37,562 nt of DNA, from positions 1 to 37,562 of the IMG/VR virus record IMGVR_UViG_3300044948_000463; one strand, 5' to 3'. Made by a program: the position numbers and the translations under genes. This stretch comes from a virus. This document shows positions 1-37,562 of this stretch, one piece after another. Under the pieces are notes generated by a model. The model was given only the letters and a program-made list of their open reading frames with translations. It was not told the DNA's origin and did no database searches. Within the stretch, counting starts at the first letter, position 1; every line of letters starts with the position of its first letter.

Positions 1-81
1 CAGGAGAAAACAAAGCCTGCACTTCAGGAAATTTGCAGTCGAATCGCGAAGACAATCGACGTAACCGAACGCGACCAGTAA
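1..81 (+). CDS. C-terminal end of an upstream gene (partial)
   Basis: The window opens inside an open reading frame whose last 26 codons end in TAA at 79-81. The tail is charged and ends TIDVTERDQ. It is followed at once by a strong terminator hairpin, which supports a real gene end. Too little is present to name a function. Confidence 0.6.
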   Translation, partial: QEKTKPALQEICSRIAKTIDVTERDQ

Positions 82-93
82 GTCTCTCCCCGA

Positions 94-138
94 AAGCAGT
101 CAGCGATTCCCCCGAGTCGCTGGCTGCTTGTTTTGTTT
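94..138 (+). terminator. Rho-independent terminator
   Basis: A 13-bp stem (94-106 with 117-129, one G-T wobble) encloses a 10-base loop and runs into TTGTTTTGTTT. It lies 12 bases after the stop of the partial gene at the window edge and ends transcription coming from outside the window. Confidence 0.8.
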
Positions 139-149
139 GAAGGCCGAAA

Positions 150-446
150 ATGAGATCATCCCGAGCCTCCCACACTCACGTTCGACACAAGATCGAGCAG
201 ATCACGAACGACACGGAGCAGATCAACCAGATTCTGGTGAACCACGCTCCGGATATCATCGACCTGCTGACCGAGACTCACTCGCTCCGTCAGGTGGCTC
301 GTCGTGTGAAGAGATCACCGACATATTTAAGTCAGGTGAAGAACGGGAAGCAGAGGATCTCGTGGGAGACGTATTGCCTGTTGGTGATGTTGCTTGAAGA
401 GGGCGAGAACTCTGATAAAATGAAATCATCGTCGCGTGCAAGGTGA
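150..446 (+). CDS. Small helix-turn-helix DNA-binding protein
   Basis: This 98-residue basic protein has a helix-turn-helix-like stretch at about residues 45-75. SLRQVARRV forms the first helix, RSPTYLSQVKNG the turn and recognition helix, and RISWETY follows, as in XRE-type repressors. The N-terminal half is probably helical and could mediate oligomerisation. The ATG at 150 is preceded by GAAGG at 138-142. It stands alone between two terminators, just before the HNH and large-terminase genes, the usual place for a small terminase subunit. A regulator or a small-terminase role are both possible, and the sequence does not decide. At 98 residues it is short for a small terminase. Confidence 0.7.
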   Translation: MRSSRASHTHVRHKIEQITNDTEQINQILVNHAPDIIDLLTETHSLRQVARRVKRSPTYLSQVKNGKQRISWETYCLLVMLLEEGENSDKMKSSSRAR

Positions 447-480
447 CAACGAAACATCCGGGTTAAACCCTGGACTAAAA

Positions 481-522
481 CCGTCGATGAGCTGCTTGCA
501 CCAGTTTGTCGGCGGTTTTTTT
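481..522 (+). terminator. Rho-independent terminator
   Basis: A 10-bp stem (481-490 with 506-515, three G-T wobbles) has an inner CTG/CAG pairing and is followed by seven T residues (516-522). It separates the HTH gene from the HNH-terminase operon and lies just upstream of the HNH start at 536. Confidence 0.8.
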
Positions 523-535
523 GTGGAGATTGGTG

Positions 536-1051
536 ATGGAAACTTCGGAACTAAGGCAGAGAATCCTTTCAATCGTAGAGTATGACTACGAGACAGGATT
601 ATTCAGGAGACTTGTTGCGTCGAAGGGGTGCAGCCTTAAAATCGGATGGACAAAAGGATCGTTGAGTTATCGAGGCTACCGAAAGATGAACCTGCTGAAG
701 AAGTCTTATGAGCTTCATCGAATCGCGTGGCTCATTCATTACGGGGATTGGCCGAAGAAAAACATCGACCACATCAACGGAGACAAGTCCGACAACCGAA
801 TCTGCAATCTGAGAGATGCGACAGTCGCTGAGAACGCCAGAAACATGAGCAAGAGTAGGGCGAACACTTCAGGTCACGTTGGAGTGAGATATTACGAAAA
901 AATCAGGAAATGGCGTGCTGAAATAAAGGTGAATTACAAGAATATTTCCATAGGCCACTTCAGCACAAAAGAGGAAGCCATTGAAGCAAGAAAGTCTGCT
1001 GAAATTGCTCATGGGTTTCATCCTAACCACGGCAGGCAAAAACAGAAATGA
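536..1051 (+). CDS. HNH homing-type endonuclease
   Basis: This 171-residue protein carries the phage HNH signature. LHR lies at residues 60-62, IDHINGDKSDNR at 77-88 (catalytic His79, metal-site Asn87) and CNLRDAT at 90-96. The C-terminal third, beginning about NTSGHVGVRYY and including KWRAEI and GHFSTKEEAIEARKSAE, matches the AP2/NUMOD-type DNA-binding module often found behind HNH domains. ATG 536 is chosen because GGAG lies just upstream; a longer TTG start at 506 would fall inside the terminator. Its TGA overlaps the terminase ATG by four bases. HNH genes beside terminases often assist packaging in HK97-like phages, but the AP2-like tail and A-rich codon use point equally to a free-standing homing endonuclease. 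Confidence 0.88.
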   Translation: METSELRQRILSIVEYDYETGLFRRLVASKGCSLKIGWTKGSLSYRGYRKMNLLKKSYELHRIAWLIHYGDWPKKNIDHINGDKSDNRICNLRDATVAENARNMSKSRANTSGHVGVRYYEKIRKWRAEIKVNYKNISIGHFSTKEEAIEARKSAEIAHGFHPNHGRQKQK

Positions 1052-2481
1052 AGCTCTCAGATCCACAATACAGAGTTTTGGTAACAGAGGCAGAGTGGAC
1101 CTGCTATGGCGGAGCTGCGGGCTCGGGAAAGTCACATATTGTCACACTTGACATGCTCAGGCACTGTCAGGGTCCGCATGCGAACCCGATGTTTCGCGGT
1201 TTGATCATGCGCCGTACATACCCACAGTTAACGAAGTCTGGCGCACTTTTGGATCACTGCAGGACGATGTACGCACCATACGGCGCGATTTACAATCACA
1301 CTCGCAACGAGTTTGAATTCCCGTGCGGGGCTAAGATTGCATTGGGATCCTGCCAGTTTGAGAAGAACCTCGAGGACTATCAGGGAGCCCAGCTTGACGC
1401 ATTGGCAATTGACGAGGCGACACAGTGGCCGCTGAAGTTCGTGCAGTACCTCTGGGGTCGCGCGAGAAGCAAGTCCGGGATCAAGCCGAGAATGAAGCTC
1501 AGCATGAACCCGGATAATGATTCTTGGTTGTACAGATTCCTGTATTGGTGGCTGAATCCAGAGACAGGGTTGCCGATCCCCGAGCGATCAGGAGTCATTC
1601 GGCACTTCAGGTACGTCGAACCGGATTTTCACTGGTACGACGAACCTCAGTATGAGATCAACGAAGAGACGGGCGAGAACGAGTGTGTTACGACATCAGC
1701 GACATTCATCGGCGCGACGCTGCGAGACAACACGCACCTGATGCAGTCAGACCCTGCCTACCGTCAACGACTCGAGCAAATGTCGGATGACGACAGGGAT
1801 CGTTTCTTGAACGGCTGCTGGCTCGCCTCCTCAAAGACTGGTGCCGAGTGGGACAGAGAGCTCTTTACAAATCTCTACATCCCGCTGGAAAAGTTCCCCA
1901 TCCCGAAACACGCCAACGACATTGTCCGAATGTTCTGCGTCGACCCAAGCAAGGGGCGCTCCGTCAAGAAGGGGGATTATTCGGCAATTGTTTGCATGGC
2001 ACAAACGTCAGAACTGGCGTATGTCGATGCGGACTTAAAACGACGATCGCCGTCGGAGATCATCGAGGACTTATTCCTGTTCTGCGATCAGGATCACCAC
2101 CGGATCAGATCAGGCGACCTGATTGGGATTGAATCGACGCAGTTTCAGAGTATTTTTCGCGACTTGATCATGAACTACGCGGCGAATCATCGGGATTATG
2201 CGTTGTCGAAATACCTCATGTCTGGAGGGATAATTATCCCGGTCGAGGACATGCTGAAGAAGGAAATGAGGATCCGGAGAGGCCTGGATAAACGACTGAC
2301 GCAGCGAGAGTTCCGGTTCCTTGAGAATCCGGGGACGACGCTTCTGCTGCAGCAGATTAAGCAGTTCGACGGCATCCCGGGCGTCGGGAAACACGACGAC
2401 GGGCCGGATGCATTGGCGATGTGTACTCAGTTGCCGCGATATGAGCAGGAATACTGGGAAAATCTGAGGAAGGAGAAGTGA
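1048..2481 (+). CDS. terL: Terminase large subunit
   Basis: This 477-residue DNA-packaging motor has an ATPase half followed by a nuclease half. Walker A is GGAAGSGKS at residues 21-29. Walker B is LDALAIDEA, with Asp122-Glu123. The coupling motif is LSMNPDND near 151-158. The RNase H-like nuclease half contributes acidic residues in FCVDPSKG (Asp299), IGIEST (Glu362) and KHDDGPDAL (Asp451 or Asp454). Length is normal for the family. The start overlaps the HNH stop as ATGA, so translation is probably coupled. It would cut concatemeric DNA and drive it through the portal encoded two genes downstream. Confidence 0.96.
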   Translation: MKLSDPQYRVLVTEAEWTCYGGAAGSGKSHIVTLDMLRHCQGPHANPMFRGLIMRRTYPQLTKSGALLDHCRTMYAPYGAIYNHTRNEFEFPCGAKIALGSCQFEKNLEDYQGAQLDALAIDEATQWPLKFVQYLWGRARSKSGIKPRMKLSMNPDNDSWLYRFLYWWLNPETGLPIPERSGVIRHFRYVEPDFHWYDEPQYEINEETGENECVTTSATFIGATLRDNTHLMQSDPAYRQRLEQMSDDDRDRFLNGCWLASSKTGAEWDRELFTNLYIPLEKFPIPKHANDIVRMFCVDPSKGRSVKKGDYSAIVCMAQTSELAYVDADLKRRSPSEIIEDLFLFCDQDHHRIRSGDLIGIESTQFQSIFRDLIMNYAANHRDYALSKYLMSGGIIIPVEDMLKKEMRIRRGLDKRLTQREFRFLENPGTTLLLQQIKQFDGIPGVGKHDDGPDALAMCTQLPRYEQEYWENLRKEK

Positions 2482-2482
2482 C

Positions 2483-2650
2483 GTGAGTAAACGAGGATGC
2501 AATTCATGCCGAGAGAAATCAGATCCGGTCGGTGCTGCGATTCAGACGATCTCGATGGTCGTCGACCAATCGTTTCAGCAGAACGCGAACGTAGGAATTT
2601 ACCGGCGTGCAGTGAGATCGACGTTTTGGTGGTGGAGGTTTCTTCGATGA
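2483..2650 (+). CDS. Small CxxC-containing protein, translationally coupled
   Basis: A 55-residue frame runs from GTG at 2483 to TGA at 2648-2650. It starts one base after the terminase stop, with GGAGAAG just upstream, and ends in an ATGA overlap with the nuclease start at 2647. The N-terminus holds a CNSC pair that could bind metal, the middle is polar, and the C-terminus is basic and Trp-rich (FWWWRFLR). No family is recognised. The support is the packing: it exactly fills the terminase-nuclease gap with coupled junctions on both sides. Confidence 0.6.
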   Translation: MSKRGCNSCREKSDPVGAAIQTISMVVDQSFQQNANVGIYRRAVRSTFWWWRFLR

Positions 2651-2985
2651 TCGCGAAATACCAGTATTCGGCGACCGTCATTTCGATTTACGACGGCGAC
2701 ACGATCACTGTGATGGTCGACCTTGGGTTTGGGTCGCACACGAAGCAGAAACTGAGACTGGCGCGGATCAACACACCGGAAGTCAGAGGACCGCAGCGAG
2801 AACAGGGGATTGCGGCGAGGGACTATTTGATCGCCCTGATGCCGGCGGGATCTGAAATCGACGTGAGGACGATCAAGGACAGCCAGGAGAAGTACGGCAG
2901 ATATCTGGCGGAAGTTTTCAAGGGCGATATTTGCGTGAATGACCTGCTCGTTCAGGCCGGAATGGCGGCATACAAGTCGTACTAA
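2647..2985 (+). CDS. Staphylococcal nuclease-like (SNase) protein
   Basis: This 112-residue OB-fold nuclease domain covers nearly the whole protein. VISIYDGDT (Asp16, Asp18) corresponds to the calcium-binding strand. RLARINTPE gives Arg37 and Glu45 at the spacing of SNase Arg35 and Glu43. KYGRYLAEV supplies the second arginine (Arg85). The residue matching SNase Asp40 is Asn42. ATG 2647 has GGAGG at 2634-2638 and overlaps the stop of the upstream small gene, so the longer frame from 2497 is rejected. There is no signal peptide. In phages such proteins are thought to act in DNA degradation or processing near packaging genes, but the role here is not established. Confidence 0.85.
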   Translation: MIAKYQYSATVISIYDGDTITVMVDLGFGSHTKQKLRLARINTPEVRGPQREQGIAARDYLIALMPAGSEIDVRTIKDSQEKYGRYLAEVFKGDICVNDLLVQAGMAAYKSY

Positions 2986-3035
2986 GATTGTTTCGGCGTG
3001 TTTTCCTGTGTAATCTGCTGTCGAGGAGACATCAG

Positions 3036-4640
3036 ATGGCATATGCGAACGGTTTACCGACGAGTTGGGTGATTGAGAACGAGAAACTGGCAATCGAGGC
3101 TACGAAGGCTGCTGCGCGGATCTTCGAAGAACTTGGAGTCAGTTGCGGCGGAGTGAATGCTAACGGCGATCAGCTTCCGTTCGGTGGCGACGAGCCGTTC
3201 GAGAACATTCAGGATGTCCGAGAGGCAATTGTTCTCGGGGATCAGCTTGGCAGGTTGCCCTGGGGGACAAATGCGAAGGACAATCGCAGTTATTACATCG
3301 CTGATACAGGGCACGCAATCACGGTAAAGCCGAGGGACGAGAATCAGCCGAACTCTGATGCGGTGAAGCGGATTGAGGCGTTCATTGAGCTGTGGACGGC
3401 TGAGAATCAGTGGCAAATGCGGCAGTCGGAAGTCAGTCAACGGTGCGATCGGCACGGTGAGGTGTTCGACCTGCTGAGTTACGACGACGACGGGATGGTC
3501 CGGGTTTACTTTGGCGAGCCACAGGATCTCGACGACGACCCGAAGAGCAGTTTCGTGGATCCGGACGACGCTTCGAAGGAATACTTTGATTCGCTGGGCG
3601 TCCGGAAGACAAATGATCTCCGCGCTCAGCCGGTCGCGTACTTCCTGAAGGATGTTTGGTATCCGGACCTGCGATTCGTCACGAAGATGACAAAGGACGG
3701 TAGTCTTGCGAATTACCGGGGCGACACGATTCCGCAGATGGAAGAATCTCAGGATCGGATTCTGGTTCAGCATCGCAAGAGAAACGTGTTGTCGGCGGAT
3801 CCCCGGGGGCTCACTCTTTACTGGCCGGTACGCGAAGAACTGATCTTCGCGAAGAAGTTGCTGGCGAATCTGATGCGAACGAGTTCGTTTCAGGCGGCGT
3901 TCGGTGCGATCCGGACAATCATGGGAAATCCGTCGAGCGATTCGGTCAAGAGTTACCTGAATACGCAGCAAAATGGCGGCGCGAGCAGCGGGCAATCAGA
4001 AACATACGACTTTCCGTCGGCAGCGGTTGTCACAATTCCGTCGCAGATCAAGTACGAGTTTCCGGAGACAGGCGCCGGTAACAGTAACCACATAGAAACT
4101 CTGGTATCGCTGCTTCGGTCGTGCGCTGCGGGCATGAAACTGCCGGAGTTCATGCTGACGGCAAACGTCAGCGAGGGGAATTTCGCCTCGACGCTGGTTT
4201 CGGAGGGGCCGTTCCACAAGTCGATGCGGTTCGAGCAGTCTCTTATGGTGCAGGAAGACCTGCGGATTCTGAAGCAGGCTCTGTGGTACGCTGCGGAGTC
4301 GGGACAGCATGACATCACAACGGCTGACGTGCTGCAGGTTGTGCTGGAGATCAAGCCGCCACGAGTTCAGACGAGAAACCGCCAGGAAGATCACGAGGTG
4401 ATGAAAGACTGGTGGGATCGTGGCCTGCTGGGGAATAAGACGGTTCTGGCTCCGGAAGGGCTGGAATCGGTGGCCGAGAATGCTCAGCGGAAGTCAGAAC
4501 TGGTAACGGAGCTTCCGTTGCCGGCGGGATCGCCGCAATCGCCGCAGAACATGGGCACTCCGGGTCCAGTTGCGGGCAATAAAGCCGATCCGATGAAAGA
4601 AAAGGGTGTTTCGAAGAAAGATCCGACTCGAAACGCTTAA
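3036..4640 (+). CDS. Portal protein
   Basis: This 534-residue protein directly follows the packaging genes and precedes the protease/scaffold and capsid genes, the fixed portal position in siphoviruses. The helical N-terminus (KLAIEATKAAARIFEELG), an aspartate-rich central part and the segment NHIETLVSLLRSCAAGMKLP followed by SEGNFAST fit the clip/stem and crown helices of HK97/SPP1-type portals. The C-terminal 40 residues are Pro/Gly/Lys-rich and probably disordered. ATG 3036 has GAGGAGAC upstream; the frame open from 2988 adds 16 unlikely residues. The portal ring would form the DNA channel and dock terminase and connectors. Assignment rests on position, size and general character. Confidence 0.82.
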   Translation: MAYANGLPTSWVIENEKLAIEATKAAARIFEELGVSCGGVNANGDQLPFGGDEPFENIQDVREAIVLGDQLGRLPWGTNAKDNRSYYIADTGHAITVKPRDENQPNSDAVKRIEAFIELWTAENQWQMRQSEVSQRCDRHGEVFDLLSYDDDGMVRVYFGEPQDLDDDPKSSFVDPDDASKEYFDSLGVRKTNDLRAQPVAYFLKDVWYPDLRFVTKMTKDGSLANYRGDTIPQMEESQDRILVQHRKRNVLSADPRGLTLYWPVREELIFAKKLLANLMRTSSFQAAFGAIRTIMGNPSSDSVKSYLNTQQNGGASSGQSETYDFPSAAVVTIPSQIKYEFPETGAGNSNHIETLVSLLRSCAAGMKLPEFMLTANVSEGNFASTLVSEGPFHKSMRFEQSLMVQEDLRILKQALWYAAESGQHDITTADVLQVVLEIKPPRVQTRNRQEDHEVMKDWWDRGLLGNKTVLAPEGLESVAENAQRKSELVTELPLPAGSPQSPQNMGTPGPVAGNKADPMKEKGVSKKDPTRNA

Positions 4641-4718
4641 ATTCGGTTGCACAGCACTTGTCAAGTTCGTACAAAATGACTTATTGTCAATTTGGCGATT
4701 TGACAAAAGGAGTTTGCC
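4641..4718 (+). promoter_or_regulatory. Intergenic region with repeated TTGTCAA and a weak promoter
   Basis: This is one of the few real gaps in the late region. TTGTCAA occurs at 4658-4664 and 4684-4690, and its inverse TTGACAA at 4700-4706, so the last two can form a 7-bp hairpin. TTGCAC (4647-4652), a 17-base spacer and TACAAA (4670-4675) could act as a sigma-70-like promoter for the capsid genes. AAAAGGAG at 4705-4712 is the ribosome binding site of the microprotein at 4719. Confidence 0.3.
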
Positions 4719-4778
4719 ATGGGATGTGGCTGCGGAAATAAGAAGAAACCGAAGGGCGGCAAAGGCGGAACCAAATGA
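4719..4778 (+). CDS. 19-residue Cys/Lys/Gly microprotein
   Basis: This tiny frame encodes MGCGCGNKKKPKGGKGGTK. It has the strongest ribosome binding site in the neighbourhood (AAAAGGAG, seven bases before ATG) and its TGA overlaps the protease ATG at 4775. The Cys-Gly-Cys start could bind metal or be lipid-modified, and the basic tail could bind nucleic acid or membranes. It may instead be a leader peptide that couples ribosomes into the protease-scaffold gene. No family is recognised. The start signal and coupled stop make translation likely; function is unknown. Confidence 0.65.
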   Translation: MGCGCGNKKKPKGGKGGTK

Positions 4779-5755
4779 GTGACATCCTCGTAACAGAAGA
4801 TGCGTTCGAAGCCATTGCTGAAGATCGAATTGACCGAGAGCGGGGAATTATCCGTGGGGTTAAGTTGCTGGGGTTGAGAAGCCTCAACAAACGCAACTAC
4901 GATACACCCGGAGTCCAGAAGTCAGCGATGAAACTGCTGCCGGGAACGTCGATTTACATCGACCACCCTCCGACAGCAACGACGAATCGCTCTTATCGGG
5001 ACAAATTCGCTGTTGTTGGCCAGAAGGTTGAGTACCGTCCCGGCGAAGGCTACTTCGGGGACGTGCATTTTAACCCGAAACATGCTGTTGCAGAACAGTT
5101 CTTGTGGGATGTTGTTAACGCTCCGAAGTCGTTGGGGATGTCGATCAATTCCTCAATCAAGTCCGGAAAAGTCGGTTCCGACGGGGACGTGATTGTCGAA
5201 TCCATCGAGGTTCTCCGGTCTGTCGACATTGTTACGAAGCCGGCAACAACTGCTGGCATTTTCGAATCAGAGGAAGAAGAGATCATGGACCTGAAGACAC
5301 TCCGCGACAAGCATCCGGAATTAGTGAAGTCAATTCTCGAAGAATCACAGGCGACTGACGCGACCGAAGCCGCGCTCGCCCAGGCGAAGAAAGAGAAGGA
5401 CGAGTTGAAAGCTCGTCTAGACGCACTGGAAGCCGAACGAGCGACTGAGAAGTTGCGAGGCGAAGTGTCTGCCGAGTTCACGAAGGTCTTCGAAGGCGTG
5501 ACCATCGAAGCTGACCTGATGAAAGAAATCGTCGAGTGCGCCTGCGAAATGCAGGAAGGGGCTCGCAAGAAATTTGGTTCGGTTCTGTCCAAGATCAGCC
5601 CGATGCTGATCGATGACAATCCGGAAGACACAGAGGAAACCCCTGTCAAGGAAGAGGAAGAGCAGGCGAAGAAGCCAGCTTACCGTCCGACGCCAGGGAA
5701 CAAGGCTGGTTACAAGAAGGGTTCTTTGCTTGAAGAACTCGGCCTGAAGAAGTAA
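4775..5755 (+). CDS. Prohead protease-scaffold fusion protein
   Basis: In this 326-residue protein, residues 1-165 look like a phage prohead serine protease. The pattern is IYIDHPP (probable catalytic His64), then GMSINSS (probable nucleophile Ser123), then SVDIVTKPA at 149-157, as in Mu-I-like maturation proteases. After an acidic run (ESEEEEI), residues 171-326 form a charged, helical scaffold-like part with coiled-coil character at about 195-230 and a basic Gly/Lys tail ending LLEELGLKK. The protease would cleave scaffold and perhaps capsid proteins during head maturation. It sits between portal and capsid, and its start overlaps the microprotein stop. The catalytic assignment follows family pattern only. 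Confidence 0.82.
   Translation: MSDILVTEDAFEAIAEDRIDRERGIIRGVKLLGLRSLNKRNYDTPGVQKSAMKLLPGTSIYIDHPPTATTNRSYRDKFAVVGQKVEYRPGEGYFGDVHFNPKHAVAEQFLWDVVNAPKSLGMSINSSIKSGKVGSDGDVIVESIEVLRSVDIVTKPATTAGIFESEEEEIMDLKTLRDKHPELVKSILEESQATDATEAALAQAKKEKDELKARLDALEAERATEKLRGEVSAEFTKVFEGVTIEADLMKEIVECACEMQEGARKKFGSVLSKISPMLIDDNPEDTEETPVKEEEEQAKKPAYRPTPGNKAGYKKGSLLEELGLKK
5271..5287 (+). promoter_or_regulatory. Internal start for a separate scaffold protein (putative)
   Basis: AGGAAGAAGAG at 5271-5281 precedes an in-frame ATG at 5285 (Met171 of the protease gene), exactly where the protease domain ends. Initiation here would yield a 156-residue scaffold (5285-5755). Nested scaffold genes are known in lambda C/Nu3 and Mu I/Z. 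The purine run also encodes acidic residues, so it could be coincidental. Confidence 0.45.
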
Positions 5756-5796
5756 TCACTGACCGTTTCGGTTCGTTTGTTTGAAAAGGGCGAGAC

Positions 5797-6330
5797 ATGC
5801 CACGCTGTTTGAATGTAATGCACCAGTACGGTCAGGTTCCTGCGGTCACTGACATCCGTCACATGACTCCGCCTGACACTCTGGTTGATATGTGTCCTGG
5901 CGACTTCCTCGGAAGCGACAGTGCGACTGGAATCCTGAAGGCGGCTCTGATCCAGACGGATCAGGCATGGGACACAAACTTGGCAACCACGCAGACTGCT
6001 GCGAAAGCCAAGTTTCAGGGTGTGAACCTGCAGGAAATCGATTCCGACGACGGTGTCTGCAACGACGCTCCGGATTGCATCCCGTTCGCACTTTATCGCG
6101 AAGGGTCAACCTTTCAGCGAGCTTACAAGATCGTCGATGTTGACGGGGCTGCTGCTCCGACGACCTGGACTCGCGGCCAAGGGTTCACGTTCGGCAAAGT
6201 TGCCGGATCGAATCTCTTGAGCAACGACACGATCCAGAAGACCGATACTGCCGGCCTGAAAGTGTTTCAGGCAGTGAATGACAGCGGAGCCGAAAGCCAG
6301 GCTTACGCTCTCGTCGAATTCAAGTCGTAA
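5797..6330 (+). CDS. Probable capsid decoration protein
   Basis: This 177-residue protein lies directly before the major capsid gene, the usual place for a head decoration or stabilisation protein such as lambda gpD. It is rich in beta-forming and small residues, has paired cysteines (DGVCNDAPDC) and no signal peptide. ATG 5797 follows AGGGCGAG. Family membership cannot be shown by motif; position and size carry the call. A minor head protein is the main alternative. Confidence 0.55.
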   Translation: MPRCLNVMHQYGQVPAVTDIRHMTPPDTLVDMCPGDFLGSDSATGILKAALIQTDQAWDTNLATTQTAAKAKFQGVNLQEIDSDDGVCNDAPDCIPFALYREGSTFQRAYKIVDVDGAAAPTTWTRGQGFTFGKVAGSNLLSNDTIQKTDTAGLKVFQAVNDSGAESQAYALVEFKS

Positions 6331-6369
6331 TTTGTGTGGTGATTCCAAGGTTCAGACAAGGACAGTAAA

Positions 6370-7590
6370 ATGGCGAATCGCCAACTCACGAAAAAGGTTG
6401 TTGACGCTTACAAGAAGCACGGCGAGCAGGTCTTCGAAGAGTTCGACGAGGCTCTTGAGTCAAAGCAGGTCAAGCCTTTCGACATCGACTTGAACTACTG
6501 CGTTGAGCAGGATTTCGGGCCAAACTTCAAAGAGAAGATCCTGAACATGGATGCTGATGCGATGGAAGCCATCGTGACCAGCGGCACGTTCAACAAGATG
6601 GTTCAGCGAACCATCCGCTACTCGCTGCAGGAAAACCCTCGTGAAGAGTACAAGCTCTCAGCGATTACTCCTGTCGAGACTCGTGGTGAGTGCGAAGAGT
6701 CGTTCAAGGACTGGGGTGTCTTCAGCGACATGAAGGCCCACGAGTTGTGCGAACTTGAAGCCAGCCCGCTGTACGGTGTTGCCAGTGATTATCTGGAGCA
6801 TCCGAACGGCAAGACTGTTGGTCTGGGCCTTGCGTTCACTCGTGAAGCACTCTGCAAAGATCCGAATGGATTCGCATTGCAGCAGGTTCCGAAGATCGCT
6901 GACGCTCACAACCTGTACCGCGAAGAAAAGTTGGTTGACGCTCTGATCGGCTACAACGTGACCTACGATCGCAGCGGAACTCTGTACGACATCTTCTACG
7001 AAGATGGCGCGACAGGCACTCCGTTCGACGACGGTTCAGGTGGACCTTGGATCAACGCAGCTTCACTGACTTTGACCTGCGGCGAAGACCTGCAGACTGT
7101 CAAGAACCTGTTCTACGACATGACGGACTTGGTTCACGGTCGCCCGATGTCGGTCGACGTGACGAATCTGAACGTGTTCACGAGTCAGCGAACTCGAGAC
7201 CGGATTCTGCCATTGCTGAACGCGACCAGCGTTGAGCGAGAATCAACCTGCCCGGGATCAGGCGACCTGACTCACTTCTTCATGACTCCGGAAGTCGCCA
7301 ATGGGATGACTTTCGCTCCTGTCGAATATCAGCGACTGACTTCTGCAATCGCGGCTCGGTACAGCTTGACGCTGGCTCAGGCTCGTGAATGGATCTTCTT
7401 CGGCAAGATTCCTGAGTTCATGGCGTGGGTCTTCCAGATCCGCCCGACGGTCACACGACTGAACCTGAGCGAAGAGTCTCAACGTCGTCGAATCGTGGCT
7501 CAGTACGACAGCATCAGCAAGGGATACGCTTACATCAAGGAGCCACAAAAGGCTGTTTGGCTGACCGGCGATTCCAGCGAATCAACATAG
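6370..7590 (+). CDS. Major capsid protein
   Basis: This 406-residue protein follows the protease-scaffold and decoration genes and is closed by a strong terminator, as expected for the most abundant virion protein. The N-terminal stretch to about residue 60 is charged and helical (KKVVDAYKKHGEQVFEEFDEAL), and the rest is mixed alpha/beta with the conserved-looking segment TRIRPTVTR-like IRPTVTRLNLS near the end, compatible with an HK97 fold. Codon use is more uniform than in neighbours, fitting high expression. ATG 6370 has AAGGACAG upstream. No motif proves the fold; position makes the call strong. Confidence 0.82.
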   Translation: MANRQLTKKVVDAYKKHGEQVFEEFDEALESKQVKPFDIDLNYCVEQDFGPNFKEKILNMDADAMEAIVTSGTFNKMVQRTIRYSLQENPREEYKLSAITPVETRGECEESFKDWGVFSDMKAHELCELEASPLYGVASDYLEHPNGKTVGLGLAFTREALCKDPNGFALQQVPKIADAHNLYREEKLVDALIGYNVTYDRSGTLYDIFYEDGATGTPFDDGSGGPWINAASLTLTCGEDLQTVKNLFYDMTDLVHGRPMSVDVTNLNVFTSQRTRDRILPLLNATSVERESTCPGSGDLTHFFMTPEVANGMTFAPVEYQRLTSAIAARYSLTLAQAREWIFFGKIPEFMAWVFQIRPTVTRLNLSEESQRRRIVAQYDSISKGYAYIKEPQKAVWLTGDSSEST

Positions 7591-7616
7591 TCTGCGGTGA
7601 GCAGATGACGCATCGA

Positions 7617-7650
7617 AGAGCGACGGCGAGTGATCGTCGCCGCTCTTTTT
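7617..7650 (+). terminator. Rho-independent terminator after the capsid gene
   Basis: A 13-bp GC-rich stem (7617-7629 with 7634-7646, one mismatch and one wobble) has a GTGA loop and a T-run to 7650. It lies 27 bases after the capsid stop. Because no clear promoter follows before the connector gene at 7679, it probably acts as a partial terminator that raises capsid over tail expression. Confidence 0.85.
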
Positions 7651-7678
7651 GTTTCCAGTTCCTGAAGGAAGGTGTAGA

Positions 7679-7942
7679 ATGGCAAGTAGCACGATGTGGG
7701 CTGTTCGTTGTCCTGGCGGGCCAACGAAGGTTGTGAAGTCGAAGAAACCGATCAGCGAGAACACGGTCAAGGAAGCTTACCTTGAGTCGTTCTCAAAGAT
7801 TCGGACGGAAGTCGACAAGGACAAAGAGTTGAAGTGGCCAATCCTGAAACCGATTGACGAGACGGAATTCCAGAAGGAATTTGCACAGGTTTGTGCCCCG
7901 TCTCCGAGCAGTGGTCGGGAATGGCGAATCGTTGAAGTCTAA
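7679..7942 (+). CDS. Small head-tail region protein
   Basis: This 87-residue, lysine- and glutamate-rich protein is the first gene after the capsid terminator. ATG 7679 is chosen over the upstream frame start at 7649 because GGAAGG lies seven bases before it and the longer form would overlap the terminator T-run. It contains a helix-prone middle (ENTVKEAYLESFSKIRTEVD) and ends WRIVEV. No family is recognised. The place between capsid and connector genes suggests a head completion or adaptor role. Confidence 0.6.
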   Translation: MASSTMWAVRCPGGPTKVVKSKKPISENTVKEAYLESFSKIRTEVDKDKELKWPILKPIDETEFQKEFAQVCAPSPSSGREWRIVEV

Positions 7943-7953
7943 GGAGATCTACG

Positions 7954-8262
7954 GTGGCAAGCTGTCTTTCGTGTGAAGAGCTAGAGCAGAAGATCTGTGA
8001 TCTTTCGGAAGAGATCACAGCAGCCTCCTGCACGGCATCGATCACGAAAGAGGGCGACACCTCCGAGGACAGAACTCCGGGACTGAAGGCCAAGATTGAG
8101 GTTCTGAAGACGTACAAGGATTTGTACGCTACGAAGAAGTGCGGCTCATCGAATGACTTGTTCGAGTTCATTCATGTGCCGTGCGTGACTCCGGTAAGCT
8201 GTATCGGTGATGTCTGCATTTCGACTCCGTTGATTCGGAGGAATCGCAGGTATCGCCGATGA
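7954..8262 (+). CDS. Cys-rich head-tail region protein
   Basis: This 102-residue protein starts at GTG 7954 behind AAGGAG (7941-7946). The N-terminus CLSCEELEQKICDL contains a CxxC pair in a helix, followed by a charged helical segment and more cysteines (VPCVTPVSCIGDVC) before a very basic end (RRNRRYRR). Its stop overlaps the next gene as ATGA. Head-tail adaptors of similar size occur here in siphoviruses, but no motif confirms this. The seven cysteines are unusual for a cytoplasmic phage protein. Confidence 0.55.
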   Translation: MASCLSCEELEQKICDLSEEITAASCTASITKEGDTSEDRTPGLKAKIEVLKTYKDLYATKKCGSSNDLFEFIHVPCVTPVSCIGDVCISTPLIRRNRRYRR

Positions 8263-8942
8263 GCGAGTCAGAATCTGAATCGTGTTGTCTTGAGATCCCG
8301 TGCGGATGCACGAGTTGGCTGACAGCATTCTGTGACTATGTTCCGCTGACTTTCGAGTATTGCGGAGAGACGACGCAGTTTCTGTCGGCCAGATCGAAGG
8401 GCGTGAAGTTCGAGGCGACGAACAATCACACGAACGTGCATATGAGTGATCGGATCTTCCGTGTGTCAACTCAGGAGAATCCGGTCGAGGTCGGCGCGGG
8501 AGCAGTGATTACGGATGCTGATGGTGCGGAGTGGGTCGTTTACGCGACTGAGTATCTGACATCGTTCTGTGTCTGGAAGTTGTGGGCTCGGTCGGTTGCG
8601 GCGTGTTTCCTGCTGACGGAGACGATCGATGTACTCGAAGAAGACTGTGAGGACTGCGACTGCAGTCAGGAAACGGTTTACCGGCGAGTTGCGAGAGTCA
8701 AGGGAAGCATCTACGCAGAGACAGGGCAGATTCAGTCGAGGAACGACGGGCGAGATCTGGTGTACCAATATTCCGGAGATCTGGTCAAGTGGCCTCTCAG
8801 TGACAAACCCTCGGCCAGACATCGACTGAAGACGAAGACAGGCTCTTATAAGATCACGAGGGTGTCGGATCAGGGGAAGTTTGTCCCGTTCAAAGTTGGA
8901 TTGGAGAAGGAAAGTGCTGACTGCTCGGTACGAGGATCATAG
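8259..8942 (+). CDS. Probable head-tail connector or stopper protein
   Basis: This 227-residue beta-rich protein starts with SESESESCCLEIPCGC, a Ser/Glu run leading into a cysteine cluster, and has a second cluster EEDCEDCDC near residue 130. The segment TQENPVEVGAGAVITDADG followed by EWVVYATEYLT resembles the small beta-barrel of head-closure proteins, which carry a similar 'V..G..V.D.DG..Y.V' pattern. Start and stop overlap both neighbours. A connector or stopper role is inferred from order and that pattern. Confidence 0.5.
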   Translation: MSESESESCCLEIPCGCTSWLTAFCDYVPLTFEYCGETTQFLSARSKGVKFEATNNHTNVHMSDRIFRVSTQENPVEVGAGAVITDADGAEWVVYATEYLTSFCVWKLWARSVAACFLLTETIDVLEEDCEDCDCSQETVYRRVARVKGSIYAETGQIQSRNDGRDLVYQYSGDLVKWPLSDKPSARHRLKTKTGSYKITRVSDQGKFVPFKVGLEKESADCSVRGS

Positions 8943-9417
8943 CGATCGGGTGATCGAGATGCTGAACAGGAAGCTGACTGCTTCGATCAGGGCTGCAGCG
9001 GAACACTTGGCGGATGCTTACAAATACGGGCTGCAGTTGGATGAGTCTCCGGAGCATTCTCCTCCTAATCAGATACCTCATCGATACCTCGGTCACGCGA
9101 GAGACGGTTATGGTCCTGTAAACGGAGAAAATGAACCAAACAACACTCCACTTCAGGGATTCAGCGGGACTCAGACAGACTTTCTTGCAACTTACATTGA
9201 CGGTGGAGCAGATGATGTTTTCGGGGTGGTTAATGGCTATGTGGGATTCCTTCCAAGTCACGTAACCAGAAGAGATCAGAACTACCTTCTTCAATGGGAC
9301 CAAGGTACAATCCCGCGAAAGCTAGGCGTAAGGCGACCATGGGTCGATGAGATTTATGATCGCAATAAGGGTTACATAAAGGCCGATGCGAAAGCAGCCT
9401 TCGAAGGAACGAATTGA
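8914..9417 (+). CDS. Probable tail completion or neck protein (HK97 gp10-like)
   Basis: This 167-residue protein starts at GTG 8914 with GGAG just upstream, overlapping the preceding gene by 29 bases; ATG 8959 is the alternative. The N-terminal helix (RVIEMLNRKLTASIRAAAEHLADAYK) and the C-terminal block YLLQWDQGT to RPWVDEIYDRNKGYI fit the pattern of HK97 gp10-type neck proteins, which end in a conserved RPF/RPW plus helix. Its TGA overlaps the next ATG. The role would be joining the completed tail to the head. Family assignment is tentative. Confidence 0.5.
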   Translation: MLTARYEDHSDRVIEMLNRKLTASIRAAAEHLADAYKYGLQLDESPEHSPPNQIPHRYLGHARDGYGPVNGENEPNNTPLQGFSGTQTDFLATYIDGGADDVFGVVNGYVGFLPSHVTRRDQNYLLQWDQGTIPRKLGVRRPWVDEIYDRNKGYIKADAKAAFEGTN

Positions 9418-9578
9418 TGAAGTACATTGTTTACGGCGCAGGATCTCCAATTGAGGTGGAAGCCTTGAGTCCGGAGATCGCTGAAGCCGTCGTGATCCGA
9501 GATCATGGAGTGGCACTTGAGAATTTGGTTGTCGTAAGGAAGTCAGATGTCATGTTGCATCGAAGACGCAGTTCTTGA
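9417..9578 (+). CDS. Small coupled protein of the neck region
   Basis: This 53-residue frame begins in an overlap with the previous stop (TGATG) and overlaps the next gene by 32 bases. The sequence is protein-like: a short beta start (MKYIVYG), an acidic amphipathic helix (EVEALSPEIAEAVVIRD) and a basic tail. No family is recognised. It fills the only gap between the neck and tail-terminator candidates. Confidence 0.5.
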   Translation: MKYIVYGAGSPIEVEALSPEIAEAVVIRDHGVALENLVVVRKSDVMLHRRRSS

Positions 9579-9981
9579 AACCCTCCGGGGTTTGAATTGC
9601 ACGACCATCAAGAGCGAGAATCACTTTCTGAATGAGAAGCGATGTTCGGATTGTCTTCCGTATGTCGTGGTCAAGATCGATACCCAGTCTGGGCTGCGGA
9701 CATCGTCTGCAGTCCAGAAGAGTCACACGGTGGATCTGAAGGCTTACTTTTCTGACACGATGCAGAAGAAGGCTCAGGAATACCGTGCTCTGGTCGAGGA
9801 CTGGCTGTTCGCAGCCGGCTGCGTGACTCTTGGGAGTTGCGGGTGTTTTTGCCAGCGAGGGAACGCAAGTTCATCGATTCGCAGTGGCACTGGTGGCGTA
9901 ATCGTTTACAGTCTTGTTTTTCGTGGGACGTACAAGCAGTCGGAGTCTTCAGATTCCGTATCCGCGTCTGAATCTGTTTGA
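9547..9981 (+). CDS. Probable tail terminator protein
   Basis: This 144-residue protein is just before the tail tube candidate, where lambda gpU-like tail terminators lie. Residues 1-95 show the helix-strand-helix order of that family: an initial helix (IEDAVLETLRGL), a strand YVVVKIDT, then HTVDLKAYF and a long helix (QKKAQEYRALVEDWL). Cysteines cluster at residues 3-4 and in GSCGCFC. The C-terminus is a Ser/Glu run (SESSDSVSASESV) like the low-complexity parts of other tail proteins here. GGA lies before ATG 9547. The fold call is tentative. Confidence 0.5.
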   Translation: MSCCIEDAVLETLRGLNCTTIKSENHFLNEKRCSDCLPYVVVKIDTQSGLRTSSAVQKSHTVDLKAYFSDTMQKKAQEYRALVEDWLFAAGCVTLGSCGCFCQRGNASSSIRSGTGGVIVYSLVFRGTYKQSESSDSVSASESV

Positions 9982-9993
9982 TGGAGAGTTGAA

Positions 9994-10458
9994 ATGCCAT
10001 TTTCTGCTGGTGAACTGTGCTGCCCATCGGAAGCCTGCGTGTTGCTGGATACGACTGCTGCCGAGAGTTCTGCGTCGTGGGACACGATCCCGCACGTAAC
10101 TCGCGTTTCATTCACGAAAACTTCTGCGGTCAAGAAGCTCGTCACGTCGTCAACCGGCGGCAATGAAAAGACAGCCTGCGGAACAGTGACCAGCGCTGGC
10201 AACCTTGCGATTGCCTGTCACGACGGGACTGCTCCGCTTCCGTTTGCGATCAACGGCATCTACCACATCATGTGGTCGGTGAACTGCGACAACATTCTGG
10301 AGTCACCGTCAGATCCGTACTACGAAGCGAACATTCGCATCGTGTCGGTTCCGGTTGACTTTGACATCGCTGGGAATTCTCCGGTGGTTTACAACTATGG
10401 GTTTGAAGTGGATGAGTGGCTGCACGAGCCAACGACACAAACTCAGGAAAATCAGTAA
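9994..10458 (+). CDS. Probable major tail tube protein
   Basis: This 154-residue protein lies immediately before the frameshifted tail chaperone gene, the conserved place of the tail tube gene. It is rich in Thr, Ser and Val with alternating beta patterns (HVTRVSFTKTS, NIRIVSVPVDFDIAG), and has cysteine pairs (LCCPSEAC). It ends in a flexible Thr/Gln tail. GGAGAG precedes ATG 9994. It would polymerise around the tape measure protein. Position is the main evidence. Confidence 0.65.
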   Translation: MPFSAGELCCPSEACVLLDTTAAESSASWDTIPHVTRVSFTKTSAVKKLVTSSTGGNEKTACGTVTSAGNLAIACHDGTAPLPFAINGIYHIMWSVNCDNILESPSDPYYEANIRIVSVPVDFDIAGNSPVVYNYGFEVDEWLHEPTTQTQENQ

Positions 10459-10472
10459 TTGAGGAGTGAGGC

Positions 10473-10967
10473 ATGATCTCAGTCGTTCTTGGCGGAACAA
10501 CGATTGAGGTGAGGCCGAAGAGATTATTGAACTACGTTGAGAAGCTCGAGCACATCAAGTCTCGTCGCGACAAACCGTGGAATCTGATCTCCGGCTTCCC
10601 CAAGGATATGACCGAGGAGAATTACAAAATTCTCGTCGGGATAGCGATGAAACAGGTTTACTGCAATTCTTCAGCGGTTTCGATCGAGGAAGAATTGCAG
10701 TACGACCGATCGCTGGAAGGCTTTTTCTTCGACGTTTGGCGATGCAACAAGCGGAAGATCAAGACCGGCAAGGGACTGCGTGACGAGACGTGGGAGGAAG
10801 GGATCCAGCGAATCAAGGATCTCTGGGACCGCGCGACTCCGGAGGCACAGGCCCAGTTGAAACTGGCGTTGTTTGCGACGGACGAGTCGAACACGCTGGG
10901 AAACTCAGATGGCCCGAGCGAACAAAGCCAGACGCTGGGGCCACAAAATCCACAACCATCACCGTAG
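10473..10967 (+). CDS. Tail assembly chaperone, G-type product
   Basis: This 164-residue protein is the zero-frame product of the two-frame tail chaperone locus. ATG 10473 follows GAGGAGTGAGG. It is mostly helical and charged, has no membrane segment, and its last 20 residues are polar (SEQSQTLGPQNPQPSP). In lambda and most long-tailed phages, G and GT bind the tape measure protein and help load tail tube subunits, and are absent from the mature virion. A slippery site at 10898 lies 21 codons before its stop. Confidence 0.8.
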   Translation: MISVVLGGTTIEVRPKRLLNYVEKLEHIKSRRDKPWNLISGFPKDMTEENYKILVGIAMKQVYCNSSAVSIEEELQYDRSLEGFFFDVWRCNKRKIKTGKGLRDETWEEGIQRIKDLWDRATPEAQAQLKLALFATDESNTLGNSDGPSEQSQTLGPQNPQPSP

Positions 10968-11119
10968 AGAAGAAAGCTCCGGTGGATGTGGTTGACGGAA
11001 ATCGCTATAAGATGCTGGCGCTCGCAGTGACAAAGAACTCCGGGATCGGACTCCGGGAGGCAATGAGTCTGTCATTGGTTGAGGCTTATCTTGCGTTAGG
11101 AGCGACGATCAGTGGCTGA
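10473..11119 (+). CDS. Tail assembly chaperone, GT-type -1 frameshift fusion
   Basis: A -1 shift on GGGAAAC at 10898-10904 joins the first 144 codons of the G frame to the -1 frame from 10904 to the TGA at 11117-11119, giving 215 residues. The T part includes DVVDGNRYKMLALAVTK and ends EAYLALGATISG. No usable start with a ribosome site exists for the T part alone, and its end overlaps the tape measure start. Conserved frameshifting at this place is established for lambda and many other tailed phages. Confidence 0.85.
10898..10942 (+). promoter_or_regulatory. Programmed -1 ribosomal frameshift signal
   Basis: The heptamer GGGAAAC sits in the zero frame as CTG GGA AAC, the correct phase for X XXY YYZ slippage. 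Lambda uses the near-identical GGGAAAG. Six bases later a hairpin can form: 10911-10915 pair with 10938-10942, one mismatch follows, then 10917-10920 pair with 10933-10936, closing a 12-base loop. Spacer and stem fit a stimulatory element. Confidence 0.85.
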
Positions 11120-13688
11120 CGGCGACGAATCACTGCTGGACGTGTTTGTCAACATTCGTCCGGATCCGAACTTTCAGGACATCATCCGCACGTCAGCGAA
11201 TGAGGCAATTGCCGAGTACGCTCGCATCTTCTCCACAGCGTCCATCCCATCTCCAAGACTCGGCCCTCCGAATGTTAGTGGCGGCGGAACGGGAGGCGGA
11301 GGTGGGGGGAATGCTGGAGGCGGAGGAACTGGTGGCGGCGGTCGAGGAACGCTCGCCCAGGAATACCGTGACGCGGCCAGAGCCTTGGAAGATCTCCAGC
11401 GAAACCTGCGAACAGTCAGTCGAGAATCATCGCTGAGTGGGATTGTGCAGTTCGACGACGAGGTTAAGAGACTGCAGGACCAGTTGTCGGACTTGGTGCT
11501 GAATGTTCGCAGGCAGACTCAGGACAGAGACCTGCTTGGCATTCAGGCGAGCCTGCAGTACGTCGAACCATTGCGGCAGGAGATTCTGCGAGTCTTCCAA
11601 GACGTGTCGAATCAAAGGCCGCTGAAGGAGCAGTTTGATCTGGAAGTCGGTCGCGGGCGCGAGGCAATTAGCGAAGGCCGAATCACGAACAGGCTTGAGG
11701 CATCGCTGGTGCGTGGCTTGCCGTCTGCTGAGATTCGAAGAGCAATTGCGATTGTTCGGTCGGAGATTGAACTTGCTGAAGCTGATGTTCGCCGACTGTC
11801 TGCAGCGTTCAACGGGACTTCTGAAAGCGTCGAAAACCTTTCTAACGCGACACAGATTCTTGCCCTGAGAAATCAGGAACTGAAGGAGGTCTATCAGCAG
11901 GCCCAGCAAGTATCTCAGTCGATGAATACACTGAGCAACAATGCATACCAGTTGGGGCAAGCATTTGAGGACTTCTCTGTTGGATTCAGTCTCAATGGGT
12001 TTGCTGGTGGTATTCGCGGCGCTGCGAACAACCTCGCATTCCTGCTGAATGATATGTCAAGGCTTGAGTCGGTCCAGAAAGCACTTCCGGCTGGATGGGC
12101 CAAGCAGCTTCCATTGATCGCTGGTATTGGTTCAGCGCTGGCGATTGTTGTTCTGCCGAAAATCGTCGAGTGGCTCGAGTCGCTGAATGATATCGAAGGC
12201 AAATTCGCAGACATTTCGGAAGAGTTAAGAACGTCATTCGAGGACATTGAGTTTGACGTTAAGTTCAACACTGATAATGCCGCACTCGAGAGGGCGTTGG
12301 CGACATCCAGTTCAGTTCTGGACGTGCTAAGTCAGATTCGAGATCTTGATTTTGAGTCGAAGCAAAAAGGGAATGCGATCAAGGATTTGTTTGAGGGAAT
12401 CAATCAGGGCACTCGATTCGAAGAGTCTGGATTGTCTCAGATAAACTCACTCGCAACTCAGTTTGAAAACGCGATTGCTGCACAAGACGCGATCCTTCAG
12501 GAAAAGGCAAGACGCCGCCGACAGCTTCGAAACGCTGACTTTCCGGTTCTGGAACCATTTACAGTTCTCGGTGAAGGATTTTCTGACTTAATCGGGTTTG
12601 GAACTGCTGAAGGAAATCTCGCATTAGTCAAAGAGTTGAAGACAACTCTTTTTACAATGCAGAGAGAAATAAACGCAGCCTCAGAAGAAGCACTGGGAGG
12701 ACGAGGAACAGCAGAAACATTTGTGAGAGCCCAGAATTCAATAGCGACGTTCAGGAAGACGATCGCTGAGAATATTGGACTGCTTGATATGGCAGATGAC
12801 AAAGCACTTGAGTCGTTCAATAACACAATCGGTGTTCTTGAAGAGGCTTTCAAGAAAAGTGAGGCGATCGCCAGAGAGCAGGAGAACATCATTAACAACA
12901 GCCTCGAAATCGCATTCGGCGCTGCTACGGTGAAGGTCCGCGAACTTCAGGATCAGCTTGATCTGTCGAGAGCAGTCGCACTGAAAGTAAATGTCGACTT
13001 CGATCTTGATCTTTTGGCGTTGGACGCTCAGATAAACGAAGGCCGAAGCATTCTTACGGATTCGATCAAGGCAATTCGGGATGCTGTTCCTGCGACACCA
13101 GAGAGAGAGGCCGGAATAAAAGTTCTCGAGGAGGAGTTCCGTGTTCGTTCGTTGCTTTCTGTTGAGCAACTACAATCGACTAATCTCAAGGAGCGTGAGA
13201 AGATCGAGGAACGAATCCTTGAGATAAAAGAACGTCAGCGACAGTCGGCGAAGTTCACGAACCTTGAAGAGTTTGCAAGAAGTCTGCAGATCAACGCATT
13301 GTCAGGATCGGACGAAGAGAAGCGTCGAAAGAAAAGGCTCGCGGACCTTCAGGACGAACGAAATCAGAATCTTGAAGACTTCAAGAGAATCACTGAGGCC
13401 CGCGACTTAATCGAGAATGGAAGGGCGTTCGGCGATGTGGCTACTCGACAAAGAACTCTGGAAGGAACAGGGACCGGATTCATGCCGTTCTTCCTTGAGA
13501 TGGCTGCTAAGTATGCAGAGAATGCGATGGATCTGAAAAGAGCCGACGGAGGCCAAGCAAAGCCTGAAGAGATAAAGAACGCGATCTCAGAAGGAGTCAG
13601 AGAAGGTATGAAAGCCATCTCTGATGGTTTCGGAGGAAAGACTGTCGACGCGCTGGGTAAATTGAAGGGTGTAGCGGTGGCACAATGA
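11112..13688 (+). CDS. Tape measure protein
   Basis: This 858-residue protein is the longest gene of the tail module after the fusion enzyme and follows the chaperones, as always for tape measures. GTG 11112 has AGGAG at 11098-11102 and overlaps the GT stop. A glycine-rich linker (residues about 57-78) separates a short N-terminal part from long helical, coiled-coil-prone regions. A hydrophobic segment at about 330-352 (PLIAGIGSALAIVVLPKIVE) could cross the host membrane during DNA ejection. By the rule of about 0.15 nm per residue the tail would be near 130 nm. No lytic domain is evident. Confidence 0.9.
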   Translation: MADGDESLLDVFVNIRPDPNFQDIIRTSANEAIAEYARIFSTASIPSPRLGPPNVSGGGTGGGGGGNAGGGGTGGGGRGTLAQEYRDAARALEDLQRNLRTVSRESSLSGIVQFDDEVKRLQDQLSDLVLNVRRQTQDRDLLGIQASLQYVEPLRQEILRVFQDVSNQRPLKEQFDLEVGRGREAISEGRITNRLEASLVRGLPSAEIRRAIAIVRSEIELAEADVRRLSAAFNGTSESVENLSNATQILALRNQELKEVYQQAQQVSQSMNTLSNNAYQLGQAFEDFSVGFSLNGFAGGIRGAANNLAFLLNDMSRLESVQKALPAGWAKQLPLIAGIGSALAIVVLPKIVEWLESLNDIEGKFADISEELRTSFEDIEFDVKFNTDNAALERALATSSSVLDVLSQIRDLDFESKQKGNAIKDLFEGINQGTRFEESGLSQINSLATQFENAIAAQDAILQEKARRRRQLRNADFPVLEPFTVLGEGFSDLIGFGTAEGNLALVKELKTTLFTMQREINAASEEALGGRGTAETFVRAQNSIATFRKTIAENIGLLDMADDKALESFNNTIGVLEEAFKKSEAIAREQENIINNSLEIAFGAATVKVRELQDQLDLSRAVALKVNVDFDLDLLALDAQINEGRSILTDSIKAIRDAVPATPEREAGIKVLEEEFRVRSLLSVEQLQSTNLKEREKIEERILEIKERQRQSAKFTNLEEFARSLQINALSGSDEEKRRKKRLADLQDERNQNLEDFKRITEARDLIENGRAFGDVATRQRTLEGTGTGFMPFFLEMAAKYAENAMDLKRADGGQAKPEEIKNAISEGVREGMKAISDGFGGKTVDALGKLKGVAVAQ

Positions 13689-14884
13689 GCATGTACAACG
13701 ATTACGATTTTGATGTCATCGCAGTTGATCCGTCTGGATTCCTGAGTTACCAGTCTGGTAAGGCATCATCATCGCTGAAGTTTGTTATGTCCTGTGAGCA
13801 TGCCGAGGAGTTCGCACTACGGCAGATGGGCAAATTCTGGACTTCCGCTGCGCCAAGTCCTGTGCTTCCTGTGCCGTTTCCATTCGACAACCTCACTGAT
13901 CAGCCGCGAGGCTATGGGCGAATGAACCTTGTCGCAACAGGGTTTTCAATTGAGCCAGTGTCTGCCGCGTGCTTCGGCAACAATCTTAGCGCCCCGAGGG
14001 CTCCTGTTGGAGATCCTGCAGACATCGATACGATGGCTTTGTACTTCACTCCCTCTCCGGAACCAGAAGAGGAGCAGCCAGACAACTCCTGCTGCGAATG
14101 TATGGTGACTCTGACATACGAGGAGAATCCGTGTGACTGCTGCGGGTACGACCAGAATTCTTTGAGCCCAACGTATCGGCAGTGGGTCGCTAATGATGAG
14201 ATCTTGCCGGGGACGTGCATTTCCGTTGAGAGAAATCCAGCCTACGAAATGCTGACGCTTCCGAACGGAAATCTAATCTGGAAAGATCTTCCATCATCGA
14301 CAGAAGACGAGCAGATCGCAAGGCAGTTGAAATCTGATTCGTATGCGTACAAGATTATTCCAAAGGCTGACATCATCGTCAGTTGGCACAACGTCCCGGT
14401 CAGGAATATTTGTGCAATTGAAAACCACCTGAGAAACTTCAGGGGAACAGTAAACGACTTGGCATGGGGCGACGTGCTTCAGTGCGATGCGGCTCCAGTT
14501 GCTCCAACGGCATGCGGGTGTGGCCAGTACGAGCCAGAGACGATCATGTTCATCGACTATCAGGAAGACAGATCAAGGAGGACCGATGCGTTTGGCGGAA
14601 ACTTCCTGAACTCTGGCGACCCTGCAAATAACATGAATACGACGACTCTCAAGCTGATCTTCAAGCAGAAGCGAATTGAGATACCCAATTCAGAGACATA
14701 CTCTGACAGCAACGGCTGTCCTGACGATAATGACGAAGCCTATGGATGGAACCATCTGTTCTTCGACAGAAACACTGAAGACGACTCTCCTGGCGAATGG
14801 ATGCGTGTCGCCGTTGACAACGCAACAGAAGATCCGCTCTTTCCGCTAAAATCATTCTCTGACATATTCTACCCAGTCCTATGA
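13685..14884 (+). CDS. Tail-tip protein, cysteine-rich (distal-tail position)
   Basis: This 399-residue protein follows the tape measure with an ATGA overlap, the slot of distal tail or baseplate hub proteins. The N-terminal part is beta-like. A central cysteine cluster, NSCCECMVTLTYEENPCDCC at about residues 134-153, plus ACGCG near 278, could form disulfides or a metal site. A proline/glutamate stretch (TPSPEPEEEQPD) precedes the cluster. No family motif is recognised, and the role is inferred from position only. Confidence 0.55.
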   Translation: MSMYNDYDFDVIAVDPSGFLSYQSGKASSSLKFVMSCEHAEEFALRQMGKFWTSAAPSPVLPVPFPFDNLTDQPRGYGRMNLVATGFSIEPVSAACFGNNLSAPRAPVGDPADIDTMALYFTPSPEPEEEQPDNSCCECMVTLTYEENPCDCCGYDQNSLSPTYRQWVANDEILPGTCISVERNPAYEMLTLPNGNLIWKDLPSSTEDEQIARQLKSDSYAYKIIPKADIIVSWHNVPVRNICAIENHLRNFRGTVNDLAWGDVLQCDAAPVAPTACGCGQYEPETIMFIDYQEDRSRRTDAFGGNFLNSGDPANNMNTTTLKLIFKQKRIEIPNSETYSDSNGCPDDNDEAYGWNHLFFDRNTEDDSPGEWMRVAVDNATEDPLFPLKSFSDIFYPVL

Positions 14885-16602
14885 CAACACCAAAGCGATG
14901 GACTCCCGGAGATCCGATCACCGCTGAACGCCTAAACGCGACGATCAGCGAATCTGTTCGTCCGCGCCGAGACATTTCACTTGGTAATGGGTCATCGCTG
15001 GTCAATGAAACTCTTGGGAACCAGTCGGCCACTGAGAGGCACCAGCAGATAAAACTGGTTGTCGCTGTGACGGACTTCGCGATTTCCGGGACTCCGACAG
15101 ACATCGCAGCATGGCCCGACGACATTCCGTCCGGACTGGTTAAAGAAGTCCGACTGAACCGCAGGTCAGGAACTCATGGGCAAGACGACTCTAATAAATC
15201 CTTCCGCGCCTACGACGCTGTCGGCGGATTAAATGGAGGGATTTGCCAGACGGGGACAACCACAAACCCTGCCAGCGAGTCATCGACAACGGCAGCCAGC
15301 AAGTTGGCATGTGACGTTTTTTATGTCTTGTTCAATACAGCATCAAAGAGATGGGAAGTCATTGAGGCTGGCGGGCGCACCCATGAAATCTGGTTCACTA
15401 TTGACGAGGTGCAGAGAGAACAGGAATGCGAAACAACCCTGATTGTCCGGCCAACTTACTACACAGGGGGATGCTCTACAGGGATTCCCGGCGAGGATCA
15501 GGACGGGCTGATCACTGTCACAGACCCATTCAGAACTCTGGAACAATACTCGGAAGAGTTTCTACTTGCTGCGACAGGACGTGCAACGTGGATGTATCCA
15601 CGCACTGGCAACGGTTCCAGTAGTTCATCCGCTGAATCAACGAGCAGTTCTTCAGGTGGTGAGTGCGATCCAGTCTGGATCGTGGACATTATCTACGAAG
15701 CTGTAATATGTGCTTCGTCGAGTTCATCATCGAGTAGTTCGTCATCCAGCAGCAGTTCGTCCTCAAGTAGTTCGTCCTCAAGTAGTTCTGCATCCAGTTC
15801 TGCATCCAGTTCTGCATCCAGTTCTGCATCCAGTTCTGCATCCAGTTCTGCATCCAGTTCTGCATCCAGTTCTGCATCCAGTTCTGCGTCCAGTTCTGCG
15901 TCAAGTTCTGCGTCAAGTTCTGCGTCAAGTTCTGCGTCAAGTTCTGCGTCAAGTTCTGCGTCTGCTTCTGCGTCTGCGTCTGCATCCGGAAGCAGTTCGT
16001 CATCCGGAAGCAGTTCTGCATCCAGTAGCAGTTCGTCATCCAGCAGTTCAGCATCCAGCAGTTCAGCATCCAGCAGTTCAGCATCTAGCAGTTCAGAATC
16101 TGATTCTGTGTCTGGTTCGGTGTCTGGTTCGGTGTCTGGTTCGGCGTCTGGTTCGGCGTCTGGTTCGGCGTCCAGCAGTAGTTCGGCGTCCAGTAGCAGT
16201 TCGTCATCCAGCAGTTCAGCATCCAGCAGTTCAGCATCCAGCAGTTCAGCATCCAGCAGTTCAGCATCCAGCAGTTCAGCATCCAGCAGTTCAGCATCCA
16301 GCAGTTCAGGATCTGATTCGGTGTCTGATTCGGTGTCTGGTTCGGTGTCTGGTTCGGTGTCTAGTTCGGTGTCTGGTTCGGAGTCCAGCAGTAGTTCGGC
16401 ATCCAGCAGTAGTTCGGCATCCAGTTCGGCATCCGCATCCAGTTCGGCATCCGCATCCAGTTCGGCGTCTTCCGAATCCGGATCATCTGACTCATCGGCA
16501 AGTTGCAATCTTGTTTTGATAGACGTAACTTTCGACTCCGTGACGTGTTCGCTGGTAAAGACGTTCTGCAACCTGACTACAGGCGAAATAACAACAGGGT
16601 AG
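14881..16602 (+). CDS. Serine-rich repeat tail protein (probable tail tip or fibre)
   Basis: This 573-residue protein has three parts. Residues 1-240 are a globular domain starting TPKRWTPGDPITAERLNA, a pattern seen at the N-terminus of tail-fibre or baseplate appendage proteins. Residues about 245-540 are almost only Ser with Ala, Gly, Val, Asp and Glu, built from SASS, SSSSA and SGSV repeats and interrupted by a short folded insert (GECDPVWIVDIIYEAVICA, 260-278). The last 35 residues are a folded end with cysteines (CNLVLIDVTFDSVTC) that resembles the insert, so the serine tract links two copies of a small Cys domain. The start overlaps the previous stop. The tract could be a flexible stalk and is a natural target for O-glycosylation by the enzymes encoded downstream. 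Confidence 0.7.
   Translation: MTTPKRWTPGDPITAERLNATISESVRPRRDISLGNGSSLVNETLGNQSATERHQQIKLVVAVTDFAISGTPTDIAAWPDDIPSGLVKEVRLNRRSGTHGQDDSNKSFRAYDAVGGLNGGICQTGTTTNPASESSTTAASKLACDVFYVLFNTASKRWEVIEAGGRTHEIWFTIDEVQREQECETTLIVRPTYYTGGCSTGIPGEDQDGLITVTDPFRTLEQYSEEFLLAATGRATWMYPRTGNGSSSSSAESTSSSSGGECDPVWIVDIIYEAVICASSSSSSSSSSSSSSSSSSSSSSSSSASSSASSSASSSASSSASSSASSSASSSASSSASSSASSSASSSASSSASSSASSSASASASASASGSSSSSGSSSASSSSSSSSSSASSSSASSSSASSSSESDSVSGSVSGSVSGSASGSASGSASSSSSASSSSSSSSSSASSSSASSSSASSSSASSSSASSSSASSSSGSDSVSDSVSGSVSGSVSSSVSGSESSSSSASSSSSASSSASASSSASASSSASSESGSSDSSASCNLVLIDVTFDSVTCSLVKTFCNLTTGEITTG
15715..16500 (+). repeat. Tandem repeat tract encoding the serine-rich stalk
   Basis: In-frame tandem repeats span about 785 bases. 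From about 15785 to 15967 a 12-base unit (TCTGCATCCAGT, later with GCG and TCA variants) encodes SASS about 14 times. From 16035 and again from 16205 a 15-base unit (TCCAGCAGTTCAGCA) encodes SSSSA. Between them and after 16310 a 12-base unit (TCTGGTTCGGTG) encodes SGSV. The SSSSA and SGSV blocks occur twice in the same order, so the tract grew by duplication and should be prone to length change. Confidence 0.92.
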
Positions 16603-17097
16603 ATGGATATGAGTTCGGGTTCGAGTTCATCATACTGCCATTGCTGCAACAACTGTATCTGTGGTCGTCCAGTGGGAGATATCTTGCGGGTGCTGTGGTC
16701 ATCAGGAAACGGCACGCATGGCTCAGCAGCGAGAGAGTTTCTCATTTACTACGGAATGCACGATGAGCCTGGGATCACGTGTTCCCCATTCTCACCAGAC
16801 CCATTCCCGGGTTACCGTGGGAGTGTTTCTGGGACGTTCCCATTGCCAATGGGCGGAACAAGAGGCGACACTCTGGAAGTGATTTTAGTGTGTCAATGCA
16901 TCGGGTGTGAGTTTTGCATATATTATCGGTGGGTAAACGATGATGCTTATCCTACCTGGCAAGTGGTTCCTTACACCATTCTCACGTGTGACTGCCCTGC
17001 GGTCTTAGACGTGATCGGTGGTTTCACTGAAGGTAACTCTTGGGGGTATCAGGTCAGCGATGTCACTGTTTACGAGCTTGAAAGCAACTGTTTATGA
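16603..17097 (+). CDS. Cys-rich tail-associated protein
   Basis: This 164-residue protein begins directly after the stop of the serine-rich protein; ATG 16609 is an alternative. It opens with a short serine run and a cysteine cluster (SSSSYCHCCNNCICG) and has a second cluster QCIGCEFCIYY in the middle and CDC later. The rest is beta-like with many aromatic residues. The CHCCNNCIC pattern suggests metal or disulfide cross-linking. Its place beside the Ser-rich protein suggests it is part of the same appendage. No family is recognised. Confidence 0.55.
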   Translation: MDMSSGSSSSYCHCCNNCICGRPVGDILRVLWSSGNGTHGSAAREFLIYYGMHDEPGITCSPFSPDPFPGYRGSVSGTFPLPMGGTRGDTLEVILVCQCIGCEFCIYYRWVNDDAYPTWQVVPYTILTCDCPAVLDVIGGFTEGNSWGYQVSDVTVYELESNCL

Positions 17098-17249
17098 GAC
17101 GCCTTCTGCTTGTTCTGTTGATTCCAATTGTGTCGCAATTTGGAGTCCACTATTTCCGAATATTCGCTAAGGCAATTGGCGAGGCATCGGTCAACCAGTG
17201 GAAACAAGTGATGGTCGAAAACATTGAGAAGGAATTCCCTCGTGAGTGA
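17094..17249 (+). CDS. Small protein with N-terminal hydrophobic segment
   Basis: This 51-residue protein starts in an ATGA overlap with the previous gene and overlaps the next start (GTG 17242). RRLLLVLLIPIVSQFGVHYF is a basic-hydrophobic segment typical of a signal anchor or uncleaved signal; the remaining 30 residues are amphipathic and charged (WKQVMVENIEKEF). It could sit in the inner membrane. A holin or spanin role is possible but unsupported. Confidence 0.55.
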   Translation: MRRLLLVLLIPIVSQFGVHYFRIFAKAIGEASVNQWKQVMVENIEKEFPRE

Positions 17250-19878
17250 TTGCCAGTGCGAACTGACCGGATTTTGTAAGGTGCGAAACATCGCAATGAA
17301 GCGAACGCATCAAATGATTTGCCGGGAGAATAAGCATCGCATGGACGCAATTCTGGCTGGCGAGCACACTAAAAGTCACGACGAAAACAACCAAGAAAAA
17401 GTGAAAGGTGTCGGAACAGTTCTGTCGTCAATCTTCAAAACTATTGGGATTGAATCGTCGGAAACTTGTAATTGCAGGCGATATGCAGTGGAGATGGATC
17501 GACGAGGGACGAAGTGGTGTCTTGAAAACATAGACACAATCGTAGGATGGCTGCAAGAAGAAGCTGTCGCAAGAAAACTGGTGTTCTTTCGTGCTGGTGT
17601 AAAGATTGCCTTGTATTCATTACTTAAAAGCTATTCGATATTTGAAAAGGTTCGTCCGGACAGCGGCGAGGACAGCAGGGTCTTCAGCAGGCGAGACGAC
17701 GAATGGGCAGTCGCAGTCACGGCAGCACCGCGAGCCGGAGAGTACACTCTTGCCAAATGCCTGCAGTCAATAATTGCGGCTGGCTGGAGCGACCCTATTG
17801 TCTTCGCAGAGCCTGGCATCGAGGTGCCTGAAGGAATAACCACATTCCACAACCCAGAACGTCGAGGCTGCTTTCACAACTGGCTTCACAGTGCAAAATG
17901 GGCACTTGAGAATACGCAAGCTGAAATGATCCTGTGCGTTCAGGACGACTCTCTGTTCCACCCGGACAGCAGGCAGTTCACCGAGGATCACTGCTTGTGG
18001 CCCAGTGATGACACTGGGATTGTCAGTCTCTACACTGCCTCGCACTACCAAAGCGAAAAAGGGGCGATGAAAGCAGTTGGGATTAACGAAGTCTACACGG
18101 GCGTATGGTGGGGCACTTGTGCTGTCGTTTGGAGGAGATCAGCACTTGAGGCAGTGGTCAGCCATGAAATAACAAAGAACTGGCTGGGTATTTCACCACG
18201 GAAACAGGCTGATGAAACCCATAACCCTAAACTGCGAGCAAAAAGGGTCGCTGATTATTTTGAAGGAAGAAAAAAGCAGCCGCACCTAATCAACAACAGT
18301 GACTACGTCGCTGGGCATGTTCTCAACCTGCTTGGCTTCAGGAAGTTCTTTGTAGACCCATCCCCAGTATCACACATTGCCAAAGTCTCAACAATAAATC
18401 ACGGAGGGAATAGCGGCAAGAGGAATTGCGCACGATGTGCAGACCATAAAAAACCACTCATGTCTCAGGTTGGGACAGTTATCAACAGGATTGAAAAGGA
18501 AGAAGACATTATGGCATCAGGAAGAGGACCAAGGCCAGCAGGAGCGTCGCTAATCATAACTCCGGGACCATCAGTTGGCGCTGTGCCGAAACATACGTTT
18601 CTGATAAGGACTTCGTTTCGAGATCCAATAGTGTCGGCCTACAGATGGAACGTCACTCAGCATACGTTGCTCAAGTCGCTCGCATCTCAAAACAACAAAG
18701 ACTTTGAGATTCAACTCATCTGTGGAGATGATGACCCGCTGCGTGAAGTGAAGTTAGCGGCATTCAGTGAAGTTGCCCCGACAACAATTGCCCCGAAGGA
18801 CTGGTACAACCAGCCACACGACGGGGTGTGGAGAAGAACAACCCGAGTCGATGACGACGACATGCTGTCGATCCGGTTCGTAGAGCTTCTGGCAGAGCAG
18901 CCGTTTGACGGAACCGAATGTCTATTCAACTTCCCGATCGGATGCCTATGGTCAGAGGGGGTGTCACATCGCTGGAATTACCCAGTGAATCAGTTCATTA
19001 CCATTCAGACGAACACGCGACTGACTCCGTATCATTTTGCGCATCAATACTATCAGCAACTCCTGCCTGTTGTTGTCGTGACCGAGGAGATCCACTGGAT
19101 GTGGATCAGGCACCACGGGGTACTCAGTGGGGCAACACCGGGAGCAATTCCGAAGCGGTTTACGCATGGCGTGATACAGACAAACGCAAGTCTGTTTCCG
19201 TACGACTTTGCCACCATCAAGACTGCTCTAGTCCATGATCAGTCGGCGGTCGTGAAGGTTTTGGAGTTGCGGGCGAAGTACGGACGAGTTGACAAAGATG
19301 TACTCAACATCTGCGCAAACGCGACGACTGATGAGTTAACAACACTTGCAGCGACTTACGGAACTGACAAAGGTGTCACTGGGACTACAGACAAAAACCA
19401 TCAGTACACGCTGGTCTACGATCGCCTGTTTAAGGGGATGCGAGACCAGGTCGAACACGTCCTTGAATTCGGCGTGGGCACCGGCGCAAGTCTTCGAATG
19501 TGGGCAGACTATTTCCCTAAAGCGATGATTCACGGGCTGGACGTTAAGCGAAGAAGTGTGCCACATCCTCGGATCGTAACACACAGGTTTAACTCCATCA
19601 CCCCGCTTGACACACACTTCAAGTTCTCATTGGTGATTGACGACGCGAGTCACATATCGAGTCACCAAAGAGTCATGTTCGAACTGCACAGCAAACATGT
19701 CAAGCCAGGAGGGTTCTATATAATTGAAGACCTTCATGCCTGCAGACTGGGTGGCAAGTATTTAAACGAATCTCCTTCAATGCTTGAAACATGCCGTCTG
19801 TGGGTGTCTACTCCGCCATTCGGATGGACGTGCCAGCTTTACGGCGACCAGTTGTGCATACTGCAGAAAGATGAATAG
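17242..19878 (+). CDS. Fused Cys-motif, glycosyltransferase, glycosyltransferase and methyltransferase protein
   Basis: This 878-residue protein seems to carry five units. (1) Residues 4-27 hold a Cys-rich zinc-like motif (CQCELTGFC ... C). (2) Residues 55-125 carry CNCRRYAVEMDRRGTKWC followed by IDTIVGWLQEEA. (3) At about 155-385 lies a GT-A-like glycosyltransferase with LCVQDDSLF as acidic motif. (4) At about 450-640 a second glycosyltransferase has ICGDDDP and TRVDDDDM. (5) At about 695-875 a class I SAM methyltransferase has motif I VLEFGVGTGASLRMW and SLVIDDASH, like sugar O-methyltransferases. GTG 17242 has AAGGA upstream and overlaps the small gene before it. It would add sugars and methylate them in the cytoplasm. 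The target is unknown. Confidence 0.8.
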   Translation: MSDCQCELTGFCKVRNIAMKRTHQMICRENKHRMDAILAGEHTKSHDENNQEKVKGVGTVLSSIFKTIGIESSETCNCRRYAVEMDRRGTKWCLENIDTIVGWLQEEAVARKLVFFRAGVKIALYSLLKSYSIFEKVRPDSGEDSRVFSRRDDEWAVAVTAAPRAGEYTLAKCLQSIIAAGWSDPIVFAEPGIEVPEGITTFHNPERRGCFHNWLHSAKWALENTQAEMILCVQDDSLFHPDSRQFTEDHCLWPSDDTGIVSLYTASHYQSEKGAMKAVGINEVYTGVWWGTCAVVWRRSALEAVVSHEITKNWLGISPRKQADETHNPKLRAKRVADYFEGRKKQPHLINNSDYVAGHVLNLLGFRKFFVDPSPVSHIAKVSTINHGGNSGKRNCARCADHKKPLMSQVGTVINRIEKEEDIMASGRGPRPAGASLIITPGPSVGAVPKHTFLIRTSFRDPIVSAYRWNVTQHTLLKSLASQNNKDFEIQLICGDDDPLREVKLAAFSEVAPTTIAPKDWYNQPHDGVWRRTTRVDDDDMLSIRFVELLAEQPFDGTECLFNFPIGCLWSEGVSHRWNYPVNQFITIQTNTRLTPYHFAHQYYQQLLPVVVVTEEIHWMWIRHHGVLSGATPGAIPKRFTHGVIQTNASLFPYDFATIKTALVHDQSAVVKVLELRAKYGRVDKDVLNICANATTDELTTLAATYGTDKGVTGTTDKNHQYTLVYDRLFKGMRDQVEHVLEFGVGTGASLRMWADYFPKAMIHGLDVKRRSVPHPRIVTHRFNSITPLDTHFKFSLVIDDASHISSHQRVMFELHSKHVKPGGFYIIEDLHACRLGGKYLNESPSMLETCRLWVSTPPFGWTCQLYGDQLCILQKDE

Positions 19879-20645
19879 TGGAAGACATAAACGCAGTTGC
19901 TGCCATGAAGACGTACAGCAGCGACGATAACGCTTCTGATCGCGAAGACATTCACAGGGCAATCAACACATACCAGAATACATGTGGCTTGCCGCTGCAT
20001 GTGTTCGACGATAGTTCATGCCCGACGTATGTCGAGTATTTGATGGGATTCAAGGGCGTTTTTCTTCACAAACATGGGGAGAATGTCGGGCCAACTGAGA
20101 ACAGCAATCGCTGTATGAGTCTGTTCAAACAGTATCACGAGATCGATGCGTTAATCCTGCTGGATGACGATATCGAGTTCCTGAAGCCTGGCTGGTCAGA
20201 CCTATACCTCAATGCACTCTCAGACGAAGTTCAGCTACTGTCATTCAATGACAAAGAAATCACGCAGTCACCCGGTGTCCCGCACGGCAACTACTCACTT
20301 TCGCAATGGAGTTGTGGAGTTTGCGTGACATTGACGCGGCAATGCTGGATGAAAGCTGGAATGTATGGACCATTCCCGGAAAAGTATGGATGGTGCCATA
20401 TAGAGTACAACTGGCGATGTGCGTTACTGGGGCTCATCCCAATGGATGGGTTCTATGACGTACCTGGAATCCATAACTACATTAAGATTTCCTCTTACTT
20501 AGGAAGCGAAGAAAAGCTGCGTCAAATCGCAGTCAACTGGTCATCAGAAACAGTTCAGTTGACTGTAGATAAATACTTCGCAGGAGATCAGGAGAGATGG
20601 GATAAATTAAAGAAAATCAATCAACCACTGCGGCCAGTTAGGTAG
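19878..20645 (+). CDS. Glycosyltransferase, GT-A fold, type 2-like
   Basis: This 255-residue protein starts at GTG 19878, which overlaps the TAG of the fusion gene by one base. The acidic motif ALILLDDDIEF (Asp96-98) is the likely nucleotide-sugar/metal site. It is followed by a typical GT-A middle with GVCVTLTRQCWMKAG and GWCHIEYNWRCALLG, where the acceptor-site acidic residue lies. The N-terminal strand-helix pattern (REDIHRAINTYQNTC) fits. No membrane segment is seen. The donor and acceptor sugars cannot be told. Confidence 0.75.
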   Translation: MEDINAVAAMKTYSSDDNASDREDIHRAINTYQNTCGLPLHVFDDSSCPTYVEYLMGFKGVFLHKHGENVGPTENSNRCMSLFKQYHEIDALILLDDDIEFLKPGWSDLYLNALSDEVQLLSFNDKEITQSPGVPHGNYSLSQWSCGVCVTLTRQCWMKAGMYGPFPEKYGWCHIEYNWRCALLGLIPMDGFYDVPGIHNYIKISSYLGSEEKLRQIAVNWSSETVQLTVDKYFAGDQERWDKLKKINQPLRPVR

Positions 20646-20777
20646 CTACATCAGAATCACCTCGCACGATTGCAGGACCGCAGAGAGGGACAGGCAGGCT
20701 GGCATCAACGGGTTATCAGAGCAAGTCCAATCATCTCTAAGCAAATACACTGCGATGAGGCTGGAGGCAGGCATAGC
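20646..20777 (+). other. Gap with a protein-like frame lacking a normal start
   Basis: No full gene with ATG/GTG/TTG fits this 132-base gap. One frame, open from 20610, reads like protein (SYIRITSHDCRTAERD, then INGLSEQVQSSLSKYTAMRL) and ends in TGA at 20779-20781, overlapping the next ATG as ATGA. It would need a rare start codon such as ATC, or be the shifted end of the upstream glycosyltransferase. GGAGG at 20763-20767 serves the next gene. Confidence 0.3.
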
Positions 20778-21191
20778 ATGATCAAGGTCTACACGGGCGG
20801 AACTTTCGATTTGTTTCATGCGGGGCATGTGCGATTCCTTCGCCGGTGCGCAGATATCGGGTACGTGACGGTTTCAGTAAACACAGATGACTTTGTATTG
20901 CGGTATAAAGGGAAAGCCCCTGTCATCAAACTTGAGGACCGCATTGCAGTCCTTGACGCATGCCGGTGGGTTTCATGCGTAGTGGTGAATGAAGGTGACG
21001 AAGATTCAAAAGTCGCAATTGAAAAGATTTCCCCGGATGTAATCGCGATTGGTTCTGACTGGCAGGCAAAAGACTACTGCCGACAGATGGGGTTCACATC
21101 AGAATGGCTGGAAGCCAGAAACATTGCACTGGTATACCTGCCCTATACGGATGGAATTTCATCAACCTTGATTAAAGAGAGAATGCAATGA
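20778..21191 (+). CDS. Cytidylyltransferase, TagD/GCT-like
   Basis: This 137-residue protein is a small nucleotidyltransferase of the glycerol-3-phosphate cytidylyltransferase type. YTGGTFDLFHAGHVRFL (residues 5-21) contains the HxGH motif (HAGH), and ISSTLIKERM near the end matches the ISTTxIKxR signature. IGSDWQAKD lies in the middle. Such enzymes join CTP to a phosphorylated alcohol to make CDP-glycerol or similar donors. ATG 20778 has GGAGG upstream; the longer TTG frame at 20670 is rejected. It sits inside the glycosyltransferase island, so it may supply an activated building block for the glycan. Confidence 0.88.
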   Translation: MIKVYTGGTFDLFHAGHVRFLRRCADIGYVTVSVNTDDFVLRYKGKAPVIKLEDRIAVLDACRWVSCVVVNEGDEDSKVAIEKISPDVIAIGSDWQAKDYCRQMGFTSEWLEARNIALVYLPYTDGISSTLIKERMQ

Positions 21192-21850
21192 TTCACATTC
21201 TGATGCCGACCAGAAACAAGCCCGAAGAAATCACCAGAGTGTGCAGCGAGTTAAGCGGATCGGAGTGTCGACTGTGGCTTTACGTGGCAGATGACGACCC
21301 TAAACTCGGCGAATACCAATCATTGCGTTTACCGACTGCAGCAACAGTCGTCTTCGGAACACCACTGGGGTTCAGTCGCGGAGTGAATCATCTTGCGAGC
21401 ATCGCAGCAAAACAGCCAAACGCGACTATGCTCATGCGTGCCGAGGATGACTTTTATTTCAAGCCGGGGTGGGATAAAAAATACAAAGAAGCCATGTGGA
21501 AAGACGGCGTCGGAATGGTATGGTGTAATTATGTGATGAAGGGGCCGGAAGCAGAGCCACACACAGCAGCGATAGGACTTGGGTGGTATCGTGCGCTCGG
21601 ATGGTTTTCGTTGCCTGGCGTTCAACACCACTACTGCGATAACGTGTTGCGAGAAATTGCTGAGGCCGCTGGTCGCAGCAGATACATCCCAGAGCCGATG
21701 ATTGAGCATCGGCACAACCTCAAAGATCCAAGAAAGTGTGGGCATGGCCAGCAAATCTATGATGCAGACAAAAAAAGGTATGATCAGTGGCGGAGTGGCG
21801 AAAAAGCAGACGACTGCAGACGAATTTTCGAAGCTCGACATGGAGTCTAG
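21188..21850 (+). CDS. Glycosyltransferase, GT-A fold
   Basis: This 220-residue protein starts as a typical GT2-like enzyme: MIHILMPTRNKPEEITRVC, then LWLYVADDDP and, at about residue 85, MLMRAEDDFYFKPGWDKKY with the acidic metal-binding motif. GIGLGWY-like and histidine-rich segments (GVQHHYCDN) follow. The ATG overlaps the previous stop as ATGA. It would act on a nucleotide sugar in the cytoplasm. The specific sugar is unknown. Confidence 0.75.
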   Translation: MIHILMPTRNKPEEITRVCSELSGSECRLWLYVADDDPKLGEYQSLRLPTAATVVFGTPLGFSRGVNHLASIAAKQPNATMLMRAEDDFYFKPGWDKKYKEAMWKDGVGMVWCNYVMKGPEAEPHTAAIGLGWYRALGWFSLPGVQHHYCDNVLREIAEAAGRSRYIPEPMIEHRHNLKDPRKCGHGQQIYDADKKRYDQWRSGEKADDCRRIFEARHGV

Positions 21851-21998
21851 CCTGATTGCGGGCGAGATGATGATCAGGGTTCGCGTGACTGACGGGAAAG
21901 TGCTGACACGAGTTCAGACAAAAGAATTCCCGAACGCGGACATCGCAATCGCGGCAAAGTCAATCGAAGAACAATTGGCGACTCTGTACGCCACATAG
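21780..21998 (+). CDS. Small conserved-looking protein within the sugar island
   Basis: This 72-residue protein has a basic N-terminus (GGVAKKQTTADEFSKLD) followed by a beta-helix part (IRVRVTDGKVLTRVQT, then ADIAIAAKSIEEQLATLY). The start is uncertain: ATG 21780, GTG 21795 and ATG 21840 are all possible, and only 21840 avoids a large overlap with the glycosyltransferase ending at 21850. I list the longest because the added residues look protein-like. No family is recognised and it is not an obvious enzyme. Confidence 0.5.
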   Translation: MISGGVAKKQTTADEFSKLDMESSLIAGEMMIRVRVTDGKVLTRVQTKEFPNADIAIAAKSIEEQLATLYAT

Positions 21999-22003
21999 TA
22001 TTG

Positions 22004-22753
22004 ATGGCGGCGAAATCAATGACCCAGTTCGTCTATCTCAACGTCATCGGTCCCGACAACGGCGAAGAACTCCGGCTGTCGATGGCATCCGTGCGGAAGA
22101 ACTTCACAGGATCGTCGACGTTCACGATCATCGGTGAAAAGCCGAACTGGTACACAGGGCATCACATTCCGGCTTCACGCCTGACGAAGATGCGAGAACT
22201 GCCAGGTCGCATGGCGTTCCGCGACACACAAGCGAAGATCATGCTGGCAGCGTCTCATCCGGAGATCGACGAAGAGTTCGTCTGGATGATGGATGACCAG
22301 TTCTTCCTGAAGCCAGCGTCGATCGAGGATCTCAGAGTTCTTCGGTACGATCCGTGGTATCGGACGAATTCGAAGCGTGAATGGCATCGACTGATCAAGA
22401 TGACGTTCGCCGCGCTGGCTGCAAATGGCAGGTCTAACTTTCAGGCCGGCACTCATCTTCCGCATGTCTTCGAGAAGACGAAACTGCAGCAGATGTTCGT
22501 CGAATACGGGTTCCCGAATAATTTGTACCTGTTCGAAATACTGTACGAAAATCATTGGCAATTGGATCGCACGCCGATACCTTACGGAAGCATTTGGCAG
22601 GGTGTTCAGTATCCGCAGTTTCTGAAGAGATTGCTGAGGCCGCTGATGTCTCGCCAATTGAATGAAATTGATGCCAATGTGCTCAACTACCAGAGCAACG
22701 TATGGAGGCCGACTATGCGAGATTGGCTGAGGAACAGGTTTACGGAGGAATGA
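22004..22753 (+). CDS. Glycosyltransferase-like protein
   Basis: This 249-residue protein begins with a GT-like strand (FVYLNVIGPDNGEELRLSMA) and contains VWMMDDQFFLKP, an acidic motif of the kind found in capsular or LPS-type transferases, then FQAGTHLPHVFEK and a tryptophan-rich end. A histidine and acidic residue pattern (GTHLPHVF) recalls Stealth-type sugar-phosphate transferases, but this is weak. ATG 22004 is used; TTG 22001 and ATG 22019 are alternatives. It is followed by a gene with a clean GGAGG site. Confidence 0.65.
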   Translation: MAAKSMTQFVYLNVIGPDNGEELRLSMASVRKNFTGSSTFTIIGEKPNWYTGHHIPASRLTKMRELPGRMAFRDTQAKIMLAASHPEIDEEFVWMMDDQFFLKPASIEDLRVLRYDPWYRTNSKREWHRLIKMTFAALAANGRSNFQAGTHLPHVFEKTKLQQMFVEYGFPNNLYLFEILYENHWQLDRTPIPYGSIWQGVQYPQFLKRLLRPLMSRQLNEIDANVLNYQSNVWRPTMRDWLRNRFTEE

Positions 22754-22754
22754 G

Positions 22755-24245
22755 ATGCTCAATGTTTTCACCTACTGGGAGCATGCTCCGAAAGCTCGCA
22801 AGTGGCCTTACATTGAATTTTGCCTCGACACTATTCGATCGAAGTGTTTGGACGGCTGTTTGTTCCACCATATTACTTCAGCGAATATCGAGAAGTACAT
22901 CCCAGACGGGATCATTCATCCGTCATGGAAGAACATCAAAGAACTCGGTGTGAAGTCCGATTGCGTCCGCGCTGCTGTGCTGATGCAGTATGGCGGGCTT
23001 TACATTGACGCAGATACGCTGATGCTGCGATCGCCAAAGGAACTCGACACAGGGCATGAATGCGGATTCATGACGTGGTCTACTCCGCCGCGACGGGTAA
23101 TCGCTGGTTACATCTACTGCTTCCCAGGCAGCGAAGTCGCGAAGAAGTGGGTTGCGAATATCAATGCAATGCTCGAGCAGGGAAAGCATGGATGGACTGA
23201 TCTTGGAGAGAGGTGCCTGACTCCTGCCGTTGATTCCAGCGAAAACACGATCAACTGGCCTTTGGCGACATTCCTCCCAATAGAGATCGACACGGATGTC
23301 CAGCGGTTCTTTAGCAGTTCTCCGTGGAAGGCTCCGGATCAGTCAGTCGCGATTGGATTGAATCATTCTCTTATGACGAGGAAGTATGCTGGAGAAATGA
23401 GGTCTGCAGGTCACGAGAATGCGTCGTTTAAGAAAAGATCGAAGGACTCAAAGCTAACGATTCACAAGATCTTCAGCAAAAGCAGATCATCTCAGAGTCA
23501 AATGAGGATCGGAGTTTGCGTTCCAACATTCCGCAGGCCGAAACTGCTTGGGCATTTGATCTCCTGCTTCGAAAGCCAAAAGTACGAAGACAGGCTCCTG
23601 ATCGCATATGACGACCATGGAGAGATCGCTGAGTCGTCCGGCGATCGCTGGAAGATCGTAAGTCGCAACGATCCACATGCCTCTCTAGGAGATAAGAGAA
23701 ACGCGATCGCTGAGATGTTCGGCGATTCCGTCGATGCATTCGTGTTCTGGGATGACGACGACATCTTCCTTCCTGATGCATTGTCTGCCGTGGAGAACGC
23801 ACTGAGCCGATCAGACTGGTGCAGGGCGAGTCAGGTACTTGTTCGTGGAACTCGGGATCTGTCGCGGTGCAAGACTTACTGGCGCGAAGACAAGTCTGAC
23901 AAAGCGTTTCAGTGTACCTGGGGGGTGACTCGTTCTGCGTTCTGGAGTGTCGGCGGGTTCGATTCTGTTTCTCTGGGAGAAGACCTTCGACTTGCAAAGA
24001 AACTGCGAGACGCGAAGATCAGCGAGGCTGACCCGATTGCAATGGGATGGAGTCCTTATGCTGTTTCATCGCCATACGGAAATGAACACTTTTCGTGGAC
24101 TGTTAAGGATTACGAGAAGTGGAAGGATGTCGCAAAGTCTGACGGCGAATTCAGGGTTGCGGATCATCCATTCAGTTTGAAGATTGCAGATCATGTCAAT
24201 GATCGATCTTGGAAGGGAGATTGGTATGACGACGAAGTACGATGA
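22755..24245 (+). CDS. Two-domain glycosyltransferase (GT32-like plus GT2-like)
   Basis: In this 496-residue protein, residues 1-200 show the sugar-binding DXD region: SDCVRAAVLMQYGGLYIDAD with DAD at 85-87, typical of GT32 (Gly_transf_sug) enzymes. From Met250 a second, GT2-like domain starts with RIGVCVPTFRRPKLLGHL and has AFVFWDDDDIFLPDAL as its acidic motif, followed by CTWGVTRSAFWSVGGFDS and EDLRLAKKL, the usual acceptor-side block. ATG 22755 follows GGAGG. An internal start at 23502 (Met250) could give the second domain alone. Fusion of two glycosyltransferases suggests consecutive steps in one glycan. Confidence 0.82.
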   Translation: MLNVFTYWEHAPKARKWPYIEFCLDTIRSKCLDGCLFHHITSANIEKYIPDGIIHPSWKNIKELGVKSDCVRAAVLMQYGGLYIDADTLMLRSPKELDTGHECGFMTWSTPPRRVIAGYIYCFPGSEVAKKWVANINAMLEQGKHGWTDLGERCLTPAVDSSENTINWPLATFLPIEIDTDVQRFFSSSPWKAPDQSVAIGLNHSLMTRKYAGEMRSAGHENASFKKRSKDSKLTIHKIFSKSRSSQSQMRIGVCVPTFRRPKLLGHLISCFESQKYEDRLLIAYDDHGEIAESSGDRWKIVSRNDPHASLGDKRNAIAEMFGDSVDAFVFWDDDDIFLPDALSAVENALSRSDWCRASQVLVRGTRDLSRCKTYWREDKSDKAFQCTWGVTRSAFWSVGGFDSVSLGEDLRLAKKLRDAKISEADPIAMGWSPYAVSSPYGNEHFSWTVKDYEKWKDVAKSDGEFRVADHPFSLKIADHVNDRSWKGDWYDDEVR

Positions 24246-24933
24246 AGAGAAGCGATTCTGGAAGGATGAGATCTCTTTTTACGTCCGATGGTTCCACGGA
24301 AGAATCAAGGAACTGTACGGCATTCCCTGTCCGAAGCAGCATGAGAAGATTCAGCGTTTCTCTTCGGAAGAACTGAATGCGATCGAGACGTGGATCAATG
24401 CCGACAAATGGCGATACTGCAAGAGACTGCATGTTGAGCCAACGTACTTCTCGGGCAAGAAAGTTCTGGAAGTTGGCTCTGGTCCGCTGGGGTTGAGTCG
24501 GTTCTTTGCTGGCGCGGAAGTGCATTATCTCGATCCACTTCATGCATGGTACTGGCAGTGCGGATACCGCAAGGTTGGATATTCAATCGAGGCGAGAATA
24601 GAAGACTGCATGCACCATCGATATGACGCTGTAATTTCAGTGAATGCAATCGATCATGTCGATCAGTTTGAAGACGCAATCGATGCCTGTGAAATGATGT
24701 GCGACATGGACGGCGAAATCCGCATGGACATCCACTACCACGCACCAACAGTCACAGAACCACACGTCCTGAATGACGAGATCGTCGCTGCGGCATTTAA
24801 GAGATTCGACATGAAGAAGATAGCGGAGAATCCGTCGCGAGTCTTCTATCCACGCGGTACGCATCCAGACTCCGATCGATTCGCTGTGTGGAGCAATCGC
24901 GACTACGTTTATGACGCAGTGAGGTCGCTGTGA
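24226..24933 (+). CDS. Class I SAM-dependent methyltransferase
   Basis: This 235-residue protein starts at ATG 24226 with AGGGAGA upstream and overlaps the end of the previous gene by 20 bases; the longer TTG frame at 24184 is rejected. Motif I is KVLEVGSGPLGLSRFF, followed by VHYLDPLH (acidic loop), DAVISVNAIDHVDQFEDAI (motif of the fourth strand) and IRMDIHYHAPT. The N-terminal 75 residues are charged and helical (EEKRFWKDEISFYVRWFHGR). It probably methylates a sugar or a small acceptor made by the island. Confidence 0.78.
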   Translation: MTTKYDEEKRFWKDEISFYVRWFHGRIKELYGIPCPKQHEKIQRFSSEELNAIETWINADKWRYCKRLHVEPTYFSGKKVLEVGSGPLGLSRFFAGAEVHYLDPLHAWYWQCGYRKVGYSIEARIEDCMHHRYDAVISVNAIDHVDQFEDAIDACEMMCDMDGEIRMDIHYHAPTVTEPHVLNDEIVAAAFKRFDMKKIAENPSRVFYPRGTHPDSDRFAVWSNRDYVYDAVRSL

Positions 24934-25850
24934 ACCGAGAACAAGCACTTGCAAAGATGGTCGCCCCTGTCAAGAAGCGAAAGACTGCCTGGCTGAAAGG
25001 AATCATCCAGATCCACGTCACCCGCGCCTGTGATTTGGCATGCTCCAATTGCACGCAAGGATCTCAGTTCGGAGGCAAGGCCTCGTTCATTACCGAAGAA
25101 AACTTCGAGGCGGCTGTCATCAGTCTGAAGGACTATTTCGGCGTTGTGGGGATCTTCGGCGGGAATGCCGCTCTTGCTCCAAACTTCGAAGCACTCTGCC
25201 TAATCCTTGAAAAGCATATCCCGAAGAATCGTCGAGGACTCTGGTGCAACAATCCACGAGGACACGGCAAGCTGATGCGACGGGTGTTTAACCCGAAAGT
25301 TTCGAACCTGAATGTGCATTTGGTTAAGGACGCCTACGACGAATTTAAGCGTGACTGGCCAGAGTCAGAACCGTTCGGACTTCACCACGACTCACGTCAT
25401 TCTCCCGTCTACGGATCACTGGAGAAACTGGTTCCGGACGAGTCGCAGCGATGGGATCTCATCGGCAACTGTGCGATCAACCAGAACTGGTCGGCGATGA
25501 TCTGTCAGTTCCGTGGCGAACTTCGCGGATACTTCTGCGAGATTGCTGGCGGGCAGGCGATGCTGAACCAAGAGAATCCGGAATACCCTGATACCGGAGT
25601 GAGAATCGAGGCAGGATGGTGGAAGAAGGCGATGCCGGAATACGGCGCACAAGTCGACTTTCATTGCCATCGATGTCTCGTTCCGTTGAACGGTCACGGG
25701 GCGCTGGCTCAGGCCGACAAGAAGACACAGGTCACGGAAGAGTATTCTCACCTGAAGTTAAAGTCTGGAGGAACATTCCAGATCGTCGACAGTGTCAATG
25801 ACATTCTTCCCGAAGAAAATCGCATCGTGACGGAGTACCTTGGAACATGA
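24930..25850 (+). CDS. Radical SAM protein
   Basis: This 306-residue protein starts at GTG 24930, overlapping the methyltransferase stop. VTRACDLACSNCTQG (Cys34, Cys38, Cys41) is the CX3CX2C cluster-binding motif. VVGIFGGNAALAP corresponds to the glycine-rich strand that positions SAM. Further cysteines (GNCAINQNW, MICQF, GYFCEIAGGQA, FHCHRCL) in the last 150 residues could hold auxiliary iron-sulfur clusters as in SPASM or Twitch proteins. It would carry out a radical reaction on a sugar, peptide or lipid. Its place among glycosyltransferases suggests sugar modification or peptide decoration, not proven here. Confidence 0.85.
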   Translation: MNREQALAKMVAPVKKRKTAWLKGIIQIHVTRACDLACSNCTQGSQFGGKASFITEENFEAAVISLKDYFGVVGIFGGNAALAPNFEALCLILEKHIPKNRRGLWCNNPRGHGKLMRRVFNPKVSNLNVHLVKDAYDEFKRDWPESEPFGLHHDSRHSPVYGSLEKLVPDESQRWDLIGNCAINQNWSAMICQFRGELRGYFCEIAGGQAMLNQENPEYPDTGVRIEAGWWKKAMPEYGAQVDFHCHRCLVPLNGHGALAQADKKTQVTEEYSHLKLKSGGTFQIVDSVNDILPEENRIVTEYLGT

Positions 25851-26389
25851 GAATACAAACTCGTGACTGCTTGGGTGATGTTGCGAACGCTTTGGGCCTT
25901 AGAACTGCTGTCGAGGTAGGGACTCATCAGGCAGTATTTGCCCGCTCATTCATGAAGAGATTCAGGGGATCGATCACGCTTGTCGATCCTTGGCTCGACT
26001 ACGAGCAGGGCAAGGATGCGTTTTATCCTTCTGTCGACCCAACAAGCAAGACTCGATCGAAGGACATGCAGATCGCCGTCGGGATCATGACGGAATTCTA
26101 CGGACGGGTGACTTTTATGCAGACGACGGGTGAGCAGGCGTCTCATTCGTTTGCCGATTCATCAGTCGGCATTGTCTACATCGACGCACTTCACGAGTAT
26201 CAAGACGTGATCAGCGATATCAACACATGGTTTCCGAAAGTTGCCAGTGGAGGGATCATTGCAGGTCACGACTTTAGTTACATGCTTCCCGGAGTTGTTG
26301 CTGCTGTGGAAGAATTCAGGATCAAGAGCGGACTTCAGGTCAACCTGACTTGCGACGATATGCCGTCATGGTGGGCGATCAAGAGATAG
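25847..26389 (+). CDS. SAM-dependent methyltransferase, class I
   Basis: This 180-residue protein has motif I as TAVEVGTHQAVFARSF, then TLVDPWLDYEQG, FADSSVGIVYIDALHEYQDV and GGIIAGHDFSYMLPGV, the pattern of Methyltransf_24-type enzymes with a metal-binding Asp/His set (DALHEY, GHDF). The start overlaps the radical SAM stop as ATGA. It probably methylates a sugar hydroxyl, and is unlike the C-terminal methyltransferase domain at 17242-19878, which has a different N-terminal part. Confidence 0.8.
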   Translation: MRIQTRDCLGDVANALGLRTAVEVGTHQAVFARSFMKRFRGSITLVDPWLDYEQGKDAFYPSVDPTSKTRSKDMQIAVGIMTEFYGRVTFMQTTGEQASHSFADSSVGIVYIDALHEYQDVISDINTWFPKVASGGIIAGHDFSYMLPGVVAAVEEFRIKSGLQVNLTCDDMPSWWAIKR

Positions 26390-26409
26390 TTCCAAGGAAG
26401 AGGCGTTTT

Positions 26410-27153
26410 ATGACAGCAATCAAGCCCCGAGGCATCACTGTCTGCGTCGACTACGCCGACATCCTCGCACTGACGCTTCCGTACAACCGGGAGTTCTTCA
26501 GCGAGTTCATGGTGGTCACGACGGTCAAGGATCATCAGACAATCCACCTCGCGCAGGAGAACGACTGTCATGTCCATCTCAGCGATGCTTTCTATCGTGG
26601 CGGCGCTGTGTTCAATAAGTTTGCAGCGATGGAAGAAGGGCTTGACGTTTTCGGTCGGCACGACTGGATGTGCATCATTGATGCTGACATCGTCATCCCG
26701 AAGAACAAGCTCGCCTGGGTGCCGAAGGTCGGGAAGATCTACACTCCGCATCGCAGAATTCTCCACCAGATCCCGGCGGAAATCCCGGAACATCGCCTAT
26801 GGCGACAGTCGAAGAGGCCGATGAACAACGAAGAGTTCGCAGGCTACTTCCAGTTGTTCCATGCGAGCGAACCGTTCCTTCAGAAAACTCCGTGGCATGG
26901 GACGGACTGGACGTGGGCCGGTGGCGCTGACTCGTTCTTCCATCAGAAGTGGTCAGAGTCGAATAAGGTTCGGCCACCGTTCGAAGTTCTGCATCTCGGG
27001 CCACCGTTCATCAACTGGTGCGGACGAGTCACTCCGTTCGCTGATGGGACGACACCCGAGAAGGCGATGCTTCGCAACGAGCATAGGATGATGCTGCTGA
27101 AGAATCGGCGGGAGAACAAGCAGGACAAGTACAAGGCGGAGAAACTGAAGTGA
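26410..27153 (+). CDS. Glycosyltransferase-like protein
   Basis: This 247-residue protein starts at ATG 26410 with AGGAAGAGG upstream; the longer frame at 26350 overlaps the previous gene. It reads as a GT-A fold: GITVCVDYADILALTLPYN, FMVVTTVKDHQT, then NKFAAMEEGLDVFG and WMCIIDADIVIP with the DAD acidic motif. The C-terminus is highly basic (RRENKQDKYKAEKLK). GPPFINWCGR closes the acceptor domain. It is likely a transferase of the same glycan pathway. Confidence 0.75.
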   Translation: MTAIKPRGITVCVDYADILALTLPYNREFFSEFMVVTTVKDHQTIHLAQENDCHVHLSDAFYRGGAVFNKFAAMEEGLDVFGRHDWMCIIDADIVIPKNKLAWVPKVGKIYTPHRRILHQIPAEIPEHRLWRQSKRPMNNEEFAGYFQLFHASEPFLQKTPWHGTDWTWAGGADSFFHQKWSESNKVRPPFEVLHLGPPFINWCGRVTPFADGTTPEKAMLRNEHRMMLLKNRRENKQDKYKAEKLK

Positions 27154-27953
27154 GAATCTCCGTCGGAATTCTGTCAGCGCCGAGGCCAGAGCCGACGCTT
27201 CTCAAGTGTTCGAGTGCGATCGCTGAGTCTGGATTCAGCCTGATCCATCACGCGACGGAATCAGAGAGCAGGCATTTTCTGTCGCCGTGTGAGTTTGAGC
27301 GATCGCCGACGGGATCTCTCGGGAACTTCCAGAATTGGCTGCAGACTGCCAGGGATCTGCTCACGATGGACCACGACGCAATCCTGATCGCCGAGGATGA
27401 TGCTTTGTTCTGCCGGGACGTGCATGCACTTCTGCAGCGGGATCTCTGGCCTTCCCGGGACTGTGGTTGCGTCTCGCTGTACTGCCCTGCAATGTCGCAC
27501 TATTCCCAGACATCGTTCGGGCTCGGTAGAACTCGAGTCGTCATGCGGGAACCGCTGTCAAGCAGCAACAATCTGGTCGGCGCGCTCGCTCTTGTATTTC
27601 CGGCTGCTGTTCTGCGAGAACTCGTTTATCACGAATCGATCGGACTCTGGAAGGGATCGCACTCGCAGGCGAGGAATCCCGGAACACCACCTTATGAGCG
27701 AAAGGCGGTCGACACATGGATTGGCAGAACTCTGGTTTCGATGGGTCTGTCGATTTGGAACTATTCGCCGAGCCTCGTTCAGCATTATGTCCCGAATCCA
27801 AAAGCGGCCAATTCTTCGCTTGGGCATGGTTTGGCCAACGGAAACCGCCAGTCGCGGTCGTGGGCTGGAAATTCAAGGCAGAGTGTGCTGGAAATGATTC
27901 CGGCGCGAAGGGAGAGATTTGATGGTGCCGGTGTACCTGAACATTCGGTCTGA
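27150..27953 (+). CDS. Glycosyltransferase, paralogue of the first domain of the fusion enzyme
   Basis: This 267-residue protein starts at GTG 27150 in a 4-base overlap. NFQNWLQTARDLL, AILIAEDDALF, DLWPSRDCGCVSLY and VGALALVFPAAVLREL correspond in order to FHNWLHSAKWALE, ILCVQDDSLF, LWPSDDTGIVSLY and WWGTCAVVWRRSALE in residues 210-302 of the 878-residue fusion protein. VDTWIGRTLVSMG and SPSLVQH further match SDYVAGHVLNLLG and PSPVSHIA. The GT-A fold is inferred from EDD. It appears to be a stand-alone copy of that domain. Confidence 0.78.
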   Translation: MRISVGILSAPRPEPTLLKCSSAIAESGFSLIHHATESESRHFLSPCEFERSPTGSLGNFQNWLQTARDLLTMDHDAILIAEDDALFCRDVHALLQRDLWPSRDCGCVSLYCPAMSHYSQTSFGLGRTRVVMREPLSSSNNLVGALALVFPAAVLRELVYHESIGLWKGSHSQARNPGTPPYERKAVDTWIGRTLVSMGLSIWNYSPSLVQHYVPNPKAANSSLGHGLANGNRQSRSWAGNSRQSVLEMIPARRERFDGAGVPEHSV

Positions 27954-28632
27954 GTATGCGGAGGCGGACAGTTCGCGGTATCGGTTCTCGCTGACCGAGA
28001 ACATTCTGATCCCGAGCCTCAAGAATCAGGTCGCTCGAGGAGCGATCATCTTCCTGGAGCAGTCTCCGATGGATCCGTACTTCAAGCGGCGGGAGAAAGC
28101 CTTTAGGTCAGTCACTGATCGCGTTATTCCGATGCACGAGAAGGAAGGCATAGAATTGCCGGCTAGAGTTGAGGCGACAGTTGGCGACGACGACTTCCTC
28201 GGGCCGGAGTTTGTCCAGAAAATGCGGATGGGGTTTACGCCGGAACGCGGAAACGTCCAGATGTTCATGCCGCATGGGTACATTTTCTTCGAGGGAGCCC
28301 TGCATCCGTGGCGGAACAAAGCGGATTTCATTGAGATCACTCAGTACGGAAACCCGGGTTCGCCGGTCGTTCGGCACGAAGGATTCGACATTGCCAGCAC
28401 TCCGCAGTGGATTTACTGCAGGCATCAGATGAATTTTAACCCGCTTTCGGCTTCAGAAGTAGATGCTCCTGAGATAAAACTGGCTGCGTGGAAGGGTTGG
28501 CATCAAGGAATAGTGGCTCGCTATTGCCAAACCCAAGTCCTCACGGCGACTGCGAATGGGTGTACTTTGCACCCAACAAAAAGCAAGTCGATGATGTACG
28601 CTAAGGGTTCTGCCCGTAGTCGAAGGAAATGA
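27922..28632 (+). CDS. Glycosyltransferase-like, paralogue of the second fusion domain
   Basis: This 236-residue protein shares with residues 452-590 of the fusion enzyme the order R-S/T-start (NIRSEYAEAD versus LIRTSFRDPI), a helix ending IPSLKNQ versus LKSLASQN, RVEATVGDDDFLGPEFV versus TRVDDDDMLSIRFV, and MFMPHGYIFFEGALHPWRN versus LFNFPIGCLWSEGVSHRWN. The DDD is the likely metal site. ATG 27922 follows GGGAGAG and overlaps the previous gene by 32 bases. It lies directly after the paralogue of the first domain, the same order as in the fusion. Confidence 0.75.
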   Translation: MVPVYLNIRSEYAEADSSRYRFSLTENILIPSLKNQVARGAIIFLEQSPMDPYFKRREKAFRSVTDRVIPMHEKEGIELPARVEATVGDDDFLGPEFVQKMRMGFTPERGNVQMFMPHGYIFFEGALHPWRNKADFIEITQYGNPGSPVVRHEGFDIASTPQWIYCRHQMNFNPLSASEVDAPEIKLAAWKGWHQGIVARYCQTQVLTATANGCTLHPTKSKSMMYAKGSARSRRK

Positions 28633-28634
28633 TC

Positions 28635-28904
28635 ATGGACTGTCTGGTTTGCTGGCTAGCAACATTTGGATTCGCTTTTACCATCGCGTTGACGCATGGT
28701 CCGCTGGGCTTATTCAAGACGATGCGGGAGAAAGTGAAGGCTCGCTTCGGCGAAAAACACTGGGTGACAATCGGAATTGGGTGCCCCGTCTGTATCAGCA
28801 TGTGGGTTGCAATTCTGTTCACAATAGCCTCCGGTGGGGGCATCCTGATGTGGGCGTCGAGCGTGGGGTTCACCTGCGCTGTGACAAGCATCAGTCCCGA
28901 TTAA
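28635..28904 (+). CDS. Small membrane protein, DUF1360-like
   Basis: This 89-residue protein has a start hydrophobic helix (CLVCWLATFGFAFTIALTHG), a charged loop (KTMREKVKARFGEKH), and two further hydrophobic segments with CPVCISMWVAILF, a pattern like DUF1360 membrane proteins of phages and bacteria. ATG 28635 has AAGGAA upstream at suitable spacing; 28629 is an alternative. It is the first gene after the sugar island and may belong to lysis or membrane functions. Confidence 0.65.
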   Translation: MDCLVCWLATFGFAFTIALTHGPLGLFKTMREKVKARFGEKHWVTIGIGCPVCISMWVAILFTIASGGGILMWASSVGFTCAVTSISPD

Positions 28905-28906
28905 GT

Positions 28907-28967
28907 CCACTGCCCGGGCCATGGTGTGATTCCTTCGCACTTCCATGGAGACGCCCCCGGGCAGTGG
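28907..28967 (+). terminator. Long hairpin with 12-bp perfect arms
   Basis: CCACTGCCCGGG (28907-28918) and CCCGGGCAGTGG (28956-28967) are perfect complements. Two CCATGG copies (28919-28924 and 28943-28948) extend the stem inside with a small asymmetry, and GTG/CAC pairs near the tip. Only a short TTTT at 28976-28979 follows, so it is not a standard terminator. It may stop transcription, protect mRNA ends or form a functional RNA. Confidence 0.6.
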
Positions 28968-28992
28968 CAACCACATTTTCAGGAGATCTGTC

Positions 28993-29196
28993 GTGAATAA
29001 CGCGAGCTGGAAAACAACCGCCGCCGGCATCGTCGCGGCGTTAAGCATTCTCCTTCATCAGGCGAATGCATATCTGGACACAGACCCGAAGACAGTCTTC
29101 GACCTGACTCAGGTCATTGCTGCGTTTGGGATGCTGTGGATGGGAATCTCTGCTCGGGACAACAACGTCACGAGCGAAAAGGCAAAGGCAAAGTAG
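28993..29196 (+). CDS. Holin-like small membrane protein
   Basis: This 67-residue protein starts at GTG 28993 with AGGAGA upstream (28981-28986). SWKTTAAGIVAALSILLHQA and VIAAFGMLWMGISARDNN are two hydrophobic helices separated by an acidic turn (YLDTDPKTVFD), with a charged tail NVTSEKAKAK. Small phage proteins with this ending (ARDNNVTSE) are frequent and are often called holins. The topology fits a small holin, but lysis function is not demonstrated. Confidence 0.6.
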   Translation: MNNASWKTTAAGIVAALSILLHQANAYLDTDPKTVFDLTQVIAAFGMLWMGISARDNNVTSEKAKAK

Positions 29197-29220
29197 TTTC
29201 ACAGTTCAGAAAGGCGTCTC

Positions 29221-29577
29221 ATGAACAATTTGAACAAGCAAGCTCGGCTTGCAGCGGATCGCGTCGACTCTTCAGTCGGGCTCGATCCAATTACGATCCT
29301 CACGATCATCACTCAGGTTCTTCCGTTCCTGACTTCGTGCTGGAACAGGAATGATTCTCCGGATCCGGCGGAATCGAAGAAGAAGTTGCAGGCGTATGCT
29401 GAGAAAAGTCCGCAGGCACTGCTGAAACGAACGGCACGACGTGTTCGTTCGGAAGCCGACGAGAAACTGACCAAACTGGAATCCTTTGATATCGCCAGGG
29501 CGATTATCGAGCAGGCGTTGTCTGCAGACGAAGAGACGGTCGCAGCCTGCTGCGCGGAAGCACCGGAGGGGCTATGA
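29221..29577 (+). CDS. Uncharacterised phage protein
   Basis: This 118-residue protein has a hydrophobic helix at about residues 20-41 (LDPITILTIITQVLPFLTSC), then a basic-acidic helical region (RTARRVRSEADEKLTKLESFDIARAIIEQAL). It begins after AGAAAGG and ends in a 4-base overlap with the next gene. It may be a peripheral or membrane-anchored partner in the lysis-type region. No family is recognised. Confidence 0.55.
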   Translation: MNNLNKQARLAADRVDSSVGLDPITILTIITQVLPFLTSCWNRNDSPDPAESKKKLQAYAEKSPQALLKRTARRVRSEADEKLTKLESFDIARAIIEQALSADEETVAACCAEAPEGL

Positions 29578-30443
29578 GAGAGTCATTTGCAGTCTTGGCT
29601 GCTTTTATGGGCTTGCTCCTCGCTACAGTTCAGGACGAACCCGCAGTTCTGAAGCCTGCTCCCGACAAGATCAGCGAAGCCCCACAGATTATTTTCCCGA
29701 CGATCCCGGTGATCGACGAGAAAGACATCCCTGAAGAAGACCTGCCAGTTCCGGTTCCGCGCCCGAAGCGAGGCCCAGAATTCGTCTCGAAACTGAATGA
29801 AGAGACGTGGCTTGTTATTGAATCACCGGGACCGCTGATGATCTTTGACTTTCCGGAAGGACTGGTCGAGATTGATTCCGACGACGGCGCACGACCGATG
29901 AAAGTCAAAGGGAAGTTCGCCGACGGCACTGGCAAGGTCGAGACACGCACATTCACGAGCAAGCATCTGTACTTCGTTAATGCGGTGAAGTCGGGCCAGA
30001 TGGAAATGCTGATCATCCCAGAGGGAGCGATCAGTAAGACGCAGTCCCAGCGACATAAGATCGTCGTCATGGGGCAAGGTCCGATTCCTCCGCCGGATCC
30101 CGATCCAATACCAGATCCCGATCCTGTACCTGTTCCGACAGGCAATGTGGTCATCGCGATTGTCGAGGACGCGCAGAATAGAAAGCCTGATACGGCGATT
30201 CTTTTGAATGCGATGGCGAGTTGGAATTCCCTGAAAGACGCTGGTAACGACTGGCGTCTTTATGACGTTGCAACCAGCGAGTCAAAAGGGAAGCAGGCAG
30301 TTGAAGATGCGAAGTCTTCCGAGTTGCCGGCGATGATCATTCGCGACAAGGAGACGGATAAGATCCTACGAGTGATTCCGTTGCCGAAAGATTTCGACTC
30401 GCTCAAAAGAATTCTTTCTGAACTGGGGGTGAAAGGTGTCTGA
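29574..30443 (+). CDS. Exported protein with Pro/Asp repeats and thioredoxin-like C-terminus
   Basis: This 289-residue protein starts with a signal peptide (ESFAVLAAFMGLLLATVQ). Residues 25-165 are mixed beta with acidic loops. A repeat PDPDPIPDPDPVPVP at about 170-185 is a rigid linker. The last 100 residues (VVIAIVEDAQNRKPDTAIL, then WRLYDVATSESKGKQAVEDA, and LPAMIIRDKETDKILRVIPL) look like a thioredoxin fold lacking the CxxC. It would act outside the cytoplasm. The role is unknown. It overlaps both neighbours, the upstream gene as ATGA and the peptidase start by 8 bases. Confidence 0.6.
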   Translation: MRESFAVLAAFMGLLLATVQDEPAVLKPAPDKISEAPQIIFPTIPVIDEKDIPEEDLPVPVPRPKRGPEFVSKLNEETWLVIESPGPLMIFDFPEGLVEIDSDDGARPMKVKGKFADGTGKVETRTFTSKHLYFVNAVKSGQMEMLIIPEGAISKTQSQRHKIVVMGQGPIPPPDPDPIPDPDPVPVPTGNVVIAIVEDAQNRKPDTAILLNAMASWNSLKDAGNDWRLYDVATSESKGKQAVEDAKSSELPAMIIRDKETDKILRVIPLPKDFDSLKRILSELGVKGV

Positions 30444-31242
30444 GGAAATCGAACAGATCATTGATGAGACTGGCGAAACACGCCGACTCGGATCTCTGGC
30501 TCCTCAGGAGGGATTCGTATCGGCGTTCAACACGTTTGAGCAGGAACATCCTGTCTGGGACGACGCTGATATCAAACGAGTCGTGACGAACTCAGACAGA
30601 ACTCCGCGCCGAGTCCTGTTTGCAAAAGAGTGGATTCAGAACCAGAAAAGCCACGGATCCTGCAACGGATACGCGGCTTCTGGCGCTTTGGCGAAAGCTC
30701 GCTTCCTGCGAGGGATTCAGGATAAGCTGAAGCTCTCTGGAGCGTTCATCTACTCGCTCATCAACGGTGGGCAGGATAACGGTTCTGCTCTGGAGAGCGG
30801 ACTGAAGGTTATTGGCACTCACGGAGCCCCACCAGAGGCTCTGGTTCCGTGGAACATGATTTACCCCAAGCAGCAGCCATCAAACGCCAAGGCAGAAGCC
30901 CTGAAGCACCGTGGGCTGAAGTGCTACGCTGTACAGACGAAGCAGGGATTCCGAACGGCTCTAGCCGCTGGGTTCCCTGTGATCGTGGCTGTTCAGGCCG
31001 GATCGAAGTTTCAGCGACTGAATGCCCAGGGGATTGCCTCGGCGGATTCAGGCGGCGGCAACCATGCGATCCACTGCGACGACATCCGGATTGTTGGCGG
31101 GCAGGAAGTTTACGACTCCTGCAATTCATGGGACGTGACTTACGGAGACCAAGGGCGAGCATTCCTGACGTGGGATTCGTTTGCCCAGACCTTCGGTCGG
31201 CATACGTTTTACGCCGTCGCGAGTACCGAAGAAAAGGATTAG
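30436..31242 (+). CDS. Papain-like cysteine peptidase (family C1)
   Basis: In this 268-residue protein, QNQKSHGSCNGYAASGA holds Gln70 and Cys76, the oxyanion glutamine and nucleophile at the papain spacing of six. GGGNHAIHCDD supplies His210 and CNSWDVTYGDQGRAFLTWDSF supplies Asn230 in an NSW motif with the typical following GxxG. The complete triad is present. GTG 30436 has AAAGG upstream. No clear signal peptide is visible, and the N-terminal 60 residues are acidic and may be a propeptide. It could be a virion or lysis protease, or act on host proteins. Confidence 0.88.
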   Translation: MSEEIEQIIDETGETRRLGSLAPQEGFVSAFNTFEQEHPVWDDADIKRVVTNSDRTPRRVLFAKEWIQNQKSHGSCNGYAASGALAKARFLRGIQDKLKLSGAFIYSLINGGQDNGSALESGLKVIGTHGAPPEALVPWNMIYPKQQPSNAKAEALKHRGLKCYAVQTKQGFRTALAAGFPVIVAVQAGSKFQRLNAQGIASADSGGGNHAIHCDDIRIVGGQEVYDSCNSWDVTYGDQGRAFLTWDSFAQTFGRHTFYAVASTEEKD

Positions 31243-31244
31243 TC

Positions 31245-31841
31245 ATGCAAAACGTCGTCTTCCTGCTTCTGTGCTGTCTTTCCGGGCCTCCGGAGATCTT
31301 CTCAGCCACCGGCGTTTACGCTGAAAAACCGAAAGCGACTCCTGCTCCGTACCTGCTCATGTTCACCGCAGAATGGTGCGGACCATGTCAGGCGTGGAAA
31401 AAGTCCGGGAAGAAAAAGCAGATCGAGGAAGCCGGCGTTTCCGTGACTTTCGTCGACATCGACAAGAATCCAGAGTACCGGATCGTGGGAGGACCGCTTC
31501 CAGCAGTGGATCGGTTCCCGACGTTCTGGCTTATGATCCCGCCCAACCAGAAGCCGGTCAAGGTGTGGGTCGGAACAGTTTCGCACTTGGATGTGCGGGC
31601 GAATTTGCGAATCCGCAGGTCAAAGGAAGATCTGGACAAATGGGTTCGCAGTAATTACACCGAGCAAACCACGTTAAAGATGGGTATGAAAAACAATTCG
31701 GAAGTCTGGAATCATCTTACAGATGGGACGGAAGGGACGCATGTTTTCACAAAAGAGCAGATTTCAGGGCTTGATTTATGGGTTGCCTTAGCACTTCATG
31801 ACGCTTTGCATTCCGGAAAGCTGACTCCGTTTGTAGACTGA
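31245..31841 (+). CDS. Exported thioredoxin-like protein
   Basis: This 198-residue protein starts with a hydrophobic signal segment (NVVFLLLCCLSGPPEIFS). YLLMFTAEWCGPCQAWKKSG (WCGPC at 44-48) is the thioredoxin active site and FPTFWLMIP carries the cis-proline position. KVWVGTVSHLDVRANL follows. The last 60 residues (VRSNYTEQTTLKMGM onward) are not thioredoxin. ATG 31245 begins two bases after the peptidase stop with AAAAGGA upstream. It would oxidise or reduce disulfides outside the cytoplasm, which may matter for the cysteine-rich tail proteins. Confidence 0.83.
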   Translation: MQNVVFLLLCCLSGPPEIFSATGVYAEKPKATPAPYLLMFTAEWCGPCQAWKKSGKKKQIEEAGVSVTFVDIDKNPEYRIVGGPLPAVDRFPTFWLMIPPNQKPVKVWVGTVSHLDVRANLRIRRSKEDLDKWVRSNYTEQTTLKMGMKNNSEVWNHLTDGTEGTHVFTKEQISGLDLWVALALHDALHSGKLTPFVD

Positions 31842-31854
31842 GCAGGGTTCCGCC

Positions 31855-32475
31855 ATGGCAATGCTGGCTTTTTGCTCAGGAAATGGAATCCAAGATGTGG
31901 ATGAACTTGAAAACCTTTTCAATAAACTGGTTGGGCTTTGGGGAATCCTGCTTGGTTGTGGTGGTGCCCTTCTTGCCGGTCACAAGTGGATCCGCCAGTG
32001 GTGCCGTACTGTCAGTCGTGCTATGCGGTTTTCTGTCGCTATGCATACTCATTTCGGTGCTAACCCCGCAGCTTCAGTTATTGAGTCACTCCGCGAGCAT
32101 ACACGCGACGGCGCTATTCGAGAGATCCGTCTCACACTTCTCGAAGAAAGCCTGGGAGCGGGAATCTACCTCTGCCATCCCGACACAGGTTCCTGCTTTA
32201 AGTGCAACACAGCCCTCTCTGAGTTGTGGGGAGTCGACCAAGTGTCTTTCTGTGAGTTTGGTTGGCTTTCCGCAGTTATGCCAGACGACCGGCTTGCCGT
32301 CCACGAGCGTTGGATTTCGAGCGTTAGAAATAAAATCCCGTATGAATGTGAGTACCGAATCAGAAACCAAAGGACAGGACGAGAGTTCCGAGTCGTAACT
32401 CGGGCATATCCGGCGGTATTGAAAGATGGTACGATTCTGTGCTACGTTGGGACTGTGGAAGAGATGAGGCACTGA
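31855..32475 (+). CDS. Membrane-anchored PAS-domain protein
   Basis: In this 206-residue protein, residues 20-45 hold one hydrophobic segment (LFNKLVGLWGILLGCGGALLAG). Residues about 100-205 form a PAS domain: GAGIYLCHPDTGSCFKCNTALSELWG, then WLSAVMPDDRLAVHERWISSV, YECEYRIRNQ and GREFRVVTRAYPAVLKDGTI, ending LCYVGTVEEM, as in PAS_3-type sensors. No kinase, cyclase or other output domain is attached. It would act at the inner membrane, possibly sensing a ligand or binding a partner. A 171-residue overlapping frame at 31883 is rejected as a shadow. Confidence 0.75.
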   Translation: MAMLAFCSGNGIQDVDELENLFNKLVGLWGILLGCGGALLAGHKWIRQWCRTVSRAMRFSVAMHTHFGANPAASVIESLREHTRDGAIREIRLTLLEESLGAGIYLCHPDTGSCFKCNTALSELWGVDQVSFCEFGWLSAVMPDDRLAVHERWISSVRNKIPYECEYRIRNQRTGREFRVVTRAYPAVLKDGTILCYVGTVEEMRH

Positions 32476-32577
32476 GGATAAGTAAACGCGGATCGTTGAT
32501 CCGCTCACATTCGGGTAAGTTCGAAAAACACAGGAAAGACAGTCGAAAACCGACTCCGCTGCTCATTGAGAGAAATC
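32476..32577 (+). other. Non-coding gap with two small hairpins
   Basis: GCGGATC (32488-32494) pairs with GATCCGC (32498-32504) across GTT, and AGTCG (32541-32545) pairs with CGACT (32551-32555). Neither has a T-run. The gap separates the PAS gene from the second tail-fibre set and may hold a promoter or leader; no clear promoter boxes are visible. Confidence 0.4.
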
Positions 32578-33432
32578 ATGTCTGATCCAGTACCATCATC
32601 AGCAATTTATGACGCGACCACCGGCGGACGGTCTGTGATCGTAGTGGCCGGAGGCTCTGATGGTGACGTGCTGACGCGACAGTCGGATGGCACGTATCTG
32701 CCGCAGGCTCCAAGTGCAGGCGGTGGAAATTCGTTTGAGACGATACGACCAGCAATCGGAGGCACGAACGGTACAGCAGTCGTGGCGGAGTCGGGCACTG
32801 ATACACTGACTCTCGATACCGGCTGCGGAATGACGATCACTGGAGACGCGGCGAGTGACAAAATCACACTGAATGCGTTTGGTGAAGAAGAACCAATTGC
32901 TGCGTTTCTCGGTTCGATTTACGAAACAATGCCGGGGATCATCGCAACAGGTACTGCATTGGGAATAACGGCTAACCGAAAGTATTTAATTCCTTGGAAA
33001 TGCACTAAGCGCAGGACGATTACAGAAATTGGCGTTAGTGTCACGGCAGGAACAGCATCAAATATTCGACTAGGAATCAGAAATCGAAACGCCGCGACCG
33101 GAGAACCAACTACACTCGTCAGTGATTGCGGAGTCGTGTCTGGAGCGACAAACGGAAACAAGATTATTTCCAGTCTGTCTATTACTTTAGATCCCGGCTG
33201 GTACTACCTCGAAATGGTGTCTGACGCTGGCCCAGCGTTGCGAGCTGTTGCAAGTGCAACACTGCAATCGACAAACATGGGATTCCAGTTGGTATCAACG
33301 AACACCCACACGATGGTGAGCGGGCTTTATCGAGCTTTTACCTACGGATCGTTGCCGTCGGACGAAACCGGCCAAACTCAAACCAATCACCTTTCTGCGG
33401 CTGGTACACTGCCAGTGATTTTTGTGAGGTAG
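32578..33432 (+). CDS. Probable tail fibre or receptor-binding appendage
   Basis: This 284-residue protein starts with a small N-terminal anchor, then GSDGDVLTRQSDGTYLPQAP, a pattern typical of phage tail-fibre stems, and a Thr/Gly/Ala-rich beta part (MTITGDAASDKITLNAFG). From about residue 110 (FLGSIYETMPGI) follows a jelly-roll-like C-terminal domain with Trp and Thr (WYYLEMVSDAGPALRAVASA). ATG 32578 follows TTGAGAGAAATC. Adsorption to the host surface is the likely role. Family is not proven. Confidence 0.6.
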   Translation: MSDPVPSSAIYDATTGGRSVIVVAGGSDGDVLTRQSDGTYLPQAPSAGGGNSFETIRPAIGGTNGTAVVAESGTDTLTLDTGCGMTITGDAASDKITLNAFGEEEPIAAFLGSIYETMPGIIATGTALGITANRKYLIPWKCTKRRTITEIGVSVTAGTASNIRLGIRNRNAATGEPTTLVSDCGVVSGATNGNKIISSLSITLDPGWYYLEMVSDAGPALRAVASATLQSTNMGFQLVSTNTHTMVSGLYRAFTYGSLPSDETGQTQTNHLSAAGTLPVIFVR

Positions 33433-33435
33433 CAC

Positions 33436-33873
33436 ATGCCAGCAGCGATCCATGAAAAAACCGATGCAGTCACCGGAGAGACATCTCAATTCGTGATTCC
33501 GTGGACTGCGGAAACGGCAAAAGAGCGACTGAAGGAATTGCGATTTGCACGCGAAACCGCAGGCGTGGTTGTCGATGGCGTTCCGATCAGCACGGAGCGA
33601 GGAGACCACAGGAACACAATGCTTTCGCTGGCTCTGGCTGGCTCACAAAGCCCATCAATGCAAGTGCCGTTTAAACTCGCTGACGGTTCGTTCATAGTCA
33701 TGTCAGGTGCTTTTGCATCAGCCGCATGGCAGTTCGGTCAGTCGTACGTGGCTCAATGTTTCTCTGTCGAAGGGGCCGCCTCAGCAGCGATTGACGCAGC
33801 ACAATCTGACGCAGAGATCGACGCGATTTTTGGCGGTCTGGAATGGCCTGGGCAGGAGTTTAGCACGACATGA
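33436..33873 (+). CDS. DUF4376-like tail-fibre-associated protein
   Basis: In this 145-residue protein, RLKELRFARETAGVVVDGVP, ISTERGDHRNTMLSLAL, then KLADGSFIVMSGAFASAAWQFGQSYVAQCF and a final SAAIDAAQSDAEIDAIF follow the order of DUF4376, often found fused or next to tail fibres. The N-terminal 20 residues are short. It starts shortly after the fibre gene and overlaps the next as ATGA. Possibly an assembly factor or part of the appendage. Confidence 0.65.
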   Translation: MPAAIHEKTDAVTGETSQFVIPWTAETAKERLKELRFARETAGVVVDGVPISTERGDHRNTMLSLALAGSQSPSMQVPFKLADGSFIVMSGAFASAAWQFGQSYVAQCFSVEGAASAAIDAAQSDAEIDAIFGGLEWPGQEFSTT

Positions 33874-34640
33874 CGACTCAGACGGTACAAATCCACACTT
33901 TTGACTACGGGGCTTCGCTGAGCAGTGCGACGCTTCGCAACGTGGCTGATGATACCCTCGAAGCGACTGCGGACAGCGTCAATGAGGTGACTGCTGATTC
34001 AGGGCTATACGCTGCGGTATTCAGTGAAGTGTCAGTGATCGCAGCCGGTGAGTATCGGTTGCGGGCAGTCGTCGGCGGTCAACCGATAAATCGCTACGTG
34101 ACTCTCTCAGGGACCGATGGCGAAGTTGTTCAAGCCAGATCGGAAAGACTAGCGGTACTGGACTCCGCTGCTCGTGTTACATTAGCTGCGTCACAACCGG
34201 ATTACGACCTGCCAACCAACGCGGAACTCAATGCGGCTTTGGCAGCATCAGACGACGCAACTTTGGCGGCAATCGCTGCCGAAGCGGTCAAGACATCAGC
34301 GATCAAAGCGAAAACTGACAATCTCCCGACAGATCCGGCTGACCAATCCCTCCTTGAGGCAGCAATCACAGCAGCAACTTCTCCGCTGGCGACCCCGGCT
34401 CAGGTGAATGCTCAGGTGCTGGATGTTCTGTCGGTCGACACATTCTCCGAGTTGACTGCTCCTCCGGCGGCAACGAGTAGCCTGAAGGACAAGATCACTT
34501 GGTTGTTCATGTACGCTCGCAACAAGGTTACACAGACGGCGATCGCAAGAACCCTGTACCGCGACGACACGACCACCGTTGCAGGAACCTCAACGACTTC
34601 CGATAACGGGACGACATTCACGAAGGGTGAGGACGCATGA
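33870..34640 (+). CDS. Tail or appendage structural protein
   Basis: This 256-residue protein has a beta-sandwich-like first part (TVQIHTFDYGASLSSATLRNV), then a helical middle with repeated KAKTDNLPTDPA (residues about 150-162), a short signature seen in phage appendage proteins, and a Thr-rich end (DDTTTVAGTSTTSDNGTTF). Its start and stop overlap neighbours as ATGA. A tail-appendage role is inferred from its neighbours. Confidence 0.5.
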   Translation: MTTQTVQIHTFDYGASLSSATLRNVADDTLEATADSVNEVTADSGLYAAVFSEVSVIAAGEYRLRAVVGGQPINRYVTLSGTDGEVVQARSERLAVLDSAARVTLAASQPDYDLPTNAELNAALAASDDATLAAIAAEAVKTSAIKAKTDNLPTDPADQSLLEAAITAATSPLATPAQVNAQVLDVLSVDTFSELTAPPAATSSLKDKITWLFMYARNKVTQTAIARTLYRDDTTTVAGTSTTSDNGTTFTKGEDA

Positions 34641-34903
34641 CGACCACAGCAGCAAAACGCAGCGCTGCCGCTGGGGTTGCGCTGCCGGGATTCGTTACGA
34701 TCCCATTCGCGAATGGAACTGACGACCAAACATCTCGATGGCACGGAGCATTCTGTTACTTCCTTGGTTCGGAACAGACTGCAGTCCCAGCGGTCGGCTG
34801 GACGGTGTCTGGACGCGAGCGAGTCTTTAGTGCAGAATCTGTGTCTCGAGTATTCGCGGCGTCTCGCAATCCTCGGGTATGGCGATTCAGGGAGAGAACG
34901 TGA
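34637..34903 (+). CDS. Small protein of the appendage module
   Basis: This 88-residue protein starts in an ATGA overlap. It is Ala-rich then aromatic (GWTVSGRERVF, RWHGAFCYFLGSEQ) and ends in a basic segment. The stop TGA overlaps the next ATG. No family is recognised; a competing frame at 34677 is rejected because it starts without a site and crosses the next gene. Confidence 0.5.
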   Translation: MTTTAAKRSAAAGVALPGFVTIPFANGTDDQTSRWHGAFCYFLGSEQTAVPAVGWTVSGRERVFSAESVSRVFAASRNPRVWRFRERT

Positions 34904-35271
34904 TGTCGGAATATCCGGATTGCTACGAGTCCAGCAACGTGCTGTGCAAGCACAGTCGCGCGACGATCACAGTTTACCTCGACCTGAACAAGAGACTGCC
35001 GCCTGACGTAACGGTGTCGAATCCTACGGCAGATCCTGTCGACGCGACACTGACCATTACTAATGTGGACACGATCGACGTGGACACAGTTGTCGAATCA
35101 GATTCGGGATGCAGTGGGCTCACCCTGATCGCAGGCCGAGCGATTCAAATGACGATCGCCGGCGGAGCCTCCTCAGACGACGAATCAATCGTGACGGTCG
35201 GCTTCGACATCAGTAACGGCGACGAGGATTATCTGGACTGCCGGATTCTGGTGGGTGGAGTCGGCGCATAA
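34903..35271 (+). CDS. Small beta-rich protein, end of the late operon
   Basis: This 122-residue protein starts at ATG 34903 with GGAGAG upstream and overlaps the previous stop (TGATG); ATG 34879 is an alternative. It is rich in Thr, Val and Asp with alternating beta patterns (TLTITNVDTIDVDTVVES, SIVTVGFDISNGDEDY), and resembles a small Ig-like domain of a surface appendage. It is the last gene on this strand before the convergent junction. Confidence 0.55.
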   Translation: MSEYPDCYESSNVLCKHSRATITVYLDLNKRLPPDVTVSNPTADPVDATLTITNVDTIDVDTVVESDSGCSGLTLIAGRAIQMTIAGGASSDDESIVTVGFDISNGDEDYLDCRILVGGVGA

Positions 35272-35294
35272 AAACGGAGCCATCCTTGGCTCCG
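35271..35294 (-). terminator. Rho-independent terminator of the minus-strand operon
   Basis: CGGAGCC (35275-35281) and GGCTCCG (35288-35294) form a 7-bp hairpin with a 6-base loop. Read on the minus strand it is followed by TTTTT and TATG. On the plus strand no T-run follows, so it mainly ends transcripts from the minus-strand genes that converge here. Confidence 0.75.
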
Positions 35295-35312
35295 CCGGAC
35301 TCCGTTCGCGGA

Positions 35313-36143
35313 TTACTCTGCAGCAGAGTCGACGATGTTCAATCGCCCTGCATCATGCATCCGCTGCAGTTCTTCCTTGTACTTCTCTTTGATCACGGAA
35401 GCCGTCGCAGGATCCAGAGTGCCCGTTCGCTGTGGAACAACGACCGAGTAATCCTTTCCTGATGCAGACTTCTCAACCTTCAATCCCAATGATACATACG
35501 CCATTGTGTGGGGGACGTTAAGCTGCCGGAAAAACTTCCGGATCGGCATGATCGACGTTGGCCCAAGCTGGATCCGCAGCGGGAGAGCCTCAGCCTTTCG
35601 AAGAACGTAGAGGATCTGATAGTCCTTCGCCTTCTTGCCCTTCGATCCGGCCTTCGTTGAACTCCCGAACTCGCAGTAAGGCAGTTTGTTCGGGCCATCC
35701 CAGTAAAAGTACCGGACGGGATTCCCTTCCGCATCCTCACGCAGGGCTCCGGCTTCCCGGAGAACGTCTGCCGGCACTTCGTGATTTGGGAGAACATCCT
35801 GCATGTCCGCAGGAACTTCCGCCCAGGGGATATTCAGCCGAGCGTACTTCATGTCGTCAGAGACAAGCACAGGCTTGTCATCGGACGTTTCGTCGGCCTT
35901 CCAGAGAATCCCCTTCTGGCAACGGAACACGATCACGCCTTCGATCGCTGCCGTGGATTCCATCCCGTTAGCGCCGTTGATGGTCCAGAACATTCCACCA
36001 CCGGACGGAGTTTTGACTCGGGGAAAGTCGGACTCCAGAAATCCTCCGCCATCGCCGTTTTCCAGCATTGCTGCTGCCAATTCGCTGCCATCGGCAAGAA
36101 CTGAGAAATCGGACTTCTGATACTGCACGAGTGCTGTGGACAT
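35313..36143 (-). CDS. Conserved phage early protein, possible single-strand DNA-binding type
   Basis: This 276-residue protein starts at 36143 with AAAGG upstream; the longer frame to 36215 adds 24 residues over the gap. ALVQYQKSDFSVLADG, FLESDFPRVKTPSGGGMFW and TAAIEGVIVFRCQKG match the opening pattern of a family I recall from phage replication regions, with IMPIRKFFRQLNV and TMAYVSLGLKVEKSASGKD following as in its homologues. The zinc-like middle of other members seems absent. A DNA-binding role in replication or recombination is a tentative inference. Confidence 0.6.
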   Translation of the reverse strand: MSTALVQYQKSDFSVLADGSELAAAMLENGDGGGFLESDFPRVKTPSGGGMFWTINGANGMESTAAIEGVIVFRCQKGILWKADETSDDKPVLVSDDMKYARLNIPWAEVPADMQDVLPNHEVPADVLREAGALREDAEGNPVRYFYWDGPNKLPYCEFGSSTKAGSKGKKAKDYQILYVLRKAEALPLRIQLGPTSIMPIRKFFRQLNVPHTMAYVSLGLKVEKSASGKDYSVVVPQRTGTLDPATASVIKEKYKEELQRMHDAGRLNIVDSAAE

Positions 36144-36428
36144 TGAACACCTTTCGAAAGGAAACATTGGGTACTGGCGATTTGCCAGAATTGCGAGCGA
36201 GGATTCGAACCTCATTTAGCTTCAAGTCTGCCACCACGCAGAAGTCGACTCGCAAAACAAGATCTGATGTTGAATCGAACAGCAATCCACAGTCTGCTTC
36301 ATGGTCTGTGAATGACGCACCACGTCTCAGATCGATCCCGCAGAAACACGGCAGGGTACTCTCCTGCATACTGAAATTGCCGTCAGCGTCCTGTAGTTTG
36401 AACGACGTGTTTCTTTGGAAGACTAACG
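36144..36428 (-). other. Gap with an ambiguous open frame
   Basis: No standard gene fits this 285-base gap in an otherwise tight operon. A minus-strand frame open from about 36450 to 35968 reads protein-like (SLTLVFQRNTSFKLQDADG, then MQESTLPCFCGIDLRRGASF) and could start at CTG 36432 as CTGA overlapping the previous stop, or at ATG 36369. It has no stop before the next gene and would overlap it by 176 bases. A tRNA-like sequence lies inside at 36190-36255. Confidence 0.3.
36190..36255 (-). other. tRNA-like sequence, possibly a decayed tRNA-Ser (UGA)
   Basis: Read on the minus strand, TTGCGAG at 36255-36249 and CTCGCAA at 36197-36191 form a perfect 7-bp acceptor-like stem. TGAGG-TTCGAAT-CCTCG is a canonical T arm directly before the 3' acceptor strand. 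GTGGTGG lies in a D-loop-like place and GCAGACTTGAAG resembles the anticodon stem and loop of tRNA-Ser(UGA). The 3' anticodon stem and variable arm are missing (66 bases instead of about 85). It may be a relic or a mimic, or chance within coding DNA. Confidence 0.35.
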
Positions 36429-36674
36429 TCAGGCTGTTCTCCAGACCCTGACTTTCTTTTCGGACTTACCAATCTTCTCGATGCGGAACGACCAGTCTTT
36501 GTACTCGTCGTTCTTCTTGAACTGGCGAATGCAGGCATAGACTGTCTGGTACGACGCATTGATATCGGCGGCATCGTCAACTTCCATCTGCTGGAAATTG
36601 TACTCGCGCGGACGACCGACACGAGCGGGATCCGGAGGAGTCAGCCCTTTGGTAATCTTCATTTCAGAACTCAC
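36429..36674 (-). CDS. Small DNA-binding-like early protein
   Basis: This 81-residue protein starts at GTG 36674, overlapping the preceding stop as GTGA; ATG 36662 is possible. INASYQTVYACIRQFKKND looks like a helix-turn-helix-type segment followed by a beta pair ending KKVRVWRTA. GRPREYNFQQMEVDD is polar. It resembles small phage proteins that carry a wHTH. A regulatory role is possible. Confidence 0.6.
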   Translation of the reverse strand: MSSEMKITKGLTPPDPARVGRPREYNFQQMEVDDAADINASYQTVYACIRQFKKNDEYKDWSFRIEKIGKSEKKVRVWRTA

Positions 36675-37105
36675 GATCTATAAGAGATTCTCGGTTTCTC
36701 AATCACCGAGATCAGGTTCAAAACTGAAGGGTCAAGCTGCTCGCCATTCTCTTCGATTTCCTTGATCCGCGACCGCAGGGTTGCTGCGTTGTAATCGCGT
36801 TTCACAATGTCAGACGTATCAGGGCATTCCGCCAGAGCCTGGATGAATGCCTGCTTCGCCTCGGCCTTCTGTTCTTCCGTCGCATCCATCGGATACCGGA
36901 TCGCGTAGAACTTGTCGACTCTGGTGTAAAGAGTCTTCCCGGACTCCAACTTTATGCATGGAAGAGTCTCGTCTGCCATCTTATCCAGAAGTTCCTGCTC
37001 GAGACTTTCGATCTCGGCAGAGACTTCTTTTGTGTCAGCAGCCGCCTTGTTCTTTCGATCAAGCAACTTCTCAAACTTTCGAGCCAACTCACCAATACTC
37101 GGCAT
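36671..37105 (-). CDS. Conserved phage early protein with coiled coil
   Basis: In this 144-residue protein, residues 1-45 form a charged helix with coiled-coil character (LARKFEKLLDRKNKAAADTK). The rest follows a pattern I recall from phage early regions: LPCIKLESGKTLYTRVDKFYA, then IVKRDYNAATLRSRIKEIE and a short basic end. It lies two genes from the helicase. ATG 37105 has only weak upstream GGA. Function is unknown; involvement in replication is inferred from neighbours. Confidence 0.65.
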   Translation of the reverse strand: MPSIGELARKFEKLLDRKNKAAADTKEVSAEIESLEQELLDKMADETLPCIKLESGKTLYTRVDKFYAIRYPMDATEEQKAEAKQAFIQALAECPDTSDIVKRDYNAATLRSRIKEIEENGEQLDPSVLNLISVIEKPRISYRS

Positions 37106-37215
37106 AAGGTATCCATTTCTAAAACGAAGTCAAGAAAAACTGTAGGTTATTTTATTATCGGAATGGTTATCCGCTGCTCACAATGAACAGCGGATGTTCC
37201 ACACCTCTGTTCAAT
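37106..37215 (-). promoter_or_regulatory. Intergenic region with lac-operator-like element
   Basis: ATCCGCTG (37169-37176) and CAGCGGAT (37188-37195) can form an 8-bp hairpin. Overlapping it, 37162-37184 reads on the minus strand as ATTGTGAGC-AGC-GGATAACC followed by ATT, which equals the lac operator core with three extra bases. AT-rich DNA at 37141-37160 and TTGACT at 37133-37128 lie downstream of it on the minus strand and may belong to a promoter for the gene at 37105. Confidence 0.35.
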
Positions 37216-37562
37216 TCAGAACACATCCTCATCAAACAGGTCCATCAGTAACGCATCCACGATGTCCCGCTTTTCCTGCCGAGCCTTGATCAGTTTCTCT
37301 TCGACAGTCTTCTTCGCCACAAGGTGGTAATAGATTACGTCCCTCGTTTGCCCAGGCCGATACTGGCGAGCCATCATCTGATCATAGTCGCCAGGCGACA
37401 TCAGGCCGGAGTTCAGCGTGATGCCAATGCGAGCGCGAGTCAGGTCGATCCCGGAACTCCCGGACTTACACTGCACGCCCATGATGTCGATGTCTTCCGG
37501 GTACGTCGCATGCTCGGTGAGATCCTTCCGTGCGCCGGAGATCTCTCCGTATCGTCGACCGA
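37216..37562 (-). CDS. SNF2-type helicase, C-terminal part (partial)
   Basis: 115 codons are visible and the gene continues beyond the window. YGEISGARKDL, then DIMGVQCKSGSSGIDLTRA with SGIDL as motif V, and YDQMMARQYRPGQTRDVIYYHLV with QYRPGQ as motif VI, are typical of the second RecA-like lobe of SNF2/DEAD-like phage helicases. KTVEEKLIKARQEK follows as in the family, and the protein ends LFDEDVF. It would use ATP to remodel DNA in replication or recombination. Confidence 0.9.
   Translation of the reverse strand, partial: GRRYGEISGARKDLTEHATYPEDIDIMGVQCKSGSSGIDLTRARIGITLNSGLMSPGDYDQMMARQYRPGQTRDVIYYHLVAKKTVEEKLIKARQEKRDIVDALLMDLFDEDVF

Follow-up and report, generated by a model that had tools for sequence, protein, structure and literature searches.

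A viral fusion protein with two glycosyltransferase domains and a sugar-methyltransferase domain, and its possible relation to a serine-rich tail protein

The window and its fused reading frame

Amid the late genes of an uncultured phage lineage, one reading frame encodes several putative glycan-modifying enzymes in a single polypeptide; from which genes was it assembled, and on what does its product act? The window, by which we mean the whole stretch of DNA analysed, is a 37.6-kb virus record in which an HNH gene is followed by terminase, portal, protease, capsid and tail genes, a glycan-enzyme island and further late genes; these structural names were assigned by reading, and the terminase alone is backed by phage matches. 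The island spans 17.2-28.6 kb and is flanked by structural (late) genes. Two other viral contigs, L002 and L005, are near-copies of the locus; the contig behind L005 (55.7 kb, 99.9% identity to the window) adds helicases, a primase-polymerase, a D12 DNA methyltransferase and other genes. A scan for promoters and terminators returned signals at chance level only. The coordinates of the features discussed here are collected in Table 1.

Several neighbouring genes were noted in passing. A radical SAM protein encoded within the island (24930-25850) is conserved in L015 and L031, and its place is taken in L012 and L014 by a different radical-SAM-like protein, recognised by its CxxxCxxC motif. Immediately 5' of 27150 lies a glycosyltransferase-like gene (26350-27153) that is kept by all island relatives and occurs in two copies in L031. 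Farther downstream, in the late region, a papain-family cysteine peptidase gene (30436-31242) precedes a thioredoxin-like gene, an order resembled in L011 and L031.

Table 1. Features of the fusion gene and of the surrounding glycan-enzyme island
Feature	Position	Strand	Remarks
Tail protein, proposed acceptor	14881..16602	+	313-residue Ser-rich tract, residues 237-549
Fusion ORF	17242-19878	+	878 aa; GTG start; plausible AAGGAA-type ribosome site; 0 internal stops
Variable N-terminal leader ("Cys motif"), residues 1-51	17242..17394	+	Unrelated leaders in L003, L004
N-domain, residues 52-145	17395..17676	+	Module G.G..L...GI..C.C...M...G..WC..N..TIVGWL.EEA; 71 viral loci
Domain A, GT-A glycosyltransferase, residues 155-400	17704..18441	+	QDDS metal motif at 234-237; paralog of 27150
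Linker A-B, residues 401-450	18442..18591	+	Little or no match to stand-alone families
Domain B, PF11316 rhamnosyltransferase-like GT-A, residues 451-650	18592..19191	+	DDDD at 537-540; Pfam
Methyltransferase domain, MycE/TylE-type sugar O-methyltransferase, residues 701-878	19342..19875	+	D801/H804/D830
Cassette gene 2, glycosyltransferase-like (phrog_2456)	19878..20645	+	Fusion-bearing relatives only, among those tested
Cassette gene 3, cytidylyltransferase-like (HldE domain / TagD-like)	20670..21191	+	Fusion-bearing relatives only, among those tested
Cassette gene 4, GT2-like	21188..21850	+	Weak PF00535; syntenic in L003, L004; absent from L012-L015
A', stand-alone paralog of domain A	27150..27953	+	Kept in relatives with and without fusion
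B', stand-alone paralog of domain B	27919..28632	+	Clade separate from fusion B

A preliminary description of the window had proposed that this long reading frame encodes one fused protein, and the frame is indeed present and uninterrupted. Metagenomic data from a single contig are prone to joining errors, and the fusion might accordingly be an artefact of assembly or sequencing, or a decaying join of separate genes. The probability of such an artefact is negligible in our view, because the frame is unbroken in four further viral contigs (the near-identical L002 and L005 and the divergent L003 and L004) and is under purifying selection. The L003 and L004 copies share 95-97% identity with the fusion of the window, and the dN/dS ratio against L004 is 0.11 over its whole length. 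Per segment it ranges from 0.04 to 0.23, and among the domains from 0.05 (domain B) to 0.23 (N-domain); all these figures refer to L004, as the L003 copy has too few changes in domains A and B and the methyltransferase domain. Positions 17397-20555 are 98.5% identical to L003, against about 88-91% on both flanks, which suggests that this block was exchanged recently. A 50-codon frame (17098-17249) whose product has a hydrophobic N-terminus extends at its 3' end over the fusion's GTG start codon, and a similar small hydrophobic frame lies 5' of the L003 copy.

Domain composition of the protein

The preliminary description had counted five parts, among them a Cys motif at the N-terminus. Four parts are conserved; in L003 and L004 the first 51 or so residues give way to leaders of 30-60 amino acids that are unrelated to them, and the Cys motif is therefore a changeable leader. 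The part originally named after the letters CNCRRY is a phage module of about 75 amino acids, here called the N-domain. Outside the fusion group, the viral open frames that were examined carry it at the C-terminal end of a separate small late-region protein, usually 90-250 amino acids long, whose N-terminal part varies. No credible match was found for the stand-alone copies tested in Pfam and NCBIfam, for the N-terminus of the fusion in PHROGs, or for the N-domain in the phage records searched. Genes for stand-alone N-domains adjoin tail, baseplate, terminase, nuclease and phosphoesterase genes, among others. They have no steady glycosyltransferase neighbour (one glycosyltransferase family match among 64 downstream proteins), so that a targeting role for this domain is a guess.

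Among the N-domain loci found in metagenome-assembled genomes, that of a Blastopirellula genome (L027) is the exception in that the N-domain precedes a GT25 domain; this second fusion of an N-domain with a glycosyltransferase adjoins a Ser-rich tail protein. The frame concerned (L027:5929-6961), in which a P-loop, sulfotransferase-like domain may also begin, is cut by the contig end. In L076 the N-domain lies 3' of a region that looks glycosyltransferase-like by eye and has no Pfam match. A further N-domain gene, in L078, adjoins a gene (L078:53-5527) whose 1824-aa product includes some 255 residues of almost pure poly-Ser, as well as one for a second Ser-rich protein; no glycosyltransferase was recognised in that locus. 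The metagenome-assembled genomes with N-domain matches belong to Planctomycetes and Verrucomicrobia, a hint that the host may be found in one of these groups; a search of 392 genomes from the phylum of the Blastopirellula genome gave two matches only.

When all proteins of the window were compared with one another, the two best non-self matches were those between domain A and the 27150 product (fusion residues 156-394, 29% identity, BLASTP E=3.7e-10) and between domain B and the 27919/27922 product (residues 455-578, 29%, E=0.004). The latter match reached E=1.6e-6 with phmmer and E=2e-8 in a pairwise BLASTP comparison. Profile-profile alignment gave 99.1% (E=2e-18) for domain A and 92.3% (E=5.6e-7) for domain B. 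Pairwise and profile tests thus agree with the earlier observation that the two domains match 27150 and 27919/27922 in the same order.

In domain A, the DD of the metal motif is invariant in 10 of 10 aligned sequences, as befits a GT-A enzyme. Domain B is matched by PF11316 (E=2.3e-6; 27.7 bits against a cut-off of 23), and the first two Asp residues of its DDD motif are invariant in the alignment, in keeping with a GT-A assignment. Profile searches of PDB sequences with the two domains found nothing useful. AlphaFold models, run per domain, have GT-A-like cores in both cases; as the alignment behind each model includes the paralogs, the fold of the latter is not tested independently by them. 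Foldseek placed the model of domain A with GT13/GT2 enzymes (E down to 6e-7; a core like that of GT13 POMGNT1/GnT-I and SpsA), and that of domain B, with weaker glycosyltransferase matches, near GT2/TarP. Both models deserve moderate confidence: pLDDT is 65 overall for domain A, mostly 71-92 in its N-terminal core, and 58 for domain B.

The proposed methyltransferase domain proved real, with matches to MycE (PDB 3ssm, E=6.7e-19), TylE (8ia9, E=6.4e-15) and phrog_21658 (E=2e-21), and it is the only part of the fusion that was matched in the phage records searched. Of the active-site residues of MycE/TylE-type enzymes, namely Asp275, His278, Asp304 and Tyr208 (PMC9275233), the first three align in 3ssm with the conserved D801, H804 and D830 of the fusion, a numbering that assumes a 20-residue tag in the PDB chain. 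Tyr208 has no counterpart, its loop being missing from the phage domain in the alignment. Hence, we assign the domain to the MycE/TylE homologous superfamily and not to an exact enzyme type; by homology, it is predicted to act like a sugar 2-O-methyltransferase. Together with the similarity of domain B to rhamnosyltransferases, this makes an O-methylated deoxysugar cap the likeliest product.

Descent of the fused domains

How did these domains come together? It had been proposed that two neighbouring genes became fused at one end of the island and stayed separate at the other. In its full form this would mean that the 27150-27922 pair was duplicated and fused and that the joined copy acquired a methyltransferase. 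The identical order of the domains and the significant similarity of both of them to the island genes speak for such an origin, but we consider it very unlikely. Domain B of the fusion scores 62.8 bits against a free B gene in L014 and 38.9 bits against 27919, and it is nearer to a group of two-domain enzymes that carry both B and the methyltransferase than to 27919. These enzymes (402-405 amino acids, domains in the same order) are encoded as separate genes in eight contigs from unrelated phages (L119-L126); in L119-L122 the gene lies directly 3' of a homolog of gene 22001, and the free B gene of L014 likewise follows 22001. In phylogenetic trees, all 27919 orthologs, including those of L031 and L011, group in a single clade to which the fusion does not belong (support 99/98 with a distant outgroup and 100/100 without one). 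With a very distant outgroup included, the formal test did not reject a topology that unites fusion B and 27919 (p=0.12), so that the tree argument rests on the monophyly of B', the score ranking and the shared B-methyltransferase architecture. Moreover, A' and B' lie apart in L011, and the fusion's domain A shares 28-31% identity with A' genes, against 37% between the A' proteins of L011 and the window.

Score ranking, B' clade, two-domain genes and domain A identities together suggest that both glycosyltransferase matches reflect deep paralogy among genes of a common phage pool and not a recent duplication of the pair. Read from gene architecture, domain B belongs together with the methyltransferase as a single unit, and A' and B' represent a pair of longer standing in the island, retained whether or not a relative carries the fusion. 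We conclude from these comparisons that the fusion probably joined an N-domain, a domain A and a pre-existing B-methyltransferase enzyme. An ancient common pair behind both the A-B part of the fusion and 27150-27919 is possible; relatives of neither 27150 nor 27919 were encoded in the phage records searched.

Proposed function and relation to known systems

Two genes upstream of the fusion lies the tail protein gene 14881, and 205 of the 313 residues of its tract are Ser. All six Ser codons are used, and this mixed usage means that the tract is probably kept as protein. At the DNA level it consists of several different tandem repeats, and its length differs by 4-10 residues among the near-identical contigs L002 and L005, which marks it as hypervariable. 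It measures 291-345 residues in all fusion-bearing contigs and 30-40 in five cassette-free relatives (L012, L014, L015, L031 and L011), and cassette genes 19878 and 20670 share the distribution of the long tract. TerL types cut across the cassette: those of L003 (100%), L012 (95%) and L014 (90%) are of the window type, those of L004 and L015 of a 63% type, and the cassette-bearing, long-tract state and the cassette-free state both occur on the two TerL backgrounds. This linkage is suggestive only, since neighbouring genes may move together without a functional tie.

The earlier suggestion that one enzyme performs several consecutive glycan steps is plausible, judging from the multi-domain composition. 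We propose that the fusion is a multifunctional enzyme that builds a methylated O-glycan on the 14881 tail protein, and we regard the chances of this reading as about even. Domain A would add a sugar and domain B the next one, whereupon the methyltransferase domain would cap the chain by O-methylating its last (deoxy)sugar; the activated donor might come from the cassette nucleotidyltransferase (20670), and the most likely acceptor would be the Ser-rich tract. The N-domain may hold the enzyme to the virion or to an assembly partner. Reaction order, sugars, acceptor and N-domain role are all put forward here as inference. The fuller version, in which the N-domain anchors the fused enzymes to the growing tail so that a single polypeptide O-glycosylates and methyl-caps the Ser-rich protein during assembly, seems doubtful to us.

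The tail-glycan reading is weakened on several counts: the tract gene and the cassette are close together and may be co-inherited as a block without function, a long Ser tract stands beside an N-domain in L078 where no glycosyltransferase is recognised, stand-alone N-domain genes seldom adjoin glycosyltransferase genes, and the structural models deserve moderate confidence only. The enzyme might instead act on a polysaccharide or lipid of the host surface, masking receptors or excluding superinfection, since phage glycosyltransferases often change host serotype (PMC12619734) and the island is rich in such enzymes and has a cytidylyltransferase. We find this unlikely; the genes lie within the structural (late) region, the parts scanned revealed neither an integrase nor a membrane flippase, and the hydrophobic frame 5' of the fusion is the sole hint of a membrane. 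Still less do we favour hyperglycosylation of phage DNA by the island enzymes, although viral sets of glycosyltransferases that modify DNA are known (Pyle 2024, as cited in PMC12619734) and A' is weakly matched by phrog_854, a "glucosyltransferase". The scan of non-structural proteins from the 55.7-kb contig (part of its reading frames) found no enzyme of modified-base synthesis and showed a D12 adenine methyltransferase instead, while the methyltransferase and glycosyltransferase domains fit enzymes of sugars and of proteins or polysaccharides.

The proposed tail-modifying enzyme bears comparison with several known systems. MycE and TylE (3ssm, 8ia9; see also ThnM1, PMC9275233) are homologous to its methyltransferase domain (E=7e-19), which keeps their Asp/His/Asp residues; unlike them, the phage domain lacks the Tyr208 loop, is fused to glycosyltransferases and has no tie to antibiotic synthesis. 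The two-domain phage enzymes of L119-L126 share the order of B and methyltransferase but have neither N-domain nor domain A. In mycobacteriophages, virion proteins are glycosylated by phage-encoded glycosyltransferases (Freeman 2023, as reported in PMC12619734); there the glycan is on virion proteins, as is proposed here. In that system the genes are separate and the acceptor is different, and no multi-domain fusion was seen among the matches examined. In a Mycobacterium prophage, a methyltransferase related to that of the fusion adjoins a glycosyltransferase gene. An unrelated phage encodes a 1207-aa protein (L006:7661-11284) with two GT8 domains, a further glycosyltransferase-like part, a methyltransferase and a C-terminal glycosyltransferase-like part; like the fusion, it combines several glycosyltransferases and a methyltransferase within a phage structural region, but it has other glycosyltransferase families and no N-domain. 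Serine-rich repeat glycoproteins are bacterial adhesins with linked glycosyltransferases and accessory secretion; they resemble the window in that a Ser-rich protein, here a candidate acceptor, adjoins a glycosyltransferase cluster.

Virion glycosylation can be put to the test at this locus, whose uncultured phage lineage possibly infects Planctomycetes or Verrucomicrobia: the enzyme is defined, a Ser-rich protein is the candidate acceptor, and related phages that have or lack the cassette form natural pairs for comparison. The locus also reveals a phage domain for which the libraries searched contain no family model, as well as a glycosyltransferase-methyltransferase enzyme that recurs across unrelated phages. 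Set beside the systems above, the fusion, which is well supported as are its parts, is a new version among the already known glycan-modifying islands of phages.
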